Positions 1 through 34,984 of a stretch of 34,984 bases of DNA are shown piece after piece. The DNA is from Longimicrobiales bacterium. GTDB taxonomy: Bacteria > Gemmatimonadota > Gemmatimonadetes > Longimicrobiales > Gaopeijiaceae. The position numbers were made by a program, and so were the translations under genes. Below the pieces are notes generated by a model. The model did no database searches and was not told the origin of the DNA. It saw only the letters and a program-made list of their open reading frames with translations. How positions within the stretch are numbered: position 1 is the first letter of the stretch; every line of letters begins with the position of its first letter. The stretch is taken from assembly GCA_028278645.1 (NCBI GenBank), contig JANQDZ010000079.1, positions 1-34,984 on the forward strand, in the 5' to 3' direction.

Positions 1-252
1 ATCGAGTTCGTCAGGACGCCGGCCCCCTCCACAGCGGAGCGGGGGAACCAATACGGCGGCCAATGGTGGCTGGTGCCGGACAACCGGACAGACGTCCCGA
101 AATCCGCCTACTCCACCGCCGGAAACCGCGGCCAGTATGTGATCGTGGTGCCGTCGCATGATTTGGTCATCGTGCGACGGGGCCTGGATTACGGGCGCCA
201 GGGATTTAACCGATGGGATCTTACCCGGGAGGTGCTGAAAGCCTTCGAGTAA
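1..252 (+). CDS. Serine hydrolase of the beta-lactamase/class C fold, C-terminal fragment
   Basis: The frame is open from the first base and ends at TAA 250-252, giving the last 83 residues of a protein that begins outside the window. The segment YGGQWWLVPD, followed by AGNRGQYVIVVPSHDLVIVR and ending in WDLTREVLKAF, matches the end of the beta-lactamase-related (PF00144) serine hydrolases. There a small-residue/Gly motif (here GNRGQ, in the place of the KTG/HxG box) is followed by two beta strands and a closing helix. The catalytic SxxK and YxN boxes would lie upstream, so activity cannot be judged. Such proteins are usually exported esterases, D-amino-acid peptidases or penicillin-binding-protein relatives. 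A gap of 53 bases separates it from the next gene on the same strand. Confidence 0.75.
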   Translation: MEFVRTPAPSTAERGNQYGGQWWLVPDNRTDVPKSAYSTAGNRGQYVIVVPSHDLVIVRRGLDYGRQGFNRWDLTREVLKAFE

Positions 253-305
253 TCCCTTAGATTACTAAACCTTCTAGCTACCCACCTGTTTGTGAGGTGT
301 CAGTG

Positions 306-1811
306 ATGAGTGTCATGGTCATGAATGTTATAGAACTGCTCGAAACCATCCGGTCCGGCGGCGGAAGCCGCGACACGGTCGGCCTTTCCGACGAAACCCT
401 GGACCGGTTCGCCGGCGTCGATCCTTCCCTGGTGGAAGCCATCGAGGCAGCCGTGGAGCAGTATGCCCTGCTCAAGGAAGAATTCCCCGACTTCCTGGCC
501 TTGGACGAGATGGACCAGGTCGCCGAGATCCAGTCAGGGATCGTGAATTTTTACGCCCAGGATGCAGTGAACCCCTACGTCGCTTTGGCCGCCAGGGGAC
601 CCTGGATCGTCACGACCAAAGGCGCCGTGGTTCACGACAACGGAGGTTACGGTATGCTGGGGTTCGGCCATGTGCCGACCACAATCATTGACGCCATGAG
701 CAGGCCTCAGGTCATGGCCAACGTCATGACGTCCAACCTGAGTCAATACCGGTTGGTTAAGGCCCTGAAGGAGGAGATCGGCCATTCTCGCCAGGACGAG
801 TGCCCGTTTTCCCATTTTCTGGCCATGAATTCCGGTTCGGAGTCGGTTTCGGTGGCCTCCCGGATCGCGGACATCAACGCGAAGGAGATGACCGACACTG
901 GCGGGCGCCATGAGGGGAAGCAGGTGAAAAAGCTATCCCTCGTCGGAGGGTTCCACGGACGAACCGGCCGGCCGGCCCAATTCTCCGACTCCTGTCGGAG
1001 CTCATACGAGAACCACCTGGCCACGTTCCGGGGCCGGGAAGACCTCATAACGGTTGAACCGAACGACGTCGATGGGTTGCGTTCCGCGTTCGCCAAGGCG
1101 GATGAAGACGGTGTGTTCATCGAGGCGATGTTCATGGAGCCCGTGATGGGAGAGGGAGATCCAGGACTGGCTGTAACTCCAGAGTTCTACGCGGCCGCCA
1201 GAGAGCTTACGGAGGCCCACGGCTCCGTTCTCCTCATGGATTCCATTCAGGCGGGGCTTCGAGCCACGGGTCACCTGTCCGTTGTCGATTACCCGGGGTT
1301 CGAGGGTTTGGCGGCCCCAGACCTTGAGACCTACTCCAAAGCCCTGAACGCAGGCCAGTACCCCCTTTCGATCTTGGCCATGAACGAACGGGCTGCCCGG
1401 CTGTATCGGACCGGAGTATACGGGAATACCATGACGGCCAATCCGCGAGCGATGGACGTGGGGTTCGCCGTACTCCAGATGGTCACGGATGACGTTCGGG
1501 AGAACATCGTCGCCCGGGGCCACGAGTTCATGGAGAAGCTCCAGGGCCTGGCAAAAGAGCTGAACGGTCCCATCACCAAGGTGCAGGGAACCGGTCTTCT
1601 CTTCTCCTGTGAGCTGGATCCCGTGTACAAAGCCTACGGGACGGGGAGCCTGGAGGAGCACATGCGATTCAACGGTGTAGGCGTAATCCACGGGGGAGAA
1701 AACTCACTCCGGTTTACCCCTCACTTCGAGCTGACCTCGGCCGAAGTTGACCTGATCGTAGAGCACGTGAGGAACGCCCTGCTGAACGGTCCGAAACGTC
1801 CCGACGCCTGA
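306..1811 (+). CDS. Class III (fold type I) PLP-dependent aminotransferase
   Basis: Protein of 501 residues. I start at ATG 306 because GAGGTG at 294-299 sits six bases upstream; a GTG at 297 would add three residues but overlap that ribosome site. Class III hallmarks occur in order: NSGSESVSVASR (PLP phosphate region), FHGRTGRPA, LLMDSIQAGL (Asp for the pyridine nitrogen) and ETYSKALNAGQYPLSIL, with the presumed Schiff-base lysine in SKAL. The fold implies transfer of a terminal amino group between an amine or amino acid and a 2-oxo acid; the substrate cannot be read from sequence. The usual DE(V/I)QTG box is DSIQAG here. An N-terminal extension of about 90 residues precedes the usual start of the fold. 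It appears monocistronic, with a strong terminator downstream. Lysine 6-, ornithine- or GABA-type activity are alternatives. Confidence 0.85.
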   Translation: MSVMVMNVIELLETIRSGGGSRDTVGLSDETLDRFAGVDPSLVEAIEAAVEQYALLKEEFPDFLALDEMDQVAEIQSGIVNFYAQDAVNPYVALAARGPWIVTTKGAVVHDNGGYGMLGFGHVPTTIIDAMSRPQVMANVMTSNLSQYRLVKALKEEIGHSRQDECPFSHFLAMNSGSESVSVASRIADINAKEMTDTGGRHEGKQVKKLSLVGGFHGRTGRPAQFSDSCRSSYENHLATFRGREDLITVEPNDVDGLRSAFAKADEDGVFIEAMFMEPVMGEGDPGLAVTPEFYAAARELTEAHGSVLLMDSIQAGLRATGHLSVVDYPGFEGLAAPDLETYSKALNAGQYPLSILAMNERAARLYRTGVYGNTMTANPRAMDVGFAVLQMVTDDVRENIVARGHEFMEKLQGLAKELNGPITKVQGTGLLFSCELDPVYKAYGTGSLEEHMRFNGVGVIHGGENSLRFTPHFELTSAEVDLIVEHVRNALLNGPKRPDA

Positions 1812-1865
1812 TACGGGTAGGCCTGATTCGGGCCGGCCCCGGTCAAAAACCGGGCAGCCGAACAT

Positions 1866-1900
1866 AAAAAGGCCCCCGCAAAAATGCGGGGGCCTTTTTT
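1866..1900. terminator. Bidirectional intrinsic terminator
   Basis: A perfect 10-bp stem (GGCCCCCGCA at 1871-1880 with its complement at 1885-1894) closes a 4-base AAAA loop. It is flanked by five A on the left and six T on the right, so it can end transcription in both directions. It lies between the convergent aminotransferase and coiled-coil genes. Confidence 0.93.
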
Positions 1901-1928
1901 CTCTGCCTCATCCCAGGTCGTGGATTCT

Positions 1929-2897
1929 CTAGCCCTCGGCCTGTGCCTCCAAGTCGTCGAGCTTGTCAGGGTCGGAGACGGCAATTTCCACCAGGTCTTT
2001 CGGGATTCCGCTCTGCTCACACATCACCCGGATCTCCTTGTCCACGTCGGAGAAGTCGAGGATCTCCCGAAGGTCCTCGATGTAATCCAGCAACTCATCC
2101 GCTGGGATGTCCTCCAGGGAGGGCCCGGCTGCCTCAGCGGCTTTTTTGGCAGCAGCCTCCTCAGCCAACCTCTGCTTCTCGGCGATCTCTTCCTCCATCG
2201 CCTTCTTGACGCCGTCGATGGCTCCCTGGTCTACACCTGCCAACTCCACGATGAGGTCGTCCTCTACATCGCCCTCGATCAAGTGACGGATCCGATCGGC
2301 ATCGGGTTTGTCGGAGACACCCTCCAGAAGATCCAACACCCGAGCCCGCTCGGCTTTTTCGGCCTCCACAGCGGCCAAGACCTGATCGTAGAGCTCCTGG
2401 TCGATACCCATCCGGTCAATGATCACCTCTGGGTCCACCTGCTCGCCGATCAGGAGGCGGATTCCGCCGTCCTCTTCGAGCCCCTTGGCCTTGGCAACCA
2501 AGAGGTCCAGCTTGATCCCCCGCACCATTTTGTCGACATGGGTGCGCCGTTCGGAGCTCTTCAGGGCAGGCCAAGCCTCACCAACCTGATCCACCAACTT
2601 GACCGTGGCGACATAAGGGCTCACCAGATCATCAAGGGAAAGAGCGTCGAAAGCCTTGTTCAGGTCCTCCATGAGGGGTTTCCCGGCCTTCACCCGGGCA
2701 CCCACCGCGTTTCGAAGCGCCAGCATATGCCCTGCGTTGCCCGACACGGCAAAACCGCTCTGATCCAGGTTCGCTGCCACCTGCTGAATGGCTTTTTCCA
2801 GGTTGTCATCGGCCAGGTCGTGGTCCCCCAGCTCTGATATCTTCCTCTCGATCGCCAGCCAGAGAGGCTCTTTTTCGGATCCGTTGGATATCGTCAT
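1929..2897 (-). CDS. Acidic helical protein of unknown function
   Basis: Protein of 322 residues that I do not recognise. The start is taken as ATG 2897 with AGGA nine bases upstream; a GTG codon immediately before it (2900) is the alternative. There is no signal peptide or membrane segment, so it is probably cytoplasmic. The composition is rich in Glu, Asp, Lys, Ala and Leu. A strongly charged helical stretch (KKAMEEEIAEKQRLAEEAAA and the following KKAAEAAG, about residues 230-255) looks like a coiled coil. Three similar acidic helical segments (RIRHLIEGDVEDDLIVELAG, GIRLLIGEQVDPEVIIDRMG and ADELLDYIEDLREILDF) suggest internal repetition. The codon pattern is like that of its neighbours, which supports it being real. 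It converges on the bidirectional terminator at 1866-1900. Confidence 0.75.
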   Translation of the reverse strand: MTISNGSEKEPLWLAIERKISELGDHDLADDNLEKAIQQVAANLDQSGFAVSGNAGHMLALRNAVGARVKAGKPLMEDLNKAFDALSLDDLVSPYVATVKLVDQVGEAWPALKSSERRTHVDKMVRGIKLDLLVAKAKGLEEDGGIRLLIGEQVDPEVIIDRMGIDQELYDQVLAAVEAEKAERARVLDLLEGVSDKPDADRIRHLIEGDVEDDLIVELAGVDQGAIDGVKKAMEEEIAEKQRLAEEAAAKKAAEAAGPSLEDIPADELLDYIEDLREILDFSDVDKEIRVMCEQSGIPKDLVEIAVSDPDKLDDLEAQAEG

Positions 2898-2992
2898 CAC
2901 TCAGTGTCCTGTTCACTGTTTCACAAAAAAAGCGCCGCACCTCCGCTGCACACCTGCAAGGGCGACGCAAACAACCTAGAAACACCCTCGGG

Positions 2993-3037
2993 CGCTGGCA
3001 ATTGACGCTGGCAACTCGTTGCCCGAAAGGGCCAGCG
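2993..3037. repeat. Direct and inverted repeat upstream of the BNR-protein gene
   Basis: The 9-base word CGCTGGCAA occurs at 2993-3001 and again at 3006-3014, a period of 13. The second copy starts an inverted repeat: CGCTGGC (3006-3012) pairs with GCCAGCG (3031-3037). A smaller GCCC-GAAA-GGGC hairpin (3021-3032) shares two bases with the outer arm, so the two folds compete partly. It lies 51 bases before the start codon at 3089. It may be an operator or a leader structure; function is unknown. Confidence 0.4.
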
Positions 3038-3088
3038 GATCTAGGATGCCCGAGCTGAAACTGCTGAACTCTTGCCCGGAGTCGGACC

Positions 3089-5917
3089 ATGAGGAGCTTC
3101 CTCCCCACCACCCTATTACTCCTTTTCGTACTGGTATTTCCACAGCCCTCAAAAGCCCAGGGCCCGGCTGGATCCGGTGCCGAAATGGAGGAAATCCTGT
3201 CACCGATGGAATTCCGGAGCCTTGGCCCAGGGTTCGTCACTGGCCGGATCCAAGACATCGCCATCGATCCCAACGACCCCGACGTCTGGTATGTTGCCTC
3301 CGCCTTCGGCGGGCTCTGGAAGACCGTGAATCGGGGAATCTCGTTCGAGCCCATTTTTGATGAACCGGGGTTTGCTTTCACCCTGTGTTGTGTGGTGGTG
3401 GACCCGACCGATTCAAATGTGATCTGGCTCGGAACCGGGGAGAACAAAAGCCAGAGAAGCGCTCACTTCGGGACCGGCCTCTATAAGTCCACCGACGCAG
3501 GGGCGACCTGGCAGAGAGTGGGGCTGGAGGCGTCTGAGCACATCGGGAAGATTACCCTGGATCCCAGGGACTCCGATGTGGTCTATGTGGCTGCACAGGG
3601 ACCCCTTTTCGCACCGGGGGGCGACCGTGGGCTCTTCAAGACCAACGACGGGGGTGAGACCTGGGAAAACCTCCTTCAGATCAGCGAGGACACCGGGGCG
3701 AATGAGGTGGTTCTGGATCCTGCCGACCCGGACATCGTATATGCCAGCACCTACCAAAGGCGGCGCAGGGTAGGGCAGCTGGTCGGGGGCGGACCCGAAT
3801 CGGGCATCTACAAATCCACCGACGGAGGCTCCACCTGGACCGAGCTGACCAATGGACTACCCGACACGGACATGGGCCGCATCCCACTGGTCGTTGACTC
3901 CCGCGAGAACCCCCACGCCATCTTCGCCCTCATCCCTGCCGAGGACGACTTGACGGGGCTTTACCGGTCCACCGACCAGGGGGAGAGCTGGGAGCGGGTG
4001 GGGCGGCAGGAAGGCCGCGGCCGACCCGGGGGCCAAGGGGAGACAGAGGACCAGGAACCGCCTGAGCCCCGCTGGTTCAGGGGAGGAAACCCGGAATACT
4101 ACCACGAGCTTCATCTGGATCCACACCGGCCCGGCTACATCTATTCCGTGAACACCAACCTGGATCTAAGCACGGACCGAGGGGAAACCTGGGGCCGAGC
4201 CGGTTGGGAGCAGAAGGGCGTCCACGTGGACCACCACGCCATGGCATTTGATCCGGACAACCCGGACCACATTCTCCTGGGCAACGACGGTGGCCTCTAT
4301 GAGAGCTACGACGCCGGCGAAACCTGGCGTTTCTTCACCAACCTCCCCGTCACCCAGTACTACCGGGTTTCTGTGGACGAGGCCAAGCCTTTCTACAACG
4401 TCTGTGGAGGTACCCAGGACAATTTCTCCATGTGCGGACCCTCCCGGACCTCAAAACCTTGGGGTATTCGAACCAGCGATTGGTTCGTAACCGCAGGGGG
4501 AGACGGATTCCAGACCCGGAACGATCCGGAAGACCCGAACATCGTCTATTCGACCTCTCAGAATGGAGGAATCAGCCGGCGGAACGTCCGGACCGGCGAG
4601 TCTCAGAGCATACGCCCCAGGGTCCCATTCCCAGGGGACGAATCCGATGAGGAAGGTGGCGGCCCTGGAGCAAACCGACGACGTGACAGGACCAACTGGG
4701 ACGCCCCCTATATCATCAGCCCCCACTCGAATACCCGCCTCTACTGGGGGAGCCACGTCCTTTATCGATCCGACGACCGGGGGGACTCCTGGGAGCGTAT
4801 CAGCCCAGACCTCACCCGAAACCTCGATCGGGACACCCTTCCCGTCATGGGCAAGGTTTGGGATTCCGATGCCGTTCGTTTGAACGCCTCCACCACAACT
4901 CTCAGCACCATTGTCACCCTCGAAGAATCACCGCTGTTCGAGGGCCTGATATACGTCGGTACCGACGACGGGCTCCTCCAAATCACCGAGGACGGGGGCG
5001 AGACCTGGCGTAGGGTAGAAGACTTCCCCGGTGTGCCGAAGTGGACGTATGTCACCGACGTGTTCCCGTCCCCCCGGGACGCCAACACGGTTTTTGTTGC
5101 CCTGAACAACTGGCAACGAGGGGATTTTAACCCCTATCTCGTGAAGAGCACCGATCGGGGGCGGACGTGGACTTCCGTCGCCGGCAACCTCCCGGAAAAA
5201 CACGACGTCTGGTCGGTCATCCAGGACCATGAGAACGGGAACCTTCTTTTCGCCGGCACCGAGTTCGGGGTATTCGCCAGCTTCGACGGCGGCGGCGCAT
5301 GGACCCAACTCTTTGGAGGGCTTCCCCCAGCGCAGATAAGGGACATGGCTGTGCAACGAAGGGAGACGGATCTCGTGCTCGGCACCTTCGGTCGCGGGTT
5401 CTATGTCCTGGACGACTACACCCCACTTCGCGAGATGAACGCCGAATCCCTGGGGGCCGACGCCCACCTGTTCCCCCTCCGCCACGCGTATCAGTTCCGC
5501 ACGACCGGTTCGGCGCCGGCCGGATCCGCCAGCATCGCAAATCTGTCGGGGAACTTCACCACTCCCAATCCACCAACGGGAGCGGTGTTCACCTACCACG
5601 TCGGCGTAGAGGCGGAAGAGGAGGAAACGCTGGTGCTCCTGATCCGGGACGGGGACGGAGAGCAGGTCCGGGAGATGGAGTTGGACAGCTCCATGGGCCT
5701 CCAGAGGGTGGCCTGGAACCTGAGGGCGGACCCGCCCCAAGCCGAGGAGGACGAGGAAGGAGAGGAAGGACCCCGGGCGCGGTTCCAAGGACGGTCCCGG
5801 AGCGGACCCCCCGTGGACCCAGGGCGGTACGAAGCTTCCTTGGGATGGAAAGTAGGTGACGACATCGTGGAGATCGGGAAGCCCCAGAGCTTCCACGTGA
5901 TCGAGGTCCAGTGGTAG
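3089..5917 (+). CDS. Secreted BNR/Asp-box (VPS10/sortilin-like) beta-propeller protein
   Basis: Protein of 942 residues with GGAG seven bases before the ATG. Residues 1-24 form a classical signal peptide ([20 protein letters not shown], cleavage after KAQ). The body carries many Asp-box repeats of the type S-T-D-x-G-x-(T/S)-[70 protein letters not shown]. These are spaced as in sortilin/VPS10 and sialidase-type propellers. A C-terminal segment of about 150 residues resembles the beta-rich domain that follows the propeller in such bacterial proteins, ending in an acidic linker ([11 protein letters not shown]). Bacterial members are exported and often annotated as glycosyl hydrolases, but no catalytic residues can be assigned; binding of a protein or glycan is as likely. 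It converges tightly (4 bases) on the radical SAM gene. Confidence 0.87.
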
Positions 5918-5921
5918 GAGG

Positions 5922-6791
5922 CTAAAGACCTCTGAAGTATTCGGGGCGGAGGGGAACCTCCCCCCGAAGGGCGGAGTCAATTTCGGAAACGATGACGTCC
6001 CTGTCTCTGGGCAATCGGCCGGCCAGAGACAGGTAGTTGGAGGCGTGGTTCGTCCGAAAGATGGCCCGGGTGGGTTCCGATTCCGCCACGATGGTTCGGA
6101 GTTCCTCGAGTAGACCCTCGACGGAAGGGAGTTCGAATTTCCCCTTCTCCATCATCCGATGGAGAGGAGTGCCGGGGATGACGCTGAGGGTCAGGGCGGA
6201 GAGATACTCCGGGTTCATCTCCGTCACCAGGCGAGCCGTCTCCCGTGCATGTTCCTCGGTCCGGTCCATCCCACCGGCCCCGAGTAACATGATCACGCTG
6301 ATTTTCATCCCCGCGGCATGGGCTTTCTGTGCCGCTTCTGCGTGATCCTGGAAGGTGTTCCCCTTTACGATCCGTTTCAGTGTAACGTCGTCCCCTGATT
6401 CCGGACCGATGTACAGGAGGGAAAGCCCCCCCTCACGCAACTCCCGAAGGTCCTCCTCACTTTTCTCCAAAACGTTTTGGGCCGTGGCGTAACACGACAC
6501 CCGCCGCAGCGCCGGGAAACTGGCCCTCAACCGTGGGAGGACGGCACGCCAACTCCCCACGTCCATGACCAGGGCGTCCCCGTCGGCCACAAACACCTTC
6601 GTGACCTTGGGGTACAGGCGCCCTGCTTCATCGATGTCCAACAGCACCGCCGCGAGGTTTCGTTCCCGGAACACTTTTTCCCGGTACATATCGCAATAGG
6701 TGCAGAGGTTGTGGGAGCAACCGATGGTCGCCTGGAGTATGTAGGACCGAGCCTCCGAAGGAGGCCGCCACATCCGACCTTCGTAACGCAA
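5922..6791 (-). CDS. Radical SAM protein with a C-x4-C-x2-C cluster motif
   Basis: Protein of 289 residues if it starts at TTG 6791, which has GAAGGGG five bases upstream. An in-frame TTG at 6821 would add ten residues but has no ribosome site, and ATG 6773 would lose the conserved-looking YEG segment. The N-terminal motif GCSHNLCTYCDMYREK supplies three cysteines for a [4Fe-4S] cluster, with spacing four and two rather than the textbook three and two. Further radical SAM features follow: an acidic strand (VFVADGDALVMD), SLLYIGPESGDD and KISVIMLLGAGG. This resembles the COG1032-type enzymes that use a CPHNxC-like motif. The substrate is unknown, and there is no B12-binding domain. Neighbours give no pathway hint. 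Confidence 0.82.
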   Translation of the reverse strand: MRYEGRMWRPPSEARSYILQATIGCSHNLCTYCDMYREKVFRERNLAAVLLDIDEAGRLYPKVTKVFVADGDALVMDVGSWRAVLPRLRASFPALRRVSCYATAQNVLEKSEEDLRELREGGLSLLYIGPESGDDVTLKRIVKGNTFQDHAEAAQKAHAAGMKISVIMLLGAGGMDRTEEHARETARLVTEMNPEYLSALTLSVIPGTPLHRMMEKGKFELPSVEGLLEELRTIVAESEPTRAIFRTNHASNYLSLAGRLPRDRDVIVSEIDSALRGEVPLRPEYFRGL

Positions 6792-6943
6792 TTGTTCCCC
6801 TTCTTTTCCTGTACTGATCAAGGGCCGATCAAACCCGCGCCCTTCCGTTCGCGGGCCAGTCGCTGCCGAAACCGGCTCGGCGTTTTGAAGCCTCGCCCAT
6901 CATAGCCAGCGGGGACACCCATGGGGAGCCCCAGACAAGACCC

Positions 6944-6971
6944 TTGCACCGACGGGTTGCCGGATTATATT
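6944..6971 (+). promoter_or_regulatory. Predicted sigma70-type promoter of the padR operon
   Basis: TTGCAC (6944-6949) and TATATT (6966-6971) are separated by 16 bases and point toward the PadR gene at 7030. The -10 element runs into the inverted repeat at 6967-6987, as expected for an autorepressed PadR promoter. Confidence 0.55.
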
Positions 6972-6987
6972 TCGAGTGTCGATATAT
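6967..6987. promoter_or_regulatory. Candidate PadR operator
   Basis: An imperfect palindrome, ATATTTCGA-GTG-TCGATATAT, matches in eight of nine positions between arms. It overlaps the predicted -10 box and ends 42 bases before the PadR start. PadR regulators typically bind AT-rich palindromes in their own promoter; that this is the site is inferred from position. Confidence 0.55.
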
Positions 6988-7029
6988 TGACCGCCGATAG
7001 GTGAGCCTTTCCCCCACTAAGATCGGACC

Positions 7030-7383
7030 ATGGCTGAGAAGGATTTTGACGTTCAGGCATTCGCCCGGGACATCAACGAGCTCCTGGTATTGTCCACGCT
7101 CCGGGACGGACCCAAACACGGGTACCAGATCGGGCTGGACGTGGAGACCGACAGCAACGGGCTTTTCAGGTTCCGGCACGGCACCCTCTACCCCATCCTC
7201 CACCGGTTGGAAGAGGAGGGCCTGATCGGTGGCTCGTGGTCCAAAGCCGGCGGCCGGAGACGGAAGGTCTATGGCCTTACCGCCGCCGGCGAACGGCACC
7301 TGAGCGGTGAGGCCTCCAGGGTTGAGGAGATTGTATCCAGGCTCATGGGCCTCCTCCGGAAGCCTGGGAGGGCGCCGGCATGA
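7030..7383 (+). CDS. PadR-family transcriptional regulator
   Basis: Protein of 117 residues, a typical length for the short PadR subfamily. After about 15 residues comes a winged-helix domain: LLVLSTLRDGPKHGYQIGLD is the PadR signature helix pair. It is followed by RFRHGTLYPILHRLEEEGLI (recognition helix) and the wing GGRRRKVYGLTAAGERHL. A short C-terminal helix for dimerisation ends the protein. No strong ribosome site is visible before ATG 7030. Its stop overlaps the next start as ATGA (7380-7383), so it is translationally coupled to the membrane protein it presumably controls. It probably represses its own operon through the palindrome at 6967-6987; the effector is unknown. Confidence 0.93.
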   Translation: MAEKDFDVQAFARDINELLVLSTLRDGPKHGYQIGLDVETDSNGLFRFRHGTLYPILHRLEEEGLIGGSWSKAGGRRRKVYGLTAAGERHLSGEASRVEEIVSRLMGLLRKPGRAPA

Positions 7384-8165
7384 GCACGCCAAAGGAAAGG
7401 GTTTTTGCTCCGGTCCTCAGGGAGGTGGAGAGCGGGATGGCCCTCCCTTTACCCGATCGCACCCGGATCTTAAGAGAGCTTGAGTACGATCTCGAGGAGC
7501 TCTGGAGTCGGTTTGTCGATGAGGGAATCCCGGCGGAAGAAGCACGTCGCCGGGCCCTGGACGCCCTCGTCCCAGACGCCCGGTCCATGACCGAGCTGGA
7601 CCGGCTCCACGCACCCCTTTACCGCCGCCTGACCAACAGCTTCCCCTCTGGGCGCCTTAGGTCAATGGAGCGGGCGTCTCTCGGCTTGGCTGTAGCAGCG
7701 GTTCTCGGGGTCCAAACCGCCACCCTGCTCAGGGTTGATCTCCTGCGAGATCCGTCTCCCTTCCTCTGGCCGGTCCTGGTGGGAGGCGCCTGTCTCCTCG
7801 CCATGGTCCTGGCAAAAGCCTTCCAACTTTGGATCAAAGGTGATCATGATCAACCAACGCGAGGCCTTGGTGCCATCCTCGTGGCCGCCGGCATCGTGCT
7901 GGCTCTCGGTTTCGGAGGTACGACTTTCGACACCTTCCGATTAGCTGGGGTGCTGGAACAGGCTCCAGAGCTAGCGGAAGCCCTTGTCCCTCTCTGGCTC
8001 TTCCGCAGCGCTACCCTCCTCTCCGTGGCCATCCTCTTGGCCCTGGGCGGAGGCCTGGCTTGGTTCATTCTCTCCCAATGGGTGGCTCACGTAAGGAGAG
8101 CCCACCGTGAGGTCCTCGGTCTCGACAGGCCGGCCCGACCGAAAGGAAAACACGAACATGTATGA
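7380..8165 (+). CDS. HAAS/permease-prefix-type membrane protein
   Basis: Protein of 261 residues. The first 90 residues are soluble and helical; LPDRTRILRELEYDLEELWS followed by RFVDEGIPAEEARRRALDAL has the pattern of the HAAS or permease-prefix domain, which often follows PadR genes. The rest holds about four membrane helices (around residues 99-117, 128-148, 160-180 and 208-232), ending in a basic cytoplasmic tail. It starts at ATG 7380 inside the padR stop and ends by overlapping the next gene by eight bases, so the three genes form one coupled operon. By family analogy the prefix domain may sense or relay a signal at the inner membrane. No ABC permease domain (MacB/FtsX) is attached, unlike many proteins with this prefix. 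The exact role is unknown. Confidence 0.75.
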   Translation: MSTPKERVFAPVLREVESGMALPLPDRTRILRELEYDLEELWSRFVDEGIPAEEARRRALDALVPDARSMTELDRLHAPLYRRLTNSFPSGRLRSMERASLGLAVAAVLGVQTATLLRVDLLRDPSPFLWPVLVGGACLLAMVLAKAFQLWIKGDHDQPTRGLGAILVAAGIVLALGFGGTTFDTFRLAGVLEQAPELAEALVPLWLFRSATLLSVAILLALGGGLAWFILSQWVAHVRRAHREVLGLDRPARPKGKHEHV

Positions 8166-8559
8166 ACACGTATGGCTGGCGATGGGATTCATGAGGTACC
8201 CGTTGGCCTTTTGTTTTTTCGCCGTCCTAGCCCTTGCCCTCTGGTCGGCACCTAAGGTATTCAAGCCCGGAGCGACATCGGAGCCGACCACGAAGGCCTG
8301 GATCGATGCGATCCTCTTCTGGGGCGGTTTCGCCGTCATCTGCGGTGTGTTGGGGACCCTCCTCGGTATCATCCTGGCCTCCCAATCCATTGAAGCTGCA
8401 GGTGAGGTTTCCCCCGTACTGGTCTGGGGCGGAATCAAGGTGGCGTTCCTCACTTCTGTTTTCGGGGTCCTGATCCTGGCCTTTGCCTCCCTGTCCTGGT
8501 TCGCCCTGCAGCTGAAGTGGCGATTGTTGGTTTCGGACCAGGTTCAGCACTCCGCCTGA
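8158..8559 (+). CDS. Small stand-alone MotA/TolQ/ExbB-like proton-channel protein
   Basis: Protein of 133 residues starting at ATG 8158, with GAAAGGA ten bases upstream, overlapping the preceding gene by eight bases. Three membrane helices lie at about residues 8-30, 50-75 and 94-118. The segment ICGVLGTLLGIILASQSIEA, followed by GGIKVAFLTSVFGVLILAFA, fits the MotA/TolQ/ExbB signature, in which two helices line the proton path and the Thr of the last helix is conserved (T99 here). Such channels normally pair with an ExbD/TolR/MotB partner that carries the proton-accepting Asp. None is encoded in the window, and the protein is about half the length of ExbB. Its job in a PadR-regulated operon is unknown; an energised complex with the HAAS-type protein is one possibility. 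Confidence 0.75.
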   Translation: MYEHVWLAMGFMRYPLAFCFFAVLALALWSAPKVFKPGATSEPTTKAWIDAILFWGGFAVICGVLGTLLGIILASQSIEAAGEVSPVLVWGGIKVAFLTSVFGVLILAFASLSWFALQLKWRLLVSDQVQHSA

Positions 8560-8586
8560 CCTCTATCGGGTAGGGGATCGAGGGGC

Positions 8587-8628
8587 GAATGGGGAGCCCC
8601 CGGGCGTTTATGCGTCCGGGGGCCATTC
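8587..8628. terminator. Strong hairpin between convergent genes, possible terminator
   Basis: An 11-bp GC-rich stem (8596-8606 with 8613-8623, one G-U pair) closes a 6-base loop, with further outer pairing between GAATGG and CCATTC. It spans the end of the prephenate dehydratase gene. There is no T-tract on either side, so termination is only plausible. Confidence 0.4.
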
Positions 8629-9456
8629 CCGGTAGCTCCCCAGCACATGGCACTCGGCTCCCAAATCTGCCAACTCAGCTAGGCTATCTTCCACCACACC
8701 GGCCGAATCCGCCCGCAGGTCGGCAAAAAAGCGATACTCCCAGGGCCGGCCTCGGATCGGGCTGGACTCCAACTTCGTGAGGTCGATGCCCCGTTCTGAA
8801 AAGACCGCCAAGGCCCGGTGAAGGGAGCCGGGTTCGTGGGGTACGACAAAAGCGAGGCTGGTTTTTGAGAACTTACCCGGCCCCCTTTCGGCCTCACGGG
8901 AAATCGCGAAAAAACGGGTGAAGTTCAGGTGGTCGTCTTCGATTTCGTGGAAGAGTGCCTGAGCCCCGTACTTCTCCGCAGCCAGCGCCGACCCGATGGC
9001 GGCATCATACCCAGCGGATCCGATCATGAGATCCCGAACGCTGCCAGCCGTATCGTACACCGGAACCGGTTCAATCTCCGGGTGTTCCCTGAAGAATTGA
9101 AAACATTGCTGAAGTGCCACCGGGTGAGATGCCGCCCTTCGCACATCGCTCAGCTGCCGCCCGGGCTCCACGAGGAGAAGGAGTCTAATCCTGACGCGCG
9201 TCTCTCCCACCACGTGAAGTCCACTCTCCAACACTCTCTGCAGGTTGCCCGGGACCGAACCGGCCAGAGTGTTCTCAACCGGTACAATCCCGCGATCGGC
9301 CTCACCGGACACGACAGCGGAAAAGAGGTCATCGAACGTCCGGGTCGGTACCAGATCGAGATCCGGCCCAAAGAGGTTCACTCCGGCCTCGTGGCTGAAG
9401 GCGCCCGCCTCACCTTGTATGGCCACAGAAAAAGGTGCAGGATGGGCCTGATTCAT
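8608..9456 (-). CDS. pheA: Prephenate dehydratase
   Basis: Protein of 282 residues that converts prephenate to phenylpyruvate in phenylalanine synthesis. ATG 9456 overlaps the chorismate mutase stop as ATGA; a frame extending nine codons further upstream is ignored because it would enter that gene. The catalytic domain (about residues 6-185) shows AIQGEAGAFSHEA, the binding-loop segment RGIVPVENTLAGSV and the NFTRFFAI segment containing the catalytic Thr-Arg-Phe triad. A C-terminal ACT domain (about 195-275) would bind phenylalanine. Its regulatory motifs are altered relative to Escherichia coli: GALV reads GSLH and ESRP reads ESSP, so feedback strength may differ. It forms a two-gene unit with the mutase and is probably translationally coupled to it. 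Confidence 0.93.
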   Translation of the reverse strand: MNQAHPAPFSVAIQGEAGAFSHEAGVNLFGPDLDLVPTRTFDDLFSAVVSGEADRGIVPVENTLAGSVPGNLQRVLESGLHVVGETRVRIRLLLLVEPGRQLSDVRRAASHPVALQQCFQFFREHPEIEPVPVYDTAGSVRDLMIGSAGYDAAIGSALAAEKYGAQALFHEIEDDHLNFTRFFAISREAERGPGKFSKTSLAFVVPHEPGSLHRALAVFSERGIDLTKLESSPIRGRPWEYRFFADLRADSAGVVEDSLAELADLGAECHVLGSYREWPPDA

Positions 9457-9776
9457 CTCGATGGCTTCCCATCGGAGGCCCACCGAGAGAGACCGATCAG
9501 GCGCCAGAAGACGTCTCGCAAGACTTCCGGTTCGAGTCCTTTTTCCCTTGCTTGTTGGGCCGCTCTCCGGACCACTTGTGCCTCCCTGGCCAGATCCACC
9601 AGACCAAGGCCGTGGGCCTCCTTCACGGCCGCTGCCTCCTGCGCCACCCTCAACCGGGCCGCGATCAGGTCGACGAGACCCTCATCGATTTCATCGATTC
9701 GCTTACGAAGTGATTCCAGGGCGACAGGAGGCTCGGCCGCCTTCCTTTGTCGTTCCGTCTGTTCTTGTTTGGACAC
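9453..9776 (-). CDS. Chorismate mutase, AroQ class
   Basis: Protein of 107 residues. I choose GTG 9776 because GAGGA lies seven bases upstream; an upstream TTG at 9794 falls in the T-run of the preceding terminator. It rearranges chorismate to prephenate, feeding the prephenate dehydratase encoded just downstream. The all-helical AroQ pattern is clear: LESLRKRIDEIDEGLVDLIA, then RLRVAQEAAAVKE and VDLAREAQVV. By eye against the E. coli enzyme, the residues equivalent to Arg11, Arg28, Lys39, Asp48, Arg51 and Glu52 are kept, while Gln88 appears to be Trp. A disordered, charged N-terminal tail of about 20 residues precedes the domain. In enteric bacteria the two activities are fused; here they are separate overlapping genes. 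Confidence 0.88.
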   Translation of the reverse strand: MSKQEQTERQRKAAEPPVALESLRKRIDEIDEGLVDLIAARLRVAQEAAAVKEAHGLGLVDLAREAQVVRRAAQQAREKGLEPEVLRDVFWRLIGLSRWASDGKPSR

Positions 9777-9792
9777 CGCTCGATCCTCGTGC

Positions 9793-9821
9793 AAAAAAAA
9801 GACCCGGCATCAGCCGGGTCT
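9793..9821 (-). terminator. Intrinsic terminator of the aldehyde oxidoreductase operon
   Basis: A perfect 9-bp stem (AGACCCGGC at 9800-9808 with its complement at 9813-9821) and an ATCA loop are followed, in the leftward direction, by a run of eight T (A-tract 9793-9800 on the plus strand). It sits 165 bases beyond the oxidoreductase stop and just ahead of the chorismate mutase gene. Confidence 0.9.
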
Positions 9822-9985
9822 CGTGACAAGCCAGATTCCAACCAACTTCAACTACGGGTAATGGGCCTCCGGCTTTGTCCCCGGCTTTTGAGCTGGGGGC
9901 CTAAAAAAATATCGGAAGCTGGTTTTTCCCGCGCACTTGTACATAGCCCGCAGGATGTAAGAGTCCGTCGTTGAAGTCAAGGGCC

Positions 9986-11761
9986 TTATTCCCACCCTTT
10001 TACCTCGTAGTAGTCGTCCACGAGTTTGTGGATGTTGATGGTCGTACCCTCAGCAGGCCCGTCGGGGATGGGATGGTTCACGAACCGATCCGGGAGGGTG
10101 TCGTCCTCCCTCTTGAGGCCCTCTCGCAGGTTAAAATCCCGCTCGACCTGGCTCACGTGGGAGCAGGCCAACCAGAGATCGTCCTTTGAGATCTCCTTGC
10201 CCAGGAATCCCGAATAGGCGTCGGCCGCCAGATCGAAGTCCACCACGTCCATACAGCAGGAGATGTTCTTGCAGATGGTCATGCTGTCCGAAAGCAGTCC
10301 CATGTGCTCGGCGTAGTTCACCAGGGCCCCCTTCCCTTCCTCACTCAACCGGTGTGCAGCTTGGGGGTTCCCGACCCTCCGCATGGCCAGCTCTTCGTCT
10401 CCCGTCAGCTCGATCATGGGCTCGCCCCGGTAGTGATCGCCTCCTCGGGAGTTCACGGCGTTCATCAAGCCGTATCCTTTGATCCCTCTCGGGTCGGCGG
10501 AGAAGAGTTCGAGACCCTTGACCTCGGCCGTGAGCTTCTTCGCCTCGGTTCCAAACTTCTCGGCCGCCCGCTTCGTCCCCTCGGACAGCAGGTCACCGAT
10601 CCCTTGTCGGTGGGCGATCAACTCCGGGAGCTTCAGCAGCGCTTCTTTCGAGCCCCACGACAGATCGATTCCGTCGCAGTCGTCGTCCGAGATGATTCCC
10701 TCGTGGCGGCATTCCATGAGCCAGGCGATGACTTCTCCGGTGCTGATGCAATCCAGGCCCAGCCGATTCACCATGTTCGAGACATGCACCGCCAGCTCCA
10801 GGTCCGACCCACCGACCTTGACCGTAAACGCAGCTTGGGCCTCGTATTCTGGGCCCTCCCCCTCGCTGTAGCTCGTGTAGTTGTACCGTGAGCAGTAGAC
10901 GTTGCAGTTATAACAGGCCTTCCCTTTTACCACATGGTCGCGGCGGAGGGCGTCGGAGCTGACCTTCTCAAGATCTTCAAAAACGGCGCTTCGATAATGG
11001 TAGGCCGGCAACACGCCATAGTCGGCCAAGGCGTCCATGATCCGAGTGGTCCCGTAGAGTTGCCGGGACCGGAACTGGCGGTGAGCCTCGATGTTGGCGA
11101 TCAGGTCAGAGCAGGCTTTTTGGAACCGATCAGGATCGGCCGGGCGGGTCGGCTTCGTCCCTCTGACGACAATGGCTTTGAGCTTCTTCGAGCCCATAAC
11201 CGCCCCCATACCCGTCCGGCCGCAGGCTCGAGCCAGGTTACAGGAGATTATGGCGTACTTAACCATGTTTTCGCCGGCCGGACCGATGGCCGCTACCTGG
11301 AGGTCCGGATCCCCAAGCTCGTCGATGAGTTGGACCGTGGCATCAGTGATATCCAAACCCACCAAGTGTGACGCGTCCCGGAGTTCGATCTGGTCGTTGT
11401 CGATGTAGAGGTACTTCCATTCTTCCGACGCCCCGGAAAAGACGATCTGGTCCACGCCGGCCCACCTCATCTCCGGGCCGAAGAATCCCCTGGCCCCGGA
11501 ATCTCCCAGGATCCCGGTAAGAGGGCTCTTTGCACTAGCGATGATCCGGCAGGTGGCGGCGAACTCGGTCCCTGTCAATGGTCCCACGGAAATGCAGAGG
11601 AGGTTCTCGGGCCCAAGCGGATCGATTCCCGCATCCAACTCTCGAAGGAGCGTGACGCTGTTCCAGGTTCGGCCGCCGATCCCATTCTCGGGCGTTGAAC
11701 CCCGACTGATCTCCTGCGTTGAGAGGTCTACCCTCAGGCTGCTTCCCTGGTAGATGCTCAT
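9986..11761 (-). CDS. aor: Tungsten-containing aldehyde:ferredoxin oxidoreductase, catalytic subunit
   Basis: Protein of 591 residues, close to the usual 600-620. The family oxidises aldehydes to carboxylates (or reduces acids) at a tungsto-bispterin and passes electrons through a [4Fe-4S] cluster. The cluster ligands are visible as C283-x2-C286-x3-C290 (CYNCNVYC) plus C496 (MTICKN), matching the spacing of the Pyrococcus enzyme. Pterin-binding segments include CGRTGMGAVMGSKKLKAIVV and GLDCISTGEVIAWLME. The N-terminal domain begins near residue 3 with the usual YQGSSLRVDLST strand. The start ATG 11761 overlaps the stop of the polyferredoxin gene as ATGA, so both are made together. There is no signal peptide, so it is cytoplasmic. 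Pterin synthesis, tungstate uptake and any NAD-linked subunit are not in the window. The physiological aldehyde is unknown. Confidence 0.93.
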   Translation of the reverse strand: MSIYQGSSLRVDLSTQEISRGSTPENGIGGRTWNSVTLLRELDAGIDPLGPENLLCISVGPLTGTEFAATCRIIASAKSPLTGILGDSGARGFFGPEMRWAGVDQIVFSGASEEWKYLYIDNDQIELRDASHLVGLDITDATVQLIDELGDPDLQVAAIGPAGENMVKYAIISCNLARACGRTGMGAVMGSKKLKAIVVRGTKPTRPADPDRFQKACSDLIANIEAHRQFRSRQLYGTTRIMDALADYGVLPAYHYRSAVFEDLEKVSSDALRRDHVVKGKACYNCNVYCSRYNYTSYSEGEGPEYEAQAAFTVKVGGSDLELAVHVSNMVNRLGLDCISTGEVIAWLMECRHEGIISDDDCDGIDLSWGSKEALLKLPELIAHRQGIGDLLSEGTKRAAEKFGTEAKKLTAEVKGLELFSADPRGIKGYGLMNAVNSRGGDHYRGEPMIELTGDEELAMRRVGNPQAAHRLSEEGKGALVNYAEHMGLLSDSMTICKNISCCMDVVDFDLAADAYSGFLGKEISKDDLWLACSHVSQVERDFNLREGLKREDDTLPDRFVNHPIPDGPAEGTTINIHKLVDDYYEVKGWE

Positions 11762-12270
11762 GAGTCTACCCTCCTCCCCTCAGCCCACCCTTTTCGGAGC
11801 GGCTCAGCCATCACCCCCGCGAAATGCACCCGACGCTGGCTCGGGGTCCCGCCCACCTCCAGGAAGGGTGCGAGGGATACCTCCTTTCCGGTCTCGTACG
11901 TAAGCGCCTCACTTGGGCAGACCTTCACACAGTTCGGGTCGCCGTCGCAAAGGTCACAGAACAGGGGTTCCTCGTAGAATCCCACAGCCCCCACCGGGCA
12001 GGCTTCGGCGCAGAGCCCGCATGCATCGCAGTAGTCCGAGTCCAGGACGATCTCACCCCGGTCTCCCACGGAGAGGGCCTCGGTCGGGCATTCCAGGCAG
12101 GGTTTCTCTTTGCAGCTGAAGCAGGCGATGGCCAGGTCGATTCCGGTTTCGTCCATCTTTGCCACGCGGATGCGGGCCAGGGCGGGAGAAACAGCTCCAA
12201 AGTGCCCGGCACTGCAAGCCACTTCGCACATCCGGCAGCCTACACAGAGTTTTATGTCGCAATGAATCAC
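11758..12270 (-). CDS. Polyferredoxin with four [4Fe-4S] motifs, AorA-like electron-transfer subunit
   Basis: Protein of 170 residues from GTG 12270, which has GGAG seven bases upstream. A TTG at 12291 would overlap the previous gene. Four cysteine groups are visible: CVGCRMCEVAC, CFSCKEKPCLEC, CDACGLCAEACP and CDLCDGDPNCVKVCP, sixteen cysteines in all, plus one extra near the N-terminus. This layout matches the small subunit AorA of bacterial tungsten aldehyde oxidoreductases and the DMSO-reductase/HycB-type polyferredoxins. It lies directly upstream of the catalytic subunit with an ATGA overlap, so it most likely forms its electron wire. No AorC-like FAD/NAD subunit is next to it, so the final electron carrier is not evident. 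Confidence 0.9.
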   Translation of the reverse strand: MIHCDIKLCVGCRMCEVACSAGHFGAVSPALARIRVAKMDETGIDLAIACFSCKEKPCLECPTEALSVGDRGEIVLDSDYCDACGLCAEACPVGAVGFYEEPLFCDLCDGDPNCVKVCPSEALTYETGKEVSLAPFLEVGGTPSQRRVHFAGVMAEPLRKGWAEGRRVDS

Positions 12271-12274
12271 TGAG

Positions 12275-12928
12275 TTACTCCATCCGCTCAATCCGCAGGA
12301 TGACGTTTCCGGCCGGGTCGGGACACAGGATCCGATTGTCTTCCTTCAGCCAGTCTCCGTCTTCCAGGACACGCTGTTTAGCCCCGAGGAGGGGAAGTGC
12401 CGCATGAAGGGCATAAAGGCATACATGCTCTCCGGGGGGGACGTAGAGCCGGCCACTTCGGAGAGTGAATACCGCCCCAGGTTTCATGCGGGAGGTGCAC
12501 TTACCCGTCACTGATTCCACATGAATCTTCAGGTTCGCCAGGTTTCCTTCCGAAGTCCCGCCTTCTTCGGAGAACTCGGTCATTTCCGGGTCGGGATCGA
12601 CGACTTCCCCACGACCTCGATGCCCCTTTTCCTCGGAAGGATCCACGGACCCCGTCTGCTCGATTTGAAAGATGACGCGCCCGTCGGGATCCGGGCATTG
12701 AGCGTGTTTCACCCTCCACATCCAGTCGCTGTCCTTCTCTTCGGCGAGCTTCCGTTCTTTTGGCGTAAGGACGGGGATGAGGCTCTGAAGCGCCCAGAGA
12801 CAGATGTACCCTCCTTCAGGGATCTGGAGATCCCCATCATTCACGGTGAAGTAATCCCCTGGCTCCATGGGCGGGCACGCGGTGCACTCTCCCATCACCT
12901 TCTTTACCGAGACCTTCAACTCGTACAT
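12275..12928 (-). CDS. Tandem TIGR04076-like protein in the aldehyde oxidoreductase operon
   Basis: Protein of 217 residues from ATG 12928, which has AGGAG five bases upstream; a longer open frame upstream is ignored. It contains two copies of one small domain. Copy 1 (about residues 1-95) runs from MYELKVSVKKVMGEC through YICLWALQSLIP to AQCPDPDGRVIFQIE. Copy 2 (about 130-217) runs from LKIHVESVTGKC through HVCLYALHAALP to ILCPDPAGNVILRIE. I recognise this as the TIGR04076 pattern, whose function is unknown. Three cysteines recur at equal places in both copies (G-x-C, V/I-C-L-x-A-L and C-P-D-P), which suggests metal or cofactor binding. An acidic, Gly-rich linker joins the copies. It is first in the operon, four bases ahead of the polyferredoxin start, so a role in assembly of, or electron transfer to, the oxidoreductase is plausible. 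Confidence 0.75.
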   Translation of the reverse strand: MYELKVSVKKVMGECTACPPMEPGDYFTVNDGDLQIPEGGYICLWALQSLIPVLTPKERKLAEEKDSDWMWRVKHAQCPDPDGRVIFQIEQTGSVDPSEEKGHRGRGEVVDPDPEMTEFSEEGGTSEGNLANLKIHVESVTGKCTSRMKPGAVFTLRSGRLYVPPGEHVCLYALHAALPLLGAKQRVLEDGDWLKEDNRILCPDPAGNVILRIERME

Positions 12929-13141
12929 CTCGACTCCTGGCTTCCTGGTTGGTGGGCCGCGTCGGCCACCTTCGAAACCCGGGCACAATGGCACCCCCAT
13001 GGGTCCATGGAAAGACCAGAACCGACCTACAGATTCACATCGACCTCGGATCCGGCCTCCCTCCCTCCGAGCCGGAGGCCTATTATGTCATTTCCAGGAA
13101 GGGAAAACCAAGGCAACTCCTCCAAATCGTTTGATCCGGCC
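12929..13141. other. Divergent intergenic region
   Basis: These 213 bases separate the leftward oxidoreductase operon from the rightward amidase operon and must hold both promoters. I see an inverted repeat GGCCTCC (13054-13060) / GGAGGCC (13074-13080) and a TATTAT at 13081-13086 that could be a -10 box for the amidase, but no convincing -35. No small gene is evident. Confidence 0.4.
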
Positions 13142-14728
13142 ATGAGAAAAAAACCAACCCGCTGGACCCAAATCACACTCCCCGCCCTGGCCCTCGTGGT
13201 CGGAGCTTGCGGACCGGACCCTGAGCCCATGGACATCGTGGAAGCCACCATCTCCGATGTCCAGGACGCCATCCTGGCCGGGACCACGACTTGCGAGATG
13301 GTCGTACAAGCCCATCTCGATCGGATCGAGGCCTACGACCAGGCGACGGTGAATGCCATCACCGTCCTGAACCCGGAGGCGCTTTCGCGGGCCAGGGAGA
13401 TCGACAAGTCGGTCGGAGCGGGGGAAGAGCTGGGCTCGCTCTTCTGTGTTCCCATGTTGGTGAAGGACAACTTCGACACCCAGGATATGGTCACCACCGG
13501 GGGCTCCATCGCCCTGGCCGAGAGCCTCCCTCCCGACGACGCCTTCATGGTGCGGCGGATTCGGGAGGAGGACGCCATCATCATCGCCAAGACCAACATG
13601 GCCGAATGGGCATTCAGCCCTCGCCAGTCCGTGAGTTCGTCCTTCGACACCACGGCTAACGCCTATGACCTGGAGAGGGTGCCGGCTGGGTCTTCGGGAG
13701 GAACGGCATCGGGGGTGGCAGCGAGCTTCGGCCTCATCGGATTGGGGAGCGACACGGGGAACTCCATCCGGGGCCCCTCTTCACACCTCGCCCTGGTGGG
13801 TATCCGGTCTACCATCGGACTAACCAGTCGGGACGGGGTCATTCCCCTGTCCTTCGATCGGGATATCGCCGGGCCCATGGGTCGAACCGTTGTGGATGTG
13901 GCCAAGGTCTTCAACGTCGTTGCCGGGTACGATCCGGCGGATCCCTACACGGAGCACGGGAGAGGAAGGAAGGAAGCCGACTATACCACTTTCCTGGGCG
14001 TAGACGGATTAGATGGTACCCGGGTCGGGGTCATGCGGGATCTTGTCGATCCGGAAGCCACCGATACAGCCATTGCCCGTATCTTCGAAGAAGCCCTTTC
14101 GGATCTGGCCAGGCTGGGGGCGGAGGTGGTGGATCCCTTCGAGTTTGATCTCGGCGCACAGTTGGAGCGCCCCGGCATGTTCTGCCAACGATTCCGGTAC
14201 GACATGTACCAGTATCTGGCATCTCTGGGTGACGAAGCGCCCATGGTGGACGTCCTCGAAGTTCTGGAGACCGGGCAATACTCCGACTACGCCGAGCGAT
14301 CTCTCAGGTCCAACATCGAAAGGCCTTTGGACACCCACCCTTCCCAATGGGATCCACCGTGCCCGGACTACTTCGAACACCCCGAGCGGCAGGGATACCT
14401 AAACGACCTGGTGGCCGCCATGAACGCCGCCGGGTTGGACGCAGTAGTCTATCCCTCCTGGACCTCTCCTCCTGCCCACATCAACCGAGCCCGACAGGAG
14501 TACCGCGGGGACAACAGTCAGCGCGTCGCCCCGGCCACGGGAATGCCGGCCATCACCGTCCCAATGGGGTTCAGCTATGGGAACCTCCCGGCCGGACTTC
14601 AGATCCTGGGGCGGCCGTATTCGGAGGGCCTGCTTTTAAAGCTGGCCTTTGCCTACGAACAGGGGACCCTTCATCGGAGGCCCCCTGAAGGATTCCCTGC
14701 CCTGGGTCCCGATGGTTCCGACGACTGA
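13142..14728 (+). CDS. Amidase-signature-family lipoprotein
   Basis: Protein of 528 residues. The start at ATG 13142 is chosen because a lipoprotein signal follows at once (basic MRKKPTRW, hydrophobic stretch, lipobox LVVGAC with Cys23); the frame is open much further upstream but runs antisense to the preceding gene. Amidase-signature residues are present: Lys108 (VPMLVKDNF), the cis-Ser in AGSSGGTASG (Ser184) and the nucleophile Ser208 in GSDTGNSIRGP. The usual TGGS is TGNS, with the serine kept. The enzyme should hydrolyse amide bonds of small molecules, cell-wall fragments or peptides in the periplasm; glutamyl-tRNA amidotransferase is unlikely given the export signal. It is first of a three-gene operon, with nine bases to the next start. 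Confidence 0.9.
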   Translation: MRKKPTRWTQITLPALALVVGACGPDPEPMDIVEATISDVQDAILAGTTTCEMVVQAHLDRIEAYDQATVNAITVLNPEALSRAREIDKSVGAGEELGSLFCVPMLVKDNFDTQDMVTTGGSIALAESLPPDDAFMVRRIREEDAIIIAKTNMAEWAFSPRQSVSSSFDTTANAYDLERVPAGSSGGTASGVAASFGLIGLGSDTGNSIRGPSSHLALVGIRSTIGLTSRDGVIPLSFDRDIAGPMGRTVVDVAKVFNVVAGYDPADPYTEHGRGRKEADYTTFLGVDGLDGTRVGVMRDLVDPEATDTAIARIFEEALSDLARLGAEVVDPFEFDLGAQLERPGMFCQRFRYDMYQYLASLGDEAPMVDVLEVLETGQYSDYAERSLRSNIERPLDTHPSQWDPPCPDYFEHPERQGYLNDLVAAMNAAGLDAVVYPSWTSPPAHINRARQEYRGDNSQRVAPATGMPAITVPMGFSYGNLPAGLQILGRPYSEGLLLKLAFAYEQGTLHRRPPEGFPALGPDGSDD

Positions 14729-14737
14729 GGGCCACTG

Positions 14738-15736
14738 ATGAACCTTCTCGTCACCGGGGCCACGGGGTTTGTTGGATCACACTTTTTGGACGCTTTGTCT
14801 GGGCGTCCCGGGGACGTGACAGTTCTGGTTCGGTCGACAAGTGACCTGACTCACCTGGATAATCCCGCCTGGTCCGGTGGCCCCCTCCACATCCGCAGGA
14901 TCACCGGCAGCCTGGAGGATGAAGAGGCACTGGGGGAAGCCGTGGAAGGTGCGGAGGCAGTCGTTCACCTGGCCGCCCTGACCCGAGCGAAAAACGAAGC
15001 GGAATTCCGAAAGGCGAACGAGGATGGGACCAGGAAGCTCCTAAGAGCCGCGAAGGACAGCGACACTTGTCGCCGGTTCATCTATTTGAGTTCCTTGGCG
15101 GCGGCTGGCCCTGCAGAGCCAGGAAAGCCTGTCGAGCCAGAGGACGATCCCCGGCCCCTCACGGCATACGGCCGCAGCAAGCTGGCAGGGGAGGCGGCAT
15201 GTCGGGAGGTCGCCGAGGAGATTGAGACAATCATCCTCAGGCCTCCGGCGGTCTACGGCCCGCGGGACCACGATCTCCTGTCATTCTTCAAGCTAGCGAA
15301 CGCAGGGGTCCTGCCCGTCCCCTTGGGCCCCGCCAGGTTTCTCCAACTGATCCATGTCCAGGATCTGGTTGTCGCAATCCGCCAGTCGATCTCGGCCCAA
15401 AAAGCCACTGGCGTCTACCACGTCGCAGAAGATGCGGCGTACTCCTGGTCCAACGTGTTGGCTTTGATGTCCGAGGCGGTGGGAAAGAGAGGGCGCCGGA
15501 TCCCGATCCCTCAAATGGTATTTCAACTTGCCGGGGCACTGAGTGGGGGCCTCGGTCGAGTGGTGGGAAAGCCTCAGATCTTTGACCGGGACAAGGCCCG
15601 GGAGCTCTTGGCTCCGGGTTGGCTCTGCGAGGTCGAGCGGGCCCGGTCAGATCTTGGGTTCTCTGCCTCCATCCCCCTCGAGAAGGGGCTGCGATCCACA
15701 GCCGCCTGGTACCGAGAGAAGGGGTGGCTGCGGTGA
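14738..15736 (+). CDS. Extended short-chain dehydrogenase (NAD-dependent epimerase/dehydratase family)
   Basis: Protein of 332 residues. The Rossmann motif TGATGFVGSH (residues 6-15) binds NAD(P). The sequence VVHLAALTR marks strand 4, FIYLSSLAAAG supplies the active-site Ser, and TAYGRSKLAGE gives the catalytic Tyr144 and Lys148. IILRPPAVYGPRD is the usual substrate-side motif. Together these assign it to the extended SDR superfamily, which includes sugar epimerases, dihydroflavonol-reductase-like and 3-beta-hydroxysteroid-dehydrogenase-like enzymes; the substrate is not readable. The C-terminal third has a hydrophobic helix but no clear membrane anchor. It lies nine bases after the amidase and overlaps the next gene by GTGA, indicating co-transcription. 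Confidence 0.9.
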   Translation: MNLLVTGATGFVGSHFLDALSGRPGDVTVLVRSTSDLTHLDNPAWSGGPLHIRRITGSLEDEEALGEAVEGAEAVVHLAALTRAKNEAEFRKANEDGTRKLLRAAKDSDTCRRFIYLSSLAAAGPAEPGKPVEPEDDPRPLTAYGRSKLAGEAACREVAEEIETIILRPPAVYGPRDHDLLSFFKLANAGVLPVPLGPARFLQLIHVQDLVVAIRQSISAQKATGVYHVAEDAAYSWSNVLALMSEAVGKRGRRIPIPQMVFQLAGALSGGLGRVVGKPQIFDRDKARELLAPGWLCEVERARSDLGFSASIPLEKGLRSTAAWYREKGWLR

Positions 15737-16869
15737 CCGGTCACCCTGACATACAGGTGGACTCGGTAAGGAGCCGGGGAGAGCTCAGGGAGTTCATCCG
15801 GTTCCCCTGGGAGGTTTACGTGAGAGATCCGGCGTGGATCCCACCGTTGATCCGAGAGCAGAAGAAGGTTCTGGACCCATCCCGGCACCCGTTCCATGCC
15901 CACGCCGAGGTGGAGTATTTCCTGGCGAGACGTAGCGGGCGGGTAGTCGGCAGAATCGCGGCCATCCTCAATCACCGGCACAACGAGTTCCACCAGGAAA
16001 AGACCGGATTTTTCGGGTTCTTCGAGGCCATGAACGACCCCTCCGCAGCCACAGCGCTGCTGAGCGAAGCCGAGGACTGGTTGGCAGGGAGAGGAATGGA
16101 TTCCGTCGTCGGCCCCATGAACTTTTCCACCAACGACGAGTCCCATTCCCCTGGAATCCTCCTGGATGGGTTCGACTCGGCTCCTTTTGTGCTCATGGCA
16201 CATGGCCGCCCGTATTACCCGGACCTCATGGAGGGGGCGGGGTTCAACAAGGCGAAAGACCTTCTGGCCTACTGGATCTCCTCCAATGAGCCACCGGAAC
16301 GCTTGGTCCGGGCCGTGGAGAGGATCGAGGCAGGGATCGATGGTCTGGAAATCAGAGAAGTGGACCTGAAGAAACTCCCCGAAGAGGTCGAGTTGGTCCA
16401 GTCCATCTACAACAGTGCTTGGGAAAGAAACTGGGGGTTCGTCCCTCTGACCGAAGCTGAAATCGACCATCTGGCGGCAGAGCTCAAACCGATCCTCGAA
16501 CCCAAGTACGTCCTACTCGCTTCGGTCCATGGGGAGCCTGTTGGCTTCGCCCTCACACTCCCCGACTTCAACCAACCCCTCCGGGGAGCGAACGGCCGAC
16601 TCTTTCCCCTGGGGCTCCTCAAGCTTCTTTGGCATTCACGGCGGATCGACCGGGGGCGGGTTTTTGCACTGGGCCTCAAGCCAGGTTTCCGCGGCAAAGG
16701 CATCGACGCGGTCTTTTACCTGAAGACCTTCCAGGCCGGTAGGGAACTCGGCCATACCACTGGCGAGTGCTCCTGGATTTTGGAAGACAACTGGAAGATG
16801 AGGAGAGCCCTGGAAAAAGCCGGCGCGAAGGTATACAAGACCTACCGGGTATACCGGAAAGACCTCTGA
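15733..16869 (+). CDS. GNAT-like N-acyltransferase-superfamily protein
   Basis: Protein of 378 residues from GTG 15733, which overlaps the SDR stop as GTGA and has AAGGGG eight bases upstream. No signal peptide or membrane segment is present. Recognisable segments are IRFPWEVYVRDPAWIPPLI near the N-terminus, GPMNFSTNDESHSPGILLDG in the middle, and a C-terminal GNAT-like region where GLKPGFRGKGIDAVFYL resembles the acetyl-CoA loop (R/Q-x-x-G-x-G/A). The protein family is widespread but, to my knowledge, lacks an assigned substrate. The double length suggests two GNAT folds, the first of them degenerate. Its place behind an SDR suggests a shared small-molecule pathway, which remains an inference. 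Confidence 0.78.
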   Translation: MTGHPDIQVDSVRSRGELREFIRFPWEVYVRDPAWIPPLIREQKKVLDPSRHPFHAHAEVEYFLARRSGRVVGRIAAILNHRHNEFHQEKTGFFGFFEAMNDPSAATALLSEAEDWLAGRGMDSVVGPMNFSTNDESHSPGILLDGFDSAPFVLMAHGRPYYPDLMEGAGFNKAKDLLAYWISSNEPPERLVRAVERIEAGIDGLEIREVDLKKLPEEVELVQSIYNSAWERNWGFVPLTEAEIDHLAAELKPILEPKYVLLASVHGEPVGFALTLPDFNQPLRGANGRLFPLGLLKLLWHSRRIDRGRVFALGLKPGFRGKGIDAVFYLKTFQAGRELGHTTGECSWILEDNWKMRRALEKAGAKVYKTYRVYRKDL

Positions 16870-16941
16870 CGCTGGGGGCCGGGCCCCGTCCCTCCGGTTG
16901 GGCCCCCGGGGGTCCCGGGATGAATACCAAAGCGGCCGAGC

Positions 16942-18111
16942 CTACCCTCCGCCCGCCTCATACCCGTCGGTGAGGGTATTCATGAACGCCACGATGGACT
17001 CCATCTCCTCCGGAGTCAGTCCCAGGTCCCCCAACTCGTCCCGGTTCACGTTCGTGGGGACTTCCGGGCCGGGCCAAGGAGCCACATCCCGGGAATTGTA
17101 GAAGCTCACGACCTGGTAGAGTGTGTGGAAAACCCCGTTGTGCATGTAGGGCGGGGTCAGGGCAATGTTTCGTAGGGTCGGAACCCTGAAGAATCCGTTC
17201 AGCTCCGGATCCCCAACCACCGGGCCCAGACCCAAATCCACGTAGTCCACCCCATCGGGATTAAACTCCGCGGGCAAGAAGTAGAACGGGTTCTCGGGGT
17301 TCTTGGGTGTTCCGAGGTTGTCGTAGGTGAAGTCCGTGAACAGGGGCGGTGATCCGTCCGGTCCAGGGGCGCTGATGTGGCAGGCGGAACAGTTGCCCTT
17401 CTCCTCGCTCTCGAAGAGGGCCAGTCCCGCCAGCTCGTCCGGTGTAAGCTCCACCTCCCCTGCCAGGTAGAGATCGTACTTCGAGTCGAAGGGATTCAGC
17501 TCGTCGGTCATCTCGTAGGCCGCGATGGCGTCGGCCATGTACTCGTACCCTTGGTCGGCATCGTCCAAAGCCCCCTCCCCGTAGACCTCCTCGAATTGAC
17601 CACGGTAGGGAGCTTCCCGGATGGCGGCCACGACCGCTTCGGCGTCAGGGTTGGCCATCTCAAGCGGGTTCAGTGGTGGCCCTTTGGCCTGCTCCGCGAG
17701 GGATGCCGCCCGGCCATCCCAGAAAAGCCCGCCCACCCAGAGGCCTTCCTCCTCGTCGAAGGCCAGGGGCGGGATGTGTGCTGCGTAAGCAGCCGTCATG
17801 TCATTTCGGTTCCCGTACCGATCGGGGTGCACTCCCCGCGAGACGGGCAGTTGCTGGTTCGGATCTCCGAATCCGGCCGTGGGGGAGTGGCAATGAGAAC
17901 AAGCTTGTCCCGGGGGTGTGGACAGCATGGGATCGAAGAAGAGCAGCTTTCCTAGAGCTTCCTTGGCGGAGAGGGCGACCACCGAGTCGACAGTGGTCGA
18001 CCCTGCCACAGGGGCATCCGAATCCCCTTCAGAGGCTTGGCACCCCCCAAGAACCACGACGAAGAGAAGGACGGAAAGGGAAACCCGAAAGAAAGGACAG
18101 ACCTGTCTCAT
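16942..18111 (-). CDS. Dihaem cytochrome c peroxidase/MauG-like lipoprotein
   Basis: Protein of 389 residues from ATG 18111, with AGGAG seven bases upstream. A lipoprotein signal ends in VVVLGGC (Cys24). Two c-type haem motifs, CSHCH (Cys71) and CSACH (near residue 234), are spaced as in bacterial cytochrome c peroxidases and MauG. The family segments LGKLLFFDPMLS, GLFWDGRAASLAEQA, FRVPTLRNIALTPPYMHNG and MESIVAFMNTLT all match. It should act in the periplasm, reducing hydrogen peroxide or oxidising a protein substrate with haem electrons. The region 16870-16941 before the convergent GNAT-like gene is GC-rich with short stem potential but no T-tract. No dedicated partner gene is adjacent. Confidence 0.92.
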   Translation of the reverse strand: MRQVCPFFRVSLSVLLFVVVLGGCQASEGDSDAPVAGSTTVDSVVALSAKEALGKLLFFDPMLSTPPGQACSHCHSPTAGFGDPNQQLPVSRGVHPDRYGNRNDMTAAYAAHIPPLAFDEEEGLWVGGLFWDGRAASLAEQAKGPPLNPLEMANPDAEAVVAAIREAPYRGQFEEVYGEGALDDADQGYEYMADAIAAYEMTDELNPFDSKYDLYLAGEVELTPDELAGLALFESEEKGNCSACHISAPGPDGSPPLFTDFTYDNLGTPKNPENPFYFLPAEFNPDGVDYVDLGLGPVVGDPELNGFFRVPTLRNIALTPPYMHNGVFHTLYQVVSFYNSRDVAPWPGPEVPTNVNRDELGDLGLTPEEMESIVAFMNTLTDGYEAGGG

Positions 18112-18172
18112 GGCCGGACTCCTGAGGAAGAACCAGCTGACCCCCAATCCCCGCACTACCCCGTCTCATGCC

Positions 18173-18209
18173 AAATGAAAACGGGGGCGGTCGGTACGCA
18201 ACCACCCCC
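18173..18209 (-). terminator. Intrinsic terminator of the sucrose operon
   Basis: Read leftward, a 9-bp stem with one T-G wobble (18201-18209 with 18183-18191) and a 9-base loop is followed by GTTTTCATTT. It lies about 80 bases beyond the sucrose synthase stop and upstream of the cytochrome gene. Confidence 0.72.
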
Positions 18210-18290
18210 AGTGAGCTCTACCCAACGCCTCAGATCACCGGTGAGCCCCCGTCCCAGCGGCTTCGGATTCCTCACCGGCGCTCGCCTCCC

Positions 18291-20684
18291 TCAATCCAGG
18301 AGCATTTTCTGCGAGTGCCTCCGAAGCATGAGGCCATAAAACATGTCCAGGTAACGCCTGGTTTCTTCCCGCTCGATGTTGGTGATGTACTTCCAGAATC
18401 CGTAGATTCGGGAAAGGGACAGGAGCTTCTTGGCATGAAGCTCCCAGTTGTACTTTTCCTCCACCCGTGTGATGGCTGCGGCCGAGATCGAGTCCCAGAT
18501 CCCGGGGTCCCCTTCCGTCCGCCGGAAGAAATCCAACATCCGCCCGGAGGCCTCCTCGCCCCGATGCGGATCGATATGGAACCCCGAAATTCCGTCCTCC
18601 ACAATCTCCAGCGGCCCGCCGAAGCGGGTGGCAAAAACCGGAAGGCCCGAACTCATTGCCTCCACCACGGTGAGTCCGAAACCTTCGAAGAGCGCTGGCT
18701 GGACAAAGGCCCCTCTCTTATCGGCCACAGTCCGGTAAAGCTCACCAACGCGGTTCTTATCGGTCTGCATCTCGACCCAGCGGGCGTCTCCCTCGAGACC
18801 GTGTTTTTCAAACAACTCGTGCATCAGCTCGATCTGGACGCGCTCATCCCGGTCATCCGAATCCTCAGGATCCAGGAAGCCTCCGACCAGGAGGAGATTC
18901 GCCCGCTCCCGGAGCTCCGTGTTTCTGCCGTACCAGTCCGCGAGACCCGCCATGTTTTTGATCACGTCGAGGCGGGACATGGCAAACAGGATCGGCTTCT
19001 CAGGCTCCTTCAACTCCCCTCGGGCATAGGGAGCCGCGCGGCCAAAGATCAGGTCGGAAATCTCCTCCATTACCGTCGAGATACGTCGGTTGGGCTCGCT
19101 GTACGGAAAGAACACCCCCGGGTCCGCGCCAGGAGAGACAATGTTGAACTTGGGATCGAACGAATCAATTCCGCTGGTCACCCGATAGAGGCCCGGCATC
19201 GTGAAAGCCTGGTGGCTCTCATACTGACCCACGCTCTCTTCCGTCCCGGCGATCTCCTGGTAGCTGCTTGTAATGATGAAGTCAGCGGTATTCATCGAGA
19301 TGAGGTCGGCCGTGAATTGGCATGAGAAGTGGTACTGGTCATCCAACTCCTTCCAGTTCAGGTCGGAGTTCCTGTATTTGGTCTTTTCCAGGGCGTGGGC
19401 GATGTTGCATTGGGTTACGCCCATTCGACGGGACATCAGGCTGGCAACGAGGTTTCCATCGGAGTAATTCCCGATGAGGAAGTCCGGATTCCCCCCGAGC
19501 TCGGCCTTCAAGGCCCCTTCCGCGTCGATGGCGTAACGCTCCAGGTAGGGCCAGATCTCAAAGCGGGAGACCCACTGGGGGATCACCTCGCCTTCGGCAT
19601 TCCTGAATGGGACCCGGAGGATCCGCGCGTGCTCGGTCCCCATGATCGGTTCCAACCTCTGGTTGCAGGTCGTTCCCTGACTCTCCGGGATCAGCCGACT
19701 CAAAACCACGATCTGGGGTTCAACGTCCAGACCCTGCTCTCGAATCGATCTGCGCATCTCCCGCTCGAGGGCCCTGACCTGGTCTAGGATGTAGACGACC
19801 TGGCCACCAGTATCCGGCTTCCCGAGGACGCCAGCCTGCCCGAAGAACCCGTGCGGTGACAGGATGGCGATGGAGAAGATGATGGGGACCCGGGCAAGGA
19901 ACTCTTCGACCGCGTCAGGAGAAGGGGCCTCGAGGATGTCCATGAGGAGGGACATCGTGTCGCGAATGCGATCGGGACTCCGACCCCAACCCGGGGCAAA
20001 CCCGAGCCGTCTCAACTCGTCGAGGCCGTGGGCCTGCCAATGTTCATCATGAGTCCGGCCCTCCAAGAGAAGAAGAGCAGCCCGCAGCGCTTCCCTGAGC
20101 TCGGTCCAATCCCGAATCCCCTCGTTCAGCATTAGCTGAATCCCCCGGACCTGGTGGACCCGGAGGAAATCGTACAGTCGCTCCTTCCCTTCGTCCCCCT
20201 GAGAGAAGATCTGTGCCGACAGATGCCGGTTCAGGAAGTTCACGCCTTGTCCGATGGACCTCGGCTCGCTGAGCTTCGGGAACCCTCTCTCGAAAGGACT
20301 CAGGTCCACCTCCAAGGTCCACGGTCGCTCCTGTCCGTTTTCCTGGACCAGCCGCTCCTTCGCCTGGAGATAGTCTGAGACCGAGATCTCCCGGCTCATC
20401 AAGTCCTCGGAGTGGATGAGGACATACCGCCAGGTCGCAACCCGGCTTCGGATGGCCATAAAAAAGGAGGGCCCGTGGACTACCGCTTCCTGGGCGGACC
20501 GGATCAGGGACCGCATGTGGCTGTCCCTCAGGGCCGCTCCATCCTCCGTCTCACAGAACCGATCGAACTCGTACGTGAGGTCCGACCAAGCGAGAAAGGG
20601 CCTGTCGAGAGATCGGAACCGCCGAAGCAGCAGGTAGACCTCCTGGCGAAAGCCACTCAGAAGGCCGGGAAGGACGTCGATCAT
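18291..20684 (-). CDS. sus: Sucrose synthase
   Basis: Protein of 797 residues, matching the roughly 800 of the family. It reversibly converts sucrose plus NDP to NDP-glucose and fructose. The N-terminal 250 residues form the regulatory region typical of sucrose synthases. The GT-B domain follows, with KPDTGGQVVYILDQVRALE, NCNIAHALEKTKY, DVIKNMAGLADWYG (phosphate-binding Lys) and QPALFEGFGLTVVEAMSSGL. The family's closing motif is YGFWKYITNIEREETRRYL. At the two positions that set nucleotide preference in plant enzymes (Gln-Asn), I align Gln640 and Val646, so UDP versus ADP use is unsettled. Its ATG directly follows the stop of sucrose-phosphate synthase with no gap, implying coupled translation in a fructokinase-SPS-SuSy operon. 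Confidence 0.95.
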   Translation of the reverse strand: MIDVLPGLLSGFRQEVYLLLRRFRSLDRPFLAWSDLTYEFDRFCETEDGAALRDSHMRSLIRSAQEAVVHGPSFFMAIRSRVATWRYVLIHSEDLMSREISVSDYLQAKERLVQENGQERPWTLEVDLSPFERGFPKLSEPRSIGQGVNFLNRHLSAQIFSQGDEGKERLYDFLRVHQVRGIQLMLNEGIRDWTELREALRAALLLLEGRTHDEHWQAHGLDELRRLGFAPGWGRSPDRIRDTMSLLMDILEAPSPDAVEEFLARVPIIFSIAILSPHGFFGQAGVLGKPDTGGQVVYILDQVRALEREMRRSIREQGLDVEPQIVVLSRLIPESQGTTCNQRLEPIMGTEHARILRVPFRNAEGEVIPQWVSRFEIWPYLERYAIDAEGALKAELGGNPDFLIGNYSDGNLVASLMSRRMGVTQCNIAHALEKTKYRNSDLNWKELDDQYHFSCQFTADLISMNTADFIITSSYQEIAGTEESVGQYESHQAFTMPGLYRVTSGIDSFDPKFNIVSPGADPGVFFPYSEPNRRISTVMEEISDLIFGRAAPYARGELKEPEKPILFAMSRLDVIKNMAGLADWYGRNTELRERANLLLVGGFLDPEDSDDRDERVQIELMHELFEKHGLEGDARWVEMQTDKNRVGELYRTVADKRGAFVQPALFEGFGLTVVEAMSSGLPVFATRFGGPLEIVEDGISGFHIDPHRGEEASGRMLDFFRRTEGDPGIWDSISAAAITRVEEKYNWELHAKKLLSLSRIYGFWKYITNIEREETRRYLDMFYGLMLRRHSQKMLLD

Positions 20685-22871
20685 TCAGTGATTTTCCTCT
20701 TCTGGTATGCGAATGTGATCAAAGAAATGATAGTGTTGGATTCCCTCCAACACGCCCCAGGCATGGCTTCCGTCGGCGAAATACACCCGGGGGCGGCCAC
20801 GGATCTCCTCCAACTCCGGGGTATGGTTACCCACGACCACTCCCAGAGTCTCACCTGAGAGCATGTCCGCGTCGTTCCCGGAATCCCCGGCAACCAGGAT
20901 TCTGCCTGGAGCCAGATTCCACTTATGAGAAAGAAAGCGGATGGCCAGCCCGGGAGAAGCCCGAACGGGAGTCACATCCAGGTCCGTTTCATGGTCCAGC
21001 GTGGCGATCACTCTGAAGCCCTCCCGCCTCAGCCGGCGCCGGATTCGGGCTAGGCTCGGCCCTGTTTCCGGATCCAGCTTGAACCTCAACCGGAAAGGTG
21101 TACCCGCCTCTTCGTCCCAGGACTCCACCCCGGCCATGGCCAACAACGACTCTTTCACCTGCCAGGGCTGCCACCGGTAGTTAATCTGCCTTTCCCACGA
21201 CCTGTCCATCACCAAGGGTTCCCCGTAATAAATCTCCGTTCCGGTGGCGGTAATGAGGATGTCGGGGGCCCGGACCCCGAGCTCTTCGAGAGCCTCTAAC
21301 GCTCGGTCCAGGGTCCGGCCGGTGGCGATGCCGAATCCGACGTTGGATCCGGCTTCCTCCAGGGCAGTGATAAAAGCTTCGAGGGCACCCGCATTCCCGG
21401 TCAGGGTGTCGTCCACATCTGTGAGGAGGATCCGATCTAGTCGAGGGAACCGGCGGCGACGGGAAAGGGACCGGATACCCTCTTCGGCCGGAAGTCCGCC
21501 CAGGGTCTTTTCCACCTCGGTCAGATACCGGCTAGCGTGGGCCTCCCAGGAGAAATGCTGGTGAACGGCTTGCTTCCCGTTCTCGGACCAGGAATTCCAC
21601 CGGTCCGGGTATTCGATGGCCTCAAGCAGTTTTCGGCCGAGGGACTCCTGGTCGTGGGGATCCACCAACATCCCGTTTTTGCACGCTTCGAGGATGTCTT
21701 GGGGGCCACCATCGTTCGTCGCCACCACCGGGAGCCCGCTGGCTGCGGCCTCCAGGAGCGTCAGGCCGAACGGTTCGGTGAGGGCCGGGTTTACGAATAC
21801 TCCTCCTGACGCGGCGGCCATCCGGTATAACTGTGGAACGTCCTCCGACCGGTGTCCCTTGGGGTAGGCCACCGATCCGTAGAGATCGTATCGATCGATC
21901 AGGACGAGGGTCTCTGTGAGGACCCGTTTTGCTCCTGCCGGCATTTCCCTGATGTCATCCCGGTTCCCCATGACGAGGAGAAGGTTCGCCTTTTCCCTGA
22001 GGCCGGGGTTTTCCCCGAAGGCTTTGACGAGGGTTCCGAAGTTCTTCCGTTCGTCGGGCCGGGCCATGGCCATGATGAGGGGCTTGCCGGGATCGGCCAG
22101 GAAGCGATTCACCTCCAGCCCAATGGCCCCAAATTCCTGCCCGGCGCCCCGAGCGGTGGGAGAAAACCGACTGAGGTCCACCCCGGGTGGGATCACCACC
22201 ATCCTCTCGGGCTGATAGTGATCATAGATCTGGTACTGCTCCCGGACCTCCTGGCGGGTGCTGGCTATGACCAGCGCCGCGGTCTCCAGGGCTCCCTCCT
22301 CGGCCTCGATTCGCCTGGAGAAGTGGTAGCGCTCCTCCAGGGCCTCGGCCTGTTGCCCCTGCTCGAGGAGGCGGGCTTTTTTCACTCGGCCCAGGGAATG
22401 ACCCGTAAAGATGAACGGAACCCCGAGGATCTTGGCCACCTGGGACCCCACAAACCCTGCGTCGGCGTAGTGACCGTGAATTAGATCGGGTGCCCTTCCC
22501 CTGGCCCTCACCATCCGCATGATCTGATCCACCATGCTCGGGAGGTATGGCCAGAGGCTCTCTTTCAGCAGGTACCGCCGGGGCCCGAAAGGCAGGCGGA
22601 CAATCCTCACTGCGTCTCCCGTTTCTTCCCTTGGTTCAGAGTAGCTCGGGTCCACCCTTTTGTCCCACACCTGACGGGTCAGGACCTCGACCAGTTGGAT
22701 CTCCCGTTGTTGCGCCAAGATCCTGGCCTGGTCCATGACATAGAGGACCTGCCCGCCGGTATCCGCGTCCCGTCCCAGCTCGATGTCCCTCCCCCTGACG
22801 AGCCCGTGGACACTGATCGACAGGATATAGAGGCCAAGGACATCGCCGGGGAGATAGGGCTCAGTCGGCAT
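20685..22871 (-). CDS. sps: Sucrose-phosphate synthase with C-terminal sucrose-phosphatase domain
   Basis: Protein of 728 residues from ATG 22871 (GAAGGTGG upstream), overlapping the fructokinase stop by 11 bases. The GT4/GT-B domain (about 1-470) contains GRDADTGGQVLYVMDQARIL, LIHGHYADAGFVG, FTGHSLGRVKK, MARPDERKNFGTLVKAFG and ALTEPFGLTLLEAAASGLP, as in sucrose-phosphate synthases that join NDP-glucose to fructose-6-phosphate. The C-terminal HAD domain (about 475-728) keeps the nucleophile pair DVDDT (Asp485, Asp487), ATGRT, and the metal site GDSGNDADML. It could therefore dephosphorylate the product itself, unlike the inactive HAD domain of plant enzymes. It is the middle gene of the sucrose operon. 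Confidence 0.93.
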   Translation of the reverse strand: MPTEPYLPGDVLGLYILSISVHGLVRGRDIELGRDADTGGQVLYVMDQARILAQQREIQLVEVLTRQVWDKRVDPSYSEPREETGDAVRIVRLPFGPRRYLLKESLWPYLPSMVDQIMRMVRARGRAPDLIHGHYADAGFVGSQVAKILGVPFIFTGHSLGRVKKARLLEQGQQAEALEERYHFSRRIEAEEGALETAALVIASTRQEVREQYQIYDHYQPERMVVIPPGVDLSRFSPTARGAGQEFGAIGLEVNRFLADPGKPLIMAMARPDERKNFGTLVKAFGENPGLREKANLLLVMGNRDDIREMPAGAKRVLTETLVLIDRYDLYGSVAYPKGHRSEDVPQLYRMAAASGGVFVNPALTEPFGLTLLEAAASGLPVVATNDGGPQDILEACKNGMLVDPHDQESLGRKLLEAIEYPDRWNSWSENGKQAVHQHFSWEAHASRYLTEVEKTLGGLPAEEGIRSLSRRRRFPRLDRILLTDVDDTLTGNAGALEAFITALEEAGSNVGFGIATGRTLDRALEALEELGVRAPDILITATGTEIYYGEPLVMDRSWERQINYRWQPWQVKESLLAMAGVESWDEEAGTPFRLRFKLDPETGPSLARIRRRLRREGFRVIATLDHETDLDVTPVRASPGLAIRFLSHKWNLAPGRILVAGDSGNDADMLSGETLGVVVGNHTPELEEIRGRPRVYFADGSHAWGVLEGIQHYHFFDHIRIPEEENH

Positions 22872-23907
22872 AGTCCCACCTTCGCAGATAACGAGCGTAC
22901 AAATCGGCGTCGGGCGGGATGGCCCCTCGGATCCGGCAGAGCTCCCCCGCGAACTCCGAAGCTCTACGGAGGCTGAGCGATATGGGCCATCGTCCGAAAA
23001 TCCCCAGGACGAGAACGGCGCTGAATCCGTCACCGGCTCCCACCGTGTCCACGGTTTCGGAAACCGCCATGGCGGACTGTTGAATCACACCTGCCTCAGT
23101 TACCGCCAAGGACCCTTTTTCTCCCGACGTTACGACCAAGTTTCTTATCTCCAGGTCCTGCCGCATCCGGGCGACTGTTTCCAGGAGGTCGAAATTGTTG
23201 TCCACTGGCAGGTCCAGGAGCCGGAATGCTTCGTCCCGGTTCACTTTGACCCAGTCGGCCCCACGGACATGGTTCTGGATCTCGTCCGGACTCCACCATG
23301 GATCCCGAAGGTTCACGTCCACAAAAACCGGGATTTTGAGGCGGTCCTTCAGGTGAATCAGGGTTTCCGCAGCACCTGCCTCCCTCAGCCCTAGAGACCC
23401 GTGATAAAGCACAGCGGCGCGGTTCAGGTCCGAATCTGGAGGAAGCCCCTCGATCCCCACCGCGTCGTAAGCCTGTTCCGACTCGATGTGATACGTCGGC
23501 TGATCACTCTCCAGGTGGGCCGTGACCCGTCCGGTAGGGCGGGTTTGATGAATCTGAATCCCGGATCGATCCATTCCCCATGACGCCATCCGGTCGAGAA
23601 TCTCCCTTCCCTCCCCATCCCTCCCCACCGCGGAGACCATGAGCGGATTGGCCTTGAAGCCCCGCAAGTGCCAAGCGACGTTGAAAGGCGCGCCGCCCAG
23701 CACTCGACTACCGTCGGGAAAATGGTCGAACAAGGCCTCACCAAATATCAGCGGGCGGAAACGACCCCGGCCTTCGGGGGTCTTCCGGCCGTTCGGTGAC
23801 GGATGGCTCGGGTCCATTTCGGGGTTGGTCAAAAGGGCGAACTCTCGGAATCTCAGGAGCCAGGTCGGTCCTGGGCTTAGCGAAAGGTTCCTTAAGAAGT
23901 TACACAT
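22861..23907 (-). CDS. PfkB-family fructokinase
   Basis: Ribokinase-fold sugar kinase. Starting at ATG 23907 (GAAGGGG five bases upstream) it has 348 residues; ATG 23817 would give 318 without a visible ribosome site and is closer to the family length, so the first 30 residues are uncertain. Family motifs are IFGEALFDHFPDGSRVLGGA with PFNVAWHL at the sugar site, VDVNLRDPWW, DWVKVNRDEA, VTSGEKGSL and the catalytic TVGAGDGFSA with its Asp base. Fructose is the likely substrate because sucrose synthase, encoded two genes downstream, releases fructose, and phosphorylation yields the substrate of the adjacent sucrose-phosphate synthase. It is the first gene of the operon. Confidence 0.9.
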   Translation of the reverse strand: MCNFLRNLSLSPGPTWLLRFREFALLTNPEMDPSHPSPNGRKTPEGRGRFRPLIFGEALFDHFPDGSRVLGGAPFNVAWHLRGFKANPLMVSAVGRDGEGREILDRMASWGMDRSGIQIHQTRPTGRVTAHLESDQPTYHIESEQAYDAVGIEGLPPDSDLNRAAVLYHGSLGLREAGAAETLIHLKDRLKIPVFVDVNLRDPWWSPDEIQNHVRGADWVKVNRDEAFRLLDLPVDNNFDLLETVARMRQDLEIRNLVVTSGEKGSLAVTEAGVIQQSAMAVSETVDTVGAGDGFSAVLVLGIFGRWPISLSLRRASEFAGELCRIRGAIPPDADLYARYLRRWDYAD

Positions 23908-23962
23908 GTAAGCCCCTTCGGAAACACCGGAGCGGGAACGGACCGGGCCGGAAAGGCACGAA

Positions 23963-24769
23963 ATGGCGAAGCAGCGGAAGATGTTGGCCACCGACATGGA
24001 CGGGACGGTCATCCCTCTCGAGGTGAACCCTCAGAGGGAAGCGGAAATCTCAATCTTCCGAGAAGCAGTGACCAAAAAGCAGGACCTTTCGCTGGCCTAC
24101 GTGACGGGGCGTGACCTCCCACTTGCCCTGAAGGGGATCCGGCAACACCGACTTCCTGTCCCAGATACACTGGTCTGCGACGTGGGAACCTCGGTCTATC
24201 ACCAAACCAGTTTCGGCTTCGGAGAGGACCCCGAATATGTGTCCCTCATGGAGGAGGCCAGGGGTGGCCTGGACGTCCGGGAGGTCCAGAAAGAACTCAG
24301 CCACCTTTCGGGCCTTCGCCTCCAAGCCGACGATCGCCAGACCAAATCCAAGCTGAGCTACTATCTACCGCCCGAAGGTGGGCATGAGGAAATCATGTCT
24401 TCCGTGGACCAGGTCCTGGCCGAGCTGGGTGGGAAGCTCCAAGCGGTCTACAGCGTCGGTGCACCCCACGGAACAGGACTCCTGGATATCCTCCCCGCCG
24501 GTGTGGCAAAAGACTTCGCTATCATCTACATCCACGCTCGGGAACGACTCGATCAGGAGTCCCTCGTCTATGCAGGCGATTCGGGAAACGACGTCGCTGC
24601 CATGCTCACCGGATTCAACGCCATCATCGTCGGAAACGCCACCCCGGGGTTGAGGGAAGAGCTCACCGCCCGTGGCACAGAAAAGGGGCTTTTGGACCGA
24701 CTCTACTTCGCGGATGGATACTACGCAGCCGGGGTTATGGAGGGGTGCCGGCACTTCGAGATCCTGTAG
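23963..24769 (+). CDS. HAD-family sucrose-6-phosphate phosphatase-like protein
   Basis: Protein of 268 residues with GGAAAGG ahead of the ATG. HAD motifs are intact: ATDMDGTV (nucleophile Asp10 and Asp12), VTGRDLPLAL, a lysine region SKLSYYLPP and the metal-binding GDSGNDVAAM. The segments DVGTSVYH, GLLDILPAGVAKD and GVMEGCRHF fit cof-type phosphatases of the sucrose-phosphatase group. It is transcribed away from the sucrose operon with a gap of only 55 to 145 bases, depending on the fructokinase start. It would remove the phosphate from sucrose-6-phosphate, duplicating the HAD domain of the synthase. Phosphatase activity on other sugar phosphates, such as mannosyl-3-phosphoglycerate, cannot be excluded. 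Confidence 0.85.
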   Translation: MAKQRKMLATDMDGTVIPLEVNPQREAEISIFREAVTKKQDLSLAYVTGRDLPLALKGIRQHRLPVPDTLVCDVGTSVYHQTSFGFGEDPEYVSLMEEARGGLDVREVQKELSHLSGLRLQADDRQTKSKLSYYLPPEGGHEEIMSSVDQVLAELGGKLQAVYSVGAPHGTGLLDILPAGVAKDFAIIYIHARERLDQESLVYAGDSGNDVAAMLTGFNAIIVGNATPGLREELTARGTEKGLLDRLYFADGYYAAGVMEGCRHFEIL

Positions 24770-24841
24770 GGCCCGCCTCCCCGCCGTATCCGGCAACCCC
24801 ACCCGGTCTCCTGCGCATCGTACCGAGTAGCAACTGTACCT

Positions 24842-24873
24842 CGTATCGGTCCCCATGACCGATCATCGATACG
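24842..24873 (+). promoter_or_regulatory. Alternative hairpins ahead of the PDZ-protein gene
   Basis: ATCGGT (24845-24850) can pair with ACCGAT (24858-24863), and CGTATCG (24842-24848) can pair with CGATACG (24867-24873). The two folds share bases and exclude each other. They lie 15 bases before ATG 24888, close to its ribosome site (GGAG, 24876-24879). The structure is visible; regulation is conjecture. Confidence 0.35.
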
Positions 24874-24887
24874 ATGGAGTCGAACCA

Positions 24888-26147
24888 ATGAAGACCATCA
24901 GGACAGCGTGTTTGGGTCTCCTGGCAGCCTCGCTGCTTGCCTTTTTCCTCCCATCCCAGGTCACCGGTCAGGTGGGTATCATGTCAGCGGAAGAGTGCCG
25001 CTGTGTCGATCCGGACGGGAATGAGATCGAGAATTGCCGTTGCCTGAGGACGTTCGATCCAGGTCAGTTCGCATGGACTTTCGGAGAAGAGGGGGCCGAA
25101 GGGATCGCTTGGAGATTTGCGGACCCCGAATCGGGAGAGTTTGCATGGAGCTTCCGGGGGCCGGACGAATCGCGAGCCAGAATAGGGATCACCCTCTCCG
25201 TGTCTACAACCGATACCGACGCCATGGGCGCCCGAGTCGAATCGGTACTGGACGACGGGCCAGCCCACAGTGCGGGGATCGAGGAAGGTGACATCATCAC
25301 CCGAATCGACGGTGTCTCACTCTTTGAGCCGTTGAAGGACCGGGAGGCGGAGGAAGACCTGGACCTGGATGGATCGATGCCGGCCCAACGGCTCCTGCAC
25401 CTGGCGAGGGAGTTGGAGCCGGGAGACGAGGTCGATGTGGAGTACCTCAGGGGAAGCACCCGCCGTACTACCACCATCGTCGCCGAGGACCTCGGGGAGT
25501 GGGGTGGGAACGTGATGTTCTTCGGCGGAGACTGGGAGGATCGCTGGGACCCCGAGGCTTTCGAGGGCGCTTGGGCGGAACGGTGGGATCCCGAAGCCTT
25601 CCAGAAGGCCTGGGAGGAGCGTTGGGATCCGGGAGAATTCAAAGAGATGTGGTTTGAACGCTGGGACCCCGAGAAGTTCGAGGATATCTGGGTGGAAGGG
25701 GATGAGAAGGGGTTCGTCTTCAGAAAGGGAGGGGAGGGGGAGCCTACGGTTTGGGCTTTTGGCCCCGACGACAAACAGATCGAGATCGCCGGGCCAGGAT
25801 TCTTCGCAGCCGGTGGGCATTTCAGTGCCTGCCCCGAGTCGGCTGAAACTCTCAACTACTTCGTCCTCGGGTCCGAATGTATCGGCGGCCTTCGGATGGA
25901 GAAGCTGAATCCCGAGCTAGGGGAATACTTTGGGACCAGCACCGGGGTGTTGGTGGCGGACGTCCACGAAGATTCCATGCTCGGCTTGGAGGCAGGGGAT
26001 GTGGTCCTGCGAGTGGGCGATCGGGACGCTACCGATCCGGATAAGCTCCGACAGATCTTTCGAAGCTACGAGCCGGAGGAAGAGCTAACCCTCGTAATCA
26101 TGCGGAAGAACGCTGAAATGACGGTGACGGGGACCCTGGGACGGTAG
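24888..26147 (+). CDS. Secreted two-PDZ-domain protein with tandem RWDPE repeats
   Basis: Protein of 419 residues from ATG 24888, with GGAG eight bases upstream. A frame open from 24855 is not used because the signal peptide (MKTIRTACLGLLAASLLAFF, then LPSQVTGQ) begins here. After a cysteine-rich patch (ECRCVDPDGNEIENCRC), PDZ domain 1 (about residues 100-205) shows RIGITLSVSTTDTD, AHSAGIEEGDIITRIDGVSL. A spacer of four 13-residue repeats beginning RWDP follows (about 219-270). PDZ domain 2 (about 345-419) contains GVLVADVHEDSMLGLEAGDV and VLRVGDRDATDPDKL. There is no trypsin-like protease domain, so it is not DegP/HtrA; a scaffold or substrate-binding role in the periplasm is likely. Its stop is only six bases from that of the convergent PKD gene. 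Confidence 0.85.
   Translation: MKTIRTACLGLLAASLLAFFLPSQVTGQVGIMSAEECRCVDPDGNEIENCRCLRTFDPGQFAWTFGEEGAEGIAWRFADPESGEFAWSFRGPDESRARIGITLSVSTTDTDAMGARVESVLDDGPAHSAGIEEGDIITRIDGVSLFEPLKDREAEEDLDLDGSMPAQRLLHLARELEPGDEVDVEYLRGSTRRTTTIVAEDLGEWGGNVMFFGGDWEDRWDPEAFEGAWAERWDPEAFQKAWEERWDPGEFKEMWFERWDPEKFEDIWVEGDEKGFVFRKGGEGEPTVWAFGPDDKQIEIAGPGFFAAGGHFSACPESAETLNYFVLGSECIGGLRMEKLNPELGEYFGTSTGVLVADVHEDSMLGLEAGDVVLRVGDRDATDPDKLRQIFRSYEPEEELTLVIMRKNAEMTVTGTLGR
25542..25697 (+). repeat. Four in-frame 39-bp repeats encoding RWDPxxFxxxWxE
   Basis: The units start at 25542, 25581, 25620 and 25659 and encode RWDPEAFEGAWAE, RWDPEAFQKAWEE, RWDPGEFKEMWFE and RWDPEKFEDIWVE. Arg, Trp, Asp, Pro, Phe, the second Trp and the last Glu are invariant, while the codons for Arg, Asp and Pro vary. 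This suggests selection on the protein rather than recent duplication. Confidence 0.95.
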
Positions 26148-26153
26148 GTCCCC

Positions 26154-26534
26154 TCACTGCACGGTGATGGCTACCGTATCAGCCGCGGACTCGCCAAAAG
26201 AGTCCCTCACCGTCGCGGTGGCAGTATAGGCACCCGCCTCGGCGTAGGTGTGGGGTTGGGTGCCAAAAACCCTTCCGGAGTTCCCGCCGGGGACGGTTTC
26301 CGAGTTGCCGTCGCCGAAGCCCAGGACGACATCTACGATGAAGGTACCTTTCGCCTCGAAACTGAAGCTGAAGATGTCGGAACCGGCCGAGCCAGACGTT
26401 TTATCCACGGTTAGTTGAATCGAAAGCGGCTGGTTGGGACCGGTGGAGTTATTCAGGCAACCGCCAGCGGCGGAAAGGAGTCCGACGAAGACGGCGGCCG
26501 CCAAGCTTGTGCTGCGCAAGTTTTTCAGGATCAT
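26154..26534 (-). CDS. PKD-domain lipoprotein
   Basis: Protein of 126 residues with GGGAAG five bases before the ATG. A lipoprotein signal (hydrophobic AAAVFVGLLSAAGGC, Cys26) is followed by a short Asn-rich linker. A single PKD-like immunoglobulin fold occupies about residues 38-126: FGDGNSETV is the characteristic strand-turn, and PHTYAEAGAYTATATVRDS is the PKD signature H-x-Y-x-x-x-G-x-Y/F. Such domains mediate protein or glycan contacts on the cell surface; no enzymatic residues are present. It faces the PDZ-protein gene tail to tail with six bases between and no terminator. It may be transcribed together with the ribosomal THX gene upstream. Confidence 0.85.
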   Translation of the reverse strand: MILKNLRSTSLAAAVFVGLLSAAGGCLNNSTGPNQPLSIQLTVDKTSGSAGSDIFSFSFEAKGTFIVDVVLGFGDGNSETVPGGNSGRVFGTQPHTYAEAGAYTATATVRDSFGESAADTVAITVQ

Positions 26535-26637
26535 CGATTCTTCCCACCTGATGGTATTCGGGTGCCCACTGTTCCTTACCGCTTAACGGCCTCCGGGGTC
26601 CCACACTCCACCCGTCAGGTCGGCCATTGGCACCTTC

Positions 26638-26751
26638 TCAGCTACTCTTTCTTGCCTTTGCTTTTCGCTTTTTCTCTTTCTTCGGCCGTGTCTTCCCGAA
26701 GCTTTTCTGGAACAGCTTCCCCTTACGTGTCTTCTTGTCTCCCTTTCCCAT
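26638..26751 (-). CDS. thx: 30S ribosomal protein THX (bTHX)
   Basis: A 37-residue, highly basic protein beginning MGKGDKKTRKGKLF and continuing FGKTRPKKEKKRK. This matches the small ribosomal protein THX first known from Thermus, which sits in the head of the 30S subunit among the RNA helices; the pattern MGKGD-x-x-T-x-x-G-K is nearly invariant. The gene has an exceptionally strong ribosome site, AGGAGGAGGAG (26756-26766) four bases before the ATG, as expected for a ribosomal protein. The Lys/Arg tail is about ten residues longer than the 26-residue mature Thermus protein. It is short enough to be missed by length-filtered gene calls. The spacer 26535-26637 to the PKD gene shows no terminator. 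Confidence 0.93.
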   Translation of the reverse strand: MGKGDKKTRKGKLFQKSFGKTRPKKEKKRKAKARKSS

Positions 26752-26910
26752 ATGGCTCCTCCTCCTGGAGTCGATATGCTCGGGTCGGGTGGATTGCCGA
26801 TGAATACCAAACAGAACAGAGATTGGAAAGCCCGGAGGTTCCGGCAGGTTAGATCGCCCACCCCGTCCCGAGAGGTTGCGTGATCGGGCCCCATTCCCAA
26901 CCCTTCACGC

Positions 26911-27360
26911 ATGAAAGGCATCATCGTTCTTATAGTAGGCGCTTTGCTGGTGATCGTAGCCGCCATCGCAAGCGGGCCAGTTCTCGAACGCCACCGGCGG
27001 GCTGGTGAAATCCAAACACTTCGGACCGCTCTGGACCTCTCCCGGATGTCGGCCGACTCATGCAGACTCGCTCTTGAATGGGAGCAGGAAGAGTTCCTGC
27101 GTTTCAACGGAGTGGTGGACTCCCTCCGGAGTGAGGTGGACGGGTACGAAGACCCCGCCCGGGGCGGGGTCCCGGAGGAAGTCTATTCCGACTACCTGGT
27201 GGCGTTCGACCTATACAACGACTCGGTCGAAGTCTGGCAGGACAGGGCTGATAGTCTCCAGGCGAAGGAATCCAGGTGTCGAGAGTTGGTCGAATCCCAC
27301 AACCAGCTGAGTGATTCGATCAGGAATGTTCAGGAAGGGGGGAGGGGGGGCGGAGGATGA
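26911..27360 (+). CDS. Membrane-anchored coiled-coil protein of unknown function
   Basis: Protein of 149 residues that I do not recognise. Residues 3-22 (GIIVLIVGALLVIVAAIASG) form one membrane helix that serves as an uncleaved anchor. The rest is a charged helical region with heptad-like spacing (RRAGEIQTLRTALDLSRMSA; SVEVWQDRADSLQAKESRC), interrupted near residue 80 by a Gly/Pro-rich turn. It ends in a Gly-rich tail (GGRGGGG). The periplasmic orientation is inferred from the short, weakly charged N-terminus. No convincing ribosome site precedes ATG 26911, so translation may be weak or start differently. It is divergent from the THX gene with a 159-base spacer. Confidence 0.7.
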   Translation: MKGIIVLIVGALLVIVAAIASGPVLERHRRAGEIQTLRTALDLSRMSADSCRLALEWEQEEFLRFNGVVDSLRSEVDGYEDPARGGVPEEVYSDYLVAFDLYNDSVEVWQDRADSLQAKESRCRELVESHNQLSDSIRNVQEGGRGGGG

Positions 27361-27394
27361 GGTCGTCCTGAATGGGACCAGGCGCTAGCTCCCA

Positions 27395-27438
27395 ATTGTC
27401 CCAAATCCGCCATCCCTTCGTCCTCTCCCTGGGACAAT
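27395..27438. repeat. Nine-base inverted repeat in the spacer 27361-27608
   Basis: ATTGTCCCA (27395-27403) and TGGGACAAT (27430-27438) are perfect complements 26 bases apart. The 248-base spacer holds nothing else I can name; the barrel-protein promoter should lie in it. The repeat could be a regulator site or an RNA stem. Confidence 0.4.
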
Positions 27439-27608
27439 CGGCAACCATTTAGCCTGGTTTCACAATCAAATTTGCCGGTATGGTGCTTGCACCTCCTGCC
27501 TCTGATCCACGTGGATCGGGCGGCGGCACCCCCCCTAAGCCGCCTCGGGCATCTGCAAGAAAGAGAAACGAAAACCGAAGGCCCATCCCAAAGCCCAAGG
27601 GGGCACCG

Positions 27609-28949
27609 ATGGCACGACCTAGCCGGTTGATCGGCCTAGCTCTCCTCCACCTTTGTCTGCTTTTTTCATCTCTCGACGCCCAGGTCGAGACCGGCGTTCC
27701 GCGCCTCGGGGACCCGGTTCGTTTTTATATGGACTGCCGGGCTCGCGGTTGTGACGCAATGCATATCCGCACTGAGATCCGTTGGGTGGACCATGTCCGA
27801 GACATCCGAGACGCGGATGTCTATCTGAACGCCACAAGCCTCGGGACTGGCGGAGGGGGTGTGTCCTCCGACCTGATCTTCGAGGGCCGCGGCCGGTTCG
27901 AGGGAATGGTGGACACCCTCACCTACGTGTCCGGCGGAGACGCCACGGGGTTCGAGATCCGAGAGGGATTCACACAGTTGGTGAAGATCGGACTCATGCG
28001 GTTCGTTGGCCTGACCTCCATGGCAAACCAGATTGAAATCGGGCTCCGACCCCCGGATATCGAAGAGATCGTAGGACGGCCTGGCCGTGGAGGGCCCACG
28101 GCCGATCCCGAGGACGATCCTTGGGACTTCTGGGTTTTTCGAATCCGAGGAGGCGGAAGGCTGGGTGGGAGATCGAATCGGACTACCCGAAGTTTTAACG
28201 GATCCTATTCCGCCAACCGTGTCACCGAAGATTGGAAGGTCAGCCTAAGCCTCTCCCACAGCTACTCCGAAACCATTTTCGACTTTCCCGACCTGGACTT
28301 CCGAAAGGCCAAGATCACAAGGCGACTCACCCATACCGGGAGCCTCATCAAGTCTGTCGCCGGAAAGTGGTCGGCTGGGATTCGGTGGAGCGCCCGAAAC
28401 GCGACTTATAACAACTTCGACTTCGAAGGGGCTCTTTCACCTGTCCTGGAATACAGCGTATTCCCTTACGAAGAAGCCACCAGGCGGAGTCTTACATTCC
28501 AGTATGCGATCGAAGGGGTTTACCACGACTATCGGGAAGAGACGATATACTTCAAGAACACCGACACCTTCTTGACCCAAAGCCTATCCGGTAGCCTTAA
28601 CTTCAACCGTAAGTGGGGAGGGGCATTCGTTGCAATGGAGGCGGCCCACCACTTGGAAGACATCAAACTACATCACCTCACCCTCCTCGGGGGATTCAAC
28701 TTACGACTCGCCCGGGGATTGACCTTGAGCGTCATGGGAGACGTGTCCCGGACCAAAGACCTGATCTCCATCGCCGCCAACGCAGACGATAGCGTAGAGG
28801 AAATCCTCTTGGCCCGAAAACAACTCCAGACCGATTACACCTATTCCACTTCCATCAGTCTCAGCTACTCCTTCGGCTCGATCTTCAACAACATCGTCAA
28901 TCCGAGGCTGGGAGGCGGCGGCATCGGTATTCCGATGATCATCGGTTAA
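27609..28949 (+). CDS. Predicted outer-membrane beta-barrel protein
   Basis: Protein of 446 residues from ATG 27609, with AAGGGGG five bases upstream. The frame is open from 27480 but the signal peptide (LIGLALLHLCLLFSSLDAQ) fixes the start. Residues 20-150 form a soluble domain (YMDCRARGCDAMHIRTEIRW and IRDADVYLNATSLGTGGGG) that recurs at the N-terminus of similar proteins I remember from Bacteroidetes-like genomes. From about residue 180 the sequence alternates polar and aromatic residues in strand pairs (WKVSLSLSHSYSETIFDF, YSTSISLSYSFGSIFNN), as in a barrel of eight or more strands. A Pro/Asp-rich linker lies between. Transport or anchoring is likely but not shown. It ends before a 199-base spacer in which I see no further feature. 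Confidence 0.75.
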   Translation: MARPSRLIGLALLHLCLLFSSLDAQVETGVPRLGDPVRFYMDCRARGCDAMHIRTEIRWVDHVRDIRDADVYLNATSLGTGGGGVSSDLIFEGRGRFEGMVDTLTYVSGGDATGFEIREGFTQLVKIGLMRFVGLTSMANQIEIGLRPPDIEEIVGRPGRGGPTADPEDDPWDFWVFRIRGGGRLGGRSNRTTRSFNGSYSANRVTEDWKVSLSLSHSYSETIFDFPDLDFRKAKITRRLTHTGSLIKSVAGKWSAGIRWSARNATYNNFDFEGALSPVLEYSVFPYEEATRRSLTFQYAIEGVYHDYREETIYFKNTDTFLTQSLSGSLNFNRKWGGAFVAMEAAHHLEDIKLHHLTLLGGFNLRLARGLTLSVMGDVSRTKDLISIAANADDSVEEILLARKQLQTDYTYSTSISLSYSFGSIFNNIVNPRLGGGGIGIPMIIG

Positions 28950-29148
28950 CCCCGGAAGACGAGCGGGGGGATGGGGAGGTGACCACTGGGTCAGGACGGG
29001 GTGCTGGACGTTCTCGCACGGAGCCTTGGGAGCTGTTCGATCCGCCTCACGACGCGCGTTCAGGCAACCCGTCTGAATCCGAACGGACTCTGAGTCGTAT
29101 AGATACCTGACCGGTTTGTCATCCGTTGGCAGCTGAAAGGACTGCGTT

Positions 29149-30231
29149 ATGCGACGCCTTCTTCGCCTCACCGCCCTCATGCCCGCCATCCCTTTTCTGA
29201 TCTCCTGCCAGGACAACCCGGAGCAGGCAAACGCGGCCGAGAGCCAAACACCGGGGGCTCTGTCCGCGGGTGCGCAAGAGCTGATCGCCGAGGCCGTCGC
29301 CTCCATCCATGAGGGCGACTTCTACCATCGGATCGGAGTCCTTGCCCACGACTCCTTGGGTGGCAGAGATACCCCGAGTCCCGGCCTGGAAATGGCCGCT
29401 GCCTGGGCAGCGGAAGAGTTTGCAGGGATGGGTTTGGAGCCGGGGGGGGACGACGGGTCGTTCATCCAACGCTGGGAATATTCCCCAAGAAGGGGATCGG
29501 AAGAAGAAACCGTCGCGGTGAAAGTCCCGAACGTAGTGGGGTTCCTACCTGGAAGTGACCCGGCGCTCCGGGATGAATGGGTCGTTTTTACAGCACACTT
29601 TGATCATGTGAGCGGACCACCGGATGAAACCGGAGACGCCATCTACAACGGCGCCGACGACAATGCCAGCGGGACCGCGGCGGTGATGGAGCTGGCCGAG
29701 GCCTTTTCCATGCTCCCCACGGCGCCCCGGCGCTCCATTGCCTTTGTCCTGGTAAGCGGGGAAGAAAAAGGGCTGTTAGGAGCCCGGCATTTCGCCCGAG
29801 GGGCTTCCCTTCCCCAGGATGTAATGGTCGCTGATATCAACGCCGACATGGTGAGCATGAACTGGCCGGACAGCATCTTCGTCTTCGGCCGGGATCTCAG
29901 CACGCTCGGGTCCACCTTGGATCGAGTGATCGAAGCCCACCCGGAGGTGAATGTCTCCATCATGGAGAACCGGTGGCCCCAGCTCCCCCTTCTCCGGATG
30001 TCGGATCAGTTCGCATTCATCCAGGAAGGGATCCCGGGGATCTTCTTCTTCAGCGGTCTCCATGACAACCTCCACAGCCCCAACGACGAACTCGACGCGG
30101 TGGACTGTGACAAAGCTGCCAGGGTGACCCGCCTGATGTTCCATTTCGGCTATGAGGTCGCCCAGGCAGGAGAGCGGCCCACATGGACCGAGGCTGGGAG
30201 GGAGATGTTGGCAGAGATGGGCATCGGATAA
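29149..30231 (+). CDS. M28-family zinc aminopeptidase lipoprotein
   Basis: Protein of 360 residues with GAAAGGA seven bases before the ATG. The N-terminus MRRLLRLTALMPAIPFLISC is a lipoprotein signal with Cys20. The dizinc site of M28 peptidases is complete: His150 (TAHFDH), Asp170 (NGADDNASGTAA), the general base Glu205 and ligand Glu206 (SGEEKGLLGA), Asp229 (VADINADM) and His309 (NLHSPNDE). It should trim amino-terminal residues from peptides at the cell surface or in the periplasm. A PA insert is absent, so it is the compact form. It is followed by a nitroreductase gene after a 28-base gap on the same strand, so the two may be co-transcribed. Confidence 0.93.
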   Translation: MRRLLRLTALMPAIPFLISCQDNPEQANAAESQTPGALSAGAQELIAEAVASIHEGDFYHRIGVLAHDSLGGRDTPSPGLEMAAAWAAEEFAGMGLEPGGDDGSFIQRWEYSPRRGSEEETVAVKVPNVVGFLPGSDPALRDEWVVFTAHFDHVSGPPDETGDAIYNGADDNASGTAAVMELAEAFSMLPTAPRRSIAFVLVSGEEKGLLGARHFARGASLPQDVMVADINADMVSMNWPDSIFVFGRDLSTLGSTLDRVIEAHPEVNVSIMENRWPQLPLLRMSDQFAFIQEGIPGIFFFSGLHDNLHSPNDELDAVDCDKAARVTRLMFHFGYEVAQAGERPTWTEAGREMLAEMGIG

Positions 30232-30259
30232 CAAAAGGACTCAGACCGGGAAGCTGACT

Positions 30260-30955
30260 ATGACTGGCGAAAATGGCAGGCGTGAGTTCGTGAAGCTCTC
30301 TTTTGCGGCCGGGGTTCCTTTTGCCCTCGGTGCGACACCAGACTCTCTGGCCGGCTTCGCGAGCGATCCAGGCCAAGAAGAACTCCCGTTTTTTGAGGTA
30401 GTGAGGAACCGTCGGTCGGTCCGGGAATTTAAACCGACGCCGATTCCCGACGAACACCTCCAGCAGATCCTGGATGCGGCCCGCCTGGCGCCCACCTCCG
30501 GGAACCAACAGCCGTGGAAGTTTGTGGTGATCCGGGATCCGTCGGTCATCGATGAGTTGAAGGAAGCCTGCGTCCGGAAGAACCTGGAAGCCCGAAGAGC
30601 CCGGGGGATGGAGGCCACCCCCGAGGTCGCCGAGCAGGTGACCGAAGGCCTAAAGGGGTACTTCTCAGCCCCAGTCTATATCGTGGTCCTCACCGATGGA
30701 GAGTCCCGATACCCCACCTACAACCATTGGGACGGCCCCATGGCCGCCGGGTACCTGATGCTGGCAGCAAGGGCCTTGGGTTACGGAACCGTCTTTATCA
30801 CCGACTCCATCCCGGCCGACGTCACGAAAGAAGTCCTGAATATCTCCGATCGTTTCACTCGGGTGTGTATCACTCCTCTGGGTGTTCCGGTCGCGTGGCC
30901 AGACACTCCCCAAAAGAAACCCCTCGACGAGTTCATCGTTCAAGATCGATTCTGA
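30260..30955 (+). CDS. Tat-exported nitroreductase-family flavoprotein
   Basis: Protein of 231 residues from ATG 30260. The N-terminus has a twin-arginine signal (GRREFVKLSFAAGVPFALGA), so the FMN enzyme is probably folded before export. The nitroreductase fold shows the start helix with NRRSVREFKPTPIPDEHLQQ, APTSGNQQPWKFVVIRD (FMN phosphate contacts), a central helix MAAGYLMLAARALGYGTVFI and a C-terminal VCITPLGVPVAWP. It would reduce nitro compounds, quinones or flavins, or act as a dehydrogenase-like enzyme; the substrate is unknown. Most nitroreductases are cytosolic, so the Tat signal is the notable feature. A 155-base spacer without obvious signals follows. Confidence 0.88.
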   Translation: MTGENGRREFVKLSFAAGVPFALGATPDSLAGFASDPGQEELPFFEVVRNRRSVREFKPTPIPDEHLQQILDAARLAPTSGNQQPWKFVVIRDPSVIDELKEACVRKNLEARRARGMEATPEVAEQVTEGLKGYFSAPVYIVVLTDGESRYPTYNHWDGPMAAGYLMLAARALGYGTVFITDSIPADVTKEVLNISDRFTRVCITPLGVPVAWPDTPQKKPLDEFIVQDRF

Positions 30956-31110
30956 GGTACGTCCCTGCTGAAGAGGCGATTTGGTTGTCGGGGGGATTTT
31001 TGAAGGTGGGTCGAGACCGCCGGGAGCCCAGGTGCTGTCTTGCCTTCCGGTTCGGTGACAGGAACATTCCCGGACCCGTGACCTCCTGAATACTCAAGGG
31101 ACATCCGACC

Positions 31111-32766
31111 GTGAGAACCGATCCTCCAAAATCGCTGCGACCCCTTCGCGCTATTCTTCTCGGTTTCCTTCTGGCCTCGACTCCACTTCTGACGGCTTGC
31201 GAGGAGGAGGCACGGATTCCGGCCCATTCCGTCATTCCCAATCCCACTTCGGTTTCCCTTTCCGCGGGTGACACCTTCCACCTGGGCGATGAGACACGAA
31301 TCACCTTCCAGCCGGGGGACGAAGAGGCCGAGAGGATCGGCCAGTTCTTGGCGGACCTGATTGGAAACACGGTGGAAACCACACCGGAGGTCACCGGGGT
31401 GGTGGAGAACCGGCAGGACGGTAGTATCCACCTCACCCTACAGGACCCTCCTCCTTCCGTTGGTCCGGAGGGCTATGAACTCGTTGTTTCCGGTGCGGGC
31501 GTAACGATCCGCGCCAGCTCACCCGCAGGTCTGTTTTATGGGGTTCAAACACTGCGACAGCTTCTCCCTCCCGTGGTGGAATACACCGCAGCCTACCCGA
31601 AACCCCTGTATGTCCCAGCCATGACGGTTATGGACACCCCTCGGTTCCCATGGCGGGGGGCCATGCTCGACGTCTCCAGGCACTTCTTCCAGTCAGACGA
31701 CGTGAAGAGATTCATCGACCTGATGGCCCTCTACAAGCTGAACCGTCTTCACCTCCATCTTTCGGACGACCAGGGCTGGAGGATCGAGATCCCCAGCCGA
31801 CCGAATCTCACTCTTCACGGCGGAAGCACGGAGGTCGGGGGAAGAGAGGGAGGGTTCTTCTCAGTCGATGACTTTTCAGCACTGGTCCAGTATGCCGCCG
31901 ACCGCTTTGTCACGATTGTCCCCGAGATCGACGTGCCGGGTCACACGAACGCGGCGCTAGCGTCCTATCCTGAACTCAACTGTGATGGAGTCGCCCGCGA
32001 CCTGTACACCGGGACCTCCGTTGGATTCAGCGCCCTCTGCACCGAGAGGGAAGAGGTTTACGAGTTTTTGGAAGACGTGGTCCGGGACATCGCGGCCGTT
32101 AGTCCGGGAGCCTTCTTCCACGTGGGGGGGGATGAAGTTGAGCGCCTGGGCCAAGAAGCTTTTAATGCCTTCATCGAGCGGATGGAAGGGATCGTCGAAT
32201 CCAACGGCAAACGGCTGGTCGGTTGGGAAGAGGTATCCATGGCCGACATCGGTCCGGAAGCGGTGGTTCAGCTTTGGCGACCCTTATGGAAAGCGGACGA
32301 CGGGCCGGCTTTGGACTCGGCTAGAGCCGCCCAGGCGGCGGAGCTCCAAGAGGCAGCCTTAAGAGTCGCAAGCCAGGGGACAACGTTCATCCTCTCCCCG
32401 GCTGATCGACTTTACCTGGACATGAAGTACAATCCTTCGACGGCCGTGGGCTTGACCTGGGCCGGCATGGCCGACGTGCGAACCTCCTATGACTGGACCG
32501 TGGGGGAACTCTTCGGAATCCTGCCAGAGGAATCCATTGCAGGAGTGGAAGCTCCCCTCTGGTCCGAGACCATCGACCACATCCACGACATCGAGTACCT
32601 GGCTTTCCCCCGGTTGGCCGGCGCCGCGGAGATCGGGTGGTCCCTGGAATCCGGGCGGTCATGGGAAGAGTACAGGATCCGCCTCGGAGCCCAGGCGCCG
32701 AGATGGACAGCCCTGGGGGTCAACTTCTACCGGTCTCCGGACGTTCCTTGGGTGGAGGGTTTTTAG
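31111..32766 (+). CDS. Beta-N-acetylhexosaminidase, GH20, lipoprotein
   Basis: Protein of 551 residues starting with GTG 31111; a weak AAGGGA lies ten bases upstream. The lipoprotein signal ends LLASTPLLTAC (Cys30). An N-terminal GH20b domain (about 40-165) is followed by the TIM barrel. Barrel motifs are LNRLHLHLSDDQGWRIEI, VPEIDVPGHTNAAL, FHVGGDEVE with the catalytic pair Asp341-Glu342, LVGWEEVSM and GVEAPLWSETI. It removes terminal GlcNAc or GalNAc from chitin oligomers or glycoconjugates using substrate-assisted catalysis. Cell-surface location suggests scavenging of chitobiose or cell-wall material. Its stop codon abuts that of the convergent S9 gene with no base between. Confidence 0.95.
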   Translation: MRTDPPKSLRPLRAILLGFLLASTPLLTACEEEARIPAHSVIPNPTSVSLSAGDTFHLGDETRITFQPGDEEAERIGQFLADLIGNTVETTPEVTGVVENRQDGSIHLTLQDPPPSVGPEGYELVVSGAGVTIRASSPAGLFYGVQTLRQLLPPVVEYTAAYPKPLYVPAMTVMDTPRFPWRGAMLDVSRHFFQSDDVKRFIDLMALYKLNRLHLHLSDDQGWRIEIPSRPNLTLHGGSTEVGGREGGFFSVDDFSALVQYAADRFVTIVPEIDVPGHTNAALASYPELNCDGVARDLYTGTSVGFSALCTEREEVYEFLEDVVRDIAAVSPGAFFHVGGDEVERLGQEAFNAFIERMEGIVESNGKRLVGWEEVSMADIGPEAVVQLWRPLWKADDGPALDSARAAQAAELQEAALRVASQGTTFILSPADRLYLDMKYNPSTAVGLTWAGMADVRTSYDWTVGELFGILPEESIAGVEAPLWSETIDHIHDIEYLAFPRLAGAAEIGWSLESGRSWEEYRIRLGAQAPRWTALGVNFYRSPDVPWVEGF

Positions 32767-34984
32767 CTACCCTCCATCCCTCTTTCGCTTCAGTTCCGCT
32801 TCTCTCTCCAGGAAGCTCTTTCCGGACGTGATCCAGGGATCGGCTGGTTCACCCTTCAGATAGTGCCCGAACCAGGCCAGGATTCGCCGTTGATAGTCCT
32901 TCTGGTTCGCTTCCTGACGAAGGCCGTGATCCTCCCCGATGTACCCCAACATCACCACGTTCTTCTTCGCCCGCCTGGCGATGTTGTACAACTCGATGGC
33001 CTGGTACCAAGCCACAATTCCGTCTTGGTCCCCCGCCTCCAGAAGGAGGGGCACCGACATCTCGTGAGCGCCGTAAACCGCTGAGTTGTCGATGTATGCT
33101 TGGAGATCCTCGTAGAGGGCAACCTCCATGCGCTCCTGGCCCGTCTCGATGTGGTCCGTTTCGGCGACTCCCGAACCCCAGTGGTGGTCCCCGTAGTAGC
33201 TTACCAGATCGGTCATGGGCGCACCCGCCACGGCCGCAGCGAACATGCCGTGGGTATGCGTGGCAACGAAGGACGTGTTGAACCCGCCCATGGAATGACC
33301 GACGATCCCGACCCGGTCCGGATCGACCAACCCCTTTTCGATCACCGCTTCCACCGCCGCGCTGATACACTCCACCACCGACCACCCTGGCTGACGGGTC
33401 CTGAAAACGATGTCCGGCTGAAGGACGAAGTACCCTTGGGTCATGAAGACCGCGGTGTTGTAATAACTGCGATCGGAGGGAGCCACGTATCGGTGGAGGT
33501 TCTGGGAGAGCAGCTCGTAGTTATAGACGATCATGGGGTACTTCTTCCCCGGCTCATATCCGGCCGGGTAGATCAGTGCACCCTGCATTTTGCGACCCTT
33601 GTCCGTCACGTAGTCGACGAGCTCGCTCCGGCCCCAGGCGTAATCATTCTGGAAAGGGTTCGTCTCGGAGACCTGCTCGGCGTCGCCCAATCCCCTGCCC
33701 CCGACGAAAATGTCGGGTGAGTCGTCGAAGGCCTGGGTGATATAAGCGTAGACCTCCGCTTTTTCGGCCTTGGCCAAGGACCCCACGTTCTTGTCGAGCC
33801 ACACCAACCGCTCCACGTCGCCGTTTGGGTCCAGCCTCCCGTATCCGGACTTTTTTGTCCACTCCCCGTATAGGCTCAGATACTGGGGCTCGTCGAGGTT
33901 CACCCACTGGTAACCGCGGGCCGAGGATCCGATGGCGGGACCTCCCCGGAAACCTCGCTCCGGCCGAACCAACCTATGCCGTACCTCCTCCTCGGCACCG
34001 GCGGTCAAACGCTCGGCGCCTGAACCATCCGATGCGACTGCCCAAAGGTCGTACTTGTCGTATAAAAGAACCGCTTCGTCATCCACCACCCACCCGGCGG
34101 TTCCGAAGGGCGGTTTCTGGAGACGATCCGGGTACACCTTCGATGTCTGATCCGACTCCTCGTTGATGAAAGAGATCGGTGCCGGTTCGGTGATGTTGGT
34201 GGTCTGGAGCGTCTCCAGATCGATGGTCCAGAAATGGCCGTCGTCCATATAGAGGAGGTACTGCCCGCCAGGGCTGACCTGAACGTAACGGTCGTTGATG
34301 TTCTCCTTCAGCAGTGTTCGATCCCCGGTCGCGATATCCTGGAGGTAGAGGTCGGCTCCTGGACGACCGATGGATCTTTCAAAAGCATACCTGGACCACT
34401 CCGCCACAACTGCGAGGTCGGAGTAGGGGACGGGCGTGACTCGTTCCTCGATCAGGTCCTGACCCAGCCGGACAAACCGGTCGTCTCCCAGATGCCACGC
34501 TGCCAGCATGTTTCGTTCCCGGTCCTGAGCGGCGTGGGCTTTCTGCCAAGGCATGACGAAGACGTCGGTCCAGTGCCAGATTTCAACCGTCGAGGGATCC
34601 TCCTCCCCGGCCCCCTCCTCGGCCCCTTCCTCGGCCTCCTCCTCGGCCTCCTCCTCGCCTTCCTCTTCGCCCCCGGGAGCGTCTCCTCCCTTTTCAGGAC
34701 CGGAGATGTCGTCTTCCCAAGGGGCCACGCCCAGGAACAGGACGTCCCCATCCCCCGACCACGACAGGCCCCGGAACGGGACGATCCGCATGTCGGGAGG
34801 GAAGGCGGGATCCTCAGTAGGATCGTAGGCGTGCTCCGCTTCACTTCCACCGATCCCAGTCCAGGCAAGGATGACGTTGGTTGACCCGTCTTTCCCGCCC
34901 TGGTCCTTGCTCCGCAGCACTGTCAGGTCCGACGAATCGTCGCGCCACGACAGATTCGTATAGTCGGAGTCCGACGAATCAAGG
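32767..34984 (-). CDS. S9 prolyl-oligopeptidase-family serine peptidase, N-terminus outside window
   Basis: The frame is open to the right edge, so the start lies beyond 34984; 738 residues are visible. The N-terminal part is a WD-like/beta-propeller domain with repeated acidic strands. The C-terminal alpha/beta-hydrolase domain (about the last 260 residues) has the catalytic Ser in VGIVGHSMGGFNTSF, the Asp in LLLEAGDQDGIVAWYQ and the His in YIGEDHGLRQEANQ. This is the order of acylaminoacyl/dipeptidyl-type S9 peptidases. A Glu-rich low-complexity insert is present in the propeller. Export is likely by comparison with relatives but cannot be shown without the N-terminus. The adjacency to other hydrolases suggests a peptide- and glycan-degrading envelope set. 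Confidence 0.93.
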   Translation of the reverse strand, partial: LDSSDSDYTNLSWRDDSSDLTVLRSKDQGGKDGSTNVILAWTGIGGSEAEHAYDPTEDPAFPPDMRIVPFRGLSWSGDGDVLFLGVAPWEDDISGPEKGGDAPGGEEEGEEEAEEEAEEGAEEGAGEEDPSTVEIWHWTDVFVMPWQKAHAAQDRERNMLAAWHLGDDRFVRLGQDLIEERVTPVPYSDLAVVAEWSRYAFERSIGRPGADLYLQDIATGDRTLLKENINDRYVQVSPGGQYLLYMDDGHFWTIDLETLQTTNITEPAPISFINEESDQTSKVYPDRLQKPPFGTAGWVVDDEAVLLYDKYDLWAVASDGSGAERLTAGAEEEVRHRLVRPERGFRGGPAIGSSARGYQWVNLDEPQYLSLYGEWTKKSGYGRLDPNGDVERLVWLDKNVGSLAKAEKAEVYAYITQAFDDSPDIFVGGRGLGDAEQVSETNPFQNDYAWGRSELVDYVTDKGRKMQGALIYPAGYEPGKKYPMIVYNYELLSQNLHRYVAPSDRSYYNTAVFMTQGYFVLQPDIVFRTRQPGWSVVECISAAVEAVIEKGLVDPDRVGIVGHSMGGFNTSFVATHTHGMFAAAVAGAPMTDLVSYYGDHHWGSGVAETDHIETGQERMEVALYEDLQAYIDNSAVYGAHEMSVPLLLEAGDQDGIVAWYQAIELYNIARRAKKNVVMLGYIGEDHGLRQEANQKDYQRRILAWFGHYLKGEPADPWITSGKSFLEREAELKRKRDGG
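34599..34674 (-). repeat. Glu-rich low-complexity insert in the S9 peptidase
   Basis: Runs of TCC/TCG/GCC triplets on the plus strand encode alternating EEE, EEG and EEA units, about 25 residues with some 17 Glu. It looks like a slippage-prone trinucleotide tract. It lies in the propeller region, away from the catalytic residues, and probably forms a disordered surface loop. Confidence 0.85.

Follow-up and report, generated by a model that had tools for sequence, protein, structure and literature searches.

Tungsten oxidoreductases have been divided into five classes, of which class II consists of a catalytic subunit, WorL, together with a four-cluster polyferredoxin, WorS, while class III has an FAD subunit as well (PMC13328260). 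Class II enzymes pass electrons to ferredoxin without an extra subunit (PMC13328260); in the Aromatoleum complex AorABC, AorC caps the ferredoxin chain of AorA (PMC10413684). The text of the five-class paper makes no mention of TIGR04076 (PMC13328260). A gene of this family has been noted beside an isethionate-degrading microcompartment cluster and described as 'potentially involved in redox reactions or iron cluster metabolism' (PMC8667426). Among dedicated partners of related cofactors, XdhC proteins bind and protect the molybdenum cofactor and hand it to their enzyme, and XdhC-like proteins share a single near-invariant cysteine (PMC2997495). Here we describe a tungsten-type oxidoreductase operon that begins with a tandem TIGR04076 gene, found in a 34,984-nucleotide stretch of a Longimicrobiales genome (phylum Gemmatimonadota; contig JANQDZ010000079.1), hereafter the window.

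The operon and its oxidoreductase core

The operon at 9986-12928 comprises three genes on the minus strand, in the order T2, WorS, WorL, with the following features:

12934..12938, minus strand: AGGAG ribosome-binding site of T2, 5 nt before its ATG (from the sequence)
12275..12928, minus strand: T2, tandem TIGR04076 protein, 217 aa (stop codon included in the coordinates; NCBIfam TIGR04076.1)
12650..12928, minus strand: TIGR04076 copy 1 of T2, residues 1-93, with Cys 15, 43 and 78 (sequence and alignment)
12278..12541, minus strand: TIGR04076 copy 2 of T2, residues about 130-217, with Cys 144, 170 and 202 (sequence and alignment)
11758..12270, minus strand: WorS, AorA-like polyferredoxin, 170 aa, 17 Cys, four [4Fe-4S] motifs (Fer4 families, PDB matches, Cys positions)
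9986..11761, minus strand: WorL, AorB-like catalytic subunit of the W/Mo-bis-pterin AFOR family, 591 aa (AFOR_N, AFOR_C, PDB matches, residue table)
9791..9822, minus strand: intrinsic terminator-like hairpin and T tract downstream of WorL (from the sequence)

T2 runs from ATG 12928 to a TAA stop at 12275; WorS starts at GTG 12270, 4 nt past that stop, and its own stop shares ATGA with the WorL start (ATG 11761), a 4-nt gene overlap. Of the terminator-like sites, the strongest lies at 9822-9791 (minus strand), where a T tract follows a 10-bp stem. Gene order, strand, spacing and the single terminator are all as the initial annotation had described them. The flanking genes encode a chorismate mutase, a prephenate dehydratase, a divergent amidase and an epimerase, and among the adjacent genes scanned there was neither an FAD/NAD subunit nor any of the WorABC genes of class IV, which bears out the earlier remark that no AorC-like FAD subunit is adjacent.

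WorL matches both AFOR_N and AFOR_C in full (223.5 and 353.5 bits) and has sequence matches in the PDB to 9mqx_D and 1aor. It keeps the equivalents of the cluster cysteines 288, 291, 295 and 494 of Pyrococcus furiosus AOR, as well as those of Thr243, Glu313 and His448. The equivalent of Tyr427, a residue that is conserved in most aldehyde-oxidising members without strictly defining them (PMC13328260), is instead alanine in the window and in 5/5 other full-length T-linked WorLs examined, so that their substrate may differ. This position is His, Ser, Gln or Asp in some WorLs that have no T neighbour. With a four-motif WorS beside WorL and no adjacent FAD or WorABC genes, the locus is a class II (WorLS) core.

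The last two proteins are AorA-like and AorB-like, as had been pointed out. The best PDB sequence matches of WorS are 8c0z_C, which is AorA, and 9mqx_E. In the WorL tree AorB pairs with the reference enzyme AmWOR1, apart from the clade of the T-linked WorLs. A close relationship to Aromatoleum AorABC was rejected, since there is no AorC and WorL is placed elsewhere in the tree. That T2 takes the place of AorC is only a suggestion, as class II enzymes normally function without an FAD subunit.

Linkage of the tandem TIGR04076 protein to WorL

The whole T2 protein matches NCBIfam TIGR04076.1 with 117.7 bits in two stretches, and each copy alone exceeds the curated cut-off of 33 bits (59.8 and 55.9 bits). 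The three cysteines of each copy lie in the motifs GxC, CLY/WAL and CPDP. The CPDP cysteine is invariant in 75/75 aligned TIGR04076 domains; the middle cysteine is lost in the group linked to aldo/keto reductases and present in every readable WorL-linked copy. Pfam has no model for TIGR04076 and gave no match to T2, no solved structure was a credible relative of T2, and no T relatives were found in viral contigs.

Close relatives of T2 came first from one Gemmatimonadota and two Chloroflexota metagenome-assembled genomes, and genome searches then added others. WorL, or the WorS-WorL pair, lies beside every one of the 12 tandem loci found (3 in Gemmatimonadota, 9 in Chloroflexota), as compared to one of about 76 single-copy loci examined (Fisher p about 6e-14, a value that is indicative only, the loci being related). 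Because the arrangement recurs in two phyla, it is not due to chance. Similarly, both of the sampled genomes of the window's phylum that have TIGR04076 as well as AFOR genes have them adjacent. The initial annotation had turned on two points, a TIGR04076-aor neighbourhood conserved across genomes and cysteine triplets kept by the homologues involved; the neighbourhood is conserved for the tandem form, in 12/12 loci, and three cysteines occur in every readable copy beside aor genes.

Gene order varies between the phyla. In Gemmatimonadota (the window, L062 and G198, where copy 1 is mostly masked) it is T-S-L, and in seven Chloroflexota genomes (G396, G397, G408, G805, G737, G653 and G688) it is S-L-T, the two TIGR04076 copies of G688 occupying two separate reading frames. 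In G747 WorS is split from WorL by transporter genes, all in the same direction. The order in G700 is L-T, and no WorS was found within the 14 kb examined.

Several of these genomes also carry other genes of note. In G700 the place expected for WorS, just upstream of WorL, is taken by a transposase-like frame (L239, 9579-10727). The operon-like run of G747 (L236, 485-9000) contains a LivF-like ABC ATPase, WorS, a creatininase, ABC genes, WorL and T2; the ABC genes encode a peptide-type binding protein and two permeases, and WorS and WorL are four genes apart, which hints at an imported substrate. In G408 (L139, 7959-9380) a SufS-like class V aminotransferase gene, scoring below the SufS cut-off, starts about 60 bp downstream of T2. 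XdhC chaperones act together with cysteine desulfurases; a conserved desulfurase partner was nonetheless rejected, given the sub-threshold score in G408 and the different gene that follows T2 in G396 and G688. The source genome itself has a second WOR operon (G000:C45; L043, 6750-15759), with a TetR-type regulator, a WorL-like subunit and ferredoxin/Hdr-like genes including an HdrA-like protein, adjoining two MoeA-like genes. The genome holds four AFOR genes in all, any AFOR gene being present in just 6/395 genomes of the phylum.

The sole single-copy locus adjacent to WorL, in the Chloroflexota genome G426, is a fusion with WorS: one 322-aa frame carries a TIGR04076 domain at residues 42-128 and a four-cluster ferredoxin at 173-303, and overlaps the start of WorL, the next gene. 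No second fusion appeared among 29 genomes of its class, and the fusion rests on one genome. It is nevertheless the best evidence that T would be physically part of the system, at the WorS side. Since T2 lies beside the enzyme in 12/12 genomes and a single-copy relative is fused to WorS in a thirteenth, T2 is probably a real and previously unrecognised part of this enzyme system, and its standing as a dedicated component of WorLS is well supported. From the same gene-level evidence, T2 is likely to bind WorS or WorL.

The fusion is also the first argument for regarding T2 as a permanent subunit, that is, a cap or docking module at the WorS end whose cysteine triads would hold a metal or cluster and pass electrons to some acceptor, in the position that AorC or WorABC occupies in other enzymes. 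The strict linkage of T2 to WorL, the lack of an adjacent FAD subunit and the precedent of AorC on the AorA chain all agree with such a role, and a lasting fusion to WorS is easier to reconcile with a subunit than with a chaperone that binds transiently. Yet three cysteines per domain make no ferredoxin motif, class II enzymes reach ferredoxin unaided, and the enzyme families next to the single-copy relatives depend on NADPH or flavin and can do without an Fe-S relay; we regard a permanent subunit of this kind as rather unlikely. Far less probable still is a redox or aldehyde sensor that regulates the operon. Conserved thiols and the leading position of T2 in the Gemmatimonadota operons would suit a sensor, but T2 is the last gene in Chloroflexota operons, the domain is fused to WorS in G426, and NCBIfam and Pfam scans of T2 revealed no DNA-binding or kinase domain.

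The history of T2 appears to differ from that of its enzyme. In the WorL tree, all seven T-linked sequences make up a single clade (SH-aLRT 97). The TIGR04076 copies fall into two clades with both phyla in each, and the duplication is therefore older than the divergence of the known members; the AU test neither supported nor rejected a sister relationship of copy 1 and copy 2 of the tandem (p 0.42). Between the window and Chloroflexota the T copies are 66-75% identical, WorL 44% and WorS 40-42%, whereas between the window and G198 the ranking is reversed, with WorL at 81%, T copy 2 at 71% and WorS at 61%. T2 is as similar across the two phyla as inside Gemmatimonadota, which WorL and WorS are not. 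Because of this reversal, shared descent with WorL is not enough to account for T. Taken with the change in gene order, the identity pattern suggests a T gene that has moved or been joined again to the enzyme genes, such that the linkage either outlived a rearrangement or formed anew. A history of this kind would point to selection for linkage.

Partners of the wider TIGR04076 family

TIGR04076 is found in 84/395 genomes of the window's phylum, as compared to 6/395 for AFOR genes, and single copies adjoin unrelated oxidoreductases. For example, single-copy long-form TIGR04076 lies directly upstream of an aldo/keto reductase gene in 29/30 sampled Gemmatimonadota loci, the 30th being the tandem locus of G198. 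TIGR04076 followed by a same-strand aldo/keto reductase gene is an uncharacterised conserved pair (L004-L032, L076-L078) shared by Gemmatimonadota and rhizobial and Rhodobacterales plasmids, and the alphaproteobacterial plasmid operons also include ABC transporters. Luciferase-like flavin enzymes are the neighbours in 9 Chloroflexota loci and on a Rhodococcus plasmid (among such loci are L075, L142, L143, L151 and L156). The association has its exceptions: a luciferase-like match was absent nearby in 6/22 further Chloroflexota single-copy loci, and we rejected the notion that the long form always lies beside an oxidoreductase.

Aldo/keto reductases and luciferase-like enzymes have no tungsten or pterin cofactor and no Fe-S chain. 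TIGR04076 is therefore not tungsten-specific, and a restriction of the family to AOR enzymes was rejected; nor is the domain family as such an AOR electron-transfer or assembly factor. Rather, it is a recurrent partner of unrelated oxidoreductases, with exceptions. The initial annotation's proposal of a new component of these enzymes is supported for T2 itself, a conserved and dedicated neighbour of WorL and WorS, which may act in electron transfer, assembly or redox sensing.

This breadth of partners would be explained if T2 were a pathway protein acting on the small molecule handled by the oxidoreductase, by binding the substrate, catalysing a step or capturing a reactive carbonyl on its thiols. 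The pairing of single copies with aldo/keto reductases and luciferase-like enzymes is consistent with such a role, as are the transporters of the plasmid operons, the peptide-type ABC transporter and creatininase genes in the worS-worL operon of G747, and the altered active site of WorL. On the other hand, one would not expect a separate pathway enzyme to be fused to WorS, the tandem form is found only with WorL, and no common substrate is known. We consider a pathway role unlikely.

Predicted fold, proposed role and comparison with known systems

AlphaFold2 models were built for the tandem from 4 sequences (pLDDT 68, pTM 0.66) and for copy 2 alone from 8 sequences (pLDDT 66, pTM 0.60). For the tandem, a modest model, the top three structural matches were the XdhC/CoxI entries 2we8, 3on5 and 2we7 (Z 5.8, 5.6 and 5.4; next 2.9); the equally modest copy 2 model returned the same three entries (Z 4.7, 4.2 and 4.2; next 2.4), and Z values in this range, 4.2-5.8, are too low to rule out a match to a widespread arrangement. 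Plain Foldseek with the T2 model was not significant (E-values above 0.1), XdhC_CoxI (PF02625) gave no Pfam match in T2 up to E 10, and hhalign comparison of the TIGR04076 and XdhC_CoxI profiles was not significant (probability under 1%). Column shuffles scored as high against XdhC_CoxI in 34-77 of 100 cases for the long-form T sets and in 3/100 for the short form, in which the N-terminal strands and the second cysteine align in register. Sequence homology between T2 and XdhC_CoxI is thus not supported by profile comparison or shuffles, and the models suggest an XdhC-like fold of the TIGR04076 copies as a lead.

The reading we favour, while giving it somewhat less than an even chance, is a class II WorLS enzyme of the tungsten- or molybdenum-pterin kind with a dedicated T2 protein that docks on WorS or WorL and uses its thiols in XdhC-like cofactor handling, and that is not an FAD- or NAD-reducing subunit. 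Judging from the enzyme families, WorL would oxidise a carbonyl compound, or reduce an acid, and electrons would pass from the WorL cluster through the four WorS clusters to ferredoxin or another acceptor. T2 would dock on the WorS/WorL pair, a physical complex being implied by the strict gene linkage and the T-WorS fusion, and its conserved thiols may serve cofactor loading, protection, or sulfur or metal handling, as in XdhC-type chaperones. This chaperone-like part of the role is only suggested by the models. The fold lead and the type of cofactor slightly incline us to a maturation factor, while the fusion favours a permanent cap or docking subunit. Against a chaperone, the nearest TIGR04076 relatives pair with enzymes that have no pterin cofactor, and most tungsten oxidoreductases have no T protein, which is therefore not generally needed for insertion of the tungsten cofactor. 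In a bolder version, which we think doubtful, T2 would consist of two XdhC-like thiol domains and would be the first chaperone or assembly subunit dedicated to cofactor handling in an AOR-family tungsten enzyme; TIGR04076 would be a family of small proteins that partner oxidoreductases in general, and the tandem form its tungsten-specific branch.

A TIGR04076 component is absent from the text of the current classification, and T2 would be an undescribed third component, which could account for the assembly of these enzymes or for their choice of electron acceptor; its linkage also gives the uncharacterised TIGR04076 family a testable functional context. With XdhC/CoxI chaperones T2 shares a near-invariant cysteine and linkage to a pterin enzyme, and the modelled fold of each copy may resemble their N-terminal domain, but T2 differs in having no significant profile similarity, no XdhC_CoxI match in Pfam and no second domain. 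Other NCBIfam TIGR04076 members are single copies that accompany aldo/keto reductases, luciferase-like enzymes or other genes, whereas T2 consists of fused tandem copies, both above the cut-off, that are tied to WorL. Aromatoleum AorABC, of class III, has AorA-like and AorB-like proteins in common with the window, which differs in its WorL grouping and its missing AorC-like neighbour. Closest are the class II enzymes WOR5/ASOR of P. furiosus and GOR of C. bescii, which likewise consist of WorL and a four-cluster WorS with no adjacent FAD subunit, and to which the window adds a strictly linked tandem TIGR04076 gene and a WorL with alanine in place of Tyr427.
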